In this document: in pieces, positions 1 to 64,000 of the stretch
Numbering within the stretch: the first letter of the stretch is position 1
Layout of the letters: each line of letters opens with the position of its first letter
Assembly: GCF_034259325.1 (NCBI RefSeq)
Contig: NZ_JAXIVS010000010.1
Location: forward strand, 310,001-374,000
Direction of reading: 5' to 3'
Source of the DNA: Hyalangium ruber
GTDB taxonomy: Bacteria > Myxococcota > Myxococcia > Myxococcales > Myxococcaceae
DNA: 64,000 bases
Made by a program: the position numbers and the translations under genes
The notes under the pieces: model-generated
What the model was told of the DNA's origin: nothing
Seen by the model: only the letters and a program-made list of their open reading frames with translations
Database searches by the model: none

Positions 1-1
1 C

Positions 2-2086
2 GAGGCAGACAGGCTGCGCATGGAAGAGCTAGTGGCCTCCGCGCTCTCTGCCCCAGACAGTTCTCTGCGGCTGCTCACGACCCTGCGAAGTGACTTCATC
101 TATCGTTTGGAGCAACTGCCACGCCTCTCACGGCAGCTCAACGAAGCCGTACGGTACTACCTGCGTCCCATGGAGGACGAGGCGCTGACCCAAGCCATTC
201 ACGGGATGGCCCAGCGCGCGGGGCTACGGCTCTCCGAGGGACTCCCGGAGCGCATGGTGCGCGATACGACGAGCGAAAGCAGTCGGCTTCCGCTGCTGAG
301 CCATACACTCCGTGGGCTCTGGGCATTGCGCCACGGCACGTCCCTGACCCATGAGCGATATGAGCAACTGGGAGGCGTGGGAGGAGCGTTGGCGCGGCAG
401 GCCGAAGAACTCCTCGACAGCCTAGGAGCCGAGGGCCGCGAGCGCGCAAAATGGCTCCTGCTCGACCTTGTGCATGTCAGCCACGGCGTCCACGGGGCCC
501 CCGCCATCCGACGCTCACGCTTACGGCAGGAGGTACTTGCATCGGCGGGAGGCGATGCGCTGGCAGAGGAGGTGCTGCTGCGACTGTCCGGGATGCGCTC
601 CGAGACCGCCGGCAAGGCGGAGCAGACCCTGCGACTCATCGACGTCTCGGGAGAGCCGGAGCCTACCCAGCAACGTGTCGATTTGATTCATGAGACGCTG
701 CTTCAAAAGGTGCCATCCTTCGTGGGATGGCTCGAACATGAGCGCACGCTGCTCGAACGCAACATGGAACTGGAAGTCGCCGCGCATGCGTGGGAGCAGG
801 CTGGCTGTCCGAGGGGTGACCTGCCCACGGGAACGCTCCTCCAGCACTACCGAGAGTCCGCTGGCGCTCGAACTGCCCAGGGCCATCAGGCGCGCAGGGC
901 CAGTGAGCGGGCAACGCGATTCCTCGAATCGGCAATGCGATTTGACCTGCTGCGGGCGCGGGTCAAGCGAGCCCTGATCGTCGCTTGTCTCGCAGCTACT
1001 GTGGCCAGCATGGCCACGGCTATCCAAGCCTCAAGCGAGAGGCAGCGCGCCGAGACCACCCTCCAGCAAGCCATCGGCCTGACAAACGATTTCGTCTCCG
1101 ATGTGGACTGGGTACTCGGGAGACGCGCTCACACCCTGGAGGCGCGCGATCAACTTCTTAAGCGCTTCGGAGAGCTCCTCGCCAAGCTCCCAGAGCAGGA
1201 CCGCAAGAACCTCAAGGTGCTTCTGGTCAGCATCAAGACCTGGCAGCGCCACGGCGACCTTTTCTTCCACGATGGGACACTCTCCCAAGCTGATCACATC
1301 TTTGACTCCGCGAGACATGCGCTCCAGCAAGGCCTGATGAGCCATCCAGGGAACCCCGATTTGATGTTTCGGCTTGGGCTGGACGCATCCAAGCGAGGCA
1401 AGATCGCCCGGGCGCGTGAACACTGGGAGCAAGCGCGCGTTTACTTCCTCGAGGCAAACAGCCTCTTCGCACGCCCTCACCCAACACACAGACCCGAAGA
1501 TCACCGTCGGACACAAGCGACGAGCTACTCTGAACTGGCCGATCTGGACCTTGCTTCCGGCCAGACCGCTGCCGCCAGAGCGCTGTATGACCGCGCCATC
1601 GCGCTCTTGGAGCAAAACTCGAGTTCTTACGATCAGTCACTCTTGGCCGAGACACTCGGGGCTCGTGCGAAGGCCGCCTGGGCCGCCAGAGACGCGAAGG
1701 CCGCCGAGCACGGCTTTACTGCAGCCCTGACCCTGGGGCGTGCCCTCAGCCAGTCCGACCCAGGAGATACGTACTATCGCTGGGTGCTGACCCAGATCTT
1801 GGTGGAGTTCGCACGATTCCGTTTCGACAGCAGAGCCTTCTCCGAAGCGGCCAGCCTCTATAAGGAGGCGCAAGACCACGGGCGTGTCCTCCACGAGGGA
1901 GAAAAGCCCAACAAGCGCTATGCGCTGGTCCTAGCCGAGAGCCTGCTCGGAGGCGAGCAGTTGGCGGAGTCTCTGGCAGACGCTGCCCGTACCGCTCAGC
2001 TGCGAGAGGAAAGATGTGCGCTAATAAGCGATTTTGTGCGCACGGACCCTGAAGACGCACGCTTCCAACGGTTGGCCTGTCCCTGA
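2..2086 (+). CDS. nSTAND1-type NTPase, C-terminal part, with TM and TPR-like region (partial)
   Basis: The reading frame is open to the left edge, so the N-terminus, including any Walker A motif, lies outside the window; the first in-window ATG is at 20. Counting from that ATG, residues 15-130 (LLTTLRSDF, then RPMEDEAL and LPLLSHTLRGLW) match the region after the NTPase core in novel STAND NTPase 1 proteins. A hydrophobic segment at about 317-336 (VKRALIVACLAATVASMATA) looks like a single membrane helix. The remaining 350 residues are helical with alanine-rich TPR-like repeats. Such proteins are signal-dependent switches, often with a kinase, protease or other effector at the missing N-terminus. 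It ends 107 nt before the SAVED gene on the same strand, so a functional link is possible but unproven. Family placement is good; the effector is unknown. Confidence 0.75.
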   Translation, partial: EADRLRMEELVASALSAPDSSLRLLTTLRSDFIYRLEQLPRLSRQLNEAVRYYLRPMEDEALTQAIHGMAQRAGLRLSEGLPERMVRDTTSESSRLPLLSHTLRGLWALRHGTSLTHERYEQLGGVGGALARQAEELLDSLGAEGRERAKWLLLDLVHVSHGVHGAPAIRRSRLRQEVLASAGGDALAEEVLLRLSGMRSETAGKAEQTLRLIDVSGEPEPTQQRVDLIHETLLQKVPSFVGWLEHERTLLERNMELEVAAHAWEQAGCPRGDLPTGTLLQHYRESAGARTAQGHQARRASERATRFLESAMRFDLLRARVKRALIVACLAATVASMATAIQASSERQRAETTLQQAIGLTNDFVSDVDWVLGRRAHTLEARDQLLKRFGELLAKLPEQDRKNLKVLLVSIKTWQRHGDLFFHDGTLSQADHIFDSARHALQQGLMSHPGNPDLMFRLGLDASKRGKIARAREHWEQARVYFLEANSLFARPHPTHRPEDHRRTQATSYSELADLDLASGQTAAARALYDRAIALLEQNSSSYDQSLLAETLGARAKAAWAARDAKAAEHGFTAALTLGRALSQSDPGDTYYRWVLTQILVEFARFRFDSRAFSEAASLYKEAQDHGRVLHEGEKPNKRYALVLAESLLGGEQLAESLADAARTAQLREERCALISDFVRTDPEDARFQRLACP

Positions 2087-2193
2087 GCCTGGGCTCTCTA
2101 AAAAAAGAGCAGGCGCGCGAGTGATTCGCCAGCGGATGGCATCCATGGATATCGGGAAACGAATTTCGGGCATGCCGCCCTGTCCTGATCACC

Positions 2194-3999
2194 ATGAACC
2201 AGAAGAACCTACAGCCTCCGAAGGGGCTCATCCTGCTCTCCCAGCCAGAGCAACTGCGCATTGAGCCCGCGCAGATGGTCGATGCGCTGCCAGAAACCTT
2301 TCGGACTCTCCACCACCCCGTAGTCGAGCTTGATCTCGCGGAATTCGCCCGGGAAGCCATCCAGACCCTGGACTGGAGCAAGGTACAACGCGCCCTAGAG
2401 GAGCAATTCCACCAGCACCTGGCTCCATTGCGGACCAAGCACCCCGATTATCCGATTGTCTACTTTGGTTCGGCGCCCATTCCGCTCGCCGTCCAGTTGG
2501 GGTTTCTCATCGAGACTTGGCAGCAGGTGATGATCATCCCTCATCACCATACCCGGCGGCTTTGGGCCTGGGTACCAGAGCCTGGCAGGCCGTCCACTCG
2601 CCTCCTACCTGTCTCCATGCCTTCCGAGCGAGACCGCTCACCAGGGGAGGCGGTCATCCGAGTCTCCACCTCCCATGTCGTCGATCCACAGGTGACACGT
2701 AGAGCCGTGCCGGATGCTCTGCTCGAGGTCGACATTACGCTGGAGCATCCCTCCGAGGATGCGTTCACCCGAGAGGAGGAGATGCTGGAGGTAGCAAAGG
2801 CGTTCCGCGAGACCTTGAACGACATCGGCGATCGCTTCCAGGGCATCCATCGGGTTCACTTGTTTGCCTCGGTCCAGCCAGGGATGGCGCTCTTGCTTGG
2901 CGCGCAGATCAGCAAGACGATGCACCCTCCCGTCCAGACCTACCAGTATGCGCGCCATGCGCAGACCGGGCCGTACCACGTGCCCGCCGTGGTGGTGAAC
3001 AGGCAGCCTCAGCCGGAGCCAGCACCACTGACTTCCGAAGAGCAGACTCGAGCCAGCGCCGACCGCGAGTACTTGGCGCGGGATCTCGATCGGATGAATG
3101 GCTTGGCGGCACGATGGAAGTCTTCTTCGGCCAAGGGCTGGATCGAAGGGTTGCTGGCAGAGTTCGGAAAACAGCCGGACTTCAGCGGCCCCTGGAAGCA
3201 CCTTCCAACCCTGATTGACACGCCCCTTCTCCGGACGAAGGTAGATGTGCCCACGGGAGTCGTCGAAGACAGCTTCCGCCTCGCTCCTCCCAACAACCAC
3301 TGGCAAATCGATGACCGATGGCTGGCACGGCTCGCCCGCAGATTGCCGGATGCTTCGGATCGCCAGCGCGCTCTGCGCCTGCTGGTGCTGCATGAACTCG
3401 CCCACCGTGGGCCGCAGAGCCTTACGCGCACATCGAGCCGGGAGATTGGGCGCTTCCCGAAGGTTCTTGAGGAGATCGACTTCCAGGCCGACGTGTGGGC
3501 GATGCTCCACGAGTATGAGCTGACGCGCTTGCTCAATCCTAGCCAGGTCGAGGACGCGCCGAAGTTCTTCATGGGACTGGTACGTGTCGCCACCGAGGGA
3601 ATGTGGGCCTTTGACGACAACGGCCCTGCGATGCGGGAAATCCAAATCCGACGCCTCAACCGCTACCTCATCTGGTACTGGGAGTACCTACACTTGGAGC
3701 GCCTAGACGCACGCAGCGCAGGAGGCTCGCTCAAGGCTGTCCTCTCCATACTCGCGCAACGCCCAACGATCGAGCTAGCGGGTCCCACCATCCTCACTCA
3801 TGACGGGCGCGTCTTCTTCGCCCTCGAACCCGGACGTGTAAGGGCTCCTGAGCTCGCCATCTATCATGAAGGGCAGCTGCGCCGGCATGGACCGCGTCCA
3901 GACTTCCCCATCGACGCACTGCTCGAGGGAGTCCGCGAGCGCGACGGAGCGAAGATCCTCGATTCCTTGCGCGGAGCCTTCGAGCAGACGGTGCGCTGA
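2194..3999 (+). CDS. SAVED-domain protein fused to a HExxH metallopeptidase-like domain (CBASS-type effector)
   Basis: 601 aa. The N-terminal ~270 residues look like a SAVED domain, the sensor that binds cyclic oligonucleotides in CBASS effectors: a Rossmann-like segment VYFGSAPIPLAVQLGF near residue 90 and the diagnostic HLFASVQPGMALLLG (222-236) followed by TMHPPVQTYQY. After a linker the C-terminal half carries H400-E-L-A-H404 with downstream acidic residues E426, E427, D429 and D433 (EEIDFQAD), an arrangement typical of gluzincin-like zinc peptidases. No HNH, TIR or transmembrane effector domain is visible. The CD-NTase gene begins 36 nt downstream, so the pair reads as sensor/effector plus cyclase. 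Inferred role: phage-triggered cyclic nucleotide activates proteolysis. Domain calls are from motifs only; zinc binding and substrate are not shown. No clear Shine-Dalgarno precedes the ATG. Confidence 0.85.
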   Translation: MNQKNLQPPKGLILLSQPEQLRIEPAQMVDALPETFRTLHHPVVELDLAEFAREAIQTLDWSKVQRALEEQFHQHLAPLRTKHPDYPIVYFGSAPIPLAVQLGFLIETWQQVMIIPHHHTRRLWAWVPEPGRPSTRLLPVSMPSERDRSPGEAVIRVSTSHVVDPQVTRRAVPDALLEVDITLEHPSEDAFTREEEMLEVAKAFRETLNDIGDRFQGIHRVHLFASVQPGMALLLGAQISKTMHPPVQTYQYARHAQTGPYHVPAVVVNRQPQPEPAPLTSEEQTRASADREYLARDLDRMNGLAARWKSSSAKGWIEGLLAEFGKQPDFSGPWKHLPTLIDTPLLRTKVDVPTGVVEDSFRLAPPNNHWQIDDRWLARLARRLPDASDRQRALRLLVLHELAHRGPQSLTRTSSREIGRFPKVLEEIDFQADVWAMLHEYELTRLLNPSQVEDAPKFFMGLVRVATEGMWAFDDNGPAMREIQIRRLNRYLIWYWEYLHLERLDARSAGGSLKAVLSILAQRPTIELAGPTILTHDGRVFFALEPGRVRAPELAIYHEGQLRRHGPRPDFPIDALLEGVRERDGAKILDSLRGAFEQTVR

Positions 4000-4035
4000 A
4001 TCCCCGGTGTATGCCTCTTACAGAAAGGAAGTCCT

Positions 4036-4980
4036 ATGTCCTTGCAGCCCTTGTTCCGGCGGTTCCACGAAACCATTCAGCTCAAGCAGTACGAAGAGAA
4101 CGCGGAGCTCCGCCAGAAGCGCGACATCATTCTCGAGCGGCTCCGCGACAAGCTCCGACCGAGGACTTTCGAGCCGTTCAATCAGGGCAGCTATGCCATG
4201 GGCACGGGCATCAAACCCATCGATCGTGACTACGACATCGACATCGGGATCGTCTTCGATCTGGACCACCTGAAGAACGATCCCGTCACCGTGAAGGGAT
4301 GGGTATACGAAGCCGTGGTCGGCCACACCACGAGCGTGGAATGGCGGCGCCCGTGCATTACTGTGAACTACCAGCAGGGCCGCGAGCCCAAATACCACGT
4401 CGACTTGGCTGTCATGGCAAGAGACTCCCGGGGCACGCTGCGGCTGGCGCTGGGCAAGCAGCACTCCCAAGCGGATCAGCGCGAGTGGCAGGTTGATGAT
4501 CGGCAGGGCTTCATTGAGGCGGTCAAGAACCGCTTCAACGGCGAAGACGGCTTCCAGTTCCGCCGCGTGATTCGTTACTTGAAGCGGTGGAAGGACGAGC
4601 ATTTTTCCAACGAGGGGCGCGCCGCGCCCTCCGGGCTGAGCCTCACCGTCGCCGCCTATCGGTGGTTTGCCCCCAAGAAGAGCAGCACTTACCAGGGCGT
4701 TGAGTATGACGACCTGGCAGCGACGACAGCTCTGGTGGGTGCGATGCGCCAGAACTTCCAGACGACATGGGACCTTACGCTCGGCAGGTCTATCCACCGC
4801 CTCTCTCTGCAGTTCACCCATGCGCCTCACGATGACGTGCTGGCGCGCATGACCAACCAGCAGATGGAGGAGTTCTATGGGCGGATCGAGAAGCTGAGCG
4901 GGTGGCTTGAAGATGCCCGGAAGCGACAGAGCGCTGAGCCCCTCCAGCGCGCCTTCGGAAGTGATTTCCCCGTTTCATGA
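4036..4980 (+). CDS. CD-NTase (CBASS cyclic oligonucleotide synthase)
   Basis: 314 aa nucleotidyltransferase of the cGAS/DncV-like superfamily. The active site is complete: G51-S52 in QGSYAMGTGIKPI, the metal-binding pair D67 and D69 in DYDIDIGIVF, and a third acidic residue D123 in YHVDLAVMA. A helical C-terminal domain follows (FRRVIRYLKRWKDEHF). Length is usual for the family. The enzyme should make a cyclic di- or trinucleotide second messenger on infection, read by the SAVED protein encoded 36 nt upstream. AAAGGAAG lies just before the ATG at suitable spacing, fixing the start. No Cap2/Cap3 (E1/E2, JAB) or HORMA/TRIP13 genes are adjacent, so this resembles a minimal type I CBASS. The CD-NTase clade and the nucleotide product cannot be assigned from sequence reading alone. 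Confidence 0.92.
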   Translation: MSLQPLFRRFHETIQLKQYEENAELRQKRDIILERLRDKLRPRTFEPFNQGSYAMGTGIKPIDRDYDIDIGIVFDLDHLKNDPVTVKGWVYEAVVGHTTSVEWRRPCITVNYQQGREPKYHVDLAVMARDSRGTLRLALGKQHSQADQREWQVDDRQGFIEAVKNRFNGEDGFQFRRVIRYLKRWKDEHFSNEGRAAPSGLSLTVAAYRWFAPKKSSTYQGVEYDDLAATTALVGAMRQNFQTTWDLTLGRSIHRLSLQFTHAPHDDVLARMTNQQMEEFYGRIEKLSGWLEDARKRQSAEPLQRAFGSDFPVS

Positions 4981-5029
4981 CGCATGATGCCGCCACTGCT
5001 CGCTCCACTGTTGTCCGAGCAGCTCCAGC

Positions 5030-5833
5030 ATGAAAGGAGCCGGGATTCCTGGCATGAGTCGCGAAGCGTTGTCGAAGATGTCTTTCGAGGAGTTGCTCCA
5101 GCGCGCGCGTGCCGGAGAGGCGAGTGCGTTCGACGAGCTCTTCCGCCGCAGTAAGCCAACGCTCGACAAGTGGGCTACCCGGCGCCGTGGTTGGCCGCCG
5201 CCGGGCGGCGCTCGTCCCTCGGACATCTCGCAGGATAGCTCCTTGCTCGTGCTTCGCGGGTTCTCCAGTTTCAGGGGAGGCACTGCAGGGGAGTGGTTTG
5301 GCTGGCTCAAGAAGATCTTTCGCAACCACCTGACACAGGCGAGCAGGGCCGCGCACAGTCAGAAACGCGAGGCTCCAGGCTTCGTGTCGATAGACAGCGC
5401 GGAGGCAGCCAAGACCGCCTCTCGCGATAGGACCCCAAGCCAGCTCACCGCGCGCCGGGAGGAGTGGCACAGGCTATTCGTGTGTATCCACGAACTCCCA
5501 AAGGATGAGCGCACGGCCATCAAGCTCCACCACCTGAAAGAACTCTCAGTTGCTGAGATCGCCCGCCACATGGAGAGGACAGAGTCGTCCGTGACTGGGC
5601 TCCTGTACCGAGGTTGGAAGCGGGTACAGACTCGAATGAACGAGGAACAGGATTCGGGCACAGGGGACCTGGGAGAGGCAGCAATGGCCTTCATGGCCTA
5701 TCTCCGGCTGCGCGACTCTAGTGAGGAAGTGGACCTTGAGGCGTTCATTGCCAGGCATCCGACGTGTGCGGACGAACTGCGCGACATGATCCATTGGATC
5801 GAGAGACTGCAGACATATCGACCGTCGAAGTAG
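5030..5833 (+). CDS. ECF-type RNA polymerase sigma factor with C-terminal extension
   Basis: 267 aa. Residues 18-90 form a sigma-2-like region (SFEELLQRARAGEASAFDEL, then DISQDSSLLVLRGF) and about 146-202 a sigma-4 helix-turn-helix (LPKDERTAIKLHHLKEL, SVAEIARHMERTESSV). About 65 residues follow sigma-4, including DLEAFIARHPTCADELRDMI; similar FxARHP segments accompany kinase-linked sigma factors and kinases in other phyla (recollection), and the extension could be a control domain. The start is uncertain: ATG 5030, or ATG 5054 which has AAAGGAG 14 nt upstream. The gene lies 49 nt behind the CD-NTase stop and 23 nt ahead of a Ser/Thr kinase, so co-transcription with both is plausible. No zinc-finger anti-sigma gene is adjacent. 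Confidence 0.85.
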   Translation: MKGAGIPGMSREALSKMSFEELLQRARAGEASAFDELFRRSKPTLDKWATRRRGWPPPGGARPSDISQDSSLLVLRGFSSFRGGTAGEWFGWLKKIFRNHLTQASRAAHSQKREAPGFVSIDSAEAAKTASRDRTPSQLTARREEWHRLFVCIHELPKDERTAIKLHHLKELSVAEIARHMERTESSVTGLLYRGWKRVQTRMNEEQDSGTGDLGEAAMAFMAYLRLRDSSEEVDLEAFIARHPTCADELRDMIHWIERLQTYRPSK

Positions 5834-5856
5834 CTCCACCCTTTCAGGACTCCGAA

Positions 5857-6729
5857 ATGCCAATGCTTTCGCCCGGTACGCTCATCGGTGATTACAAGCT
5901 GATTCGCCATGTGGCGACTGGAGCAATGAGCGAGGTATACGCGGGTCGACACGTAGCCAATGGGCCTCTCGTAGCAGTAAAGCTCTTGTCCCCTGAGCTG
6001 TGTGTCGATGCAGAGTTGGTCGCGCGGTTCCGGAACGAGGCGCACATGCTCGAGCGCCTGCGACATGCACGCATCATCACGGTTTTCGCGAGTGGAGTCC
6101 TGACGGAAGGGCCACCCTATATGGTCTTGGAGTGGCTCCCCATGGATCTCCACCAAGCCCTCTCCCGCGCGGCAGCTGCGCTACCTCCACAAAGGGCGCT
6201 CACTGTCGCCCGGCAACTGGCGGAGGCCCTGGGCGAGTTGCACAGACATGGCATTGTCCATCGCGACCTGAAGCCCTCGAACGTGCTGCTAGCTGAGGAC
6301 GGTTCTTCTCTCTGGAATGTGAAGCTGGCTGATCTCGGACTCGCCAAGGAGCTGGCTGACGGCCCTCAGGCGGTAACAGCCCTCGCATCCTCGGCGCAGC
6401 ACGTCTCGACGGGCCGAGGAGCACTCCTGGGAACATGGGATTACATGGCACCTGAGCAGTGGATTCAAACCAAGGGCGTCGACTCCAAAGTGGATGTCTA
6501 CGCGCTAGGCGTCCTTCTGTTCCAGATGCTGACGGGCCAGCTCCCCTTCATCGCCGAGCAGCAGAAGGATCTGATGTACTTCCATTTGTTCGAGGATCCC
6601 CCTCTGGATCAGCTCAAGGGCCTCGTTCCTGCTGATACTCGTGCGCTCGTCGCGCGGATGCTCGACAAGAAGCCCTCCCAGCGCCCATCAATGCGAGAGT
6701 TCTTGGATTGCAGTACCCCCGCTCAATAA
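5857..6729 (+). CDS. Cytoplasmic Ser/Thr protein kinase (Hanks type)
   Basis: 290 aa, essentially one kinase domain with no transmembrane segment. Visible motifs: invariant lysine K42 in VAVKLL, catalytic loop H135-R136-D137 in HGIVHRDLKPSNVLL, metal-binding D159-L-G (DLG instead of DFG), and MAPEQW for the APE motif. The glycine-rich loop is poor (ATGAMSEVYAG in place of GxGxxGxV), so ATP affinity may be altered, but catalytic residues are intact. ATG 5857 was chosen because longer frames begin inside the sigma gene. It sits 23 nt behind the sigma factor gene and 27 nt ahead of a small hydrophilic protein gene, suggesting a sigma/kinase module in which the kinase phosphorylates the sigma factor or its regulator; that partnership is inferred. 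Confidence 0.88.
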   Translation: MPMLSPGTLIGDYKLIRHVATGAMSEVYAGRHVANGPLVAVKLLSPELCVDAELVARFRNEAHMLERLRHARIITVFASGVLTEGPPYMVLEWLPMDLHQALSRAAAALPPQRALTVARQLAEALGELHRHGIVHRDLKPSNVLLAEDGSSLWNVKLADLGLAKELADGPQAVTALASSAQHVSTGRGALLGTWDYMAPEQWIQTKGVDSKVDVYALGVLLFQMLTGQLPFIAEQQKDLMYFHLFEDPPLDQLKGLVPADTRALVARMLDKKPSQRPSMREFLDCSTPAQ

Positions 6730-6756
6730 CGAGTGGGCTTACCCGAGGAGTGCCCC

Positions 6757-6936
6757 ATGGGAGAGAAGAGCAACGAGACCAAGTCCAACAACGATCGGTC
6801 TGACACCATCAATCCGAACAATCCCAAGCATCAGACTGCGCTCGATGAGCACTCACGACGCACCAACCCGAAAGATCCGAGCAACTCTCCGGGACCGACC
6901 CGACCGTCCAACCCGCCTGGCAAGGGCAAGCGCTAG
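6757..6936 (+). CDS. Small hydrophilic Asn/Pro-rich protein, unknown function
   Basis: 59 aa, start MGEKSNETK. GAGGAG lies about 7 nt before the ATG, a good ribosome binding site, which is the main reason to accept this short frame over the in-frame start 24 nt upstream. The protein is highly polar with few hydrophobic residues and no signal or membrane segment: it contains TINPNNPKHQTALDEHSRRT, then a Pro/Ser/Gly-rich basic tail ending GKGKR. It is probably disordered. It follows the kinase gene by 27 nt and is likely the last gene of that operon, so it could be a kinase substrate or regulator. No family is recognised. Confidence 0.6.
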   Translation: MGEKSNETKSNNDRSDTINPNNPKHQTALDEHSRRTNPKDPSNSPGPTRPSNPPGKGKR

Positions 6937-7107
6937 CGGCACAGTGGAACACGTAGGCCTTGAGCCAGCGAGGAGCCGGGGACACAGCGGTTGGCCCAAG
7001 TGGCTGATTCAATGAGTCGAGTGCCCGCTTCTGACTCGGGGGGAGAGCGAAGCGACAAAACGCACGTTGCCCACACGTATCCACGGGTGCCCACCCTGAA
7101 CTAGGGC

Positions 7108-8586
7108 TCATCGGGAGTCTGAGGGGCTCGACGTGGGCGGAGGTTTGCTGGGGGGAGCGATGGCAGGGGCATAGCACCTGCCTCGGTTGTAAACGTAACC
7201 GTTCTCCGCGCACTCATCGGCGTCCATCGGGAACAGATCCACCCAGCAACCTCCGTTCATGGCTACCTGCTTGCGACCTGGGCACCGGCCCTTTTCGTCA
7301 GGTCGGGACTGCCCGGGAAGAAGCTTGAAAGGCATGTCCCGAGCCATGGCTTTCGCCTCGGAGGGCTCCTGGACAGAGGCAAGTGACGCAGCGAGGGAGG
7401 AGTCACCCAACGCAGCGGTACCCGCATCTGGCACCTCGGAAGCAGAAGCCTCCTGCCCTCGCACGGACATCCCCTCGAGCCGTGTGTGCAAGGCCTGCGC
7501 GCCCCACACGAAGCCCCAGAGCAACCCCATGGCGGCTAGCGCAAGCCAGGGTCTCCATTTCAGGGCACGAGCAAGAAGGCCAGAACGTCTCGGAAAAGCC
7601 ACCGCCCCAGAGGGCGTTCCATCCTCACGGGGCGTTAGCGAGGGCTGCGGTGCCTGTGCGAAACGAAGAGGAAGATCGGCCTCAGGGCCCGCGCGCTCCC
7701 CTGCAACCTCCAGCGCCTGGGCAAGTTCCGCCGCTGTGCCGCGAGCCTCGGGAGACTCCGAGAGCACGCGGAGAATCAGCTCCCGCAGCCGTGGATCCAC
7801 TCGGGGGTTGAGCCGGAGCAAGGGCCGGGGATCAGGACACCCCAGGTGCCAGGACTCCACCTCATCCTGATAGAGCTTCATGGACGGAGGGTACTGCCCC
7901 GTGACGAGACGGTAGGCCGTCACGCCCAGCGCGAAGAGGTCATCGGCAGGCGCGGCCTGGTACCAGTCGGTGGCAGACCGAACGGAAGAGAGCAGGAACG
8001 AACACGCCTCGGGCGAGCGGTATTCGACCGTCCCTGGAGGCAAGGACTGCCACGTGAGGCGGGGAGCCCCCTGGAAGTAGCCCGAGCCGAAGTCGATGAG
8101 AACGGCGCGCCCGTCCGAGCGTCCCAGCAGGACATTGCCTCCCTTCACGTCTCGATGAACGGCGCTGTGGGCATGGGTGGCCTCGAGCGCACGCGCCAAT
8201 TGAGCGAGCACTCGAAGCACCTGTCTGGAGGAGGGTGCGTGCTGCTCGGCCCAGGCGTACAGCGGCGTGCCTTCCACCCACTCCATCACGAAGTAGGGAT
8301 GCTCTGCTCCGAACGCATGGCGCCAGAGTCCATGGCCCAGCAACGCAGGGACACTCGGATGCTGAATGCGAGAGAGCAGTCCCACCTCGCGCATGAACCG
8401 AAGGTCTCCTGGATACACCGCCAGCTTGAGCGCAACAGGGCCAGCGTCCTCCTGCCCTACTCTGACGGCGCGGTAGACGACCCCATAAGCGCCCGCTCCC
8501 TGCCGTTCCAGCACACGCCAGTCGCCTATCTGCGTTCCCGGCGGGAGCCGGGGAGAATGGTCCTCTGGTGCGTGTTCGAACGCCAT
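7108..8586 (-). CDS. Membrane Ser/Thr protein kinase with Cys-containing extracytoplasmic tail (copy 1)
   Basis: 492 aa. Kinase domain in the N-terminal ~285 residues: GAGAYGVVYRA glycine loop, VALKLAVYP lysine, HRDVKGGNVLL catalytic loop, DFG in VLIDFGSGY, and YRSPEA for the APE motif. After a Pro/Ala linker a membrane helix spans about 344-368 (WLALAAMGLLWGFVWGAQAL). The C-terminal tail, predicted outside the cytoplasm, carries GRCPGRKQVAMNGGCWVD and CAENGYVYNRGRCYAP, four cysteines that could form disulfides. ATG 8586 is chosen over GTG 8625 because GGAAGG precedes it by about 8 nt. It is paralogous along its whole length to the kinase at 58303-59826. It points towards the sigma/kinase operon, ending 171 nt from the small gene. 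Substrate and ligand are unknown. Confidence 0.9.
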   Translation of the reverse strand: MAFEHAPEDHSPRLPPGTQIGDWRVLERQGAGAYGVVYRAVRVGQEDAGPVALKLAVYPGDLRFMREVGLLSRIQHPSVPALLGHGLWRHAFGAEHPYFVMEWVEGTPLYAWAEQHAPSSRQVLRVLAQLARALEATHAHSAVHRDVKGGNVLLGRSDGRAVLIDFGSGYFQGAPRLTWQSLPPGTVEYRSPEACSFLLSSVRSATDWYQAAPADDLFALGVTAYRLVTGQYPPSMKLYQDEVESWHLGCPDPRPLLRLNPRVDPRLRELILRVLSESPEARGTAAELAQALEVAGERAGPEADLPLRFAQAPQPSLTPREDGTPSGAVAFPRRSGLLARALKWRPWLALAAMGLLWGFVWGAQALHTRLEGMSVRGQEASASEVPDAGTAALGDSSLAASLASVQEPSEAKAMARDMPFKLLPGQSRPDEKGRCPGRKQVAMNGGCWVDLFPMDADECAENGYVYNRGRCYAPAIAPPSKPPPTSSPSDSR

Positions 8587-8633
8587 GACGGGGCCTTCCG
8601 GTGGAAAGGGTGTACCTCCCTCCACTTATCGCG

Positions 8634-8663
8634 AGGCTACGTTGTACGTAGGCAACCGTCAGC
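8634..8663 (-). promoter_or_regulatory. Palindromic operator-like block upstream of kinase copy 1
   Basis: Read on the minus strand, GCCTACGT (8653-8646), a 3-nt spacer and ACGTAGCC (8642-8635) form an inverted repeat with one mismatch, preceded by GCTGACGGTT. The same 30-nt block, 25 of 30 positions identical, occurs at 58254-58283 upstream of the paralogous kinase. It lies 47 nt before ATG 8586 and 8 nt before the alternative GTG 8625. Conservation outside coding sequence suggests a transcription-factor site or promoter element. Confidence 0.55.
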
Positions 8664-8743
8664 AGACTTTGGCGGTCACGTTCTAAACAGAGCGGTCACG
8701 AGCGTCGCGTTCGTATCCGCGACTGGGTGCTAGGTTCACTCGG

Positions 8744-9127
8744 ATGGGCGTCCGTCGCATGTTTCCGATGCTCTCCACGGAGAGCCTGGAGCGAGCAGTC
8801 GGCTTCTACAAAGAGCTGCTGGGCGGTGTTGAGACCTATCGCTTCCCAGACTCAGGGCCGCCCGCCTTCATCGCGCTGCGGCTGGGCGAGTCGGAGCTGG
8901 GAATCGGCGCTATCGGCTCAGCCGCTCCGCTGCACGGACAACCGCAGCGCCCAGCCCAAGGCCATCGCATCGAGTTGTGCGTCTACGTCGATGATGTGGA
9001 CGCGACCATCGAGAGACTGCGGTCCGGTGGCGTCCCAGTGCTCCTCGAACCGATCGATCAGCCCTGGGGTGAACGCGTGGCCTATGTGGCCGACCCGGAC
9101 GGGAACCTGGTGATGCTCACCCGCTGA
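8744..9127 (+). CDS. Glyoxalase/bleomycin-resistance (VOC) family protein
   Basis: 127 aa, the usual length for a one-module VOC protein. Features: the opening strand FPMLSTESLERAVGFYKELL, the middle ELCVYVDDVDATIERLRSGG with its typical VDDVDAT, and the closing strand VAYVADPDGNLVML. VOC proteins bind a divalent metal at the centre of paired beta-alpha-beta units and act on small molecules, or sequester them, but the substrate cannot be inferred. It is followed 36 nt later by an SDR gene in the same direction, possibly a two-gene unit. It also lies divergently from the upstream membrane kinase, so the region 8587-8743 must hold both promoters. Confidence 0.88.
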   Translation: MGVRRMFPMLSTESLERAVGFYKELLGGVETYRFPDSGPPAFIALRLGESELGIGAIGSAAPLHGQPQRPAQGHRIELCVYVDDVDATIERLRSGGVPVLLEPIDQPWGERVAYVADPDGNLVMLTR

Positions 9128-9163
9128 GGCGCCGGTGATATAGGGCCTCCGGGGAGGGATTTC

Positions 9164-9943
9164 ATGTCACGCAAAGTCGCGTTGATCACCGGTGCATCGG
9201 CGGGCCTCGGAGAGCAGTTCGCGCAGTGCTTCGCCCGGGATGGGCACGACGTCATCCTGGTGGCACGCACCGCCGCGCGCCTGGAGACGCTGGCCTCCAA
9301 GCTCGAGCAGGAACACAAAATAAAGGCCCACGTACTCGCAGCCGATCTCGCCCGCCCGGAGGAGCCTCAACGCATCTTCGAGGAGGTGCGCACCCGGAAC
9401 CTGGAGGTGGAGTTCCTCGTCAACAACGCGGGCTTTGGCTCCTCGGGCCCCTTCCTGGAGCAGGAGCTGGCGCGAGAGGCGGAGATGGTGGAGGTGAACT
9501 GCACCGCGCTGCTGAAGCTGAGCCACCTCTTCGCGCGGCCGATGCGCGAGCGCGGCAGTGGGCGCATCCTCAACGTGGCGTCCACCGCGGGCTTCCAGCC
9601 CGGCCCGTACATGGCCACCTACTACGCGACGAAGGCGTTCGTGGTGTCCTTCTCGGAAGCCCTGGCGCACGAGCTCAAGGGCAGCGGCGTGACAGTCACC
9701 TGCCACTGCCCCGGGGCCACGCACACGGAGTTCGCCTCACGTGCCGGCAATGACAAGTCCCGCCTCTTCCAGCGTCCGGGTGTAGCCAAGGCCTCCGACG
9801 TGGCCGCCGACGCCTACGCGGCGATGATGAAGGGACGGGTGCTCGCGATTCACGGCCTGGTCAACTGGCTCGGCGCGGCATCGGTGCGCTTTGCCCCACG
9901 CGGAGTGGTGCGCTCCATCGCGGCCAACCTCAACCGGCAGTAG
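9164..9943 (+). CDS. Short-chain dehydrogenase/reductase (SDR family)
   Basis: 259 aa classical SDR. Cofactor motif TGASAGLG at residues 9-16, NNAG in LVNNAGFGSSGP, catalytic serine region NVASTAGF, and Y153-x3-K157 in ATYYATKAF. An Arg/Lys-containing strand after beta-2 (VARTAARLE) favours NADP(H). GGGAGGG about 6 nt ahead of the ATG supports the start. It resembles DltE/YqjQ-type reductases that act on acyl or keto substrates, but the substrate is not identifiable. Lies just behind the VOC gene on the same strand. Confidence 0.92.
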   Translation: MSRKVALITGASAGLGEQFAQCFARDGHDVILVARTAARLETLASKLEQEHKIKAHVLAADLARPEEPQRIFEEVRTRNLEVEFLVNNAGFGSSGPFLEQELAREAEMVEVNCTALLKLSHLFARPMRERGSGRILNVASTAGFQPGPYMATYYATKAFVVSFSEALAHELKGSGVTVTCHCPGATHTEFASRAGNDKSRLFQRPGVAKASDVAADAYAAMMKGRVLAIHGLVNWLGAASVRFAPRGVVRSIAANLNRQ

Positions 9944-10060
9944 CGCGCGGCAACCCTCACGCCCGTGGGTCTGGTGTCACGGCTTCGCGCCGGCTCACAA
10001 CTCCCACCCGGCACCCCCGGCGAGAACCGTCTATGCTGCCGGGCGAGGAGTGGCTGAGGG

Positions 10061-10741
10061 ATGAGCGAAGGGGCGCTGTTCGGATCAGAGTTCTCACCGA
10101 TGCACACCCGGTACCGCCTGCGGCTATGGGCGGCGGACCTGGTGGACCTGGGCACGGCCGGGCTGTTGGGCTGGGGCGCCGCGCGCGCCCTGAACGTGGA
10201 GCAGTCCCGCGTCAGCCTGATCGCCGTCCTCGTCGGCGCCTGGGTGGTGCTGTCGCTGGTGGGCGGGGTGCGCGGGTGGACGCTGGGGCGACGGCTATTC
10301 GACGTGCGCCTCGTGTCCCAGGAGGGGCACGCCCCCGGCCTGCCGCGCGCCCTGCTGCGTGCCTTCACCGCGCTGCCGGACGTGCTGATGGCGCCGCTGT
10401 TGCCCTCGCGTCCCCTGGATCGGCTGCTGCGAGTCCACGGAGAGCGGACGGGCGACACGATCCGAGCCCGGCTGCGAGGGCTGGCCGTGCAGCTGCCCTG
10501 GGTGGCCGCGCTCGCGCTCGCCGCGTGGTTCATCGCCACGCCCACCCGCTTCGAGGCCTTCCACTTCCTCGACACCAAGCTCACCGGCTGGAAGTGCTGC
10601 CACGGCTACCGCACGCACAAGGATACGTGGATGTGTCGCCGCTCGCTGTCCCTGCTGGAGAGCGAGGCCCGGGGAGAGGACCCCCAGGCCCAGGCGCTCG
10701 TCACCGAGTGCCCCGAGGTCAGCGCGCGGCTGGCACGCTGA
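10061..10741 (+). CDS. RDD-family membrane protein
   Basis: 226 aa. R-x-D signature near the start (RYRLRLWAADLVDLGTAGLL) opening the first membrane helix, a second helix around 50-70 (SLIAVLVGAWVVLSLVGG), then GWTLGRRLFDVRLV, the classic sequence after helix 2 of RDD proteins, and a third helix near 148-163. The C-terminal 60 residues are soluble with three cysteines (WKCCHGYRTHK, TWMCRRS), an addition beyond the core RDD fold. RDD proteins are small inner-membrane proteins of mostly unknown role, a few linked to ion transport. It converges on the kinase gene ending 9 nt away. Start could also be the internal Met at residue 14. Confidence 0.85.
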   Translation: MSEGALFGSEFSPMHTRYRLRLWAADLVDLGTAGLLGWGAARALNVEQSRVSLIAVLVGAWVVLSLVGGVRGWTLGRRLFDVRLVSQEGHAPGLPRALLRAFTALPDVLMAPLLPSRPLDRLLRVHGERTGDTIRARLRGLAVQLPWVAALALAAWFIATPTRFEAFHFLDTKLTGWKCCHGYRTHKDTWMCRRSLSLLESEARGEDPQAQALVTECPEVSARLAR

Positions 10742-10750
10742 GCAAACACC

Positions 10751-13171
10751 CTAGCGCGGGATGTCGAACAGGGCGGTGCCCTGCTCGCACTCGAGGAGGA
10801 GCTTGTCCTCGTCGAGCTCGGGCGCTCCCACGTGGTGCTTGAAGTCGCCCAAGCCGACCGTCACGCTCTTGCTCCTGCGCACGAGCTGGATCTCCAGCCG
10901 ACGTTTGCCCGAGAGCGTGGCCTTGCAGTCCCGCCAGGCCTGGCCATCCGAGTTCTGGATGACGAGCCCCTTGTCGACGCCCAGTCGCATGAAGCTCGAG
11001 CGCTTGACGCCTCCCGTCAGGGTCCTGGGCGGTACGGGAGCGGCGGGCGGCTCCGGGGCCGCCGGCGCCTGGGGAGCCGCCACCGCCTCGGGAGGCGCCG
11101 CCGTGGGTGGCACCACGAAGCGCGCCCCGCTGGCGCCGCGAATGTTCGGATCGAGGATGACCACCGCCGCCGTGTGCTCGGCCCGCCGCACCGTCGCGAA
11201 CCCGAGCAGCGGATGCCGGCCGGGCCTCCCCTCGCCCACCACGGGAACCCGCATGCCCTCTCGAAGCCCCGCGGCATAACCCCCCGGCACGCGGTACCGG
11301 AGCTTCTCCACATGGCGCAGGGGCAACGCGTGGCTCGTCACCTGAATCCACTGAGTCGAATCCTCTGGCGCCGCATGGGGCTGGGGACGCTCGGGGCGCG
11401 CCTTCGCGGGCGCCTGGGTCGCCACGGCCGGAGCGGCCACCGCCGAGCCCACTGCCGCGACGGCGGGGACCGTGGACGCGGAGCCCTCGGCGCCCGCGGC
11501 GGGAATCGTCTCCGACGACGGCTCGCCCCCGGGCTGCTTCTCTGAACCCATGGAAGGCGGAGGGTGTCCCTGCTGCTCCCACCGAGCCGCTCCTTCCGGA
11601 GGTTCCCCCTGTGGCGCCTCTCCGTGTGGAGGAGGCATCGGCTCCCCCAGATGCGGCGGCAGGGGTCGCCCGTCAGGCCCCAGATGCGGCGGCGGCAGAG
11701 GTCGCCCGTCCGGCCCCAGCCGCGGATGGTGGGGTCTTCCGTCAGGCCCCATGCGCGCAGGGGGTGGGCGCCCGCGCTCGGAAGATGGCAGCGGGTGCCC
11801 GGCTTCGTTGAGCACCACCACGGAAGGATGCGAAGCCTCCACGCCGCGCAGGAAGTACACGGTGCCGCCGACGGAGGCCCCCACCAACAGGAGCGCGCCC
11901 AGCCCGAGCGCCAGCAGCTTCCAGCGGCGCACATCGTTCGCGTTCGAGGCCGCGACGGCCACGGCGTCGGAGCCCGACGCGGGCACGGAGGGCACGGCGG
12001 CGGGCACCAGAGCCCCCGGCACCGGGGAGACCAGGGGCCGCGGCGTGGCGGACATGCCCTGCGCCTGCATCTCCTCCAGCGGGCGCACCGAGGTGGCCTC
12101 CAGCCCCGTCATCGCCGCCATGCCGGGCGGCAGCGGAGAGACGCCCGTCGCCATCACCCCCGTCCCCGGCGGCGTGGAAGGCGGACGGCGCACGCCGGAG
12201 ATGCGGGAGATGAGCTGGCGCTGCGCGGAGAAGGCCTCGGGACACAGCGCCCTGACGTAGTTGCCCACCTCCTCGGCGCCCAGCGAGGCGCTGGCGCGCA
12301 AGAGCTGCTCATTGAGGGCGCGGGCGAACTCGTCGGCGCGGGCGTAGCGGTCCTGCGGGTGGGGCGCCAGCGCGCGGCGCACCACCGCGTCGAGCGCCGG
12401 GTCCACATCCGGCCGCAGCGCGGAGAGCGCGGGCACGGAGGGGTTGGCCATGGCGGCCATCATCTCCCCCACGGTGCCGTGGGGCACGAGCGGCTGGCCC
12501 GCGAGCAGCTCCCACACCACCACGCCACACGAATAGATGTCGCTGCGGTGGTCCAGCGGCTCGGCGCGGGCCTGCTCCGGCGACATGTAGCCCAGCTTGC
12601 CCATCACCGTGGCGGGCAGCGTGTACTTGCTGCGCGCGGCGGATTTGGCGAGGCCGAAGTCGATGACCTTCACCTCGCCCTCGTAGGACACCATGACGTT
12701 GTGCGGGGACACGTCTCGGTGGACGATGCCCAGCGGCGTGCCGTCGGAGCCCGCCTTGCGGTGGGCATAGCCCAGCCCCTCGGCGATGCGCTGGCCCAGG
12801 TAGAGCGCCACCGGCACGGGGATGGTCTGGCCCTGCTGGCGCGCCTGCTCCGCCAGGTACGCCACGTCCACGCCGGCCACGTACTCCAGCGCCATGAAGT
12901 AGGTGCCGTGGGCCTCGCCCATGTCGTACACCTGGGCGATCGACGAATGCACCAGATGCACCAGCACCTTGGCCTCGTGGTGGAAGCGATCGAGGAACTG
13001 CCGATCCTTCATGAGCGTCGGAAGAATCGTCTTCACGATGCACGGCTTCTCGAAGCCCGCCGCGCCCGAAATCTTGGCGAGATACACCTCGCCCATACCG
13101 CCCTGGCCCAGCAGGTGGACCAGCTCATAGCGCCCGAGGCTGCGCGGCGATTCTGGGGTTTCTGTCGTCAT
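10751..13171 (-). CDS. Membrane Ser/Thr protein kinase with proline-rich repeats
   Basis: 806 aa from ATG 13171 (a GTG start at 13243 would add 24 residues without kinase similarity). N-terminal kinase domain of about 280 residues: LLGQGGMGEVYLAK, CIVKTIL, HRDVSPHNVMVS, DFGLAKS, GYMSPEQ; all catalytic motifs intact. One membrane helix near 417-438 (LLALGLGALLLVGASVGGTV). The outside portion starts with tandem copies of a GPDGRP-containing unit rich in Pro/His (see repeat at 11640-11763), then low-complexity Pro/Ala sequence and two small beta-rich regions at the C-terminus (about 640-725 and 735-806) of unknown family. This is the classical PASTA-less PknB-like layout of myxobacteria. The last gene neighbour is convergent, so it is probably monocistronic. 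Ligand and targets unknown. Confidence 0.92.
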   Translation of the reverse strand: MTTETPESPRSLGRYELVHLLGQGGMGEVYLAKISGAAGFEKPCIVKTILPTLMKDRQFLDRFHHEAKVLVHLVHSSIAQVYDMGEAHGTYFMALEYVAGVDVAYLAEQARQQGQTIPVPVALYLGQRIAEGLGYAHRKAGSDGTPLGIVHRDVSPHNVMVSYEGEVKVIDFGLAKSAARSKYTLPATVMGKLGYMSPEQARAEPLDHRSDIYSCGVVVWELLAGQPLVPHGTVGEMMAAMANPSVPALSALRPDVDPALDAVVRRALAPHPQDRYARADEFARALNEQLLRASASLGAEEVGNYVRALCPEAFSAQRQLISRISGVRRPPSTPPGTGVMATGVSPLPPGMAAMTGLEATSVRPLEEMQAQGMSATPRPLVSPVPGALVPAAVPSVPASGSDAVAVAASNANDVRRWKLLALGLGALLLVGASVGGTVYFLRGVEASHPSVVVLNEAGHPLPSSERGRPPPARMGPDGRPHHPRLGPDGRPLPPPHLGPDGRPLPPHLGEPMPPPHGEAPQGEPPEGAARWEQQGHPPPSMGSEKQPGGEPSSETIPAAGAEGSASTVPAVAAVGSAVAAPAVATQAPAKARPERPQPHAAPEDSTQWIQVTSHALPLRHVEKLRYRVPGGYAAGLREGMRVPVVGEGRPGRHPLLGFATVRRAEHTAAVVILDPNIRGASGARFVVPPTAAPPEAVAAPQAPAAPEPPAAPVPPRTLTGGVKRSSFMRLGVDKGLVIQNSDGQAWRDCKATLSGKRRLEIQLVRRSKSVTVGLGDFKHHVGAPELDEDKLLLECEQGTALFDIPR
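11640..11763 (-). repeat. Tandem in-frame repeat in the kinase extracytoplasmic region
   Basis: Three to four imperfect 33-39 nt units, each encoding GPDGRP followed by a Pro/His/Arg-rich stretch (for example LGPDGRPLPPPH), run head to tail inside the kinase gene. Variation in unit length is in multiples of three, so frame is preserved. Such repeats usually form flexible wall-spanning or protein-binding stalks and can vary in copy number between strains. Confidence 0.75.
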
Positions 13172-13537
13172 CGCTTTTCCACAGCGCACCACGGGGGCCA
13201 AGGTAGGAGCAAGCCACCCCGGAGTGTCCTCCGGATTGGACACCGAACCCGGGAAAAAAGAAAAAGTCTCGTGGGCTTGAAGTCAGCAGGCAGGCGACCT
13301 CCAGCGTGGCTGAGTGTGCGCCAGCGCCCCGCGCCCACACCGCTCGCGGGGTGCCTGTTCTTCACTTCCTCCGGCCAACATACTGGCTGTGAACAGGAGC
13401 ACCTCCGGTTAAGCCTGAAGTCCGCACACCATTGTCAGAGCTGAATGCGATGCACTCTCTGTGGGCCATCCACCCTCGCGTCGGCAGCCCCCCTGTCCCT
13501 GCTCCCGGCCCGAGGCCCACCTCTGGAGAACATGCTT
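13172..13537. other. Divergent intergenic region, 366 nt
   Basis: Separates the minus-strand kinase from the plus-strand S8 protease and must carry both promoters. GGAAAAG sits before the kinase ATG and TGGAGA before the protease ATG. It contains an A-rich stretch at about 13251-13266. No convincing small gene, RNA or strong inverted repeat was seen. Confidence 0.6.
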
Positions 13538-15271
13538 ATGAAGCGCTGGGGATTCCTCGGACTTTTGGTCCTCGCGGCATGCGCTCCGGAAGAGGCGCCC
13601 GACACCAGCAGCCAGTACCAGGTGTGCCCCGGCGTCATCGCGGGAGTGGAGTCCATCTCGACTTCCACCCAGGCGCTGAACAGCTCCGAGCCCCGGCAGA
13701 GTGACGACGGGCGCCAGCGCTACCTGGTGCGCTACCGCGAGGCCGCGCAGTCCAACCCGCAGACCGTGACGAGCGTGGGAGGCCAGGTGCGCACGGTGCT
13801 GCGGCGCACGCCCGCGCTGTCGGCGCGCCTGAGCGCCGAGGAGCGCGCCCTGCTGGAGCAGCACCCCGAGGTGGTGGCCATCGAGCCGGACCTTCCGCTG
13901 CACGCGCTGAGCCTTCCCCGTCCGCCCACGCTGGCGCTGCTCCACGCGCCGGTGCAGAGCGGCAGCACGGGCGAGTACACCCCGGGCCTGCGCCTGGTGC
14001 AGGCGCCCCAGGTGTGGGACCGCGATCAGGACGGCACCCTGGATGTGGGCGCGCCCACCGGCGAGGGCGTCCGGGTGTGCGTCATCGACAGCGGGATTGA
14101 TCCAGACCAGTCGGAGCTGAAGCAGGCCTACCTCGACGGCTGGGACTTCGTGGAGCAGGACGAGACGCCCTGGGACCAGTACGGGGACATGTGGGGCGAG
14201 GGCCACGGCACGCACGTGGCGGGCACCATCGCCGCGCAGCTCGCCTCGGGCGGGGCCAACGTCAGCCCGAACCATGATCGCAACGGCGTGGTGGGGGTGT
14301 CGCCCGGCGCCCAGCTGCTCATCGCCCGCGTGCTGGACACCGATGGCGTGGCGTGGATGAGCGATGTCATCGCCGCGCTCGAGTGGTGCTCGGGCCGGGG
14401 GGCGCACATCGCTTCGATGTCGCTGGGAGGCGCCTCGGACCACCCGCTGCAGCGCGAGGCCTTCGCGGCCGCCGCCGAGAGGATGCTCATCATCGCCGCG
14501 GCGGGAAACAGCGGCGAGCCCATGGCGTACCCGGCCGCCTACCCCGGAGTGCTGGCGGTGGGCGCGGTGAACATGGAGGCCCAGCGCGCCGCCTTCTCCT
14601 CTTATGGAGAGAACCTGGCGCTGATGGCGCCGGGGGTGGACGTGCTCTCCACCATCATCCACGGCCAGGGCACCATCTCCCAGGTGTCCCTGGGGGAGGA
14701 GCGCCACGAGTCACGCGCGGTGTACCTGGCGCCCGCGGGCACCCACTCCGGCAAGCTGGTGGACTGTGGGGAGGCCAGCACGCTGGGCTCCTGCCCGCAG
14801 GCCACCTGTGACGGCTTCGTCGCCTACGTGGAGCGCAGCGAGCGGGTGCCCCTGCAGGTGCAGATCGCCAATGCGATGAAGCAGGGCGCGCGCGCCGTCA
14901 TCTTCGGCGACCTGCCCCGCCAGAGCGCGCTGGTGGAGCTGTCCATCGGCCGGCGGGGGCACTGGGTGCCCTCGGCGCTGGTGAGCCACAGCTCGGCCGT
15001 GGCGATGCGCAAGGTGCCGGGCACGCCCGTCGACGTGCAGCTCCATGCCTCGGACTACGCGGCGTTCTCGGGCACCTCCATGGCGACTCCGCACGTGACG
15101 GGCGTGGCGGCGCTGCTGTGGAGCGCCCGACCCTCGCTCACGCCGGCCCAGGTGCGCCAGCTGCTGGTGTCCACCGCGAGGGACTTGGGGCCCGAGGGGT
15201 GGGACCCGGAGCACGGCCATGGCCTGGTCCAGGCCACGGCGGCGCTGCAAGCCCTCGAAGCCATGCCGTAA
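13538..15271 (+). CDS. S8 family serine peptidase (subtilase) lipoprotein with inserted PA-like domain
   Basis: 577 aa secreted lipoprotein protease. Lipoprotein signal MKRWGFLGLLVLAAC with the Cys acceptor at position 15; an I9-like propeptide follows (RYLVRYREAAQSNPQTV to VVAIEPDLPLHAL). Catalytic triad: D184 in CVIDSGID, H223 in GHGTHVAGTIAA, S514 in FSGTSMATPHVTG. Between His and Ser an insertion of about 120 residues (VDCGEASTLGSCPQATC to ARAVIFGDLP) looks like a protease-associated domain and contains cysteines. ATG 13538 is chosen over ATG 13532 and an upstream frame start because GGAG is correctly spaced and the signal peptide starts there. Likely role: degradation of external protein by a predatory organism; substrate not inferable. 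Confidence 0.93.
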   Translation: MKRWGFLGLLVLAACAPEEAPDTSSQYQVCPGVIAGVESISTSTQALNSSEPRQSDDGRQRYLVRYREAAQSNPQTVTSVGGQVRTVLRRTPALSARLSAEERALLEQHPEVVAIEPDLPLHALSLPRPPTLALLHAPVQSGSTGEYTPGLRLVQAPQVWDRDQDGTLDVGAPTGEGVRVCVIDSGIDPDQSELKQAYLDGWDFVEQDETPWDQYGDMWGEGHGTHVAGTIAAQLASGGANVSPNHDRNGVVGVSPGAQLLIARVLDTDGVAWMSDVIAALEWCSGRGAHIASMSLGGASDHPLQREAFAAAAERMLIIAAAGNSGEPMAYPAAYPGVLAVGAVNMEAQRAAFSSYGENLALMAPGVDVLSTIIHGQGTISQVSLGEERHESRAVYLAPAGTHSGKLVDCGEASTLGSCPQATCDGFVAYVERSERVPLQVQIANAMKQGARAVIFGDLPRQSALVELSIGRRGHWVPSALVSHSSAVAMRKVPGTPVDVQLHASDYAAFSGTSMATPHVTGVAALLWSARPSLTPAQVRQLLVSTARDLGPEGWDPEHGHGLVQATAALQALEAMP

Positions 15272-15291
15272 GGCGGGTAAAGAGCCGGCGC

Positions 15292-15714
15292 ATGCGCTTC
15301 TCTCGCCTCACCACCGCCGCGCTGCTCCTGGCCACCACCGGCTGTGCCTCGCTCCTGGGCGCCGCCCGGTTGGAGCGCGAGGGCAACGCCACCCTCACCG
15401 GGGTGGTGGTGCCCCCCGCGGGAGGCGAGGTGCGCAAGGAGGCCACCTCCTGCGCGGGTGTCACGGCGCGGGTGTCGCACGTCAGCGAGCCCGAGAACGC
15501 GCTGGGTAGCCTCATGGTGAAGCAGAGCCGAGGCAGGTGCCTGTACGTGGTGTCCAACCTGCCCAGTAACGCCGAGCTGCACCTCGAGGTGAGCCCGGGC
15601 ACGACCTGGCGGTGCGGGGACGGAGAGGCACCCCAGCTCACCCCCGCGCCCCGCGCGGTGAAGCTGCGCGACTACGAGACGGCCACGCGCGACTTTCGCG
15701 CGGTGTGTGACTAG
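15292..15714 (+). CDS. Small putative lipoprotein, unknown function
   Basis: 140 aa. Signal peptide MRFSRLTTAALLLATTGC, a lipobox ending at Cys 18. The mature part is beta-rich (NATLTGVVVPPAGGEVRKEA; GRCLYVVSNLPSNAELHLEV) and resembles a carboxypeptidase-regulatory or transthyretin-like fold, with paired cysteines at about positions 53 and 80. Follows the protease gene by 20 nt, so probably co-transcribed, but no specific relation is visible. No named family recognised. Confidence 0.75.
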   Translation: MRFSRLTTAALLLATTGCASLLGAARLEREGNATLTGVVVPPAGGEVRKEATSCAGVTARVSHVSEPENALGSLMVKQSRGRCLYVVSNLPSNAELHLEVSPGTTWRCGDGEAPQLTPAPRAVKLRDYETATRDFRAVCD

Positions 15715-15843
15715 CGGCGCCTGCCTGCCTGCCTGCCGACTCGGGCTTCGGGTGGATTGATTCGGTACCCCGGAGCACGGCAAGGTGTCGCTACCGGGAA
15801 GGCGGCGCTGGAGCCCCCTTTGTCCCGCCAAGGAGCCTGTGCC

Positions 15844-17013
15844 GTGAAGAACTCGAGCCGGCGAAGTGCCCGACTGATCACCCTGGCCACGCTGGGACTG
15901 GCGCTCAGTGCGTGTGAGTCCGAAGAGCCCTTCCCCAACTTCGACGAGCTGACGCGGCTGAACGAGCTGCACACCATGACGCGCAAGCCGCCGGCGGATA
16001 CGACGAACCGGCTGGCGGATGATGTGCGGGCCGCCTCGCTGGGACACCGGCTCTTCGACGACCCGGGCCTGTCGAGCTGCGGCACGGTGTCCTGCAAGAG
16101 CTGCCACGACGGCGAGGGCAAGACGGTGAAGGAGCCCACGGCGCTGGGGTGCAACGGCAACCGCACGGGCCGCAACCCGCCCACCACGCTGAACGCGGAC
16201 TACAACCGCTGGTTCATGTGGGACGGGCGCGCCGACCGGCTGTGGAACCAGGCCATCCTGCCGCTGACGAGCCCCATCGAGATGGACTCCAACGCGACCG
16301 TCGTCCGGGCGCGGCTCAACGCGGTGGCGTCATACGCGGGCGAGTACCAGGAGCTGTTCAACAAGAGCCCGGACGCCACGGGGGATGACGAGCTGCTGGC
16401 CAACGTGGGCAAGCTCCTCCAGGCCTACGAGCGGACAACGAACCGCACGGCGGCGCCCTTCGACGAGGACGTGAAGCGCTTCATCGCCGCGGTGGATGCC
16501 GGCACCGAGAAGGATGATCCGGCGTACCTCGGATTGAAGACGTACTTCCGCAAGGGCCAGTGCATCGTCTGCCACAAGGGCGTGACGATGGCCGACAACC
16601 TCTTCCACAACATCGGCGTGAAGGACGCCAGCGCCGGGGCGCCCGGTCAGGTGGACGCGACGCAGAAGATGCTGGACTGGACGTTCAACGCGGCGGGCCC
16701 GTACAGCGACCGGCGGGACGGGGCGGACGCGCTGCGGCTGGAGGCGGTGCGCTCGGACCTGGTGAACAAGCGCTTCGAGTTCGAGGGCGCTTACAAGACG
16801 CCCACGCTGCGCAACATCGCGCTGACGGGGCCGTACATGCACACCGGCGAGCTGGCCACGCTGGCGGACGTCGTCGAGTTCTATGACAAGGGCGGCGACC
16901 CGGTGGGCACCTTCGTGGGCACGAAGACGGTGACCATCCAGGAGCTGGGCCTGACGGACGAGGAGAAGGCGTCGCTGGTCAAGCTGCTCGAGTCGATGAC
17001 GGGCGCGCTGTAG
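15844..17013 (+). CDS. Di-heme cytochrome-c peroxidase / MauG-family lipoprotein
   Basis: 389 aa from a GTG start supported by AAGGAG about 9 nt upstream; the longer TTG-started frame has no signal peptide at its end. Signal LITLATLGLALSAC gives a lipobox. Two c-type heme motifs: C84-K-S-C87-H88 and C240-I-V-C243-H244, spaced as in bacterial di-heme peroxidases; the middle contains WDGRADRLWNQAILPLTSPIEM and the end YKTPTLRNIALTGPYMHTGELATL, both hallmarks of the CCP/MauG family. It would reduce hydrogen peroxide using periplasmic electron donors, or act like MauG on proteins. Needs cytochrome c maturation outside the cytoplasm. Confidence 0.94.
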   Translation: MKNSSRRSARLITLATLGLALSACESEEPFPNFDELTRLNELHTMTRKPPADTTNRLADDVRAASLGHRLFDDPGLSSCGTVSCKSCHDGEGKTVKEPTALGCNGNRTGRNPPTTLNADYNRWFMWDGRADRLWNQAILPLTSPIEMDSNATVVRARLNAVASYAGEYQELFNKSPDATGDDELLANVGKLLQAYERTTNRTAAPFDEDVKRFIAAVDAGTEKDDPAYLGLKTYFRKGQCIVCHKGVTMADNLFHNIGVKDASAGAPGQVDATQKMLDWTFNAAGPYSDRRDGADALRLEAVRSDLVNKRFEFEGAYKTPTLRNIALTGPYMHTGELATLADVVEFYDKGGDPVGTFVGTKTVTIQELGLTDEEKASLVKLLESMTGAL

Positions 17014-17024
17014 CCGGAACGGGC

Positions 17025-17435
17025 ATGGCGGAGCCACGGGAGTGGAGGTTCGGCCTCCAGTACCTCCGCCTCGAGCCCCCGAACGTGCTGTGGATGAAGT
17101 GCCACAGCACCACCACCCTGGAAGAGGCCCATCGCGTCCTGGAGGTCCTCCGGGAGCAGGGCTCCCAACGGCCGCTCATCGGCGTCGTCGACGTGCGCGG
17201 CGCGATGCTCGACTCCGAGGTGGGCAACCTGCTCGCCCGGGAGATGAAGCCTCAGTGGTTCCGGGCCATCATCTACGTGGGCGCGGGCTTCCTGCAGAAG
17301 GCCCTCATCAAGACGCTGGTGGTGGCGCTCTACTTCAACCACCGGTGGACGCGGGAGATCCGCTACGCGGACTCGGAGGAGGAGGCGCGAGCGCTGGTGG
17401 CCCAGCTGCGCGCTCACCCGCCGCGGAGTGACTGA
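17025..17435 (+). CDS. Conserved hypothetical protein, STAS/SpoIIAA-like
   Basis: 136 aa soluble protein with alternating strands and helices: LEPPNVLWMKCHSTTTLEEA, LIGVVDVRGAML, FRAIIYVGAGFLQKALIK, and an HRWTREIRYADSEEEARALV ending. The last segment, a strand followed by xSxEEAxxWL-like helix, is typical of the SpoIIAA-like/STAS fold proteins abundant in myxobacteria. Function unknown. It starts 11 nt after the peroxidase gene, and its 3' end overlaps the convergent gene by 22 nt. Confidence 0.75.
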   Translation: MAEPREWRFGLQYLRLEPPNVLWMKCHSTTTLEEAHRVLEVLREQGSQRPLIGVVDVRGAMLDSEVGNLLAREMKPQWFRAIIYVGAGFLQKALIKTLVVALYFNHRWTREIRYADSEEEARALVAQLRAHPPRSD

Positions 17436-18784
17436 CGCACCTCCGAGGCGAGGGCCGGGTCATCCGCGAAGGAGAACTGCTCGGGTAGCTTCGCGAGCGC
17501 GCGCGTCACTCGGATGCGCCACAGGGCGTGGACGCGCTCGTTGAGCAGGCCGAGCTGGCGCAGGAAGTGCCCCCAGGGCAGCAGGGCCGCGGCGACGGCG
17601 GCCTCGGCATGGGGGTGGCGGTAGCGGCTGTCGGAGTTGGGGCGCGCCCACTCGTGCAGCACCCACTCCGGAGGCAGCAGCAGGGTGGAGGGCTCACGGG
17701 CCACCTTCTCCACCTCGCGGGCCTTGCGCGGCATGTCGGGCAGCAGCACCAGCATCCACGGGTGGAGCAGCTGGGTACGCCCCAGGGGCCAGCCGTGGTG
17801 GGCGCGCAGCTGGCGCTCGAAGGCCATCACCAGCGCCTGCTGCTCGAAGAGGAACTGCTCCGGGGTGAGCTGAGGCCAGAGTTCGAGGGTGCCCTGCCAG
17901 CTCCACTCGCCGGCGCGGTAGGCCAGGGCGCGGTCCAGCCACCCGGCCGCCAGCGGGCCGAAGGGCGCCAGCCGCTCCAGCAGCCCGGGCTCCCCGGGCG
18001 CGGGCTCGCGGGAGAGCACGGCATCCAGCGTGGTGAACACGGCGCGTTGGGCGAAGTCCTCCACGTCCCAGCCGAACAGCCGGGTGCTGTCGCGCACCCC
18101 GGGCCATGCGGCCGTGAGACCCGCGAGGGCCGCGTGGACATGGCCGCGGTAGAGGCACCACTCGGCGAGCTTCAGCAGGGGCACCAGGTGCCCCCTCCAA
18201 GCCGCGAGCCCCATCAACGCGCCGTGGACATCCGCGCCGGGGCGCTCCAGGGCGCACTCCACGCGCCAGCCGAGCAGCGCGGGCTCGGCGCGGTACACCT
18301 GGGGGACCCGGGCCTCCCAGGAGGCCAGCACCCCCTCGAACTCGGCGCCCCGGCCCGCGTCGCGCAGCACGCCTCGGAGGCCCCGGCCCAGCGCCAGCGC
18401 ATCCTCCGCCTCGAAGCGGGGATCGGCGGCCACCTCTCGCGCCAGCGCCAGCCGCGTGTCGAGGGGCGCGAACATGAAGCACTCGTGGAAGGCGCGGGGC
18501 AGCCCGGTGGCGCCCACGCCCTCCCGGGGCCGGGTCGCCGTGAGCCGACGCCAGAGCTCGAGCACCGCCACGGGCAGGATGGCGGCGGAGAGGCCCGGCC
18601 CCTTCCAATCCCTCATCCAGGAGGCGGCGAGGGCCAGTGCCTCCGCGACACCCGCCGCTCTCGCGAGGCGCTCCTCGTCGAGGGTGACGCCATGGTGGCG
18701 CAGGGTGCCGAGGAGGACCTCGGTGGAGCAGGCCCCAAGGCCCTGCTCATTCCATGTCTCGTCGATTCGGTCTGCACCGCTCAT
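17414..18784 (-). CDS. Hypothetical protein, helical
   Basis: 456 aa, no signal peptide or membrane helix. Almost entirely alpha-helical with many Ala, Leu, Arg and Trp (for example HLVPLLKLAEWCLYRGHVHA, EVEKVAREPSTLLLPPEWVL). No catalytic motif recognised; a helical-repeat or TPR-like scaffold is possible. The coding frame is strongly GC3-biased and free of stops throughout, which supports it over the antisense frame. Its 3' end overlaps the convergent STAS-like gene by 22 nt. Confidence 0.7.
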   Translation of the reverse strand: MSGADRIDETWNEQGLGACSTEVLLGTLRHHGVTLDEERLARAAGVAEALALAASWMRDWKGPGLSAAILPVAVLELWRRLTATRPREGVGATGLPRAFHECFMFAPLDTRLALAREVAADPRFEAEDALALGRGLRGVLRDAGRGAEFEGVLASWEARVPQVYRAEPALLGWRVECALERPGADVHGALMGLAAWRGHLVPLLKLAEWCLYRGHVHAALAGLTAAWPGVRDSTRLFGWDVEDFAQRAVFTTLDAVLSREPAPGEPGLLERLAPFGPLAAGWLDRALAYRAGEWSWQGTLELWPQLTPEQFLFEQQALVMAFERQLRAHHGWPLGRTQLLHPWMLVLLPDMPRKAREVEKVAREPSTLLLPPEWVLHEWARPNSDSRYRHPHAEAAVAAALLPWGHFLRQLGLLNERVHALWRIRVTRALAKLPEQFSFADDPALASEVRQSLRGG

Positions 18785-18894
18785 GGACGTGGTGCGGGAG
18801 CATACCCGAAAGGTAGTGCTGGATCCACGTCACGTAAAGCGTCGTGTCGCCAGGCGGCCCGGCTGGACGGCTGCCCCCGGGGCTGCCGTGCGCC

Positions 18895-20283
18895 TTAGCG
18901 CACCAGGTGGAACGCGGTCTGCCGCTGGTAGGCCCAGCGCACCCGGCCGTCTACGCCGAGGATGACGTCCTCCTCCTGCGCCGAGCGCACCTTCTGCCCT
19001 CCCCACTCGGGAACCGGCGAGGTGGCCTGGAGTTCCACCGAGTACCACATGCTCGGAATCACGGTGTGGTCTCCGTTGCCGGGTACGCCCTCCTGCCGGT
19101 CCCAGAGCCCGACCATGGCGCCCGCGCCGTGGCCGTGCAGGCCCACCGGGTGCGAGTAGACGGTGCCGTCGATGCCCTCCTGCTTCATCCGCGAGAGCAC
19201 CGTGCGCAGCACCTCGTTGCCGGTGCGACCGGGGCGCAGCTCCTCCAGCACCAGGTCCTGCAGCCGGTTGGAGCGCGCCAGCGCCTGCTTCAGCCCCTCG
19301 GGCGCATCGCTCTCGCCCTCGCGCAGCACGTAGCCCATGTGCTGGGTGTCCGTGTTGAGTCGCAGTGCGGTGACACCAAAGTCGCAGTGCAGCACGTCGC
19401 CGCGCTGGATGATGGGGTCCTCGCCGAGCTGCTCCTCCGTGGCGCCCTGCCGCTGCACGCTCACCGAGGGGTGGAACCATGTCGTCAGCCCCAGGTCGCT
19501 CAGCCGTTGGCGCATCCACCACTCCACGTCATTGACGCGCGTGGTGCCGGGGGTGATGACGGTGTTGGAGAACGCCGTCTGGATGATGTCCCAGGCGAGC
19601 TTGTTCTCCTCGGCGAAGAAGCGCCCCTCGTCCTCGCCGCGCCACGCCAGCAGGTCCACCGGCAACCCGCCCGAGGGCTTGAGGCGCGCGGTCCACTCCG
19701 GGCCCAGCGCTTCCGTCATGCCCTCGTACTCGCCGTGGCTCAGCCCGTCGGCGAAGGCGAAGGTGCGCGACACGTTGATGGCGATGGACCTGGGCTGACG
19801 CTCCTCCAGAAGCTGCTTGAGCATCTGCCACTGCTCCGGGCCCCAGGGCTCGCCCACCCGCTCCACGCCGCCCCCGTCCACCTTTCGCGGCGGGCGCCGC
19901 ACCTCATAGAGGCCTCCCTGGGGACTGCCTCCCAGGGCGATGCGCACCACGCCCAGCTGGGGGCCGCGATCATGGAAGACATAGATGGTGCGCCGCCGCG
20001 CCGCGAAGGTGGTGGCGGAGACGAGCGCCTGGAAGACAGGGTCCTCGTTGTACTCGCGCATGGGCACCACCCACATCTCCACGCGGTGCTGGCGCATGAG
20101 CTGGGGCAGGGCCACGTCCAGCCGCTCGCGCAGCCACGCCTGCTGGCGCTCGGCCTGCGCGCGCAGCGTGCCGAAGGGGCGCTCGGGGACGACGCGCTCG
20201 GGCTCCGGTGGGCGCGTGCCCGTGGTGGCGCAGGCGGTGGACAACAGCAGCGAGGCGAGGAGGACATGCGAAGGCGTACGCAT
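18895..20283 (-). CDS. M24 family metallopeptidase lipoprotein (Xaa-Pro aminopeptidase-like)
   Basis: 462 aa from ATG 20283, where a lipoprotein signal begins (MRTPSHVLLASLLLSTAC). The N-terminal half is a creatinase/prolidase N-like region (MWVVPMREYNEDPVF). The C-terminal pita-bread domain carries the metal ligands: HCDFGVTAL (Asp), LNTDTQHMGY (Asp), GLHGHGAGAM (His), SVELQ and the late glutamate near QEEDVIL. It should cleave an N-terminal residue ahead of proline using two metal ions, here in the periplasm or on the outer membrane. Preceding frame from 20334 has no support. Confidence 0.88.
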   Translation of the reverse strand: MRTPSHVLLASLLLSTACATTGTRPPEPERVVPERPFGTLRAQAERQQAWLRERLDVALPQLMRQHRVEMWVVPMREYNEDPVFQALVSATTFAARRRTIYVFHDRGPQLGVVRIALGGSPQGGLYEVRRPPRKVDGGGVERVGEPWGPEQWQMLKQLLEERQPRSIAINVSRTFAFADGLSHGEYEGMTEALGPEWTARLKPSGGLPVDLLAWRGEDEGRFFAEENKLAWDIIQTAFSNTVITPGTTRVNDVEWWMRQRLSDLGLTTWFHPSVSVQRQGATEEQLGEDPIIQRGDVLHCDFGVTALRLNTDTQHMGYVLREGESDAPEGLKQALARSNRLQDLVLEELRPGRTGNEVLRTVLSRMKQEGIDGTVYSHPVGLHGHGAGAMVGLWDRQEGVPGNGDHTVIPSMWYSVELQATSPVPEWGGQKVRSAQEEDVILGVDGRVRWAYQRQTAFHLVR

Positions 20284-20325
20284 GGCCGCGCAGCATGGCA
20301 CGGACTGAAGTGTTGGGCGTGGGCC

Positions 20326-20379
20326 GAAAAACACCAGGGGCGCTCGGAGGGCAGCGTGTCGCCACCTTCCGAGCGCCCC
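20326..20379 (-). terminator. Hairpin terminator after the kelch lipoprotein gene
   Basis: A perfect 12-bp stem (20337-20348 with 20368-20379, GGGGCGCTCGGA) and a 19-nt loop; read on the minus strand it is followed by a run of T at about 20327-20331. It lies 25 nt beyond the kelch gene stop and before the M24 gene start, so it separates these two minus-strand genes. Confidence 0.75.
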
Positions 20380-20404
20380 TCTCCACCTCGACGCAGTCAG
20401 CTGC

Positions 20405-21658
20405 TTACGGGCTCACGGGCGTGTGGAGGGAGACGGAGGCATCCATGTCTCCCCCGCCGTCCTTGCCGCACGGGCCACAGTCCAGCAACCCACCGCACCC
20501 GTCCGACACCACGCCGCACACCTCGCCCTTCCCCTGGCACGTCACCGGAACACAGCCGTGCTCCGGCAGGTACCGCTCGCTGCTGCCCAGCGTCCCCCCC
20601 GCGTCGTTGAACCCGCCGGCCACCAACACCTCGCCACCCGGCAGCCGCAGCACGCCCGCCCCACGGCGCGGAACCCGGAGCGACGTCACCAGGCTCCACG
20701 TCCCCGTGACGGGATCGAACCGCTCCGCCGAGGTGAGCGTCCCCGAGGCGAAGTGGTAGCCGCCCACCACCAGCACCGTCCCGTCCTCGATGAGGATGGC
20801 CCCGTGGCTCTCGCGCGGCGTGCTCGGTGCCGCCACGAGCGTCCAGCTGCCCGTGGCCGGCTCGAACACCTCCGCCGTCTCCGCCGCGCGCGTGGTGTTG
20901 CCCCCCACCACGAGCACCCGCCCATCCCCCAGCCGCGTCACCGTGTGGCTCGCGCGGTGCGTGCCCGCCGCGCCGCCCGCGGGCCCCGCCTTCGTCCAGT
21001 GGCCCGTCGCCGGATCGAACAGCTCCGACTGCATGCCGCTCACGAAGAGCACCCGCCCGTCCGCCAGCACCGCCGCCGCCTGCGCGCCGGTGTGGCCCCA
21101 GCCCGGAGCCTCCGCCGCGCTCCAACGGCCCGTGGCCGGGTCGAACAGCTCGGCCGAGCGGAGCGTGCGACGATCCACGTCCGAGCCGCCCACCACCAGC
21201 ACCCGCCCGTCCGCCAACGCCACCGCTGTCGGATCGATGCGCGGCACCGCCATGGAGGCCGTCACCGTCCACTCGCCCGTGGAGGGCTCGAAGAGCTCCG
21301 CGCTCGCCAGCGTGCCGACGATCTGCTGAGGCGCACCGCCCACCACCAGCACCCGCCCGTCCGCCAACGCCACGGCGGCGTGGTTGCGCCGCGCCACCTT
21401 GAGCGCGCCCGTGGCGCTCCACTGACCCGTGGCCGGGTCGAACAGCTCACACGAAGAGAGCGTGCGCAGGCCGTCATGGCCTCCCGCCGCCAGCACCCGC
21501 CCATCCACCAACTGCACGAAAGGCAGCAACCGCCGAGGCGTGGACAGCGCCTGTCCCACCTGGCCCGGGACGGACTCGTCCGTCGCGGGGCCGGAGCTGC
21601 AAGAGAACACCGCCGTAACCAGAATCGCCGTGATGAAGGACTTCGAAAACCGATGCAT
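20405..21658 (-). CDS. Kelch-repeat lipoprotein
   Basis: 417 aa. Signal MHRFSKSFITAILVTAVFSC with a lipobox at Cys 20. The body consists of about six to seven kelch units of some 48 residues, each with DGRVLVVGG and an LFDPATGxW-type ending, forming a single beta-propeller. The C-terminal tail after the propeller contains three cysteine pairs (GCVPVTCQGKGEVCG, GCGGLLDCGPCGKDG), a pattern often found near the C-terminus of myxobacterial surface proteins. ATG 21658 is chosen for the signal peptide; the upstream ATG 21715 adds 19 residues. Likely a cell-surface binding protein; ligand unknown. Confidence 0.88.
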   Translation of the reverse strand: MHRFSKSFITAILVTAVFSCSSGPATDESVPGQVGQALSTPRRLLPFVQLVDGRVLAAGGHDGLRTLSSCELFDPATGQWSATGALKVARRNHAAVALADGRVLVVGGAPQQIVGTLASAELFEPSTGEWTVTASMAVPRIDPTAVALADGRVLVVGGSDVDRRTLRSAELFDPATGRWSAAEAPGWGHTGAQAAAVLADGRVLFVSGMQSELFDPATGHWTKAGPAGGAAGTHRASHTVTRLGDGRVLVVGGNTTRAAETAEVFEPATGSWTLVAAPSTPRESHGAILIEDGTVLVVGGYHFASGTLTSAERFDPVTGTWSLVTSLRVPRRGAGVLRLPGGEVLVAGGFNDAGGTLGSSERYLPEHGCVPVTCQGKGEVCGVVSDGCGGLLDCGPCGKDGGGDMDASVSLHTPVSP

Positions 21659-21843
21659 AAACCCGCCTGAAAGCGCTCCGTCGAGGGGGGTTCGTGTAAC
21701 CTGACGGTCTGACATGCTGATTCGTTGACTCTTCAGTGATTCCCGAGGGTTACGACGACATCGCACCACCTCGGAGCATCGCCGGAAGGTACGTTCAGAA
21801 CGCGTCAGCCGAAGCCCCGGCGCGCGCGAGGACAGGGGTGCAT

Positions 21844-23484
21844 GTGAGCGCCGAGGATGCGGATCAGGAACTGCGCGAACGGGTGCGCCAACTGGAGGCG
21901 CACGTCGCGTCGCTCGAGTCCCGGCTCCAGCGGCTGGAGACGCAGCCGCCCGTCGCGGCCCCCCCACCCGTGCCCTCGGAGCCGGTGGTACAGGCCCCGT
22001 CTCCGGCGCGCGCGGATCTGGAGTCACACCTCGGCACGTACTGGCTGAGCCGGGTGGGCATCGTCGCGCTGATCACCGGCATCGCGTACCTCATCACCTC
22101 GCGCTTCGGGCAACTGGGCGTGCTGGCGCGCGTGGGGCTGGGTTACCTGTTGAGCGCGGGCCTGGGCGCGTTCGGGCTGTGGCTGGCGCGGCGCCATCAG
22201 CTCTTCGGGCGCATCGTCTTCGGCGGTGGGCTGGCGCTGGCCTACTTCGTCACCTACGCGCTGCACTTCATCCCCTCGGTGCGCGTCATCGACAGCCAGG
22301 CGCTCGCGCTGGTGCTGCTGGCGGCGTTCGTCGTGGCCATCGTCGTCATCGCCCAGCGGATGCACTCGGAGACGGTGGCCGGCATCGCCCTGTTCCTCGG
22401 GCTGCACACGGGGATGCTCAGCGACATCACCGCCTTCACCCTGCTGTCCACGTCGATGCTGGCGGCCGGCGCGCTCTTCTTCCTGGTGAAGAACCGCTGG
22501 GTCATCGTCCCCCTGTCGAGCCTCGTCGCCGTCTACACCACGCACATCTTCTGGGCGATGCGCACCGGTGTGGCCCCCGAGGCCCCCGACCCGGACCGGC
22601 TCCTGCTCAGCCTGGGCTTCCTCACCCTCTACTTCCTGCTCTTCTCGGTGGCGCTGCTGGTCCATCCCCGCGAGCTGTCGGCCAAGGCCTGCCTGGCGTT
22701 CGCGCTCCTCAACTGGGTGGGGTGGATGTGGCTCGGGAGCAATGAACTCTCCCGCCACGCCGAACCCCGCCTCTTCACCTTCCTGGGATTGACGGCGCTG
22801 GCCCATGGCGCCGCGGCCGCGGTGGCCCGGTGGCGGCAGGCTCCCGCCCTCCTCGTCCACGCCTACCTCTGTCTGGGCGCGCTCTCACTCGCCCTGGCCC
22901 TGCCCACCCGCTACAGCGAAAGCGCGCTGGCCGTGGCCTGGCTGGTGACCGGCGCCCTCATGGGGCTGCTGGCCCGAGGCGCCTCCTCGCCCATGCTGCG
23001 CTGGGTGGGCGTGGGTACCCTCTTCGCGGGGCTGGCTCGGGCCGTGTTCCTCACGCCCGAGCACTCGCTGCTCTTCGCGCTCGGCTTCGCCTGCTTCCTG
23101 CTCGTCGAACGCTCGGGGGAAGTCCCTCTGCCCGGGATGCCCTCCCCCGAGGTGCTCCAGCGCCAGGGCCTGGTACGCCTGCTCTGCGCGGGCGGGGCAG
23201 GGCTCTCCCTGGTGTGGCTCGTGGCCGCGTGGATGCCGGCGGGGCTCGCCACACTCGGCTGGGTGGTGGCCGCCTTCGCCATGTTCGGCGTGGGCTTCGC
23301 CGTGCGAGAGCGCAGGTACCGGCACGTGGGCCTGTTGCTGCTGGCCCTGTCGCTCGGTCGGCTGCTCATCGTGGACATGGCGCGACTGCCCACGGATCAA
23401 CGCGTCATCACCTTCATCCTCCTCGGCGTCATCCTGCTGATCATCTCGTACACGTACACCCGGCTGCGGGACCGCAAAGGATAA
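21844..23484 (+). CDS. DUF2339-like polytopic membrane protein
   Basis: 546 aa from GTG 21844 (AGGGG precedes it); GTG 21736 in the same frame would add 36 residues but has no ribosome site. N-terminal coiled-coil helix (LRERVRQLEAHVASLESRLQ), a Pro-rich linker, then HLGTYWLSRVGIVALITGIA and a long run of at least a dozen hydrophobic helices to the C-terminus. The G(T/R)xWLxRVGI(V/L) entry into the first helix is the hallmark of DUF2339 membrane proteins. Function unknown. The next gene begins 15 nt later, so the two are likely co-transcribed. Confidence 0.85.
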   Translation: MSAEDADQELRERVRQLEAHVASLESRLQRLETQPPVAAPPPVPSEPVVQAPSPARADLESHLGTYWLSRVGIVALITGIAYLITSRFGQLGVLARVGLGYLLSAGLGAFGLWLARRHQLFGRIVFGGGLALAYFVTYALHFIPSVRVIDSQALALVLLAAFVVAIVVIAQRMHSETVAGIALFLGLHTGMLSDITAFTLLSTSMLAAGALFFLVKNRWVIVPLSSLVAVYTTHIFWAMRTGVAPEAPDPDRLLLSLGFLTLYFLLFSVALLVHPRELSAKACLAFALLNWVGWMWLGSNELSRHAEPRLFTFLGLTALAHGAAAAVARWRQAPALLVHAYLCLGALSLALALPTRYSESALAVAWLVTGALMGLLARGASSPMLRWVGVGTLFAGLARAVFLTPEHSLLFALGFACFLLVERSGEVPLPGMPSPEVLQRQGLVRLLCAGGAGLSLVWLVAAWMPAGLATLGWVVAAFAMFGVGFAVRERRYRHVGLLLLALSLGRLLIVDMARLPTDQRVITFILLGVILLIISYTYTRLRDRKG

Positions 23485-23499
23485 GGAGGCCCACCGGAC

Positions 23500-24198
23500 A
23501 TGCGTCGCTCCTTCCACGCTCTCGCCCTGCTGCCGCTGTGCCTGCTGCTCTCCGGCGTGGCCTGGGCCGAGGAGCCTCCCGAAGAGCCCGCCACCCCCAA
23601 GGTGGCCCTGGACTTCGGCGCCACCCTCTCGGGGCTGCGGCACCCCGCGGCGACGCTCCCCCCAAGTCCCGGAGGCTTCCCCCGGAGTGTCCCCGACCGC
23701 GACGCGGCCGCGCGCCTCACGTTCGGCGTCCAGCTCGCCTTGAGCCAGTTCTTCCCCAGCCTGGACGACCTCTGGCAGACCAACCTCCTGGACTGGTACC
23801 TCTCCGGAGGCCTTCAGATCTTCTCGCTCCGCATCGGAGGAGAGCAGCAGCTCGCCCTCTCCCGCTGGCTCGCGCTGGGGCTGGGTGTCCACGGCGCGGT
23901 GGCCGAGGTGTCGATCGGCACAGGGGAGTTCGCCGGCGGCGTGCCTCCCACCTCGGGAGACCCCACGGACATCGACGAACTGCGCGCCAGCCAGTGGCTC
24001 TTTGGCGCGGGCGGCACCGTCTCCCTGCTGCTGCTCACGCGCAACGTGTTCTTCGCCCGGCTCCAGGCGGGCTACACCGTCTACCTTCCCGTGAAGGCCC
24101 GCAACCTCGAGGCACCCTCGAAGGACTTCACGCCTCCGGGCTTCTCGGTGTCGCTTGGCGGGCCCTCCATCGGCGCCTTCGTGGGAATACGCCTGTGA
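23500..24198 (+). CDS. Exported protein, probable outer-membrane beta-barrel
   Basis: 232 aa. Cleavable signal peptide (LLPLCLLLSGVAWA followed by EEPPEE). The mature part has alternating hydrophobic strands (GGLQIFSLRIGGEQQLAL, WLALGLGVHGAVAEVSIG, NVFFARLQAGYTVYLPV) and ends with aromatic-free GPSIGAFVGIRL, consistent with a small 8-strand barrel. AAGGAGG lies before the ATG. Encoded directly behind the DUF2339-like protein; perhaps a cell-envelope pair. No named family recognised. Confidence 0.75.
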   Translation: MRRSFHALALLPLCLLLSGVAWAEEPPEEPATPKVALDFGATLSGLRHPAATLPPSPGGFPRSVPDRDAAARLTFGVQLALSQFFPSLDDLWQTNLLDWYLSGGLQIFSLRIGGEQQLALSRWLALGLGVHGAVAEVSIGTGEFAGGVPPTSGDPTDIDELRASQWLFGAGGTVSLLLLTRNVFFARLQAGYTVYLPVKARNLEAPSKDFTPPGFSVSLGGPSIGAFVGIRL

Positions 24199-24373
24199 GC
24201 GGGGTGCCTCGGAACACTCGCGGGCTCGGCGCCTGAGTTCCCCTTCACGCCGAGCAGCGGGCGCTTCCCAGCGGTCCTGCCCTACCCACCTCCAGCACCG
24301 GCGTTATCCATGCATCACGTTGCGGGTGGACACCACCTTGCTTCGACTGGACTAGAAAGCCTGCTGGCCACGC

Positions 24374-26875
24374 ATGTCTCCCCGTCCGCCCGTTGCCCCG
24401 CTTCAGGAGTTCATCGAGAGACTGCTGCTCATCGACCGAGCGCTCCAGGTGCCTGTCGGTGATTCCAACAAGCATGAGTTCATCGAGCGGCTGCTGGTGA
24501 CGGTGGACACCGCGCCCGTCCTGCTCTCCTATATTGACGCTTCCGAGCGCTACCGCTTCTGCAACCAGGCGTATGAGCGCTGGTTCGGAGGGTCCCGCGA
24601 GCGCACCCTCGGCCGTACCATGCGCGAGGTGCTCGGCGAGGCCGCGTATGAGCAGATACGCGCCGAGGTCCACTCGGCGCTCAGTGGCAAGCACGCCCAG
24701 TTCGAGCGCGTCGTTCCCTATGACTCCGGTGGCACCCGCACAGTGCTGGCGGACTACCTGCCGCACGTCCTGCCGGATGGGCGCGTCGCCGGGTTCGTGG
24801 CGATGGTGAGCGACGTCTCCGAGCAACGGCGCTGCGAGGCCACCGCGCGGATGGCGCAGGCGCTGCGCGAGAGCGAGGAGCGGCTGCGCCTGGCGCTCTG
24901 GGCCAGTGAGCTGGGCATCTGGGACTACGAGCCGATCAAGGACAACGCGCGGTGGGATGAGCGGTGCCGAGAGCTGCTCGGGGTGCTGCCCGAGGAGCCC
25001 CTCACGCGCGACACCTTCTTGCGGTACATCCACCCCGAGGACCAGGCCCGCGTGGAGGCGGCGATGCAGGCGGCGTTCGACCCGGACCAGGGCGGCTGCC
25101 TTCAGCTCGAGTACCGCGTGGCCCCTCGCCACTCCAAGGCGGAGCGGTGGCTCCAGGTACACGGCAAGATGGTCTTCGAGGCGCGGCGGCCCTCCCGCTT
25201 CACGGGCACGCTGCGCGACATCACCCAGTCCCGGCTCGCCCGCGTGCGCGTGGACCGGCTATACGCCGTGTCCTCCGCCCTGTCACAGGCGCTGCTGCCC
25301 GACGAGGTGGCGCGCGTGGTGGTGAGCCAGGGCGCCCTGGCGCTCGAGGCCGCCTCGGCCTCGCTGGTGCTGGTGAGCGAGGACGGCACCGCCTTCGAGC
25401 TGCGCGCCGCGCATGGCTTTCCAACGGACTCGCTGGAGTCCTTACAGCGCTTCCCCATCGACACGCCGGTCATGTACCGCGAGGCCTACCGGAGCGCCCG
25501 GCCCGTCTTCTACGAGTCCCTGGAGCACCTCCTGCGCGACTACCCGGTGCTGAGGGACTCGCCCGCCCTGGTGGGCCGCTCCTTCGCGGCGCTGCCGCTG
25601 CGCGTGGATGAGCGTGTCATCGGTGCCTTTGGCTTCACCTTCGCTTACGAGCGGGCCTTCACCCCCGAGGACATGCAGTTCATGGAGTCGCTGGGGCAGC
25701 AGTGCGCCATGGCGCTGGAGCGCTCGCGCCTGTACGCGGCCGAACGCAAGGCGCGCGCCGAGGCCGAGCAGCTCCGGGACCGGCTGGCCGCCGAGCGCAG
25801 CCTGCTCACGGCGGTGATGGATCAACTCCCCGTCGGCGTCGTCATCGCCGAGCCCGGGGGCCGGCTCCTCCGGGGCAACGCGGCGATGGAGAACGTCTGG
25901 GGCCACGCCTTCCGGCCCTCGGCGAGCATCCCTCAGTATTCCGAATACCAGGGCTACCACCCGGACGGGCGGCCCTATCTTCCCGAGGAGTGGCCCCTGT
26001 CGCGCTCCCTGCTCCATGGGGAGACGGTGCTGCGGGAGCCGGTCACCGCCGTTCATGAGAATGGAGAGCGCCGGCAGATCGATCTGAGCTCCACCCTGGT
26101 GCGAGATGCCGAGGGCCGCCCGGTGGCCGGCGTGGTGGTGTCCACCGACGTCACTCAGCATCAGCGGATGAAGGAGGCCCTGCAGCGCGAGGCGGAGGTG
26201 CGCGAGAAGCTGCTGGGCATCGTCAGCCACGACCTGCGCAACCCCCTGCAGGCCATCTTTGCCTCCAGCCAGCTGCTGCTGCGCGCGGAGGCGCTCACGC
26301 CCTCGCAACAGAAGAAGGCGGAGCGTATCCAGACGAGCGTGCGGCGGATGGACCGCCTCATCCGCGACCTGCTGGACTTCGCGCGGGCGCGCGGCGAAGG
26401 CAGTCTTCCCATCCAGCGTCGGCGCGCGAGCCTGGAGGACGCGTGCCGCCCCATCCTCGAGGAGCTACAGGCCGCGCACCCGGGGCGCTCGCTGCTCCTG
26501 GAGACACGGGGCGATATGGAGGGGGAATGGGACGTGGAGCGGCTGGCGCAGCTGGTGGGCAACCTGGTGACCAATGCCCTGAAGCACGGCGCCGCCGAGG
26601 CTCCCATTCAGCTCCGGGTGGATGGCGAGGGCCCTCAGGTCGTGCTCGAGGTGGCCAACCAGGGTCGCCCCATCCCCACCGAGCTGCTGCCGCGTGTCTT
26701 CGAGCCCTTCACGCGCGCCAGCACCGGGGGTGACGCGCTCAAGGGCGTGGGACTCGGCCTGTTCATCGTGCATGAGATTGTCGCCGCGCACGGGGGCAAC
26801 ATCTCGGTGAACTCCACGGCCGAGGCAGGCACGGTGTTCCGGGTGGTGCTGCCTCGGCGGCTCGCGGCGGCTTGA
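24374..26875 (+). CDS. Sensor histidine kinase, PAS-PAS-GAF-PAS-HisKA-HATPase
   Basis: 833 aa, no membrane segment, so a cytoplasmic sensor. Order: PAS at about 35-150 (APVLLSYIDASERYRFCNQA), PAS/PAC at 170-285 (WDERCRELLGVLPEEPL, IHPEDQARVE), GAF at 290-455 (GALALEAASASLVLVSEDG), PAS at 475-600 (LPVGVVIAEPGGRLLRGNAA), then HisKA with phospho-accepting H619 in VSHDLRNPL and an HATPase domain with N box NLVTNALKHG and G box GVGLGLFIVHEIVAAHGG. No receiver domain and no adjacent response regulator, so it is an orphan kinase as is common in myxobacteria. Signal unknown. Confidence 0.93.
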   Translation: MSPRPPVAPLQEFIERLLLIDRALQVPVGDSNKHEFIERLLVTVDTAPVLLSYIDASERYRFCNQAYERWFGGSRERTLGRTMREVLGEAAYEQIRAEVHSALSGKHAQFERVVPYDSGGTRTVLADYLPHVLPDGRVAGFVAMVSDVSEQRRCEATARMAQALRESEERLRLALWASELGIWDYEPIKDNARWDERCRELLGVLPEEPLTRDTFLRYIHPEDQARVEAAMQAAFDPDQGGCLQLEYRVAPRHSKAERWLQVHGKMVFEARRPSRFTGTLRDITQSRLARVRVDRLYAVSSALSQALLPDEVARVVVSQGALALEAASASLVLVSEDGTAFELRAAHGFPTDSLESLQRFPIDTPVMYREAYRSARPVFYESLEHLLRDYPVLRDSPALVGRSFAALPLRVDERVIGAFGFTFAYERAFTPEDMQFMESLGQQCAMALERSRLYAAERKARAEAEQLRDRLAAERSLLTAVMDQLPVGVVIAEPGGRLLRGNAAMENVWGHAFRPSASIPQYSEYQGYHPDGRPYLPEEWPLSRSLLHGETVLREPVTAVHENGERRQIDLSSTLVRDAEGRPVAGVVVSTDVTQHQRMKEALQREAEVREKLLGIVSHDLRNPLQAIFASSQLLLRAEALTPSQQKKAERIQTSVRRMDRLIRDLLDFARARGEGSLPIQRRRASLEDACRPILEELQAAHPGRSLLLETRGDMEGEWDVERLAQLVGNLVTNALKHGAAEAPIQLRVDGEGPQVVLEVANQGRPIPTELLPRVFEPFTRASTGGDALKGVGLGLFIVHEIVAAHGGNISVNSTAEAGTVFRVVLPRRLAAA

Positions 26876-26878
26876 CGC

Positions 26879-27355
26879 CTACTTCGCGTCCACCACGAGG
26901 ACCATCCACCGGTCGGTGGTGTGGTCGATGCGCACGTTGGAGGCGCCGGCCTCCTGGAGCTGCTGGACGATGCGCTCCAGGAACACGAGCTGCTCCTTGG
27001 GCGCGTCCACGAAGAGGTTCTTCTGCTTGCCGCCCTTGGCCTTGGCCTTGGCCGGCTGGGCGGAGGCGCCGTTGGAGCCCTCGGGGGCGCTGGCCGAACG
27101 GGAGGCGGCGGAGTCCTCGCCGTTCATCGGCTCGGCCTCGGGCTCCTCGCGCGCGGGCTCCTCGGCGGGGGGGTTCATCCGCTCCTCCATCACCTGGTCA
27201 CGCACCTGCTGGAAGGACTTGGGGTTGAGCGCGGCGCCGAACTTGTCCTCGAAGCGCTCCTGCGCCTCCTGGCGGGTGATGTCGGGCTGGTTGCGGATGA
27301 GCTCGAGCAGGAACGTGTTGCGCTCCTGAATCTGAGCCTGGGGGATCCTGGCCAT
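26879..27355 (-). CDS. Hypothetical protein with N-terminal helical and C-terminal alpha/beta parts
   Basis: 158 aa from ATG 27355 with GAGGAA about 7 nt upstream. Residues 1-60 (IQERNTFLLELIRNQPDITR, EAQERFEDKFG) read as a compact helical, possibly helix-turn-helix, domain. A Glu/Pro/Ala/Lys-rich disordered linker follows, then FVDAPKEQLVFLERIVQQLQ and NVRIDHTTDRWMVLVVDAK, a small alpha/beta unit. Function unknown; a DNA-binding or regulatory role is only a guess. It ends 3 nt from the convergent histidine kinase stop. Confidence 0.75.
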   Translation of the reverse strand: MARIPQAQIQERNTFLLELIRNQPDITRQEAQERFEDKFGAALNPKSFQQVRDQVMEERMNPPAEEPAREEPEAEPMNGEDSAASRSASAPEGSNGASAQPAKAKAKGGKQKNLFVDAPKEQLVFLERIVQQLQEAGASNVRIDHTTDRWMVLVVDAK

Positions 27356-27545
27356 GGTGGGTTCCTCGTGAAGGGGGACTGCGGAAAAGGCGGCGCAACC
27401 TAGTCGAGCACCGGCCCTCGGGAAAGGGCTCGTACTCCGTGTCGTCCCCTCTCGACCCGTGGCGACCAGGTGTGGGCCGGAGCGGTGCTGCTGTTGTTGC
27501 GTTGGTCTCCGAGGTTCGGTCCCCAGACGGCGTACTGCCCGAACC

Positions 27546-27698
27546 TTCCTCGAATTCATACGAACCACGAAAGCCCAGGCCCGCTTCACCCTTGGGACCC
27601 GGCGGGCCCTCGGCACCGTCCGAGCCAGAACCGCCGCTCTTGCATGCCACCCGCACAGCCAACACTGCTGTCATCACAACTCTGTAAGGAGAGGTCAT
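27546..27698 (-). pseudogene. Remnant of a collagen-like lipoprotein gene
   Basis: From an ATG at 27698 the minus strand reads MTSPYRVVMTAVLAVRVAC, a lipoprotein-like signal, followed by KSGGSGSDGAEGPPGPKGEA, a short Gly-X-Y collagen-like stretch that is typical of myxobacterial collagen-like lipoproteins. After about 50 residues the composition changes to non-specific frame and continues without a stop into the neighbouring gene in another frame. No good ribosome site. Best read as a truncated relic; it could also be a short frameshifted gene. The rest of the 366-nt space 27356-27721 shows nothing else. Confidence 0.35.
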
Positions 27699-27721
27699 CA
27701 CGAACGCCCTGGAGGACACAT

Positions 27722-29521
27722 TCACGGCCAGCGCCGGACGGCCCAAGCGCTCCACTCTCGCGGCAGGCGGGCCTCGCCGGGCTTCGAGCCGGGATTCTTG
27801 ATCGTGAGTCCCGTCACATCGCCCAGGATGAAGCACACGGGAACACGGCGCCCATCCGGCAGGAGCGCCTCAGTGTAGCGGCCCAGCACAGCCTCCTGCC
27901 CCTCCTTCGTGAGGCCCTCCGTCCAGAGCTGCCCATACAGGAGGGTGCCCTCGGGAAGCGGGCCCGTCCATGAGTACTTCACCACCCTGCTGACGATGGA
28001 CCCTGGGTGGTAGATGCCCTCCTGCTGCTGCTTGCCGGGTTGGTTGATGTCGAGAATGACGCTGTAGTTGTTCTTGAAGAGGCTCATCTCCTCCATGCGC
28101 TGGACGGCTTCCTGGGGGCAGTCCTCTGGCAGAGGCCGCACCTGGGCTGCGGTGCAACTGACGCTGAAGGTGGTGCATAGCCAAGCTGCAACGACCCTGA
28201 CAGGCCGGGAGTTGCTGAGGGTGGACACGTGCGAGCTTCCTTTCTCGGATGCAGCGTGGGAAGTCGGGGCGGAAGTGAGCCACACCCACCCTGCGGCGAA
28301 GAGGCAAAGGCCAAGCAGAAGGAGGCCTGCCGCGAGGGCGATTCTCCGCCATCTCTTCTTGCGAAGGGCGGCTTTCTCCTCTGCTTCAAGCACCACCGCC
28401 TCTAGTTCCTGGAAGGCGGCGGAGTACCGCTCCAGGGCCTGCTCGCGGGAGAGCTCCTCCTGCTTTTGCTGCTTCACCTCCCGGGCCCTGCGCTCGAAGT
28501 GCTGCTGCTGGAGGCGGCGTTCCTCCAACTCGTCCTGGGTAGTGGGGGCAGGCCCGTCGGCAGACAGCCGCAATGGCGCCTTCCACTCCGGTCTGGAGCG
28601 CTCCTTGGCCGCATCCCACAGGGCTTGGAGCAGGGCCTCGGCGCTCGCGTAGCGATCCTCCGGCTGTTTCTCGAGCAGCTTCAGGGTAATGCGGCTCAGC
28701 GCCTCGGGGACCTTCGGGTTGAGGCGGTGGGGGGCACGGGGAATGGTGGTTTCGATGGTGGTCAGCAACTCCGCCGCTGGCATCCGCGGATCGAAGGGCC
28801 AGCACTCCGTCAGGGCCTCGTAGAGGAAGACACCCAACTGGTACAGGTCCCCCGCCTTGTTCGCAGCGAAACGCTCTCCCTGCTTCCAGGACTCCTCACG
28901 GATGAAGGCAATGCACTCGGGTGGCAGCGCGTGGGGCGTGCCCGGCGCCAGCCCCACAGTGAGGGTGGAGGCTCCCGGCAAATACGCACTGCCCATGTCC
29001 ACCACCACCGGCTGCCTGTCTTCGGAGTCGACGATGACGTGCTCGCTCTTGAAGTCGCGAATGAGAACGCCATGGGCATGCAACCCGGCCACCACGCGCA
29101 CCACGGCGATGACGACATCCACCAGCTGAGCAGCGGTAGGCCGGATGCGCTCGCGCCACTCCTGGAAGGACTCACCAAGCACGAAGTCGGTGACGATGTA
29201 GAGGTAGCCCTTGGTGAGGTGAGGCCACCTGTCCACGGAGCGCAAGTGAGGCAGGCCCGGCAGGCTGGCGTTGGCCATGAGGATGGCGCCCTCATGGCGC
29301 AGGCGCCCATCCACCTGCCGCTCCTCCAAGGTCTTTTCTGGAGTGTCCTGCGGCAGGTCGGGAGCCGGCCGCACCGCCATCTTCAGCGTGAAGAAGGCCC
29401 CATCGCGCTCGACCTTGAAGACGTGGCCGAAGCCGCCGCTGCCCAGCGACTCCACGACGCGCCAGGGGCCCACCATATCCCCCGGCTTGAGGTGATCAGG
29501 GTGAAACGCGTCCATCGTCAT
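27722..29521 (-). CDS. Membrane kinase-fold protein with altered catalytic motifs (possible pseudokinase)
   Basis: 599 aa. Glycine loop LGSGGFGHVFKVE and lysine (FFTLKMAV) are present, but the catalytic loop is I154-R155-D156-F-K-S-E-H161, lacking the HRD histidine and the metal-binding asparagine, and DFG is D175-M-G. Asp156 and Asp175 remain, so weak activity is possible. The kinase-like region runs to about 300; a charged coiled coil (RRAREVKQQKQEELSREQAL) leads into a membrane helix near 393-413 (IALAAGLLLLGLCLFAAGWVW). The C-terminal ~150 residues lie outside the cytoplasm and have conserved-looking Cys and beta strands (YSVILDINQPGKQQQEGIYH). AGGAGGT before ATG 29521 fixes the start. 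It is 13 nt behind a DUF2381-type gene, a pairing seen repeatedly in myxobacteria (recollection). Confidence 0.85.
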   Translation of the reverse strand: MTMDAFHPDHLKPGDMVGPWRVVESLGSGGFGHVFKVERDGAFFTLKMAVRPAPDLPQDTPEKTLEERQVDGRLRHEGAILMANASLPGLPHLRSVDRWPHLTKGYLYIVTDFVLGESFQEWRERIRPTAAQLVDVVIAVVRVVAGLHAHGVLIRDFKSEHVIVDSEDRQPVVVDMGSAYLPGASTLTVGLAPGTPHALPPECIAFIREESWKQGERFAANKAGDLYQLGVFLYEALTECWPFDPRMPAAELLTTIETTIPRAPHRLNPKVPEALSRITLKLLEKQPEDRYASAEALLQALWDAAKERSRPEWKAPLRLSADGPAPTTQDELEERRLQQQHFERRAREVKQQKQEELSREQALERYSAAFQELEAVVLEAEEKAALRKKRWRRIALAAGLLLLGLCLFAAGWVWLTSAPTSHAASEKGSSHVSTLSNSRPVRVVAAWLCTTFSVSCTAAQVRPLPEDCPQEAVQRMEEMSLFKNNYSVILDINQPGKQQQEGIYHPGSIVSRVVKYSWTGPLPEGTLLYGQLWTEGLTKEGQEAVLGRYTEALLPDGRRVPVCFILGDVTGLTIKNPGSKPGEARLPREWSAWAVRRWP

Positions 29522-29534
29522 GGCTGGGGACCTC

Positions 29535-30419
29535 CTATTTGACCATCAACTTGAAGGAGAGGCGCCGCTGACCGTCGGCATCCACGAGTTCCACGCTGCA
29601 TCCCTTGCCGGACCAGGGAGGAACCTTCGTCTCCAGCACCACGAGCCCCTCTTCGCCCAGAGCCAGGTGCTGCAGCTTCGTCTGCACGGAGAGCAGTCTC
29701 ACAGGAGCCCCTGTCGCGCTGGTGATACGCGCGTGGCCCAAGGACCAAGGCTTCTGGCTCGAAAGGTTGCGCAGACGGACAGCGACCATGACTGAGAACT
29801 TGCCCTCGTAACCAACCCCCCGTTGCACCTCCAGCCCGCTGGCATCTGCCGTAGATGCCTCGACAACGAGCCCAATCGGGCGCGTTTCATCGGTGAGCCA
29901 CTCGGAGAGGACGAGCCCCGCGGGGCCATGGCCCGCGTACCGGGCATTGAGTTCCTCTAACTCCGCTTCCTTCTGCGTGAGGGCCGCGAGCAGGGCCTCG
30001 GGGGTGTTCGCCCGCCGGTCCATCTCCACGTTCCCATCCACCACCGTGGAGTCGGTGACGACGGCAAGGACGGCCTGCGCCGGCAAAGCCCTGTCCTTGA
30101 AGCCGACCTTCACGATGAGGCGCTCGCCCGAGCCCAAGTCCGCGAAGGGCTGCAGGGCGAGGAGGCTGTCGCCGACGTCCACCCACTTGAAGCGGGTGCG
30201 GTCCACCACGAGGCTCTCCCTGTCCAGGGGCCCGTTGAAGGCCACCGTGGTGAGGTTGCCGGCGGCCACGTACAGCTCGGGGATGGGCTCGGCTGACGTG
30301 GCGGGCAGCGCGACACGCCGATCCTGGCGTTGCCGGGCTGGTGGCTGGGGCTGGGCGGCGGCCGTGCTCGCTACCAGCAGCGAGAGCGCGAGGAACGGCC
30401 ACGTCGTGGGTAGTGCCAA
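29535..30419 (-). CDS. DUF2381-family exported protein
   Basis: 294 aa. TTG start at 30419, supported by AGGAGGT 9 nt upstream; no nearby in-frame ATG matches the signal peptide WPFLALSLLVASTAAA. The mature part matches the layout of DUF2381 proteins: VAAGNLTTVAFNGPLDRESL, GERLIVKVGFKDRALPAQAV near the N-terminus, a helical QKEAELEELNARYAGHG segment, and GYEGKFSVMVAVRLRNLSSQ, PVRLLSVQTKLQHLALGEEG towards the end. Function unknown; secreted. Encoded 13 nt ahead of the kinase-fold protein at 27722-29521 and presumably acts with its external part as ligand or partner (inference). Confidence 0.85.
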   Translation of the reverse strand: MALPTTWPFLALSLLVASTAAAQPQPPARQRQDRRVALPATSAEPIPELYVAAGNLTTVAFNGPLDRESLVVDRTRFKWVDVGDSLLALQPFADLGSGERLIVKVGFKDRALPAQAVLAVVTDSTVVDGNVEMDRRANTPEALLAALTQKEAELEELNARYAGHGPAGLVLSEWLTDETRPIGLVVEASTADASGLEVQRGVGYEGKFSVMVAVRLRNLSSQKPWSLGHARITSATGAPVRLLSVQTKLQHLALGEEGLVVLETKVPPWSGKGCSVELVDADGQRRLSFKLMVK

Positions 30420-30428
30420 GGAAGCAGA

Positions 30429-30450
30429 ACCTCCTAGGTCACTAACCTAG
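30429..30450 (-). promoter_or_regulatory. Inverted repeat touching the DUF2381 ribosome binding site
   Basis: CTAGGT (30434-30439) and ACCTAG (30445-30450) are perfect 6-bp inverted arms around a 5-nt spacer. On the minus strand the proximal arm overlaps the AGGAGGT ribosome binding site of the TTG-started DUF2381 gene. It could be an operator or an RNA hairpin that hides the ribosome site. Short, so chance is possible. Confidence 0.35.
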
Positions 30451-30676
30451 CAGATGTACGGCATCGTGGCGCCTCTCATGCTCCGCTTAACTTTCCCTCG
30501 GAGGGCTCCTCGGCCACGCTCGGGCCTACGAAAAATGGGCTAGGTCGAAATCAGAGGGCTGGCGGGCAGGCGGGGGCGCGCGGCCGAAACAATCGTGGCT
30601 CCGAAGAGTCCTGGCGGGTAGTGTTGTTCTCTCCCTACCTAGTGGGTCTTGCCTGCCCAGCGGCCGAGCGGCCTCC

Positions 30677-33427
30677 GTGAATGTTCTTCCTCCTCTTCCC
30701 GAGCTGATTGCCCAGTTTCTCCAGCGCTTCATCCACCAGCCCGCCGGGCAGAGCCTGCTGTCGCGCTACGCCACGGATGCGGCCTTCGTGCGCGTCGCCT
30801 TCGAGGACCTCTGCCGCCGCGCGGACGCAGGCGAGGACGTCACCGAGCGGGTGCTGACGAAGCTGCTGCCCCACCGGGACACGCCCTTCAATCGCCAGCG
30901 CGGCGCGTGGACCGCGCCCTGGGCCGTCATCAACCGGGAGATAAAGCCCTGGTTCCAGAACGTGGGCTGGGTGCCGGACGAGGCCGCGTGGCGGGGCATC
31001 GCCGACAACCTCCTGCGCCTGCTGCGCGTGCTGGAGCGCGCCCCTCAGCAGGCCGCCCTGGAGGCCTTCGCCGCCTCGCCGCTCTCCAGGGGCTTCCGCT
31101 CGGGCTTCCTCAGCCCGGCGCTGCGCTGCCTGCGGCCGGACCTGTACCTCGTCGTCAACGCCAAGAGCCGCCGCGCCGGCCACTTCTGTCTCGCGCTGTG
31201 GGGCGAGCCCCGCGAGCTGAGCGTCGCCATCGAGCACTACCTGGAGACCAACGCCACCCTGCGCTCCGTGCTTGAGCGCCTCAAGCCCCTGGGCATCCAG
31301 GACAGCGACCACTTCGACGCGTTCTGCCACTGGCTCTGTGACCGGAAGCTGGGCGGTTACCTCGCCCGTAAGAAGGTGGAGGAGTTGGAGGACGGTCCCC
31401 CCGAGGATGATGCCGGAGGCGAGCCCGAGGAGGAGGTGGGCGCCTGGGTCGTTCGCAACATGCTCTCGCGGCGCAACCTTCGCTCGGAGGTGCGGCGCGG
31501 CCGGCGCAGCAGCTGGACGGCTACCCAGCGCAGCTCTCGCGAGTGGCTCCAGGACGCGGAGCCCGGTGACCTCATCTTTCTCTACCAGGCCAGTCCCGTG
31601 CGCGAGGTGCTGGGGCTCGGACGGCTCGTGGGCGAGCCCGCCTCGGTCGGCGAGGAGACGCGCTTCGAGATCGAGTTCCTCACCGATGTGCTCGCCCACC
31701 CGATTCCGCTCTCCGCCATCCAGGCACACTCCACGCTGTCGGGGATGATGATGGCCTCGCCGCGCAGCGGGATGGTGCTGCCCATCCGCGCGGATGAGCT
31801 GCCTCCTCTGGCCCGGCTCGTGTGCGACCGCAACCCCGAGGCCCGCGAGGTGCTCGCTCCGTACCTGCCTCCCGAGGCCACCTCGCCCGAGCCCTCTTCC
31901 AACAAGGCCCGAGGCCCGCGCGTTCTGGAGCTCGCCGCATGGGTAGATGCATGGCGGCGCGGCTCGGGCTACCCGGATGAGACGGACGCGCGCGAGGCGC
32001 GCCAGCGGGAGGCGTGGGCCCAGCTCCTCTCGAAGGAGGCGCTCGCCACGCTCACCCCGGAGGATTTCCGGCCCGTGTATCAGCTGGGCGTGCTCGGCTC
32101 GGCCGGCTCCCCGGCGGTGCTCAACCGCTTCTTCCTGGAGGCCGGCGAGGAGGACCTTGCCCGCTTCCGCGCCACACTGCGCGAGGTGCTGTACGGCGAG
32201 GGCCGCGTGGAGCAGCGGTTGGACCGTGCGCTGGACAAGGGCAGCGCTGGCTTCGTGAAGGGCCTGGGCGAGGGCGTCTTGATGAAGTGCCTCTCCCTGC
32301 TCCAGCCCGAGCGCTTCCTGGGCATCTGTCTGTATGAAGGAGACGCCGGCAAGGCCCGGATGATGGAGATGCTCGGGCTGCCGCCGCTGCCCGGCTCGCT
32401 CTCCGTGGGCACCCGGGCGGTGCGCTCCAACGATGCGCTGCGCGAGGCGCTCTCGCCCCACCTGCCCGCGGCGGAAGGGTTGCCCGCCACACACGCCATG
32501 CGGCGCTTCCTGTCCTGGCTCAAGGCTCGACTGGACCAACAGCCGCCGCTCCAGGAGTTGGCCCCCGCCGAGCGCTTCCTTCACGCCACCTCGCTGCGCC
32601 GCGAGCGGCTGGAGGAGCTGTGCGCCCTGCTGGAGCACCGCCGCCAGCTCATCCTCTATGGGCCTCCGGGCACGGGGAAGACGTTCATCGCCCGCGAGCT
32701 GGCGCGCTACCAAGCCGGCTCCGAGGAGCGCTGCGAGCGCGTGCAGTTCCACCCCGCCTACGCTTACGAGGACTTCATCGAGGGCCTGCGCCCTCAAGTG
32801 GACCCGCAGGCCCCGGGCGGGCTGCGCTACGAGTACCGCCCCGGCCTCCTCAAGGCGCTGGCGGAGCGCGCGAAGGCGTCGCCCACCGAGCGCTTCGTGC
32901 TGCTCATCGATGAGATCAACCGCGCCGCCCTGCCGCGCGTCTTCGGCGAGCTGCTCTACCTGCTGGAGTACCGCGAGGAGCACGTGCGGCTGGCCGGCTC
33001 GGGGGACTTCTTCGAGCTGCCGGCGAACCTCTACCTCATCGGCACCATGAACAGCGCGGACCGCTCCATCGCTCAAATCGATGTGGCGCTGCGCCGCCGC
33101 TTCCACTTCGTGCGCATGGACCCCGACGTCGAGGTGCTGCGGCGCAACCTGCTCAAGTGGGACGTAGCCCCCGATGTCTGCGACTGGGTCGTCCACGGAC
33201 TGGAGACGGTGAACGCGCGCATCGATCGCTCGCCGGGCCGCGAGTTCCGCATCGGCCACTCTTTCTTCATGGACAAGGACCTGGACGCAGCCCGCGTCGA
33301 GCGCATCTGGCGCCACGACATCGCCCCCATGCTGGAGGACTGCTTCTACGACGCGCCACAAGTGGTGCAGGAGCTCCGGGCCCTGTTCGACGCAGCCCGG
33401 CCCGGCCCGGTGGACATGACGGAATGA
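30677..33427 (+). CDS. mcrB: McrB-like AAA+ restriction GTPase with EVE-like reader domain
   Basis: 916 aa. The C-terminal ~320 residues are the McrB motor: Walker A G662-P-P-G-T-G-K668-T, Walker B LLID745-E746, and the sensor/arginine stretch GTMNSADRSIAQIDVALRRR. MNSADRS is typical of McrB. Upstream, around 255-375, NMLSRRNLRSEVRR... and EPGDLIFLYQASPVREVLGL resemble an EVE/PUA-like domain, which in other systems reads modified bases. The first 230 residues are helical and unassigned. The start is a GTG without a clear ribosome site. The stop overlaps the McrC ATG by 4 nt. Together they form a type IV restriction system cutting DNA with modified cytosines; the EVE-like part suggests the modification read. 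Whether nucleotide is GTP, as in E. coli McrB, is not visible. Confidence 0.88.
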   Translation: MNVLPPLPELIAQFLQRFIHQPAGQSLLSRYATDAAFVRVAFEDLCRRADAGEDVTERVLTKLLPHRDTPFNRQRGAWTAPWAVINREIKPWFQNVGWVPDEAAWRGIADNLLRLLRVLERAPQQAALEAFAASPLSRGFRSGFLSPALRCLRPDLYLVVNAKSRRAGHFCLALWGEPRELSVAIEHYLETNATLRSVLERLKPLGIQDSDHFDAFCHWLCDRKLGGYLARKKVEELEDGPPEDDAGGEPEEEVGAWVVRNMLSRRNLRSEVRRGRRSSWTATQRSSREWLQDAEPGDLIFLYQASPVREVLGLGRLVGEPASVGEETRFEIEFLTDVLAHPIPLSAIQAHSTLSGMMMASPRSGMVLPIRADELPPLARLVCDRNPEAREVLAPYLPPEATSPEPSSNKARGPRVLELAAWVDAWRRGSGYPDETDAREARQREAWAQLLSKEALATLTPEDFRPVYQLGVLGSAGSPAVLNRFFLEAGEEDLARFRATLREVLYGEGRVEQRLDRALDKGSAGFVKGLGEGVLMKCLSLLQPERFLGICLYEGDAGKARMMEMLGLPPLPGSLSVGTRAVRSNDALREALSPHLPAAEGLPATHAMRRFLSWLKARLDQQPPLQELAPAERFLHATSLRRERLEELCALLEHRRQLILYGPPGTGKTFIARELARYQAGSEERCERVQFHPAYAYEDFIEGLRPQVDPQAPGGLRYEYRPGLLKALAERAKASPTERFVLLIDEINRAALPRVFGELLYLLEYREEHVRLAGSGDFFELPANLYLIGTMNSADRSIAQIDVALRRRFHFVRMDPDVEVLRRNLLKWDVAPDVCDWVVHGLETVNARIDRSPGREFRIGHSFFMDKDLDAARVERIWRHDIAPMLEDCFYDAPQVVQELRALFDAARPGPVDMTE

Positions 33428-34641
33428 CGGTGTGGACCCTCACCGAGTGGGAGTGGGCCGAGCTGCCCCTCTCCCCCGCGGACGTGCTGGCCGCCCAGGG
33501 ACACCTGGGCTCGGCGCTCGCCGTGGAGCCCTCCGCCCGAGGCGTCCGCCTGCGCGCGCTGGGCGTGGCCGGCATGGTCGCGCTGCCCGGAGGCGTGCTG
33601 CACGTCCGGCCCAAGGTGCCAGCGCTTCACCTGCTGGCGCTGCTCGACTACGCCGCGCGCGAGGTGCCTTGGACCGAGGAGGTGGTCGGCGCGGCCGAGG
33701 CGGACGAGCTGCTCCCCCTGCTCGGCGAGCTCTTCGTTCGCCGCGTGGAGCGCCTGGCCCGGGGCGGCTGGGTCCACGGCTATCGCGAGCAGGAGTCCCT
33801 GCGGCCAGCGCTGCGCGGACGGTGGCTCGTGGGGAGGGACCTCGCCCGGCCGCCCACGCACCGCCACCGGCTCTCCTGCCAGTTCGATGAGTTCACCCGC
33901 GACGTGGCCCCCAACCGCGTCCTCCTCGCGGCGCTGCGCGAGCTGGAGCGCTCCAGCGCCTTCGGTCCCCAGGTGACCGCGCGGGCGAGGATGCTGGCCT
34001 CTACATTAGAAGAGGTGGAGCCGGTGGCCGACACGCGCGCGGCCGTGCGGACGCTGGCCTCGGATCGACGCTTCGCTCCCTACGGCCCGGCCCTCGGGCT
34101 CGCCCGTCTCATCCTCGAAGGCCACGGCGCGCAGGCCACTCCCGGCCCGCATCCGCTCGCCTCCTTCATCCTCCGGCTGGCGCCCTTGTTCGAGGCCGCC
34201 GTCACCCGCGCGCTGGCGAAGGTGGCGCTCGCCCGGGGCCTGCCGTGCCATGCCCAGCGCCCGCTCTCGCTGGACACCCAGGGCCAGCTCACCGTCATCC
34301 CCGACGTCGTCCTCGAGCGGGGCGAGGCGCGCCTCGTCATCGACGCCAAGTACAAGCTCCCCGCCTCGGGGCTGCCACTCGCGGACGACTTCCAGCAGCT
34401 CGTCACCTATCTGGCGTGCGCGGATGCGTACCGGGGTGCCCTCGTGCTGCCGGCGCTCGGCGCCGTTCCCGAGGAGACCTCCTTGCGACTGAGCCCCTTC
34501 GGACGCCGCTGCGAGGTGCGGGTGGTGAAGGTCCCCCTCGGAGGCCGCGCCGCCACGGTGGGCCTGGCGCTGGAGTCCTGCGCCGAGCGGCTCATCTCCT
34601 GGCTGCCGGGCCTTGCCCCGGCCGCCCGGGTCACTGCTTGA
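33424..34641 (+). CDS. mcrC: McrC-family endonuclease subunit
   Basis: 405 aa. Starts on an ATG that overlaps the McrB stop (ATGA), so translation is coupled. N-terminal half: LRALGVAGMVALPGGVLHVR, the beta-rich part that contacts the McrB ring; middle: LSCQFDEFTRDVAPNRVLLA, a conserved McrC stretch. The C-terminal PD-(D/E)xK nuclease shows D294 in VIPDVVLE and D307-A-K309 in LVIDAKYK. Length is typical. It supplies the DNA-cutting activity for the McrB motor and stimulates its NTPase. Its 3' end overlaps the convergent small exported protein gene by 11 nt. Confidence 0.9.
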   Translation: MTVWTLTEWEWAELPLSPADVLAAQGHLGSALAVEPSARGVRLRALGVAGMVALPGGVLHVRPKVPALHLLALLDYAAREVPWTEEVVGAAEADELLPLLGELFVRRVERLARGGWVHGYREQESLRPALRGRWLVGRDLARPPTHRHRLSCQFDEFTRDVAPNRVLLAALRELERSSAFGPQVTARARMLASTLEEVEPVADTRAAVRTLASDRRFAPYGPALGLARLILEGHGAQATPGPHPLASFILRLAPLFEAAVTRALAKVALARGLPCHAQRPLSLDTQGQLTVIPDVVLERGEARLVIDAKYKLPASGLPLADDFQQLVTYLACADAYRGALVLPALGAVPEETSLRLSPFGRRCEVRVVKVPLGGRAATVGLALESCAERLISWLPGLAPAARVTA

Positions 34642-35002
34642 ACGTCAGCGTCTGCGAAGCCACCGAGGTGCCGAACGTGTACGAGGTGTTGTTCGTCCAC
34701 GTCCACGTGCCCCGCTTGTAGGTCGCCGCCAGCCAGAACGTACACTTGTTCGTGAGCAGGCACGTCTTGCTCCCGTACGCCGACGTGGGGCCCACCACCG
34801 AGGCGTTGATGGTGATGGCGGCCACCGGCGCGTCGCACGTCGTCTCGAAGTGGAAGTACATGCGCCCACCGAACGAGTACGTGGGCCCGAGGACCGTGGC
34901 CGTACACGTCGTCCCGGGCAGCGTCGTCGGCTCTTCTTCCGGAATCTCCGTCGTGTTGACCCCAATCGAAGCCAGCCCGATGAGCAGAAACTGATTCAGC
35001 AT
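34631..35002 (-). CDS. Small exported protein, unknown function
   Basis: 123 aa from ATG 35002 with GGGAGA about 7 nt upstream. A short hydrophobic start (MLNQFLLIGLASIGVN) is followed by a mature beta-rich domain with four cysteines (TTCTATVLGP, FETTCDAPVAA, KTCLLTNKCTFWLAATY) likely to form disulfides; Thr and aromatic content is high. It looks like a small secreted beta-sandwich. No family recognised. Overlaps the end of the McrC gene by 11 nt in convergent orientation. Confidence 0.65.
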   Translation of the reverse strand: MLNQFLLIGLASIGVNTTEIPEEEPTTLPGTTCTATVLGPTYSFGGRMYFHFETTCDAPVAAITINASVVGPTSAYGSKTCLLTNKCTFWLAATYKRGTWTWTNNTSYTFGTSVASQTLTFKQ

Positions 35003-35296
35003 GGTGAATCTCCCGGCAGAGCGCGCGCCAACCGAAGTCACGCTCATGCATGGATGAAGCCGTGCGCGTCAGCGGCGTGATTTGTCGCACGCCACTGCAC
35101 TGCTACAGATGGCCTGTTCACACACGGCGCCCGAGGGACTTCACCCTGCCCACGAGCGTCAGCTGCTACGGGTCGCGCGCCACCCGGTCACGTTCAAATG
35201 ACCCCACCTGGCGACGCCGCTACCCACCGCGAGCAAATACATGCATCAAAGAATTCTTTGATGACGGCCTAATCGCACAATGCGATGTAAGCCCGT

Positions 35297-37174
35297 ATGA
35301 CCAACAACCCACGAGCAGTTTCTCCCCAGGGTCTTCCAGGTGGTTCCCGTGTGGCCCTCCTGAGCGCAGCGCTCGCGGCGGTCCTCGCCGCCTGTGGTCC
35401 CACGCAGGAACCCGAGCCCGTCTCTCCGAGCGCCACCGAGGCGGTGGCCCTGGATGCCCAGGACGTGGTGCGGCGTGCCCAGGCCCAGCTTCCTTCGGCG
35501 CGGGCCTCCTCCGCCTCCACCGTCATCTCCTCCGAGCTCTCGGTTCGGAGCGGCTTCGTGCCGAACTCGGTATCGCAGATCATGCCGGTCGTCGCCGCGG
35601 GCAATGGCATCTACCTCGTCGTCTGGACGGAGACGTGGAGCCATACCAGCCCCAACGCGACGGACCTCTTCGCGGTGCGGGTGAATGCCTCGACGGGCGC
35701 CCTGCTGGACTCCACGCCCATCCTCGTCTCCAACACCTCGGACCCCGATGTGTTCCCCGCGGTCGGCTTCGACGGAACGAACTTCCTGGTCGCCTGGACC
35801 CGGCCTCCCCTCACCTACGCGGTGCGGGTGAGGGCGTCGGACGGCGCGGTGCTCGGCACGCCCCGCCTCATCACCACCCCGGCCCCCAGTCCCTACGAAC
35901 CGCCGCTGCCCCACATGTACCCGGCCGTGGCCTTCGATGGGACGAACTACCTGGTGGTGTGGAATGGCACCTTCTACAAGGACGGCGTCCACCGCAACGG
36001 CATCCTCGGCACCTGGGTGCGGCCCTCGGATGGGCAGACGCTCGACACGTACGCCTTCATCGTCAGCTTGCGCCAGGACAGCACCCCCCAGGTGGCCTTT
36101 GGGAATGGGCGCTACCTGGTGACCTGGTCCGACTCGGTCAACAGCACGACGGCCAACGTCCATGGCGTGCGCATCGACGCCGCCTCCCGGCAGGTGCTCG
36201 ACGCGACGCCGCTGTCCATCGCCACCTCTACGTCGGTGGCGGAGACCAACCCGTCCATTGCCTCCGACGGGAGCCACTTCCTGGTCGTCTGGCAGCGCGG
36301 CAACAGCACGCTCGAGGGCGTCCGGGTGCGCGGCTCGGATGGCGCCGTCCTCTCCCCCGCCGCCACCGTGGGCACGGGCAGCGTGAAGCAGGCCGCGGTC
36401 ACCTACGACGGGCAGGACTACCGGGTGGGCTGGGTGGGCAATCACGGCGCGGGGCTGCAGGCGTTCAGCACGCGCGTGTCCACCAGCGGGGCGGTGGGCG
36501 AGGAGCTGGTGCTGTCCAGCATCGCCGCGACCACGCAGCAGGAGGCGCCGGCCATCGCCGCGAGCTCCGCGGGCCACTTCCTGGCGCTCTACGGCCAGTA
36601 CGACTCGGCGAAGCGCATCCGCATGCGGCTGGTGCAGGACGTTCAGCCCCAGGACTGCACCACGCTCGAGCCGACGCTGGTGCTCAACGGCACGGCGGTG
36701 ATGAACCTGGAGTGCAACCCGAACGGCACCTACTCCGACCCGGGCGCCCAGGCGTTCGACGGGTGCGGCAACCCCATCCCCGTGCATGCGTACAACTCGG
36801 GCAATGACTCCTCCGGCCCGGGCCCGAACGTGAAGCTCGAGGGCAACTACACCGTGTCCTACTCCGCGTGGGATGCGCAGGGGCGCACGGTGAGCGCCAC
36901 CCGCACGGTGAACGTGGATGACACCACCGCGCCGACGCTGACGCTGCTCGGGGCCATGCGGATGACGCACACCTGCGGCAGCATGTGGAACGACCCCGGC
37001 TACGTGGGCTCGGACGTGTGCTACCCGAGCGCGGCGACCTCCGTGTGGCGCACCGGCGAGGTGAATGGCTGGGCCGAGGGCACCTACACGGTGACCTACA
37101 CGCTGACCGACAGCGGCGGGAACAGCGCTCCGGCCCTCACGCGCACCGTGGAAGTGGTCGACTGCCCCTGGTAG
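35297..37174 (+). CDS. Surface lipoprotein with beta-propeller-like repeats and two Ig-like domains
   Basis: 625 aa. Signal VALLSAALAAVLAAC gives a lipobox at Cys 33. Residues 95-450 contain about seven copies of a 50-residue unit with FDGTNFLVAWT / NGRYLVTWSD / DGSHFLVVWQR-like strands and RVxASxGxxL loops, consistent with a seven-blade propeller. The C-terminal ~170 residues form two DUF5011/HYR-like immunoglobulin folds, each with the Y(S/V)DPGAxA and EGNYTVSYSAWDAQG-type strands and cysteine pairs. Such layouts are common in secreted myxobacterial proteins. Function unknown. A strong hairpin terminator follows at 37188-37214. Confidence 0.82.
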   Translation: MTNNPRAVSPQGLPGGSRVALLSAALAAVLAACGPTQEPEPVSPSATEAVALDAQDVVRRAQAQLPSARASSASTVISSELSVRSGFVPNSVSQIMPVVAAGNGIYLVVWTETWSHTSPNATDLFAVRVNASTGALLDSTPILVSNTSDPDVFPAVGFDGTNFLVAWTRPPLTYAVRVRASDGAVLGTPRLITTPAPSPYEPPLPHMYPAVAFDGTNYLVVWNGTFYKDGVHRNGILGTWVRPSDGQTLDTYAFIVSLRQDSTPQVAFGNGRYLVTWSDSVNSTTANVHGVRIDAASRQVLDATPLSIATSTSVAETNPSIASDGSHFLVVWQRGNSTLEGVRVRGSDGAVLSPAATVGTGSVKQAAVTYDGQDYRVGWVGNHGAGLQAFSTRVSTSGAVGEELVLSSIAATTQQEAPAIAASSAGHFLALYGQYDSAKRIRMRLVQDVQPQDCTTLEPTLVLNGTAVMNLECNPNGTYSDPGAQAFDGCGNPIPVHAYNSGNDSSGPGPNVKLEGNYTVSYSAWDAQGRTVSATRTVNVDDTTAPTLTLLGAMRMTHTCGSMWNDPGYVGSDVCYPSAATSVWRTGEVNGWAEGTYTVTYTLTDSGGNSAPALTRTVEVVDCPW

Positions 37175-37187
37175 CGGGGTAACGCCC

Positions 37188-37214
37188 GGGCGCCGCGCTC
37201 GTCACGCGGCGCCC
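37188..37214. terminator. Bidirectional hairpin between convergent genes
   Basis: A perfect 10-bp stem (GGGCGCCGCG, 37188-37197, with 37205-37214) and a 7-nt loop lie between the ends of the lipoprotein gene and the histidine kinase gene. No T-run follows, so it may slow polymerase or protect 3' ends rather than be a classical intrinsic terminator. Confidence 0.6.
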
Positions 37215-37224
37215 TGGGGCGGCC

Positions 37225-38640
37225 TCAGTGCAGCTCCGGCTCGCAGGGCAAGAGCACCGTGAAGGTGGCCCCCTGCCCGACCTGGGAGTCCACTTCGATG
37301 GTGCCCCGCATGGCCTCCACCAGCGTGCGGCTGATGTAGAGCCCCAGGCCCAGGCCGCCGTAGTGCTGCGTGGGCACCGCGCGCTCGAACTTGCGGAACA
37401 GCCGGCGCTGCGCCTCCGGGGCGATGCCGATGCCCTGGTCCTTCACCCGCAGCCGCACCCACGCGTCCTGCTTCTGGACGTGGACGTGGACGGGCTTTCC
37501 CGCCCCGTACTTGAGGGCGTTGGACAGCAGGTTGACCACCACCTGATCCAGGCGCAGGGCATCCCACCACCCTTGCGTCTCTCCCTCTACCTCCAGGCGC
37601 ACCTCGCAGCCGGCGCGCGCGAAGTCCGGCTCGAGCCGCTCCAGCGCCTCGCGCACCAGCACCGCCAGGTCCGTCTTCTGGAAGTCCAGGTGCAGCCGCC
37701 CGCTGTCCAGCGACGTCACATCCAACAGGCTGCTGTTGAGCACGTTGAGCCGCTGGAGCTGGCGCTCCATGGTCTGCAGCCGGCCTCCGAGCCGCTGCCC
37801 CAGCTCACCCTCGGTGCCCCCCACCGTCGACTTCACCAGCCCCAGCTGCAGCTTGAGCGAGGTGAGCGGCGTCTTGAGCTCATGCGAGGCCATGGAGAGG
37901 AACTCGTCCCGGGCGCGCACCGCGGCCAGCGCCTCCTGCTCGGCGCGCAGGCGCTCCTGGAGCGCCGCCTCGAGCGCGGCGGTGCGCTCGGCCACGCGCC
38001 GCTCGAGCTCCGCGTTGAGCTGGCGCAGCTCCGCCTTGGCCATCTTCAGCGAGGCGCTCTCCAGCACCTCCCACGCGCCCTCGCGCCGGGCCACCGCGAA
38101 CTGGTGGTTGCGCACCACGTCCAGGATTCCCACCGGCTCGCAGCGGTGCAGGCAGTAGCTGCACAGGGCGACGATCTGATGCTGGTGGAACGTCTGGTTC
38201 ACCCGCTCCTCGTAGTCGGCGAAGTCCTTCCAGTCCTTCGCTTCGATCCAGAAGGTGTTGCCGGTGAGCCGCAGCCCCGAGCGCCCACGCGCCAGCGCCT
38301 GGTCCTTGTGTTCCAGCCACGCCTGGAGAATCCCGTCGGCATCCGTCCTGCCCGTGCGCAGGTACCACTCGCGGTAGTCGAGGATGTCGATGCGCCCTTG
38401 CTCGAGGTACTTCGCCAGGTCCGGCACCGCGTTGCGCAGCGCCACCTTGGCGTCCTCGGCGCCGAAGGGCTCGGACGTCACCCACAGGCACTGCTCGTTG
38501 TTCTCGAGGCCCGCCTTGAAGAAGGGCACCAGCGAGTCCGCGAGGTCTTCCGGCGTCGCGTAGAAGTTGCAGAAGTGACTGCCCCACGGGATGTCACCAA
38601 TCGCCGGAATTCCACTGGGTGTCATCGATAGCGTGTGCAA
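37225..38640 (-). CDS. MEDS-domain sensor histidine kinase
   Basis: 471 aa counted from TTG 38640, which has AGAGGAG at good distance; ATG 38625 is the alternative. Residues ~15-190 form a MEDS domain (methanogen/methylotroph, DcmR-type sensory domain): GSHFCNFYATPEDLADSLVP, NNEQCLWVTSEPFG, then CSYCLHRCEP with clustered cysteines that could sense redox or bind metal. A coiled coil leads to HisKA with phosphorylatable H253 in MASHELKTPLTSL and an HATPase domain (NLLSNALKYG, GGLGLGLYISRTLVEAMRG). No membrane segment, no adjacent regulator. Likely a cytoplasmic hydrocarbon or redox sensor; ligand unknown. Confidence 0.9.
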   Translation of the reverse strand: MHTLSMTPSGIPAIGDIPWGSHFCNFYATPEDLADSLVPFFKAGLENNEQCLWVTSEPFGAEDAKVALRNAVPDLAKYLEQGRIDILDYREWYLRTGRTDADGILQAWLEHKDQALARGRSGLRLTGNTFWIEAKDWKDFADYEERVNQTFHQHQIVALCSYCLHRCEPVGILDVVRNHQFAVARREGAWEVLESASLKMAKAELRQLNAELERRVAERTAALEAALQERLRAEQEALAAVRARDEFLSMASHELKTPLTSLKLQLGLVKSTVGGTEGELGQRLGGRLQTMERQLQRLNVLNSSLLDVTSLDSGRLHLDFQKTDLAVLVREALERLEPDFARAGCEVRLEVEGETQGWWDALRLDQVVVNLLSNALKYGAGKPVHVHVQKQDAWVRLRVKDQGIGIAPEAQRRLFRKFERAVPTQHYGGLGLGLYISRTLVEAMRGTIEVDSQVGQGATFTVLLPCEPELH

Positions 38641-38900
38641 GACCACTCCTCTTGAAGGTTCAGGGCGAGCGCCAGGGATTCGGGGGCTCGCAGCCTAGAG
38701 GCCCCACGAGCAGCCGAACAGCGCCTCTCTGGCTGGCGGGTCGGCTACTCACCAGTCGTTCTGAGCGTTCCCCCTCCAATGGACCGGTGGGATGTACGCA
38801 GGCGGAAGTCTGCTGGCCTGGGCACGCACATCGGTCCCTGGTTCAACACCAGCAGGCAGCCTCCGCATTCATCTCCCGGGCGATCAGGGGTGCGCTTCCC

Positions 38901-40262
38901 TCAGAGCGCGGCCTCCAGCCCCAGCCGCCCCTGCACCGCCGAGCCCAGGTAGACATTGCCCGTCACCCAGCCAGCGCTCTTGGCGTCCAGCTCGGCGTAC
39001 ACCGCCAGTCGGGGCAGTACGTCCACGGCCAGTGCGAGGCTCCCGCCCCCGCCCAGCCGCGCACGGGTGTCCATGAAGCGACCGTCCGAGGGCTGGAGCC
39101 AGAGCCACCCTTCCGCTGACAGGTGGGCGGACACGGCCTGCGTCGGCACGGGCCAGCGCACGAGCCTCAGCTCCAGGCCGGGGAAGGCGCGCGTGCCGTT
39201 GAGGTAATGGTGGTAGGTGGCCCCCACATTCCATCCGGCGAGGCTGGCGAGCAGGTGTCCGTCCACCACCTGTCCAAAGGAGGTGAGCTGGTGCGAGAGC
39301 GCGAAGCTCCAGCGGTCCTCCGGGCGGCCGGGCACGGGCAGGTGTCCCACGCCGAAGAGCTGGGGCGAGGCGAAGTTCAGCAGCGACAGCCAGCTCGCCC
39401 GCTTCAGGTAGGACCGCCCCTCGGGGGAGAGCTGGTCCGCGTATCGGTAGCGGTCGACGCCGATGCCCGAGGGGTGGACGCCCCGCTCGGCGTAGGGCTG
39501 GCGATCATTCTCCAGGTCGTAGATCCACCCCGAGCAGTCGAGCCCGGTGAAGTCCCGCTCGGCGATGTCCACCTCCCGAACGTCGTCTCCCAGCGCATCC
39601 TCGGAGCGGGTGCCGACGCACAGGCGCAGGTACTGGAAGACACTGACCGCGTTGAGCCACAAGCGCGGCACGTCCCTGGCGGGGCTGCGCCGGTCATAGA
39701 AGATGTCCCGCTGCAGGCGCACGTTGCTGGCGACCTGGGCCTCCATGCCCGCGGCGGACAGGCGCACGAAGTCCTGGGGGTGCTGCTCCTTGATGAACGT
39801 CAGCCCCTCGTCGGAGACGTGCTTCACGTAGATGAACTCGCTGAAGAGGCGCAGCTCGTACACCCCGTTGAAGCTGGAGACGCCGTGGCGGGAGAGCACC
39901 GCGCGGTGCCACTCCTCATGGAACCAGGCATCCCCTCCGGGCAGGACGGTGGCGCCCAGGAGCGCCCAGGTGAGCAGCAGCGGCACCTCGACGACGGGGC
40001 GAACCCAGGACCGGCTGTTCTGGCCGATTCGCTCGCCCAGCAGATCGATGGCCCAGCTTCCACCTCCCATCACCAGCTCCTGCATGTCCGCGGCCTGTCG
40101 CATGGACGGCGCCCCGTGCCGGACATTGAAGGGCACATCCACCAGCGACAGCCGGGGACGGAAGCGGCCACTTCGGGCCAGCGGGGCCGAGGGCTCCTCG
40201 GCCCGAGCGGCGAACGCGCCCAGCAGCACGCACAGCGACACCAGGACGCACGGGACTCGCAT
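38901..40262 (-). CDS. Exported protein with HExxH-like motif, unknown family
   Basis: 453 aa. Signal peptide CVLVSLCVLLGAFAARAEEP. A hydrophobic segment near 88-108 (PVVEVPLLLTWALLGATVLP) is directly followed by H115-E-E-W-H119 (WFHEEWHRAVLSRHG), a zinc-peptidase-like signature at a membrane-proximal place. The C-terminal half is beta-rich (HLSAEGWLWLQPSDG, ARLGGGGSLALAVDVLP, VYLGSAVQGRLGLEAAL) and ends like an outer-membrane barrel. No family recognised, and no third zinc ligand could be picked out, so peptidase activity is unproven. Divergent from the SIR2 gene with only 62 nt between start codons. Confidence 0.75.
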   Translation of the reverse strand: MRVPCVLVSLCVLLGAFAARAEEPSAPLARSGRFRPRLSLVDVPFNVRHGAPSMRQAADMQELVMGGGSWAIDLLGERIGQNSRSWVRPVVEVPLLLTWALLGATVLPGGDAWFHEEWHRAVLSRHGVSSFNGVYELRLFSEFIYVKHVSDEGLTFIKEQHPQDFVRLSAAGMEAQVASNVRLQRDIFYDRRSPARDVPRLWLNAVSVFQYLRLCVGTRSEDALGDDVREVDIAERDFTGLDCSGWIYDLENDRQPYAERGVHPSGIGVDRYRYADQLSPEGRSYLKRASWLSLLNFASPQLFGVGHLPVPGRPEDRWSFALSHQLTSFGQVVDGHLLASLAGWNVGATYHHYLNGTRAFPGLELRLVRWPVPTQAVSAHLSAEGWLWLQPSDGRFMDTRARLGGGGSLALAVDVLPRLAVYAELDAKSAGWVTGNVYLGSAVQGRLGLEAAL

Positions 40263-40324
40263 TGGCCCTCCAGTCAGGCCCTTTCCGCTCCACTCCGGGT
40301 ATCATCCTCCTTACGAGAGGCGCG

Positions 40325-42160
40325 ATGAACTTCCCGAAGGAGCTGGTCGAAGCCGTCCGCAAGGGTCAGGTCGTTCCATTCGTGGGTGCCGGCATCAGCA
40401 TGGGCGTGAAGCGAGGGCTGTTCCCCTCGTGGATCCAACTGCTGGAGGGGCTCGCCGAGCGGCTGCGCGACGAGTCCATCCCCGAGGCCACCATCGCCGA
40501 GATGCGGCAGCGCATCGCCCAGGGCGACTTCCTCACCGCCGCCGAAATGGCCTTCACGGAGCTGGGCGCCTACCGCTTCAACCGCTTCCTGCGCGAGCGC
40601 ATCCGCCAGCGGCATCCGCCTGACGCGGACCTGTCCGTCATCCACGCCCTGTGGGAGCTGCGCCCGCCGGTGGTGATTACTCCCAACTATGACGACGTGC
40701 TCCTGTGGGCCCGCGCGGACGCCGAGGCCGTCTCCAACGACCAGGAGGACGAGCTGAACCTCATGGACGCCGAGGCCTCCCCGAACACGCCGCGCGTCTG
40801 GTACCTCCACGGCACCATCCACCGGCTGGCCACGCTGGTGCTGGCCGGCGCCGACTACAAGCGGCTCTACGGAGACACCGCGCAGCCAACCAGCTACTCG
40901 CAATACACCAACGCCCTGGTGCGCCTGCGCGCGTGGATCGGCTCCAAGCCCTTCCTTTATATGGGCTTCAGCTTCAGCGACCTGTACGTGCTCAAGCAGC
41001 TCGAGCACGTCATCGGCATCACCAAGGGCCGCCACGTGCCCAGCTTCGCGCTGATGAAGAAGGGGCAGATCGACCGGGGCGCGCTGTGGCCCCGCTACAA
41101 CATCCAGCTCCTGGAATACGAGGACCACGGCCCGCCGCTGGCCGCCTTCCTGCGCGGACTGGCGCGCGCCGCCTTCGGTCCGACGCCCGAGGCCACAGGC
41201 GGCGACGCCGGCGCGGGCCGACGCGGAGACCCGGGGCCCGTGCCACGCCCCGCGCTGGAGCAGGAGTACACGCGCATCCTCCAGCGTCAGCACCGGCTGG
41301 TGCTGCTGGCCCCCGAGGACGGCGGAGCCCGCTCGCTGGCGCGCCGCGTGGCGGAGCAGTACGGCGAGCGCGTCACCTGGCTGGCGCCGCCGAACCTGCC
41401 CGACTGCACCGAGGCCGACTACTGCCGCGCCCTGGCCCAGGACGACTCCGTCACCAGCTTCGACGCGCTGGTGGCGCACCTTCGGGCGAAGGCCGCGCGC
41501 CTGGGCCGCGAGCACCTCGTCGTCCTGCGCTACGAGTGGGGCCCCATCGAGCACCTGAAGGCGCTGGGCAGCACCCTGCGGCGGATGATGGACGAGCCCT
41601 CGGGGGTGCAGTTCCACTTCCTCATCGCGGGCGGTGAGCGCTCGGCGTGGATGCTGCACAACGTGCGCAACTTCTCCGTCTTCTCGGGCGCGCCCCAGCG
41701 CGAGGTGCCAGACCTCACGGTGGACGAGGTGCGCCAGTTCCTCCAGGCCGAAGGGCTGGAGGGGGCGCGCTGGGCCTCCAGCGTCCAAGAGGCCACGGGA
41801 GGCAACCTGGGGCTGCTCAAGGAGGCGCTGAGCAGCGACGGGCCGCTGGATGCCGACTCGGTGACGGGGAGGCTGGCGCGCAGTCCGGCGCTGCGGGGTG
41901 GGGTGCAGGAGTGCCTGCGCCGGGACGAGCGCAACGGGTACGTGGGCGAGCGGAGCTGCCGCGCGGTGCTCGAGAAGCTCCTGTCCGGGCAGTCCGTGGA
42001 GCCGCTCGAGCCGCTGGACCACCAGGTGGAGTACCCGGAGGTGCGGCTGTACTTCGCGGGGCTGGTGCGCGCCGAGGCCTCGGGCAAGACGGTGCTCCGG
42101 TGCAAGGCGGTGGAGCTGGCCGCGCGCGAGGCGCTGGCGCGCAAGGACGTGCGTCCTTGA
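40325..42160 (+). CDS. SIR2-like (predicted NADase) protein with degenerate ATPase-like C-terminal region
   Basis: 611 aa from ATG 40325 (GAGAGG just upstream). The N-terminal ~280 residues are a SIR2-like domain: VPFVGAGISMG with G21-A-G-I-S25, T119-P-N-Y-D123, and H162 in WYLHGTIH, the positions used for NAD binding and hydrolysis; FLYMGFSFSDLYVLKQL closes the domain. After a Gly/Pro linker, 315-611 resembles an AAA/STAND core that has lost its P-loop (LVLLAPEDGGARSLARRV where GxxGxGKT is expected), with a helical C-terminus. Its stop overlaps the TTG start of the next gene. In antiphage systems SIR2 domains deplete NAD; here the partner protein is the likely trigger. Function inferred. Confidence 0.85.
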   Translation: MNFPKELVEAVRKGQVVPFVGAGISMGVKRGLFPSWIQLLEGLAERLRDESIPEATIAEMRQRIAQGDFLTAAEMAFTELGAYRFNRFLRERIRQRHPPDADLSVIHALWELRPPVVITPNYDDVLLWARADAEAVSNDQEDELNLMDAEASPNTPRVWYLHGTIHRLATLVLAGADYKRLYGDTAQPTSYSQYTNALVRLRAWIGSKPFLYMGFSFSDLYVLKQLEHVIGITKGRHVPSFALMKKGQIDRGALWPRYNIQLLEYEDHGPPLAAFLRGLARAAFGPTPEATGGDAGAGRRGDPGPVPRPALEQEYTRILQRQHRLVLLAPEDGGARSLARRVAEQYGERVTWLAPPNLPDCTEADYCRALAQDDSVTSFDALVAHLRAKAARLGREHLVVLRYEWGPIEHLKALGSTLRRMMDEPSGVQFHFLIAGGERSAWMLHNVRNFSVFSGAPQREVPDLTVDEVRQFLQAEGLEGARWASSVQEATGGNLGLLKEALSSDGPLDADSVTGRLARSPALRGGVQECLRRDERNGYVGERSCRAVLEKLLSGQSVEPLEPLDHQVEYPEVRLYFAGLVRAEASGKTVLRCKAVELAAREALARKDVRP

Positions 42161-45100
42161 GCCGCTGGGCCCTTCTGCTCGGAGTCCTCGGGGTGCTGGC
42201 GGCCTCCGTTGGCCGCGCTCAGGAGGGCGCCGGGGCCGAGGTGCTCGTCCCCGGCGGAGAGCCCGAGTCCATCCTCCAGGGGACCGTGTGGGACCCGGTG
42301 AGCGGCGACCTCCATACGCTCTCCTTCAGCCCGGACGGACGCTGGCTGGCCACGGGCGGCGGGGACTGGACGGTGCGGCTGTGGGACGTGAGCACGGGCC
42401 GCGAGCGCTACCGCCTCGAGGGGCACAAGGGCCCCGTGCATGCCGTGCGCTTCAGCCCCGACAGCCACACCCTGGCCTCGGGAGACAGCACCGGCATGGT
42501 GCGGCTGTGGGCGGTGGACACGGGCCGCGCGCTGCCCCAGCCCGAGGCAGGACATACCGGGCTGGTGAAGTCCCTGACCTTCACTCCGGATGGGCAGGTC
42601 CTGGCCTCGGGCGGCGGCGACATGATGGTGCGGGTGTGGGACGTGAGCACCGGCCAACGTCGGGTGACGTGGAGGGCCAACGCGGAGCCGCTGCTGACCT
42701 TCTGCGACAACCGGCACCTGCTGGACTCGAGCGGAGGCGATGCGCGCCCACGGGTCTGGGACGTGAAGACCGGGCAGGAGCTCCTCTCGAAGGAAGACCT
42801 CTCGAAGGTGGTACAGGCCTGCGACACGCGGCTGGCCCCCGAGCCCGAGCGCCTGCCCCCCTCGCAGGCACAACAGAAGGTGGCGGCGAACGATGCCCAG
42901 GCGCTGAACCCGCTGGAGGGGCTCGTGGAGTCCCTGCGGGTCTACAGCCCGGGCCGGCAACTGCTGGCCACGGGTGGCAGCGACAACGCCGTGCGCCTGC
43001 GCGAGCCGGCCACGGGCCGCGAGCTGCGACGCATGCGCGGCCACACGACGCCCGTGCAGACCATGGCCTTCAGCCCAGACGGGCGCACCCTGGCCACGGG
43101 AGGCGGCGACAACACCGTGCGCCTGTGGGACGTGGCCACCGGGCTCGAGCGGCGGCGCCTGGAGGGCAACCAGCAGTCCGTCAACGCCCTGGCCTTCGAG
43201 CCACAAGGGGGCATACTCGTCTCGGGTGGCAGCGACGCGTTGCTCCACCGGTGGGACGTACGGGCGGGCCTCGAGCACGAGCGCCTGGATACGGCGGGAG
43301 GGCCCGTGCGCGCCATGGCCGTCAGCCCCCACGGGGACCTGGTGGCCTCGGGAGGAGAAGACGGAAGCGTCCTGGTGTGGAAGCCCGGCGCCGACCCTCA
43401 GCCGCGCCGCCTGGGAGTCCACGACGGCCCCGTGTTGAGCGTGGCCTTCAGCCCGGATGGACGGTTCCTGATCTCCGGCGGAGGCGACAAGACGCTCCGG
43501 CGGTGGGAACTCTCCTCGGACCCCTCGCCACCGCCCTGGACTCGGCCCAACGCCGTGCGGGCCGTGGCCTTCAGCCCGGATGGGCAACTGCTCGCGTGGG
43601 GCGAGGAGGACGGCAGCGTTCTCCTATGGGAGTTCGGCACCGGCTACGCCAAGCACCGCCGCCTGGGCAGCCACAGCCGGCCCGTGTCTTCCCTGGCCTT
43701 CAGCCGCGACGGACAACTGCTGGCCTCCGGAGGCGGAGACACCCTGCGGCTGTGGGATGTCTCCACGGGCCGCGCGCAAGCCGTTCCCAAGGACGTGTCG
43801 GGCGCCGTGTGGGCCGTGGCCTTCCACCCCAAGGAGAAACGGCTCCTGGCCTGGGGCGGAGGCGACAAGACAGTCCGCCTGTGGGACGTGGCGACGGGCC
43901 GCAAGCTGCCTCCTTTGAAGGGGCACACCCACGGGGTGACCTCCCTGGCCTTCAGCCCGGACGGCATCGGCCTTGCTTCGGGAGATGAGAGCGGCGTCAT
44001 CCGCCTGTGGGCCCCGCAGGAGGACATGCCCGAGCGGGGCCTGCTGCGCGCCGCCCGGCAGGGATGGCTGAGCCACCTGCCCGGCCAGCAGGTCCTCCGC
44101 CGGGATGACGGGAGCTTCCTGTCCCGTGTCCACGAGGACGGAACGCTCGACTCCGTCGCGCCGCCGCGTCCCGACCTGCCGCCACGGCTCTCCGTCACCG
44201 AGCACTACCTGCGCACGCTCCCGGGCGACTTCGGTGAGCCGGGCGAGCTGGTCCTCGCCGTCTCCAATGCCCCGGACGCGGGCCGGGCCTCTTGGATTCG
44301 CGTGGAGCCCATCGAACCAGTGCCCGGGCTGCGCCTCCTGCCCTCCGCGCCCCTGATGCGGCTGGAGCCGGGCGGCGCCGCGGAGCTTCGCGTCGGGCTG
44401 TCCTATCTCCAGGCCGAGAACACGCCCCTGCCGAAGGAGGCCAGGCTTCAACTGAAGCTCGTCCATGCCTTCGAGCCGGAGGTCCCCCTGGAGGCCATCC
44501 CGCTCCAGATCCGAACCCCCGAGCTGCTGCTGGAGGGAGCGCCTCAATTCGAGGGAGAGATCCTCAAGTTCTCCCTGCGCAACGGCGGCACGCAGGCGAC
44601 CGGCAGGTTCACCGTGAACGTGCAATTGCGGAAGGAGGGAGACAAGGAGAAGTCCTATCCGCTCCGCCCCGAGTCCTGCGAGAACCTGGAGCCGGGGCAG
44701 GAGGAGCCGTGCTCCATCTCCATCCGGCTGTCCGACAAGCAGTACGAGCTGAGCAAGGCCTCGCTCCAGCTCACCGCGAGCTACGAGCGGTGGCCGGGCA
44801 CACGCCCCGGCCCCACCGCTCCCATCCAGGTGCCGCGCCACGCCACGTGGATGGCGGTGTTCGCGGTGGTGGCCATCGTCGGCCTGGGCGCGGTGGCCTT
44901 CGTGTACCACGATCGCGTCTACCGCAACCCGATGGTGGTCCAGGCGGCGAAGTCGCCCTCGGTGCTCAAGGTCTACCCCCTGGCGAACATGGTGGCGGCG
45001 GACCACGCGCTGCGGCGCGCCCGGAAGCGCGACTCCACCATCACCGCCGCGGGGATCCCCGTCACGCGCTGGGAGCGCATGCTGCGTGGCGCCCAGGCAC

Positions 45101-46551
45101 CTCACGAGGCGGCGGCGGCCTTCGCGGAGGCCACCGGCGCGCGGCTCGGCACCAGCATGGCCGCTCAGTCCTGGGCGCTGACCCTGCCGCCGCTGCGGCT
45201 GCGCTTCGCCCGGGACACGGCCGTCGTCATCATCGACGGCACCCGCCTGGAGTCCGGCGAGGCCGAGCGCCTCATGGGCGACGTCTTCCAGGAGGGCCGG
45301 GGCCCACGGCAGGTGCTGGTGCTGGACCGCACGCAGACGCAGAACGCGCGCGAGGTGCTCCAGGGCGTGCCCCGCGTGAGCACGGTCGTCCTCTCCTCGG
45401 ACCAACTGAGGGACCTGCTGCTGGCCGAGGAGCCCGTGCGACTCCTGGAGATCACCATCTCCGAGCAAGTGGCGGTCTCGGAGCTGTCGCCCTACCAGGT
45501 GGCGGGCGGGGTGAAGCTGGAGAACCTCTTCTTCGGCCGCGAGCGCGAGGTGCGCGCCATCGCGGACCGCTCGATGCGCAACTTCCTCGTGGTGGGCCAG
45601 CGGCAGATGGGCAAGAGCAGCCTGCTGCTGGCGGTGCTGCGGCGGCTCCAGGCGCGCGCGGACGTGGAGGCGCAGTACGTGGAGCTCGCCGACGCGGACC
45701 TGCACCGCCGGCTGGCCCGGGAGCGCGAGCTGGTGCCGGCGAGCGGTGCGCTGCCTCCCTTCGTGGAGGTGGCGGCGGGTGTCCCCTCGAAGCCTCGGGT
45801 GTGGCTGATCGACGAGGCGGACGACTTCATCGCCGCCGACGCGAAGGCGGGCTACCCGGTGCTGCAGGCGATGCGCGCGCTGGCGGAGGAGGGCCGGGCG
45901 TACTTCGTGCTGGCGGGCTTCTGGGAGCTGTACCGGGCGGTGGTGCTGGATGAGAAGCAGCCGCTGCGCAACTTCGGCGAGCACCTGCGGCTGGAGCCGC
46001 TGGACGCACGCGCGGCGCTGGCGCTCGTGACCGAGCCCATGGCGGCGCTGGGCCTGCAGTGGGACGCGCCCGCCACGCCCGAGTACCTGCTGGAGCAGGC
46101 GGGGCGGAGGGCCAACCTCCTGGTGCTGGCGTGCAAGGCGTTGGTGGAGTCGCTGCCACCCGACACGCACGAGCTGCGCCGCGAGCACCTGGAGCGCGTG
46201 CTGCGCGAGGACAAGGACCTGCGAGACCAGGGGCGCCGCTGGCGCGGAGACCACCCGCTGCACCGGGCGGTGGTGCGACAGACATTGCTGCTCGGCCGCC
46301 CGACGCGCGAGGAGGTACGACAGGCTTTGAAGGCGCGCACGGCGGACATCCGCGCCACGGATTTCGATGAGGCGATGGACCACCGCGAGCTGAGCTACGT
46401 GCTGGTGCCGGATGGAGAGGGGCGCCTGTACTGCCCCGTACCGCTCATGCAGCGCTACATCGAATCCGAGCGCGGGCTGGAGGGAGGTCTGGCGGAGGAC
46501 CTCGAGGACCTGCGCCGCCGAGGCCTCTCCGGCGTGCCTCCGCCGGTATGA
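42157..46551 (+). CDS. Secreted WD40 double propeller, TM helix and cytoplasmic STAND-type NTPase
   Basis: 1464 aa from TTG 42157, coupled to the SIR2 stop (TTGA). The start coincides with a signal sequence (SRWALLLGVLGVLAASVGRA). Residues ~50-620 contain 13 WD40 units (SFSPDGRWLATGGGDWTVRL and similar), enough for two six- or seven-blade propellers; blade 4 is weak. A mixed beta region follows to about 890, then one membrane helix at 897-918 (WMAVFAVVAIVGLGAVAFVY). The C-terminal part is a P-loop NTPase: LFFGREREVRAI entry, Walker A G1147-Q-R-Q-M-G-K1153-S-S, Walker B VWLID1219-E1220, helical tail. Topology predicts propellers outside and NTPase inside, unlike usual STAND proteins where sensor and NTPase share the cytoplasm. 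It probably links an envelope signal to the SIR2 protein. Confidence 0.85.
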   Translation: MSRWALLLGVLGVLAASVGRAQEGAGAEVLVPGGEPESILQGTVWDPVSGDLHTLSFSPDGRWLATGGGDWTVRLWDVSTGRERYRLEGHKGPVHAVRFSPDSHTLASGDSTGMVRLWAVDTGRALPQPEAGHTGLVKSLTFTPDGQVLASGGGDMMVRVWDVSTGQRRVTWRANAEPLLTFCDNRHLLDSSGGDARPRVWDVKTGQELLSKEDLSKVVQACDTRLAPEPERLPPSQAQQKVAANDAQALNPLEGLVESLRVYSPGRQLLATGGSDNAVRLREPATGRELRRMRGHTTPVQTMAFSPDGRTLATGGGDNTVRLWDVATGLERRRLEGNQQSVNALAFEPQGGILVSGGSDALLHRWDVRAGLEHERLDTAGGPVRAMAVSPHGDLVASGGEDGSVLVWKPGADPQPRRLGVHDGPVLSVAFSPDGRFLISGGGDKTLRRWELSSDPSPPPWTRPNAVRAVAFSPDGQLLAWGEEDGSVLLWEFGTGYAKHRRLGSHSRPVSSLAFSRDGQLLASGGGDTLRLWDVSTGRAQAVPKDVSGAVWAVAFHPKEKRLLAWGGGDKTVRLWDVATGRKLPPLKGHTHGVTSLAFSPDGIGLASGDESGVIRLWAPQEDMPERGLLRAARQGWLSHLPGQQVLRRDDGSFLSRVHEDGTLDSVAPPRPDLPPRLSVTEHYLRTLPGDFGEPGELVLAVSNAPDAGRASWIRVEPIEPVPGLRLLPSAPLMRLEPGGAAELRVGLSYLQAENTPLPKEARLQLKLVHAFEPEVPLEAIPLQIRTPELLLEGAPQFEGEILKFSLRNGGTQATGRFTVNVQLRKEGDKEKSYPLRPESCENLEPGQEEPCSISIRLSDKQYELSKASLQLTASYERWPGTRPGPTAPIQVPRHATWMAVFAVVAIVGLGAVAFVYHDRVYRNPMVVQAAKSPSVLKVYPLANMVAADHALRRARKRDSTITAAGIPVTRWERMLRGAQAPHEAAAAFAEATGARLGTSMAAQSWALTLPPLRLRFARDTAVVIIDGTRLESGEAERLMGDVFQEGRGPRQVLVLDRTQTQNAREVLQGVPRVSTVVLSSDQLRDLLLAEEPVRLLEITISEQVAVSELSPYQVAGGVKLENLFFGREREVRAIADRSMRNFLVVGQRQMGKSSLLLAVLRRLQARADVEAQYVELADADLHRRLARERELVPASGALPPFVEVAAGVPSKPRVWLIDEADDFIAADAKAGYPVLQAMRALAEEGRAYFVLAGFWELYRAVVLDEKQPLRNFGEHLRLEPLDARAALALVTEPMAALGLQWDAPATPEYLLEQAGRRANLLVLACKALVESLPPDTHELRREHLERVLREDKDLRDQGRRWRGDHPLHRAVVRQTLLLGRPTREEVRQALKARTADIRATDFDEAMDHRELSYVLVPDGEGRLYCPVPLMQRYIESERGLEGGLAEDLEDLRRRGLSGVPPPV

Positions 46552-46763
46552 AGACAGCCGAGCAGGCAGTCGGCTGATCAATCCCTCTCAGCCATTGCCT
46601 TTTCCAAGGCTCCGACATTTCAGGACCACCCCTGTGCTCGCACAGGATTGTGAACCAACAGACAATCCTCTCCCCGTGTGGGTCATGGGGTGGGATTGAC
46701 TCTCCTGGAGGATCAGGCGTAACGATTGGAAACACAACATGGCTGCGTACCCGGGGGGGGACG

Positions 46764-48395
46764 ATGCCAAAAGCAGCACACGGCACACCGGACGAGGTGC
46801 GCGCCCGTCAGCATGGCGCGTTGGGCGAGGAGCTGTTCCAGGTCCGGAATCGGGGCCTCATCCGCGCCATCTTGAACAACATCTCCGAGGGCATCTCCAT
46901 CTCCGATGCCCAGGGGACGTACATCTACTCCACCCCTTTCTGCGAGTGGCTCTTCGGCGTGCCCGAGTCGACCCCTCAAGAGGATTGGGACAAGCAAGGC
47001 TTCTTCTTTCCCGACGAGCAGACACCCTTTCCCGTCGCGCAGCTGCCCCTCTGGGGGGCCTTGAAGGGAGAGGAGGTCCGCGATGTGGACATGTTCGTCC
47101 GCAACGCCAACGTGCCTCAAGGCAGGCATGTCCGCATCAACTGCCTCCCCTTGCGCGACGAGAAGGAGCAGCTCATCGGCACCATGTCCCTGGTGAAGGA
47201 CGTCACCAAGGCGCGCCAGACCGAGGAGGAGAAGCGTCGCACCGAGCAGCGCTTCCAGCTGTTGGTGGAGATTGCCCGAGAGGGCATCTGGACCATCGAC
47301 GCCACCAACCGCACCAACTACGTCAACCGCTACATGGCCGACCTGCTCGGCTACAGCGTCGAGGAGATGCTGGGCAAGCCCCTCTTCTACTTCATGGACG
47401 AAGAGGGGCAGGCCATCGCCCACGAGAACCTGCGGCGGCGGCGCCAGGGCATCTCGGAGACCTTCGACTTCAAGCTGATCCGCAAGGATGGAACGGCCCT
47501 GTGGACGAGCATCTCCACCACGCCCATCAAGGACGAGCATGGCGACTACGTCGGCTCGATGGCCACCCTCACCGACATCACCGAGCGCCGCAGGGCCGAG
47601 GAGCAGGTGCGCAAGCTCAACGCGGAGCTGGAGCGCCGCATCGCCGAGCGCACCGCCGAGCTCGAGTTCTCCAACCGCGAGCTGGAGGCCTTCGCCTACT
47701 CGGTGGCCCATGACCTGCGCACCCCGCTGCGCAGCATCGCCAGCTTCAGCGACGCGCTGACCGAGGACTGTGCCTCCCGGCTGGACGACACGGGCCTGGA
47801 CTACCTGCGGCGCATCCGGGGCGGTGCCCAGCGCATGGCCGAGCTCATCGATGGAATCCTCGCGCTCTCGCGCGTCAACCGCACCACGCTGGCCAGCAAG
47901 CCGTGTGACTTGTCGGCCATGGCGCGCTCCATCGCCGAGCAGCTCCAGGTCCTCCAGCCCGAGCGCAAGGCGCACTTCCTCATCCAGGAAGGGCTGGTGG
48001 ACCGGGGTGACCCGCAGCTGCTGCGCTCCGTGCTGGAGAACCTGCTGAGCAACGCCTGGAAGTTCACGCGCGAGCGCCCGCTGGCCGAGATCGAGCTGGG
48101 CGTGAAGCAAGAGAGCAGCGGCGGGCGCACCTACTTCGTCAAGGACAACGGCGCCGGCTTCAACATGGAGTACCGGGACAAGCTGTTCGGCGTCTTCCAG
48201 CGACTGCACACGCAGTCGGAGTTCGAGGGCACCGGAGTGGGCCTGGCCACCGTGGAGCGCATCATCCGCCGCCATGGGGGCCGCATCTGGGGCGAGGGCC
48301 AGCCAGGCCGTGGCGCTTGCTTCTCCTTCACCCTCAACGAGCTGCCCCTGCCGCCGGGGACCGGGCTCACCACCCCCAGGAAGGCCAGCCCATGA
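46764..48395 (+). CDS. Sensor histidine kinase, two PAS domains
   Basis: 543 aa from ATG 46764 just after a G-run. No membrane segment. PAS 1 at ~25-150 (ILNNISEGISISDAQGTYIY), PAS 2 at ~160-275 (IAREGIWTIDATNRTNYVNR) with PAC GDYVGSMATLTDITERR, coiled coil, HisKA with H316 in SVAHDLRTPLRSI, HATPase with N box ENLLSNAWKFT and GTGVGLATVERIIRRHGG. The AHDLRTPL / RSIASFSDALTED type is that of phytochrome-like (Rcp1-partner) kinases. Its stop overlaps the response regulator start by 4 nt (ATGA). Confidence 0.93.
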   Translation: MPKAAHGTPDEVRARQHGALGEELFQVRNRGLIRAILNNISEGISISDAQGTYIYSTPFCEWLFGVPESTPQEDWDKQGFFFPDEQTPFPVAQLPLWGALKGEEVRDVDMFVRNANVPQGRHVRINCLPLRDEKEQLIGTMSLVKDVTKARQTEEEKRRTEQRFQLLVEIAREGIWTIDATNRTNYVNRYMADLLGYSVEEMLGKPLFYFMDEEGQAIAHENLRRRRQGISETFDFKLIRKDGTALWTSISTTPIKDEHGDYVGSMATLTDITERRRAEEQVRKLNAELERRIAERTAELEFSNRELEAFAYSVAHDLRTPLRSIASFSDALTEDCASRLDDTGLDYLRRIRGGAQRMAELIDGILALSRVNRTTLASKPCDLSAMARSIAEQLQVLQPERKAHFLIQEGLVDRGDPQLLRSVLENLLSNAWKFTRERPLAEIELGVKQESSGGRTYFVKDNGAGFNMEYRDKLFGVFQRLHTQSEFEGTGVGLATVERIIRRHGGRIWGEGQPGRGACFSFTLNELPLPPGTGLTTPRKASP

Positions 48396-48856
48396 ACGAA
48401 ATCAACCAGCGCGTCATCCTGCTCGTGGAGGACAACCCGGATGACGAGGTGTTGACCCTGCGGGCCTTGCGCAAGAGCAACATCCGCAACCCCATCACCG
48501 TCGTCCGGGACGGGGCCGAGGCGCTCGACTACATCTTCATCCGCGGCGCCCACGCCGGGCGGGATCCGAGCATCCAGCTCCAGGTCATCCTGCTCGACAT
48601 CCACCTGCCCAAGGTGGACGGGCTGACGGTGCTGCGGCGCATCCGCGAGTCGGAGCACACGCGGCTGTTGCCGGTGGTGATGCTCACCTCCTCCAACGAG
48701 GAGCGGGACCTGGATGGCAGCTACGAGCTGGGCGTCAACAGCTACGTGCGCAAGCCCGTGGGCGTCACCGACTTCTTCGAGGCGGTGCGCCAGCTGGGCA
48801 TGTACTGGCTCATCCTCAACGAGCCGTTACCTCGCAACACCCGAGGTGCGGGATGA
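48392..48856 (+). CDS. Rcp1-type single-domain response regulator
   Basis: 154 aa receiver only: acidic pair EDNPDD, phosphoacceptor D69 in VILLDIHLPKVDG, LTSSNEER, and K in YVRKPVG. The insertion between strands (FIRGAHAGRDPSIQ) and the long C-terminus (FFEAVRQLGMYWLILNEPLP) are characteristic of the Rcp1 group that pairs with phytochrome-like kinases and has no output domain. ATG overlaps the kinase stop; its own stop overlaps the next ATG, so all three genes are translationally coupled. Probably receives phosphate from the upstream kinase. Confidence 0.93.
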   Translation: MNEINQRVILLVEDNPDDEVLTLRALRKSNIRNPITVVRDGAEALDYIFIRGAHAGRDPSIQLQVILLDIHLPKVDGLTVLRRIRESEHTRLLPVVMLTSSNEERDLDGSYELGVNSYVRKPVGVTDFFEAVRQLGMYWLILNEPLPRNTRGAG

Positions 48857-50361
48857 GCTCCAGGCCCCTGCGACTGTTGCTCATCGAGGATTCGGAGGAC
48901 GATGCCGAGCTGCTGCTGCGGGAGCTGCGGCGCTGCGGCTACGAGCTCTCTCACACCCGCGTCGAGACACCCGAAGAGCTCCGGCAGGCGCTGTGCTCGA
49001 ACACCTGGGACGTCATCATCACCGACTATGCGCTGCCGGGCTTCGATGGCCTGGCGGCCTTCGCGCAGGTGAAGCAGCGCGGGCTGGACGTGCCCTTCCT
49101 CATCGTGTCGGGGAAGATCGGCGAGGACGTGGCGGTGGCCGCGATGAGGGCGGGTGTCCACGACTTCGTCCTCAAGGACAAGTTGGGGCGCCTGGGCCCG
49201 GCGGTGACTCGGGAGCTGCGCGAGGCCTCGCTGCGGGCCGAGCGCCGGAAGATGCAGGAGCAGCTCATGCTGTCGGACCGGCTGGCCTCGCTGGGGCTGC
49301 TCGCCGCCAGCGTGGCCCATGAAATCAACAACCCGCTCACCTCGCTGATGATGAACCTGGACTTCACCCAGCAGGCCCCGGCCCACCGCAAGCTGAACGA
49401 GGACGAGGGGCAGGCGCTGCGGGAGGCCTTCGAGTGCGCCGAGCGCATCCAGCAGATCATCCGCGACATCAAGATCTTCTCCAGCCCGGAGGAGCAGCAG
49501 TTCGGCCCGACGGACCTGCACCGGGTGTTGGACTCGGCGCTGCGCATGGCGCACAACCACGTCTTCCACCGGGCGCTGCTCCTCAAGGACTACGGAGAGG
49601 TGCCCCGCGTCCACGGCAGCGAGGCCCGGCTGGGGCAGGTCTTCCTCAACCTGGTCATCAACGCGGCCCAGGCCATTCCCGACGGGCACCGCGACGCGCA
49701 CGAGATTCGGGTCGTCACGCGGATGGACGGTGGCGCCGTGCGCGTGGAGATCCACGACACGGGGGCGGGCATTCCTCCCGAGCTGCACGAGCGCATCTTC
49801 GAGCCCTTCTTCACCACGAAGCGGGCCGGAGAGGGCACGGGGCTGGGGCTGTCCATCTGCCGCCGGCTGGTGACGGAGATGAAGGGCAGCATCGGCGTGG
49901 AGAGCAAGCCCGGCCAGGGCAGCACCTTCTGGATCCGCCTGCGCGCCGCCCAGGAGGCGAAGGTCGTCGAAGCGGTGAAGGCGAAGGCCACTGGCCAGGG
50001 CCTGGGCGTGCTCGTGCTGGATGACGAGGTGTCGGTGGGCAAGGCGCTGAAGCGGCTGCTGCGCGCGCGGCACGAGGTCGTCACCTTCGACCGGGCCCAG
50101 GAGGCGCTGGCGTACATCACCTCCGGCCACCGCGTGGACGTCATCCTCTGTGACTTGATGATGCCGGAGATGAGCGGTCCCGAGTTCCATGGGGAGCTGG
50201 AGCGGCTGGCCCCGGAGCAGGCCCGACGCATCATCTTCATGACGGGTGGGGCCTTCACGGAGGAGTCCCGCGCTTTCCTGAGCGCGACCCACACCCCTTG
50301 CATGGACAAGCCCATCGACGTGCAGCGACTGTTCTCCATGCTGGAGGCGCTGCCGGCCTGA
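48853..50361 (+). CDS. Hybrid kinase: receiver-HisKA-HATPase-receiver
   Basis: 502 aa. Receiver 1 with D58 in VIITDYALPGFDG; HisKA with H156 in SVAHEINNPLTSL; HATPase with NLVINAAQAIPDG and GTGLGLSICRRLVTEMKG; receiver 2 with D434 in VILCDLMMPEMSGPEF and KPIDV. No membrane segment or DNA-binding output. Coupled by ATGA overlap to the response regulator gene, making the third gene of a phosphorelay operon (kinase, Rcp1-type regulator, hybrid kinase). Receiver 1 probably takes phosphate from the upstream partners and controls the kinase core. Confidence 0.93.
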   Translation: MSSRPLRLLLIEDSEDDAELLLRELRRCGYELSHTRVETPEELRQALCSNTWDVIITDYALPGFDGLAAFAQVKQRGLDVPFLIVSGKIGEDVAVAAMRAGVHDFVLKDKLGRLGPAVTRELREASLRAERRKMQEQLMLSDRLASLGLLAASVAHEINNPLTSLMMNLDFTQQAPAHRKLNEDEGQALREAFECAERIQQIIRDIKIFSSPEEQQFGPTDLHRVLDSALRMAHNHVFHRALLLKDYGEVPRVHGSEARLGQVFLNLVINAAQAIPDGHRDAHEIRVVTRMDGGAVRVEIHDTGAGIPPELHERIFEPFFTTKRAGEGTGLGLSICRRLVTEMKGSIGVESKPGQGSTFWIRLRAAQEAKVVEAVKAKATGQGLGVLVLDDEVSVGKALKRLLRARHEVVTFDRAQEALAYITSGHRVDVILCDLMMPEMSGPEFHGELERLAPEQARRIIFMTGGAFTEESRAFLSATHTPCMDKPIDVQRLFSMLEALPA

Positions 50362-50413
50362 GCCGCCGCCGATTGCCCGCACGGTCGCTCACATGATTTG
50401 GTCCGTGGCCGTC

Positions 50414-52042
50414 ATGAGCGATCCGACTGCCCCCATTGGCCGCAACGAGAGTGACTCGGACGATCGCGTGCGTCGCGCGCAGGAGGCCCAGGCGCAGATG
50501 GAGGCGGCCTGGGCCGCGGCGGCCCAGAGCCCTGCAGCGCCCACCGCGCCGGCCGAGACCGCCACCCGGGTGAGTGCTCCCCTGCAGGCGCGGGATGGCT
50601 TCGAGCGCGCCGCCGTGAGAGGCCCGGCGCTCTCTCCACCGTCGTCCAGCCCCGCGCCCGAGCGCGCCCCCGATGCCACGCCCGCGGGCCGCGTCGGGCC
50701 CGTGCCTCCTTCCGAGCGAAGAGCCGAGCTGAACGAGGTGCTCCGCGACGCGATCGGCTCCGCCACCGGCCCGCTCAATACCTTCACTCCTGACTCGGGA
50801 AGCGACACGGCGCGAGGCCCGAGAGCCGCCATCTCCCGTGGGCCCGCGGAGCTGCAAGGCGAGGCCCGCGAGCGCGGCACGCAGCGCATCACCCAGGATG
50901 GCGATGAGACGGTGCAACGCCAGACGTTGGAGTCGCGCGGCGTGGTGGGCGGAAAGGTCAGCGGTCGGATTGGCGTCAGCCAGGAGCGTGAGCGCACCCA
51001 GCAGGTCTCCGTCGAGCAGCGCACTCCGGGCACCACGGCTCCCGCGACGCCGCCGACCAACCATCTCGCGCTGAACTCTCCGGAGCACCTGCCCGAGGGC
51101 GGTGAGCTGCGCATTCGTGGCGAGCGGACGCAGAAGGGCCAGACCGGCGCCGAGGCCCCCGTGGGCCCGCTGGCTGTCGGTGCGGACACCGCTCGGGAGC
51201 AGGCCCTCGCCTCCGAGGTGCGCATCCGGCGCGAGGGCAATGTGGTGAGCGTGACGCGCATCGACGAGACGCGCACGACCGATACGGCGCGGCTGGGAGG
51301 AAGCCTGGGCGTGCCGATGGGTCGCCTGGCGGCCGTGCGCGCCGCTGAGGGCCGCGCGGGCATGGACCACGTGCGCACCGAGCGCGAGGAGCGCACCGCG
51401 CAGTTCGACATCTCCACGCCCGCGGGCCGCGAGGCCTACCAGCGCTTCACGCAGAGCCTCGAGGTGCCCGGCGCCGCGGGAGAGGGAGTGCTCTCGGCCA
51501 GCCGCCGTGACGTGAGCCGCTACGAGCGCGGGGTACTCGGCAGCGCCGAGGCCGTCACGGGAGTGACGAGCGACAAGGTCGAGGAGCGCTCCCCCACCTT
51601 CTTCCGCCAGGAGACGCGCGAGACGCTGCCCGACGGCACCGAGCAGCGCGAGCGCACTGTCGGCGCTCCGAATGGCCGCGTGCGGGTCGCGGAGACGACG
51701 CGAGCCGAAGACGGGCAGCCCCGATCCGACTACACGGTGCGCCTGGGCGCCGCGGATGCGACCACCCGCCAGTTGCTGCAGCGCGCCTTTGGCGGCGAGC
51801 TGGCCCGGGGCCAGTTCCGTGGGGCCGAGGGCGACGTCACCTTGAGCTTCACGCGTGAGCAGTTCGACCGGCTGCGCACGCGGCTCAACACGGACCATCT
51901 GGGACGGCCGCTCGACTCGCCTCCGGCGGGCGCGCAGCAGTTCCTCGAGGTGCTGGCCTCGCGCTCGCCCCTGGAGCTGGCGCAGGCGCTCGATCGCGCG
52001 GGAAGGACCGGCCGCATCGAGGGCACGCTCTCGCCGAGCTGA
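50414..52042 (+). CDS. Large hydrophilic hypothetical protein
   Basis: 542 aa from ATG 50414 (an in-frame ATG 21 nt earlier is less likely). Very rich in Glu, Arg, Ala, Thr; no signal, no membrane helix, no recognisable catalytic motif. First 130 residues look disordered (AQEAQAQMEAAWAAAAQSPA, PTAPAETATRV). The middle consists of beta-like repeats with RxERTQ, RVRVAETTRAEDGQ and EEVRIRREGN-type strands, and the C-terminus is helical (LARGQFRGAEGDVTLSFTRE, LELAQALDRAGRTGRI). Such proteins occur in myxobacteria, sometimes as secretion-related or structural proteins, but no family is recognised. Confidence 0.65.
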   Translation: MSDPTAPIGRNESDSDDRVRRAQEAQAQMEAAWAAAAQSPAAPTAPAETATRVSAPLQARDGFERAAVRGPALSPPSSSPAPERAPDATPAGRVGPVPPSERRAELNEVLRDAIGSATGPLNTFTPDSGSDTARGPRAAISRGPAELQGEARERGTQRITQDGDETVQRQTLESRGVVGGKVSGRIGVSQERERTQQVSVEQRTPGTTAPATPPTNHLALNSPEHLPEGGELRIRGERTQKGQTGAEAPVGPLAVGADTAREQALASEVRIRREGNVVSVTRIDETRTTDTARLGGSLGVPMGRLAAVRAAEGRAGMDHVRTEREERTAQFDISTPAGREAYQRFTQSLEVPGAAGEGVLSASRRDVSRYERGVLGSAEAVTGVTSDKVEERSPTFFRQETRETLPDGTEQRERTVGAPNGRVRVAETTRAEDGQPRSDYTVRLGAADATTRQLLQRAFGGELARGQFRGAEGDVTLSFTREQFDRLRTRLNTDHLGRPLDSPPAGAQQFLEVLASRSPLELAQALDRAGRTGRIEGTLSPS

Positions 52043-52139
52043 AGCGCACTTTGCAGTAGCACACGAAACGGGCCCTACCTGTCTTGACGGTTTGGGGCAC
52101 GGGTCATCAGATGTGCCAGGTCACTCTCAAGGGGGCGAC

Positions 52140-52502
52140 ATGGCCGACCATGCCTGGGTTCACGAGCTGTTCGCGAAGTTCGACCGGGGCGACATCGAGG
52201 GTTGGGCTTCCTACCTCTCGGAGGATGCCGCCTTCCGCATGGGCAGCGGCGTCTCCGTCTCGGGGCCGCACGGTGCCAAGCAGGTCATCCACGCCATCCT
52301 CACCCTGGCCCGTGACGTCCGGCATGACCTGCTCGACGTCTGGCAGACCCCGCAGGGCGTCGTCGTCCGAGGCGAGCTGACCCTCAACCGCATCAAGGAC
52401 GGCCGCCGCATCACCCTGCCCTTCTGCAACGTGTTCGACGTGAAGGAGCAGCGCATCCAGCGCTACCTCTCGCACCTGGACCCCTCGCCCATCTTCGGCT
52501 GA
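52140..52502 (+). CDS. SnoaL/NTF2-like protein
   Basis: 120 aa from ATG 52140, with AAGGGGG just before it. A short cone-fold pattern: FAKFDRGDIEGWASYLSEDA, AFRMGSGVSVSGPHGAKQVI, RHDLLDVWQTPQGVVVRGEL, LPFCNVFDVKEQRIQRYLSH. This is the SnoaL-like/NTF2 fold used by small enzymes and binding proteins. Catalytic residues cannot be chosen. Probably an independent gene. Confidence 0.82.
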   Translation: MADHAWVHELFAKFDRGDIEGWASYLSEDAAFRMGSGVSVSGPHGAKQVIHAILTLARDVRHDLLDVWQTPQGVVVRGELTLNRIKDGRRITLPFCNVFDVKEQRIQRYLSHLDPSPIFG

Positions 52503-52685
52503 GGCCCGCACGAACACACTCCGTGAAATCGTCTTAAATCAGGACAATCAGGACAGGTAGGATGGAGCATGGATGCTCCACTTTGGGGATTCGCTGGCGG
52601 GAGGCTTCAGAGGGAGAGAGGAGCTGGCACGGGGCCTGCTTAGGCGGGAGGCCGCATTCCACATCTCCCTTCCCCCGGAGTCTTC

Positions 52686-54290
52686 ATGTCCCTGTTTCGC
52701 AACACGCTGGCGACGGCCGCCGCGGCCCTCTCCCTGACCGCCTGTGGTCCCCAGCAGAGCCCCGAGTCCGAGCCGCCCGCCTCCGCCATCGCCGACGCGG
52801 CCAAGGACGCCGCTGGCCGTGGCTCCGAGGGCCAGTTGGATCCGCTGTTCGACGAGGCCGCGCGTGACTTCAACGTGCCGGCCGACCTGCTCAAGGCCAT
52901 CTCCTTCACCGAGACGCGCTGGCAGATGGTGGAGGGCCACGAGGAGTTCGAGGGCCTGCCGGCCGCCTACGGCGTCATGGCGCTGCGCGGCGAGCGGCTG
53001 GAGCGCGGCGCGGCCCTCACGGGCGTGTCGGTGGAGCAGGCTCGGAGCGACGCGCGGGCCAACATCCGCGCCGGCGCCGCGCTGCTTTCGACGTACGCGG
53101 AGGAGCTGAAGGTAGAGCGCGCGGACGTGGGCGCCTGGGCTCCCGCGGTGGCCCGCCTCAGCGGCATCACCCACAGCGACGCGCAGGCCGATTACATCCA
53201 CAAGGAAGTCTACGCCACGCTGCGCAACGGCGTGGTGGCCGAGGGCGCGGAGGGCCAGGTGGTGGCGTCCATCATGCCCACGCCGGTCGAGGCGAAGTTC
53301 GAGCTGCCCGCCGCGCGCGCCATGGCCGCGGGCCCCAACTACGGTTCGTCCATCTGGCGCCCCTCGCCCAACTACAACGCGCGCCCCTCGGGCACGAACG
53401 TCTCGATGATCGTCATCCACACCTGCGAGGGCGGCTACTCGGGGTGCTGGAGCTGGCTGACGAACTCGGCGGCGGGCGCCTCGGCGCACTACGTGGTGAA
53501 CGAGAGCGGCAGCGAGATTTCGCAGCTGGTGAACGAGGCCAACCGCGCCTGGCACGTGGCGGCCAGCTACAGCTGCAGCCTCAACGGCAGCAAGGACTGC
53601 GGGCTCAACGGCGTGTCGGTGAACCACTTCTCGGTGGGTATCGAGCACGGCGGCTACGCCAGCCAGACCTCCTTCCCCACGGGGCAGATCGACGCCTCGG
53701 CGAAGCTCTCGTGCGACATCTCGCGCGACCAGGTGATTACGCGTGACAGCTACCACATCGTGGCGCACGGGCGGCTGCAGCCGTCGACCCGTACGGACCC
53801 GGGCCCGAACTGGCCGTGGTCGACGTACATCAGCAAGGTGAACTCCTACTGCGGCAGCACCGGTGGCGGTGCGACCATCATCGTGGACAGCAACAACGCC
53901 AACAACAACACGGCGTCGGCCAAGTACTCGGGCTCGGCGACGTGGGCGTCGGGCTCGTCCGCGGGCTATTACGGCAGCGGCTACGACTACGCCTCCACGG
54001 ATGCCGTGTCGGATCCGGTGACGTTCTCCTTCTACCTGTCGGCGCCGGCCACGAAGACGATCGACGCGTGGTGGGTGTCGGGCACCAACCGCTCCACGGC
54101 GACGCCGTTCATCGTGTGGGACGCGAACGGCAACAAGCTGGGCACGGTGTACAAGAACCAGCAGACGGGCGGCGGGGCGTGGCAGGTGCTGGGCACCTAC
54201 AGCTTCCCGGCCGGCTGGAACGAGGTTCAGGTCAGCCGCTGGGCCGCTGCGGGCTCGGTCGTCATCGCCGACGCCATCCGCGTCCGGTAG
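52686..54290 (+). CDS. Lipoprotein N-acetylmuramoyl-L-alanine amidase with golvesin C-terminal domain
   Basis: 534 aa secreted cell-wall enzyme. Lipoprotein signal ending LSLTAC at Cys 20. A transglycosylase-like helical region at 50-190 (VPADLLKAISFTETRWQM) precedes an Amidase_2/PGRP domain: zinc ligands H245 in VIVIHTCEGGYSG, H361 in HIVAHGRL and D371 in TRTDPGPNWPW, the last two separated by 10 residues as in AmpD. The C-terminal ~135 residues (IIVDSNNANNN to SVVIADAIRVR) are a golvesin/xanthan-lyase C-terminal type beta-sandwich that probably binds glycan. A strong terminator follows. Likely role: cleaving peptidoglycan during predation or wall turnover; whether the SLT-like domain is active is unclear. 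Confidence 0.9.
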   Translation: MSLFRNTLATAAAALSLTACGPQQSPESEPPASAIADAAKDAAGRGSEGQLDPLFDEAARDFNVPADLLKAISFTETRWQMVEGHEEFEGLPAAYGVMALRGERLERGAALTGVSVEQARSDARANIRAGAALLSTYAEELKVERADVGAWAPAVARLSGITHSDAQADYIHKEVYATLRNGVVAEGAEGQVVASIMPTPVEAKFELPAARAMAAGPNYGSSIWRPSPNYNARPSGTNVSMIVIHTCEGGYSGCWSWLTNSAAGASAHYVVNESGSEISQLVNEANRAWHVAASYSCSLNGSKDCGLNGVSVNHFSVGIEHGGYASQTSFPTGQIDASAKLSCDISRDQVITRDSYHIVAHGRLQPSTRTDPGPNWPWSTYISKVNSYCGSTGGGATIIVDSNNANNNTASAKYSGSATWASGSSAGYYGSGYDYASTDAVSDPVTFSFYLSAPATKTIDAWWVSGTNRSTATPFIVWDANGNKLGTVYKNQQTGGGAWQVLGTYSFPAGWNEVQVSRWAAAGSVVIADAIRVR

Positions 54291-54316
54291 TTCGAACTCG
54301 AGGCTGTGAAGGAAGG

Positions 54317-54349
54317 AAGGCCCGGGGCCAGTGGGCTCCGGGCCTTTCG
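54317..54349 (+). terminator. Intrinsic terminator after the amidase gene
   Basis: A perfect 9-bp stem AAGGCCCGG (54317-54325) with CCGGGCCTT (54338-54346) and TTT at 54345-54347, 26 nt beyond the amidase stop. Confidence 0.8.
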
Positions 54350-54439
54350 CTTTCGCAGAACCGGGGTCAAGGGGGGTGATCTCACCCATGTGCCTGTCGG
54401 TACAACGCGTTATGAGGGGCGGGTTAGAGGTCCACTCCC

Positions 54440-57400
54440 ATGCGCCTGCCGAAGAAGAAGCCGACCCCTCTGAAGCCGATCAAGCTGCCCGGATGGGTGC
54501 TGCCGACGCTGCGGCCCCGGGTGCTTCTGGCGCAGCTGCGCACCCGGTATCGGACGGACGTGGCCCCCCTGCTGCAGCCCGAGCACGACGCGGAGTACGA
54601 GGCCAGGCTCTTCGCGACGCTCAAGACCTCCACCCTCCACAAGGCGCACATCACCGTCTTTCCTGAGTACGCCTGGCCGGCGAGCTCGGTCCCTCAGCTG
54701 CGAAAGTGGTTGGAGGTGTCTCTGGAAGAAGGCTGCGCGTGCGTGCTCCCGTTCGAGCACACGCTGCTGAGCAACCTGCCCGAGCTGCTGGACGGGATGG
54801 GCGTGGACGCGACTGAGGCAAAGACCTTCATCGAGGAGCTGGACGCCGCATGCGGTGGCATTGCCAGGGAGCAGGGCTACTGCAACTTCCTCCTCTTCGC
54901 GGTGCGGGCGAAAGGCAAGATCCACCTCGTGCCCCAGGCCAAGCTCGCTCCAGCTGCCTTCGAAGAGCTGGGCCCCAAGCGATTCATCCGGGGCAGCTAC
55001 GTGCGCCGCATCCAGGGAAAGAACCTCTCGGTCGCAACAGCCATCTGCTTCGACTTCATCGCACGGGATGAGGCGACGGATGTACGCCCGCGCGAGGCAC
55101 TTCTGGGAGAGGCAAGACCGGATCTGCTCATCGTCCCCGAGTGCAACCCTTCACCCCTGAATGCCGTGTATGCCCGTGGGCTGGTGGCCCTCTATGCCGA
55201 CCCCGCCTGGGCACGCCAACCGCCCGTGGTGCTCTTCACCAACGTGGCCGCGGGCACATCTCTGCCAGGGCTCAAAAGTTCCTCATTCGGGTCGAGCCGA
55301 GCCTTCGGAATGCTTGGCAGGGTCAGCTCACGGGCGGACTCCTTCTTCCATGAGTTCGGTGGCGTGGTCGCACTCAGGCCCGCTCCCTCCAAGGGATTCG
55401 ATGAGCTGCCGCATCCCACCCAGAAACTGCTGACCATCCGCCCGGAGGAGTCAGCGGTCTGCCTTACCCTGCCCACCCTGGGCTCGGGCCCCACCAAGGA
55501 CCCGGAAGCAGGGCGCATCCATACCGATGTTGAGCCCCTGCGCTATGTCGCGAAGGAGCAGCGCTGGCAGCCGATCCACCACACAGCGCGCCCCCCGCTC
55601 GTGCAGGGCGTTCAGGGCATCCCTACCGGCTTGCTGGAACATGCGCGCCCCGGAGTTCACACCCAGGAGGAAGAGGACTTCGCTCGGTTGCTGCGTCAGG
55701 CCTCGGGCCCGCTCTGGGTTCATGGCCCGCCCGGCAGTGGCAAGTCCATGCTGACGGCCAGCCAGCTCCATTTGCTCGTCGTGAATCCTGGGTTGGCGCG
55801 GGTCGTATGGCTGGACCTGAGCCGCTCGGAGGGCGGCTCCGTGGACAAGCTGCGGGCGGGCCTGCTGCAGGCGCTGGGCAAGCCGCGCGCGATCGACCGC
55901 TCTTCAAAAGAGCAATGGGGCGTCATCCAGCAGGAGCTGTCGCGCCGCCCCACCGTGCTCGTCTTGGACAGTTTCGAGTGGTGGTCTGGCGAAGGCGAGG
56001 CTCCACTGCCGGCGGAGTTGCGGCAGATGGCTTCCTACTGGCCTGGCCGGCTGGTGCTCACCACCCGGGGCGCGGTTCCCGAGGGTGATGCCTTCATCAA
56101 GGTTGCTCGCCTGGATGCGAGCCAGGCCCATGCCTTCCTGAGCCAGGAGGTGAGCCGTCCCGTCGACCGGCTACTCTCGGACGCGGTCCACCGCACCCTT
56201 GGTGGCCTGCCGCTAGCGCTCAGCTGGGTGGCCGGAATGCTGCGCGCCGGGCGCCCTCCCGAAGAGATCTCCGCCGGACTGGAGGTCGCGGAGCAGCGGC
56301 GGGCCCAGAGTGTCGATGCCGATGGGCTGGAGGAACTGCTGAAGGAGAGCACTGCCCAGCTGCCGCCCCAGGCGACCGCCCTCCTGGGCGTGCTCGCGCT
56401 GCTGCCTGCGCCCGTGGAGCATGAGGATCTCGCGGACATCCTCGGTTTGTCTTCCCAGCAAGTCGACGAGGCACTGGGCGAGCTGGAGGCGCGAAACCTC
56501 GTCCTGCGGGAGTCGCGGAGCGAGGGCAAGGGGGGCAAGGTCTACGGACGTCATCCCGTCGTCCGCCAGTTCGGGCGGGAAGCCACGGCCCTGCGCGAGC
56601 ATCACCAGAAGCTCCTCGAGGACTGGACGCTGAAGCTGTTGAGGTCGCATGGCGGCGACAGGCGCTGGAGAGAGTTTCCGCAGGTCTGGCGACGCTGGGA
56701 GCATCTACGCGCCGTGCTGTACTGGCTCTCCGACAGTCCGCTGCCCGCGCAGCAGCGGCGCTTCCTCCAAGGCTGGCGCAACGCGGACTACCCACTCTGG
56801 TCGGGAGGACGCTGGCGGGACCGAGCAGCTCTGGGCCGCAAGGCGCTCGCGGTGGCGAAGCTGCTCGGGGCGGAGGCAGCACATGACGAGGCGCATGCCG
56901 CCTATGACTCGGTGGCGGAGACGGAGTGGCATCTGGGCATCACGCCCCTCGAAGGTGTCTGGCCGCTCTTCGAGCACGCCGAAGCGCTCATGACAGCGAG
57001 CGGCGACCGCGCCGGGCTCGTGATGGTCGACTACTATCGAGGCCGGCTGCTTCGCCATGAGAAGCGGCTGGTCGAGGCGCGAGCGCGGGCGACAAAAGCC
57101 GAGACGGCGGCCCGGGCGCTCCAGGATGAACGCCTGCTTGGGCTCGTCCTCAACCTGATGGCGAAGGTGGAGATGAGCGAGGGAAACCTGCTCATTGCCC
57201 GCGAGCGGTTTGGCGAGGCCCGCGAGTGCTTCAAGCGGCAGAAGGATGACGAGATGGTGGCGATCGTCGACCGCAACGAGGGCCAGCTTGCCTTCAAGCA
57301 GGACCTGCTCGGCCAGGCGCTCGAGCTGCTCGAGCGCTCCATGAGTGGGTTCCAGGCGCTCCGGCTCGAAGTGGAGGAGGCAGAGGCCGCCAATCACCAC

Positions 57401-57550
57401 GCTCAGGTGCTCGCGAAGCTCGGTGAGTTCGACGAAGCCGAGGCGGAGTTCCGCTGGGCTCGAGGCATCATCGAGGAGCTCGGTGCAGCGGTCCGCGAAG
57501 AAGAGTTCAAGCAGACCGAGAAGCTGATTGAGGCGAGCCGGAAGGGCTGA
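54440..57550 (+). CDS. Carbon-nitrogen hydrolase (nitrilase fold) - NB-ARC/STAND NTPase - TPR protein
   Basis: 1036 aa, AGAGGT about 8 nt before the ATG. Residues ~20-345 form a nitrilase-superfamily fold with a complete triad: E76 in VFPEYAWP, K168 in VPQAKLAPAAF, C203 in ATAICFDF, with RPDLLIVPECNPSPLN and VLFTNVAAG as expected. Then an NB-ARC-type STAND ATPase: Walker A G429-P-P-G-S-G-K435-S, Walker B VLVLD510, sensor LVLTTRG, GGLPLALSWVAG. A winged-helix segment (PAPVEHEDLADILGLSSQQV) and about six TPR-like helical repeats close the protein. Layout effector-switch-sensor is that of immune STAND proteins; the effector here would hydrolyse a C-N bond or an amide in a small molecule. No such characterised system is known to me. 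The gene's end overlaps a convergent gene by 44 nt. Monocistronic after a terminator. Confidence 0.9.
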   Translation: MRLPKKKPTPLKPIKLPGWVLPTLRPRVLLAQLRTRYRTDVAPLLQPEHDAEYEARLFATLKTSTLHKAHITVFPEYAWPASSVPQLRKWLEVSLEEGCACVLPFEHTLLSNLPELLDGMGVDATEAKTFIEELDAACGGIAREQGYCNFLLFAVRAKGKIHLVPQAKLAPAAFEELGPKRFIRGSYVRRIQGKNLSVATAICFDFIARDEATDVRPREALLGEARPDLLIVPECNPSPLNAVYARGLVALYADPAWARQPPVVLFTNVAAGTSLPGLKSSSFGSSRAFGMLGRVSSRADSFFHEFGGVVALRPAPSKGFDELPHPTQKLLTIRPEESAVCLTLPTLGSGPTKDPEAGRIHTDVEPLRYVAKEQRWQPIHHTARPPLVQGVQGIPTGLLEHARPGVHTQEEEDFARLLRQASGPLWVHGPPGSGKSMLTASQLHLLVVNPGLARVVWLDLSRSEGGSVDKLRAGLLQALGKPRAIDRSSKEQWGVIQQELSRRPTVLVLDSFEWWSGEGEAPLPAELRQMASYWPGRLVLTTRGAVPEGDAFIKVARLDASQAHAFLSQEVSRPVDRLLSDAVHRTLGGLPLALSWVAGMLRAGRPPEEISAGLEVAEQRRAQSVDADGLEELLKESTAQLPPQATALLGVLALLPAPVEHEDLADILGLSSQQVDEALGELEARNLVLRESRSEGKGGKVYGRHPVVRQFGREATALREHHQKLLEDWTLKLLRSHGGDRRWREFPQVWRRWEHLRAVLYWLSDSPLPAQQRRFLQGWRNADYPLWSGGRWRDRAALGRKALAVAKLLGAEAAHDEAHAAYDSVAETEWHLGITPLEGVWPLFEHAEALMTASGDRAGLVMVDYYRGRLLRHEKRLVEARARATKAETAARALQDERLLGLVLNLMAKVEMSEGNLLIARERFGEARECFKRQKDDEMVAIVDRNEGQLAFKQDLLGQALELLERSMSGFQALRLEVEEAEAANHHAQVLAKLGEFDEAEAEFRWARGIIEELGAAVREEEFKQTEKLIEASRKG

Positions 57551-58058
57551 GGCGGTGAGTGTAGCCCGCCACCAGGCGGGAGAGGACCTGCTCCGCATAC
57601 TTGGAGGCCGTCACCGCATCGATTCCCACGGACTGGAGGAACTGCTCCACCACGCGCTGGGCCTCCTCGGGACTTTCCAGCAGGAGCGCCTCATGCCGAC
57701 CGCCACCTCCATCGTGGACGGATTGATTCAGGCGAGCACGAGAGGCCTGACGCTGCACGAGCAAGACGCCCTCTGAGAGCTGATGAACCTCGAAGGCCGA
57801 GAGCGGCAGTGGCATGTATGCTGCCGGACTCGTCTGGTCATACGGCTGCCGCTGTCTCCCGAGCAGAGGCTTACCGTAGAAGCCGAGCCACAGCACCGCG
57901 GCCTCCGAGGCATCGAGCCAGCGCGCAGCGCCATGGGGGCGCAGTTCCAGCCGAGAACCCAGAGCACACTGTCCAACGCCGCTAATGCCGGGAAGAGTCG
58001 TCGCCTCGAAGAACAGGTGGAGGCTTGGCTGCCATGGCACCTCGACGGACATGGACAC
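57507..58058 (-). CDS. Hypothetical protein overlapping the nitrilase-STAND gene
   Basis: 183 aa, ATG preceded by AGGGGTG. No signal peptide or membrane helix. Beta-rich with LHLFFEATTLPGISGVGQCA, ELRPHGAARWLDASEAAVLW, PLPLSAFEVHQLSEGVLLVQ and helical end EEAQRVVEQFLQSVGIDAVT. No motif recognised. The codon-bias pattern is coding on the minus strand. Because it converges on the nitrilase-STAND gene and overlaps it by 44 nt, the two genes may be selected as a pair (for example an antagonist or partner), but overlap may be just compaction. Confidence 0.6.
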   Translation of the reverse strand: MSMSVEVPWQPSLHLFFEATTLPGISGVGQCALGSRLELRPHGAARWLDASEAAVLWLGFYGKPLLGRQRQPYDQTSPAAYMPLPLSAFEVHQLSEGVLLVQRQASRARLNQSVHDGGGGRHEALLLESPEEAQRVVEQFLQSVGIDAVTASKYAEQVLSRLVAGYTHRLSPSGSPQSASRSA

Positions 58059-58253
58059 CCCTGCGGCTCAGCCAGATGCGGCTGTTAGCCGTATAACCTG
58101 ATTATTGCTTGGCTGCCTGCCAGCTTCAGCCTTCTTTTCACAAAGGTGCGCATCAAGCCGGTGAGGGGACAAGGTCGGTTCTTCGCCGCCAGGGGTGGGT
58201 GTCCGAAACTGGCTGCACGCTCCTACATGCGGCACATCGTACTGTCTGAGTAC

Positions 58254-58283
58254 GCTGACGGCTGCCTACGTGTGACGTAGGCT
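58254..58283 (+). promoter_or_regulatory. Palindromic operator-like block upstream of kinase copy 2
   Basis: GCCTACGT (58264-58271), 3-nt spacer, ACGTAGGC (58275-58282): a perfect 8-bp inverted repeat preceded by GCTGACGGCT. The 30-nt block agrees at 25 of 30 positions with that at 8634-8663 upstream of the paralogous kinase, with the differences mostly in the spacer. It ends 19 nt before the kinase ATG, a suitable place for a repressor operator or a conserved promoter/leader element. Confidence 0.6.
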
Positions 58284-58302
58284 ATGACCCTCGAGCCATT
58301 TC

Positions 58303-59826
58303 ATGGGCAGAGCACACGTACCCGCGCCGCACCCGGACTGTCTCCCCGAGGGGACGGTGGTGGGCAATTGGCGCGTGGTGCGGCGACAAGGCCAGGGCAC
58401 CTATGGGGCCGTCTACCGCGTCGTTCCCGAGGGCCAGGAATCGGCGGCTCCCGTGGCGCTCAAGCTCGCCCTGTACCCGTGGGATCCGCGCTTCGTGCGC
58501 GAGGTCGTGCTGCTGTCTCGCATCCAGCACCCGAGCGTCCCGAGCCTTCGGGACCATGGCTTCTGGAGGCATCCTTCGGGCGCGGCCCATCCCTACTTCG
58601 CCATGGAGTGGGTGGAGGGCACGTCGCTGTATGCCTGGGCGCGGGAGTCCAACCCCACCTCTCGACAGGTGCTCCAGCTCCTTGCCCAGCTGGCCCGCGC
58701 GCTCCAGGCCACTCATGCGGCCGGTGCCGTGCATCGGGATGTCAAAGGCGACAATGTGTTGGTGCGGCGCGAGGACCGCCGCGCCTTTCTCACCGACTTC
58801 GGCGCGGGGAACTACCCGGGCGCGGTGCGCCTGACGTGGCAGTCGTTGCCTCCTGGGACACCGGCCTACCGTTCTCCCGAGGCGTGGCGGTTCCTGACCC
58901 GCTTCGGCTTCTCGGCGGATGCCCACTACGAAGCCGGGCCAGGCGATGACCTCTTCGCGTTGGGAGTGGCCGCTTACCGGCTCGTCACCGGCGAGTACCC
59001 GTCGGAGGAAGGGCACCTCTGGCTGCCGAACGGCGCCGGCGCGAGGCCTCCGCTGGAGCTCAATCCCCGGGTCGTGCCGCAGCTCAGTGAATTGATCCTT
59101 CGCATGCTCGCGGTACTCGCCGAGGCACGCGGCACGGCGGGAGCGCTGGCCGAGGACTTGGAACTCGCAGCGGAGCGCTCGGGCCTGGAGGCGGATCACC
59201 CCCTCTTCGTTCCTGAGTCGTCTCCTCCCGCGCCCCAGCTTCAGCAGGAGGCCCTCGACCCCTTCCAGCCTCCGTGGGATATGGAGGAGGTGCGCTCCTC
59301 CGAGCAGCCAGCACCCACCCCTCCTGTCGAGCCTGCGCCGATGGAAGCTCAGGTGCCCGTTCCTGGGCCAGCGCGTGCGCGGCGCCCCCGCCTGCCCTGG
59401 TTCGCGGTAGCGGCCGCTGGAGTGCTGCTGCTCCTATGGGCTGGGCACATCGTGCATGCGTGGGTCGAGAAGGTGTCTGCGCAGGCACAGGCGGCGCTGG
59501 AGACGGACGCCCCGGACGCCGGCACTTCGGCTGTCGGGGATACCTCGCTGACAGCGCCTCTTGCTTCCGCTCACGTCCCCGCCAGCCGCGAAGCGGTTGC
59601 CCTTGATGAGTCTCCAAAGTTGTTCCCGGGACAGCGCAAACCGGATGCGAAAGGCCAGTGCCCGGACCAAGAGCAGGTCGCTATCAACGGTGGCTGCTGG
59701 GTGAACGTCGCGATGGGTGCCGACGCCTGTGAGCGCAATGGCTACGTGTACCTCCAGGGCAAGTGCTACGCCCCCTCCTTTGCTCCGCCCCGTAAACCCA
59801 CCTCGGAGCCTGGAGAGCCTCGCTAA
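58303..59826 (+). CDS. Membrane Ser/Thr protein kinase with Cys-containing extracytoplasmic tail (copy 2)
   Basis: 507 aa. Kinase domain ~20-290: GQGTYGAVYRVV, VALKLALYPW, HRDVKGDNVLV, DFGAGNY, PAYRSPEA. Pro-rich linker, membrane helix at ~365-386 (WFAVAAAGVLLLLWAGHIVH), then a tail with GQCPDQEQVAINGGCWVN and CERNGYVYLQGKCYAP. It is clearly paralogous to the kinase at 7108-8586 in domain order, membrane position and tail (NGGCWV, NGYVY and CYAP shared). Both kinases share an upstream palindromic block. The tail likely senses an envelope condition through disulfide-forming cysteines (inference). A strong terminator follows. Confidence 0.9.
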   Translation: MGRAHVPAPHPDCLPEGTVVGNWRVVRRQGQGTYGAVYRVVPEGQESAAPVALKLALYPWDPRFVREVVLLSRIQHPSVPSLRDHGFWRHPSGAAHPYFAMEWVEGTSLYAWARESNPTSRQVLQLLAQLARALQATHAAGAVHRDVKGDNVLVRREDRRAFLTDFGAGNYPGAVRLTWQSLPPGTPAYRSPEAWRFLTRFGFSADAHYEAGPGDDLFALGVAAYRLVTGEYPSEEGHLWLPNGAGARPPLELNPRVVPQLSELILRMLAVLAEARGTAGALAEDLELAAERSGLEADHPLFVPESSPPAPQLQQEALDPFQPPWDMEEVRSSEQPAPTPPVEPAPMEAQVPVPGPARARRPRLPWFAVAAAGVLLLLWAGHIVHAWVEKVSAQAQAALETDAPDAGTSAVGDTSLTAPLASAHVPASREAVALDESPKLFPGQRKPDAKGQCPDQEQVAINGGCWVNVAMGADACERNGYVYLQGKCYAPSFAPPRKPTSEPGEPR

Positions 59827-59850
59827 CCCCCTGAAGAAAGGGCTTCAGAC

Positions 59851-59878
59851 AAACCTGTCTGACAACCAGACAGGTTTT
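59851..59878. terminator. Bidirectional intrinsic terminator
   Basis: An 11-bp perfect stem, AAACCTGTCTG (59851-59861) with its complement (59867-59877), 5-nt loop ACAAC and T at the end on both strands (TTTT on plus, run of T on minus). It lies between the convergent kinase and hydrolase genes and should end both transcripts. Confidence 0.85.
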
Positions 59879-59883
59879 GGGAC

Positions 59884-60690
59884 TCAGGCGAACTTCCGCG
59901 CGAGGAAGTCGAGCAGGGCCCGGTTCACATCGCTCGGGTTCTCGATGGTGCTGGTGTGACCGGCACGGGGGATGCGCACCAACTCCGAGCCGGCGATGGC
60001 CTGGTGGATGCGCTCGGCCTTGGCGGGCACGGTGGCCACGTCTTCCTCTCCGACGAGGACCAGCGTCGGGCAGCGGATGTTCTTCAGCTCCTCATGGATG
60101 CTCGAACGGTCGATGACTCCCGTCACCGCGCGGTGGATGTTTCGCTCGAGCCCCGCGAGGCGACCTTCCCACTCTCGCCGCAGCTCGGCTCGGGCCGGGT
60201 CGGTCAGGAAGCTCTGGCCGAACATGATCCGCATCACCTTCGACACGACGAGCCTCGCGCCGAGCAGCCGCACGACCCACGAGAGCTGGCGGTACCTCGG
60301 CTTGTTCTCCGCCGGCTCCGGGTCGGCGCTGGTCTCCATCAGGATGCAGGACTTCAAGAGCTCCGGATGCCGTGCCGCCAGTCGCATGGCCACGAAGCCA
60401 CCCATGGACAGGCCGACGAAATGCACCGGCTTGTCGGGGGAGCGCTGTCGGATCAGCTCCGCGGCGTCCTCGGCCAGTGAGTCCATGTCGAGCCGGTCAG
60501 CTGTCTTCTCGGACCGGCCCTGCCCGCGATGGTCGAAGGTGATGACGCGGTAGCGGTCCTTCAGGACGGCGACCTGCTCGCGGAACATCTCCCCGGACCA
60601 CAACAGTCCATGGGAGAAGACGATCGTATCGGTACCGGCGCCGTGCTCCTCGTAATAGAGCTGCGCGCCATGGATCCGGATGTGCGGCAT
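59884..60690 (-). CDS. Alpha/beta-hydrolase
   Basis: 268 aa from ATG 60690; an in-frame extension to 61020 is antisense to the ATPase gene and has no coding character. Fold motifs: HG dipeptide (VFSHGLLWSG) forming the oxyanion hole, FDHRGQGRSE, nucleophile elbow GLSMGGFVAM, acid in LVGEEDVATVP, histidine in AGHTSTIENP. It should hydrolyse an ester or similar small molecule in the cytoplasm; substrate unknown. A terminator lies 6 nt from its 3' end. Confidence 0.9.
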   Translation of the reverse strand: MPHIRIHGAQLYYEEHGAGTDTIVFSHGLLWSGEMFREQVAVLKDRYRVITFDHRGQGRSEKTADRLDMDSLAEDAAELIRQRSPDKPVHFVGLSMGGFVAMRLAARHPELLKSCILMETSADPEPAENKPRYRQLSWVVRLLGARLVVSKVMRIMFGQSFLTDPARAELRREWEGRLAGLERNIHRAVTGVIDRSSIHEELKNIRCPTLVLVGEEDVATVPAKAERIHQAIAGSELVRIPRAGHTSTIENPSDVNRALLDFLARKFA

Positions 60691-60808
60691 GCGAACTTTC
60701 AAGAGTGATGAGACGCCGCGCTCACTGTACAGGGCGCCGGGAATTCTCGTGCGCCCGTGGTGCCTGTGACGATACAACCCGCCAGAGAGTGTCCAGGTAG
60801 GGGAATGG

Positions 60809-62113
60809 ATGAGGATCGAGCGCATCGAGCTCAAGAACTTTCGCGGCTTCGAGTCGCGCACCTTGGAGCTCGCTCCATCGTTCAACATCCTCATCGGCGA
60901 CAACGGCACTGGAAAGACCGCCATCCTTGATGCGCTCTCCATTGGCGCGGGAGCCCTGTTCCTCGGGCTCGATGGGGCCTCCCCACCTGGTATCCACCGT
61001 CTCGATGTGCGCCGTGTCACTCACAAGCTGGGAGAGGTTCTCACCCTGGAGGCGGCCTACCCCGCGCAGATCACCTGCTCTGGCATCATCGGAGACAAGG
61101 CTCTCCAGTGGGCTCGAACCCTTGAAGGGCCGACCAAGCACACGACCCACGGGGGCGCGAGTGAGCTCGCTCGACTCGGTACCACCTGGAACAATCGGGT
61201 AAGGGCTGGGAAAGAGCTCACCCTTCCACTCATCTCGTACTACGGCACGGGCAGGCTGTGGCTCCAGCGGCGCGAGCGGCGCTCCACTTCCTCGGATGGT
61301 GCGCGCGTCCTGCGGCCTGGCTCCCGCTTCCGCGGCTATCGCGGCTGCCTCGACCCCAGCTCCGACCACAAGGGCTTTGTCTCCTGGTTCAAGACGATGG
61401 AGCTGATCCAGATCCAGAAAGGACAGGAGCTCGGAACGCTTGCCGCGGTGAAACAAGCGCTGAGCAAGTGTCTGCGCGGCTGGCGGGAGGTGCTCTACGA
61501 CTTCCGGCTCGGAGCACTGATCGCGAGAAACGAGAACACGCAACTTCCCTTCGAGATGCTCAGCGACGGCGTGCGCAACATCCTCGCCATGGTGGGGGAT
61601 ATCGCTTACCGGGCGGCCACCCTCAACCCGCACCTGCGCGAGGAGGCATCCTCGAAAACCCCCGGCATCGTCCTCATCGACGAGATCGATCTACACCTTC
61701 ATCCTCTCTGGCAACGTGAAGTCGTGGATGATCTGCGCGCTGTCTTCCCCGCCATCCAGTTCGTGGCGACAACGCACTCTCCCTTCATCATCCAGTCCCT
61801 TCGCAAGAACGAGCTCATCAACCTGGATGATGCCGCGAGGGAGACGCTCCCGAGCCGGAGTATCGAGGACATCGCCGAAGCGGTGATGGGGGTCGAGCTG
61901 CCCCAGCGCAGCCATCGACACCAGGAGATGATGGTGGCAGCGCGGGCCTATTATGAGGCGCTCGAGGAAGCCAAGAGCGCCAATGGCCGCAAGCTGGCGG
62001 CGCTCAAACGGAAGCTGGACGAGCTCTCCGCTCCGTTCAGCGATGATGTCGCGTACCACGCGTTCCTCGAGATGCAGCGGCGCGCCGCGAAGCTCCCAGG
62101 AGACAAGGGATGA
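60809..62113 (+). CDS. PtuA-like AAA ATPase (Septu-type defence)
   Basis: 434 aa SMC/ABC-like ATPase. N-terminal RIELKNFRGFESRTLEL and Walker A G30-D-N-G-T-G-K36-T; signature-like FEMLSDGVRNILAMVGDIAY; Walker B VLID291-E292-IDLHLHP; switch region ATTHSPFIIQSL. The C-terminal helical tail (EALEEAKSANGRKLAALKRK) is typical of OLD/PtuA-type defence ATPases. It overlaps the HNH gene by 4 nt (ATGA), the layout of Septu (PtuAB) systems and of the effector part of type I retrons; no reverse transcriptase is nearby. It likely senses phage invasion and controls the nuclease. Confidence 0.9.
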   Translation: MRIERIELKNFRGFESRTLELAPSFNILIGDNGTGKTAILDALSIGAGALFLGLDGASPPGIHRLDVRRVTHKLGEVLTLEAAYPAQITCSGIIGDKALQWARTLEGPTKHTTHGGASELARLGTTWNNRVRAGKELTLPLISYYGTGRLWLQRRERRSTSSDGARVLRPGSRFRGYRGCLDPSSDHKGFVSWFKTMELIQIQKGQELGTLAAVKQALSKCLRGWREVLYDFRLGALIARNENTQLPFEMLSDGVRNILAMVGDIAYRAATLNPHLREEASSKTPGIVLIDEIDLHLHPLWQREVVDDLRAVFPAIQFVATTHSPFIIQSLRKNELINLDDAARETLPSRSIEDIAEAVMGVELPQRSHRHQEMMVAARAYYEALEEAKSANGRKLAALKRKLDELSAPFSDDVAYHAFLEMQRRAAKLPGDKG

Positions 62114-62805
62114 GGCCCGTGGAGCGCGGGAGCTGGCCGCTGGATGCCCAGGGAACGCCCCGGGCCTTCGCGGAGTACGCCGAGGCACGAGGCGAGCTCA
62201 TCGCCCGGCTCGGTGAGTACTGTTCGTTCTGCGAGAGCCAGCTCAACGCGAGCCTGGCTGTCGAGCATGTCCTGCCCAAGAAGCCCAACCCACGCCGAGC
62301 GTTGGACTGGGACAACTTCTTGCTGGCTTGCGTGAACTGCAACAGCACCAAGGGCACCAAGCCTGTTCGCCGAGGGAAGCACTACTGGCCCGACCGCGAC
62401 AACACGGCGCGTGCGTTTACCTACAAGGCGGATGGAGTCGTGACACTGGCGCCGGGCCTGACGGGCCCCCAGCAAAAGGTCGCGAAACGCACGCTGGAGC
62501 TGACCGGGCTCCACAAGCTCCCGACGAAAGACCCCAAAGCCAGCGACCGGCGCTGGATGCATCGCCGCGATGCATGGGGACGCGCCGAACGCGCGCGAAC
62601 CTGCCTGGCGGCCTGCGACACGCCAGACATGAGGCAATGCATCATCGAGCAGGCGACCGCGCTCGGCTACTGGTCGATCTGGATGACCGTCTTCTCCGCG
62701 GACTCGGACATGCGCCAGCGGCTCATCGCCGCATTCACGGGAACCAGCGCCGGCTGCTTCGATATGCAGACCCAACCCGTCGCGCGCCCCAGCGGCGCTC
62801 TTTGA
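62110..62805 (+). CDS. PtuB-like HNH endonuclease (Septu-type defence)
   Basis: 231 aa. Zinc-finger HNH nuclease: C38-x2-C41 (YCSFCESQL), H53 in VEHVLPKKP, N69 in WDNFLL, C74-x2-C77 (CVNCNSTKG). The PKKPNP segment followed by the helix RALDWDNFLLACVNC is typical of the TIGR02646-type nucleases. The remaining residues contain a helical C-terminus. Translation is coupled with the PtuA-like gene, so both are expressed together; PtuB is the effector that cuts DNA or another nucleic acid when PtuA is triggered. End converges with the lipase gene, 18 nt away. Confidence 0.92.
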   Translation: MRPVERGSWPLDAQGTPRAFAEYAEARGELIARLGEYCSFCESQLNASLAVEHVLPKKPNPRRALDWDNFLLACVNCNSTKGTKPVRRGKHYWPDRDNTARAFTYKADGVVTLAPGLTGPQQKVAKRTLELTGLHKLPTKDPKASDRRWMHRRDAWGRAERARTCLAACDTPDMRQCIIEQATALGYWSIWMTVFSADSDMRQRLIAAFTGTSAGCFDMQTQPVARPSGAL

Positions 62806-62823
62806 GCTCGCAGGGACGAGGCT

Positions 62824-63714
62824 TCAGCGGACCTCGTGGTCGCGGATCATCGCCAACTGCGTCTCCGCCGTCAGGTTCTTCAGCCCCATGTGCCCGAACG
62901 GAAAGGTGCCGTACACCTTCTGCCCGTCCTGCCCCGGAATCGGCGAGGTGAACCCCGCCAGCCCCACCCCCACCACCTCGTCCGCGTTCGACCAGATGCT
63001 GTAGACGTGGTCGCCCTCGTCGTGCTCCACCGCGTTCAGGTCCTTGAGGATCTCCGAGCGCGGGTGCAGCCCGCTCGTCTTGTTCGTCGTCGGCACCAGG
63101 TCCCCCGTCATCATCGCCGCCGCCAGCCCGTGGTTCGCTCCCGCGATGCCCACGAACGTGTCCACGCTCCCCGTCAGCGCCTCGCCCAGGTCGTAGTTCT
63201 TGCGCGCGTATGGGTCGAACCCGTCTCCACCCTGGATCGCCTTGCGCGCCAGCGTCACCCCCATCGAGTGCCCCACCACGTCCACCTTCTCCGCGCCCGT
63301 GTACTCCTTCACCGCCTCGATGAACGCCCGCACCTCCGTCAGGTACTTCTCCGAGTGGTGCTGCTCCGAGGACTTCAACGGGTTCGCCGGCCCCCACGTC
63401 ATCGCGTACATCTCCGACGACTTGTAGCCCTGCTTCGAGAAGTGCTCGATGGAGCCCTTCCATCCCGCCGCGCTGTCCGAGTTGCCGTGGATGAAGATGA
63501 CCGGCTCCTTCGTCACCTTCTCTCCCGCGCTGCCCTTGCCCCCGAACGCCGGCACGTTCCCCTTGGCGAAGTCGTAGCCGCCGTAGCCGTTCTCGTGCAG
63601 CCACTTCTGGAAGTCGTTCGAGAAGCGCGACGCCTTCGACACGCTCACCTCATTCGACCGGCTCGTACGGGCGGTGGCGGAGGTGCTCGGCTGCTGGGTA
63701 ACGCGCGTCGTCAT
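62824..63714 (-). CDS. Lipase/esterase of the alpha/beta-hydrolase fold
   Basis: 296 aa from ATG 63714 (GGAG 6 nt upstream lies inside a start alternative at 63726). Motifs: FIHGNSDSAAGW (oxyanion HG), VVGHSMGVTLARKA (nucleophile Ser), GANHGL after it, TFPFGHMGLKNL (probable catalytic His). An N-terminal polar segment (TTRVTQQPSTSATARTSRSN) lacks a hydrophobic core, so it is not a Sec signal; similar leaderless lipases exist. The sequence HGNSD... and GHSMGV suggest the lipase class 2/LipB-type family. Substrate unknown. Confidence 0.85.
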   Translation of the reverse strand: MTTRVTQQPSTSATARTSRSNEVSVSKASRFSNDFQKWLHENGYGGYDFAKGNVPAFGGKGSAGEKVTKEPVIFIHGNSDSAAGWKGSIEHFSKQGYKSSEMYAMTWGPANPLKSSEQHHSEKYLTEVRAFIEAVKEYTGAEKVDVVGHSMGVTLARKAIQGGDGFDPYARKNYDLGEALTGSVDTFVGIAGANHGLAAAMMTGDLVPTTNKTSGLHPRSEILKDLNAVEHDEGDHVYSIWSNADEVVGVGLAGFTSPIPGQDGQKVYGTFPFGHMGLKNLTAETQLAMIRDHEVR

Positions 63715-63836
63715 GGCGGACTCCATAGGGGCTTAAGTCGGCTTACTGGTCACATTGTCTTACCTCCACCCCTGTGAGTTGCGTCGCCCCTGGCGTTTTC
63801 CTTTCTTGTCCTCCAAGGTATTGAAAAGACTGGGGC

Positions 63837-63971
63837 TCAGAGCGGCTGGACGCGCTCGGCCAGGCGCCCGGTGGACAGCAGCTCCCAGAATTCACCGGCT
63901 CGGCCTGCGCCCCGCTCGCGGATCCACCGCAGCGCATCCGGTCCGGCCAGCAAGGTGAGGCTCGAGCTCAT
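63837..63971 (-). CDS. Short or partial coding sequence at the right edge
   Basis: 44 codons from ATG 63971 ending in TGA (SSSLTLLAGPDALRWIRERG, then FWELLSTGRLAERVQPL). The frame is open to the right edge at 64000, so it may be the end of a longer protein whose main part is outside the window. Amino-acid use (Leu, Ala, Arg, Trp, Glu) and a codon pattern like the neighbours support coding. The family cannot be told. Confidence 0.4.
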   Translation of the reverse strand: MSSSLTLLAGPDALRWIRERGAGRAGEFWELLSTGRLAERVQPL

Positions 63972-64000
63972 TCGGGCGCGGGAGGTTATCAGCCTCCAAC

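Follow-up and report, generated by a model that had tools for sequence, protein, structure and literature searches.

Features of the locus

The window, by which we mean the whole 64,000-nucleotide stretch of Hyalangium ruber DNA that was analysed, corresponds to positions 310001-374000 of contig C10 (C10:310001-374000) in a genome of 10.77 Mb assembled in 43 contigs. Two protein kinase genes lie within it, each preceded by a copy of the same block. In the following list the parts of each copy are placed in the register of the family profile described below.

7108..8586, minus strand: kinase 1, 492 aa, ATG at 8586, PF00069
8634..8663, minus strand: copy 1 of the block
8657-8662, minus strand: -35-like CTGACG of copy 1
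8637-8651, minus strand: spacer inverted repeat of copy 1, CTACGT-ACA-ACGTAG
8634-8639, minus strand: -10-like TAGCCT of copy 1
58238..58254, plus strand: second palindrome, 17 bp, CGTACT-GTCTG-AGTACG, its centre 27 bp upstream of that of the main palindrome
58254..58283, plus strand: copy 2 of the block
58255-58260, plus strand: -35-like CTGACG of copy 2
58264-58282, plus strand: inverted repeat of copy 2, GCCTACGT-GTG-ACGTAGGC, arms perfect
58278-58283, plus strand: -10-like TAGGCT of copy 2
58303..59826, plus strand: kinase 2, 507 aa, PF00069

Both gene products comprise a Pkinase domain (PF00069), a hydrophobic segment which, read by eye, resembles a single transmembrane helix, and a short Cys-containing C-terminal domain for which no Pfam or NCBIfam match was found at the thresholds used. 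The catalytic K, HRD and DFG are present in the alignment of both (VALK, HRDVKG.N, DFG), and by sequence the two proteins are eukaryotic-like Ser/Thr kinases. Where they align, the two kinases share 58% identity. The gene immediately before kinase 2 (54440-57550, plus strand) encodes 1036 aa, and its product matches NB-ARC/AAA and, weakly, TPR.

The initial annotation had described a palindromic block shared by the two upstream regions, and a re-reading of the sequence confirmed both copies at these positions and strands, 25 of 30 bases being identical, as well as the perfect arms of copy 2 and the distances to the start codons (47 nt for copy 1, 19 nt to the ATG at 58303 for copy 2). Three of the five differences make up the centre (ACA/GTG); the other two are a T/C and a C/G. 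The 29-bp pattern has two matches in the window as against 0.00 expected from 100 dinucleotide-preserving shuffles, and chance is thereby excluded. The description of the palindrome was correct, but it left out that the block is a complete promoter-like unit, CTGACG-N17-TAG[G/C]CT, in which the palindrome covers the spacer and the -10; it also left out the spread of the element through the kinase family, and which of its parts are constant and which variable.

Occurrence in the genome

The long block, with up to three mismatches, occurs in exactly seven places in the 10.77-Mb genome (reversed control, 0), all seven directly upstream of kinase 1 and its six closest paralogues, which are 63-73% identical to it over the matched parts. 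The exact arms CTACGTNNNACGTAG (CTACGT-N3-ACGTAG) are found in only three places genome-wide, and the reversed-pattern control again gave none. It had been proposed that the palindrome is conserved beyond what paralogy of the protein code would explain, and that a high random frequency of the motif, or its lack of conservation upstream of orthologous kinases, would speak against this. Neither was observed: the seven sites each precede a kinase, and homologous kinases of other genera have a diverged form in front of them. The copy number requires revision, in that the two copies seen originally are real but belong to a set of seven close and dozens of diverged ones.

Shorter patterns are less selective. 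Exact matches of CCTACNNNNNNNGTAGGNT nearly all precede family members; with one mismatch there are 97 matches versus 266 in the control, i.e. the signal is swamped by chance. In a search of the taxonomic family for CTGAC-N5-CCTAC the exact matches, among those listed, were confined to the genome itself and three sister-genus genomes, and at two mismatches the reversed control equalled or exceeded the matches in most other genomes, so that the pattern alone is weak there. In a profile scan of 864 kb, the sequence on which the background was estimated in place of the whole genome, the sites scoring above 18 were those of the kinase family and one other, at window 18829; no kinase of another type scored. 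The high-scoring non-kinase sites C2:242785, C4:660156 and window 18829 are not separable from chance, and the last, the sole non-kinase site above 18 in the 864 kb, may be a chance occurrence. It precedes a gene (17414-18784, minus strand) for a 456-aa protein with no Pfam or NCBIfam match.

The element in the kinase family

The H. ruber genome encodes several dozen members of the family, the most distant of them about 45% identical over almost the full length, and related loci are found in Hyalangium, Pyxidicoccus, Myxococcus, Corallococcus, one Myxococcaceae MAG and three sister-genus genomes. Many of the more distant paralogues (about 40-55% identical), in H. ruber itself and in the four named genera, carry in place of the ACGT-armed form the variant CTGAC(g)-N5-CCtACyC-ATG-gRGTAGGnT, in some cases degenerate. 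A position-free mixture model started from a seed motif was applied to 120 non-redundant upstream regions, of which about 100 (about 85%) fitted it; by organism the element was present in 33 of 39 regions in H. ruber, 19 of 21 in Hyalangium versicolor, 17 of 20 in the MAG, 14 of 18 in Pyxidicoccus and 8 of 10 in Myxococcus. Some paralogues possess GGTGC in place of CTGAC, and a number of genes from Pyxidicoccus, Myxococcus and Corallococcus keep the -35 and -10 while having a degraded left arm (CCAATGC...). What stays constant is the -10 together with the mirrored CTAC, the ACGT arms being a subfamily variant, and the two genes in the window together with five others form the subfamily with ACGT arms in the putative operator.

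The flanking DNA from -60 to -20 carries about 0.03 bits per position, i.e. it is not conserved. Since the flanks are flat and the element is kept, it is selection, and not carry-over from recent duplication, that maintains it. Three loci without a kinase, L237 (C7), L243 (C3) and L250 (C22), in which nothing but the N-terminal tail and/or the C-terminal Cys domain is left, have the element all the same, from which it follows that the promoter goes with the gene lineage and not with kinase activity. It is also of note that these remnants have kept both promoter and Cys-containing domain despite the loss of most or all of the kinase domain; the domain may therefore have a role of its own. Among the related loci, upstream sequence is common to L209 and L167, and likewise to L211 and L127, so that one of the related genomes appears to be that of Hyalangium versicolor.

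A probable core promoter

Across the 120 upstream regions the highest information resides in the T, A and last T of TAGGnT (2.0, 2.3 and 2.2 bits), and the TANNNT pattern of a -10 box is present with T at 0.93, A at 0.98 and the last T at 0.96. In both window copies and about one third of the family CTGAC lies 17 bp upstream of the -10; the remaining members have GGTGC or no clear box at this place. Leader lengths, counted from the -10 to the ATG, are grouped at 36-49 nt, and a minority are 7-10 nt. The TAgg.T information profile, with CTGACg 17 bp upstream, points to a sigma70-type promoter. That the block represents the core promoter of a dispersed family of predicted myxobacterial membrane Ser/Thr kinases is well supported, and we infer that it is used as such by RNA polymerase: a sigma70-type holoenzyme would employ CTGACg as the -35 and TAG[G/N]nT as the -10, 17 bp apart, and transcription would start about 7 nt past the -10, so that the leaders would range in length between near zero and about 45 nt.

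A TAGRRT-like -10 is known from sigma70-type promoters of high-GC bacteria, for example those read by actinobacterial HrdB/SigA. The kinase promoters resemble these in their TAGGnT, which in the window copies and about a third of the family stands 17 bp from CTGAC, a sequence similar to a TTGAC -35. They differ in the mirror-image CTAC conserved in the spacer, which the other GTAGGNT sites in the 864 kb of this genome mostly lack.

Dyad symmetry and a putative operator

The inverted repeat is a 17-bp dyad (7-N3-7), CCtACnn-N3-nnGTAGG, situated in the spacer and -10 and fixed in length in the full-type sites. Pairing of the arms is 66% in register and no more than 35% in any slid register tested. 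Covariation is seen at one inner pair (CG 45, TA 13, GC 6; z 5.3, a score that, like the others given here, counts paralogues as independent although they are related); at the other arm positions covariation is no greater than the column composition predicts, so that the symmetry for the most part reflects a fixed consensus. The most important control is the comparison with other GTAGGNT sites in the 864 kb: AC occurs in the mirrored position at 59 of 65 kinase-family sites and at 5 of 65 others, and on average 4.7 of the 7 dyad pairs are formed at the former as against 1.9 of 7 at the latter. As expected of the binding site of a dimer, the dyad is of fixed length beyond chance, and the same site recurs at several promoters of one gene set and is rare elsewhere in the 864 kb.

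When the profile of this proximal box was run over the upstream regions, the best score off the box fell exactly 28 bp upstream across the family (z about 5). This distal box, ACCY-N3-RGRG, abuts the -35 and is a weaker or degenerate copy of the proximal one, with almost no (marginal) dyad symmetry across the family. In copy 2 this place is occupied by the clear 17-bp palindrome listed above at 58238-58254 (CGTACT-N5-AGTACG). There is moderate evidence that this second box is a family-wide feature.

We think it rather probable that the genes have inherited a promoter with an embedded operator for a putative dimeric regulator, most likely a repressor. The 17-bp dyad would be the operator of this DNA-binding protein, and the weaker box just upstream of the -35 may assist its binding. 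Repression is the likelier sign because the right half-site is the -10 itself, so that a protein bound on the dyad would exclude the polymerase. Many kinase paralogues would then be expressed under common control, exerted by a single regulator or a small number of related ones. That such a regulator exists, its sign, and the co-regulation of the paralogues are what we infer. More tentatively, and with rather less than even confidence, one may picture a dedicated regulator or a few paralogous ones with matched codes (ACGT versus YC/GR arms) ruling several dozen scattered sensor kinases; if this were true they would constitute one regulon conserved across the Myxococcaceae, in which whole receptor subfamilies are switched together.

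Alternative explanations

The main rival to an operator is that the block is a core promoter and nothing else, the whole string being read by a housekeeping or alternative sigma factor, with incidental symmetry and no separate regulator. We regard this as unlikely, though it deserves serious consideration: the -10 positions hold the most information, some genera keep the -35 and -10 with a degraded left arm, and covariation between the arms is weak but for one pair. What it leaves unexplained is that the conserved positions of the left arm mirror those of the right at a constant 17 bp and are absent at ordinary GTAGGNT sites, and that ACC-N3-RGRG recurs 28 bp upstream without the -10 T, which a sigma factor alone would not predict. 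Passive carry-over, in which the block was merely copied along with recently duplicated genes, might be suspected from four paralogues at 72-73% identity whose upstream similarity extends slightly beyond the block (AAAGTCTGCTGACGG). It is hardly credible, given that the element is shared by proteins only about 40-50% identical and by different genera, and that the adjacent DNA has no residual similarity, the flat flank profile contradicting it.

Were transcription to start further upstream, CCTAC...GTAGG could fold in the mRNA 5' leader and control translation; the repeat can indeed pair, and T-G (G-U in RNA) combinations occur at the inner pairs. We nevertheless consider an RNA hairpin very improbable, as the arm bears the -10 signature with its last T outside the repeat, TAGGnT lies only 7-10 nt from the ATG in several members, as for a leaderless or short-leader start, and no common structure is supported for the downstream leader. 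The presence of TAGG or its complement in each arm might also suggest a symmetric, bidirectional promoter with the left arm serving as the reverse-strand -10 for divergent transcription. Positions 10 and 30 are complementary in 8%, which is below expectation, A is rare at position 10, no conserved reverse -35 is found downstream, and the final T of TAGGnT is unmirrored; on the last point we rejected the proposal, to which we attach next to no probability.

Relation to known systems

Operators of 17 bp that bind a dimer and overlap sigma70-type promoters are familiar from lambda CI and other HTH-type repressors. The arrangement proposed here is similar in that a 17-bp dyad covers the spacer and -10 and a weaker second site may lie upstream; it is unlike them in that the putative operator is distributed over dozens of scattered paralogues and not one locus or operon.

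The downstream genes belong to an expanded class, eukaryotic-like Ser/Thr kinases numbering about 90-125 per genome in myxobacteria according to the counts in PMC7694542; the part of that paper dealing with these counts makes no mention of a shared promoter motif of a kinase family. No earlier description of the element was found in the open-access literature. With some hundred Ser/Thr kinases in each myxobacterial genome, the element bears on how paralogous receptors are deployed: the shared promoter-operator defines, from sequence alone, a candidate set of co-regulated kinases, it offers a testable site for finding the putative regulator, and the operator type lets subfamilies be assigned. 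Selection on the promoter architecture has persisted after the paralogues diverged to about 45% identity.

Leaders and other nearby repeats

A G/C-rich hairpin ahead of the ribosome-binding site is frequent in leaders of about 45 nt; in the leader of kinase 1 (window 8587-8633, minus strand) it reads GTGGAGGG...CCYTYCAC. By eye a conserved leader hairpin seemed likely, but a common structure of the leaders was not supported (mean z -0.33; consensus energy -0.36 kcal/mol).

Further repeats are found at individual loci. The kinases L017 and L022 (C2:368393 and C10:225707) have a common inverted repeat around CTGTCTGACAACCAGACAG upstream of the promoter element. At L033 (C4:211525-211580) and L034 (C4:30574-30682) palindromes GACTACTAACCAGTTAGTAGTC in tandem, with a spacing of about 44-53 bp, sit upstream of the shared promoter of these two family kinases, and the five genome-wide occurrences of their core CTAACCAGTTAG are all at these two loci.
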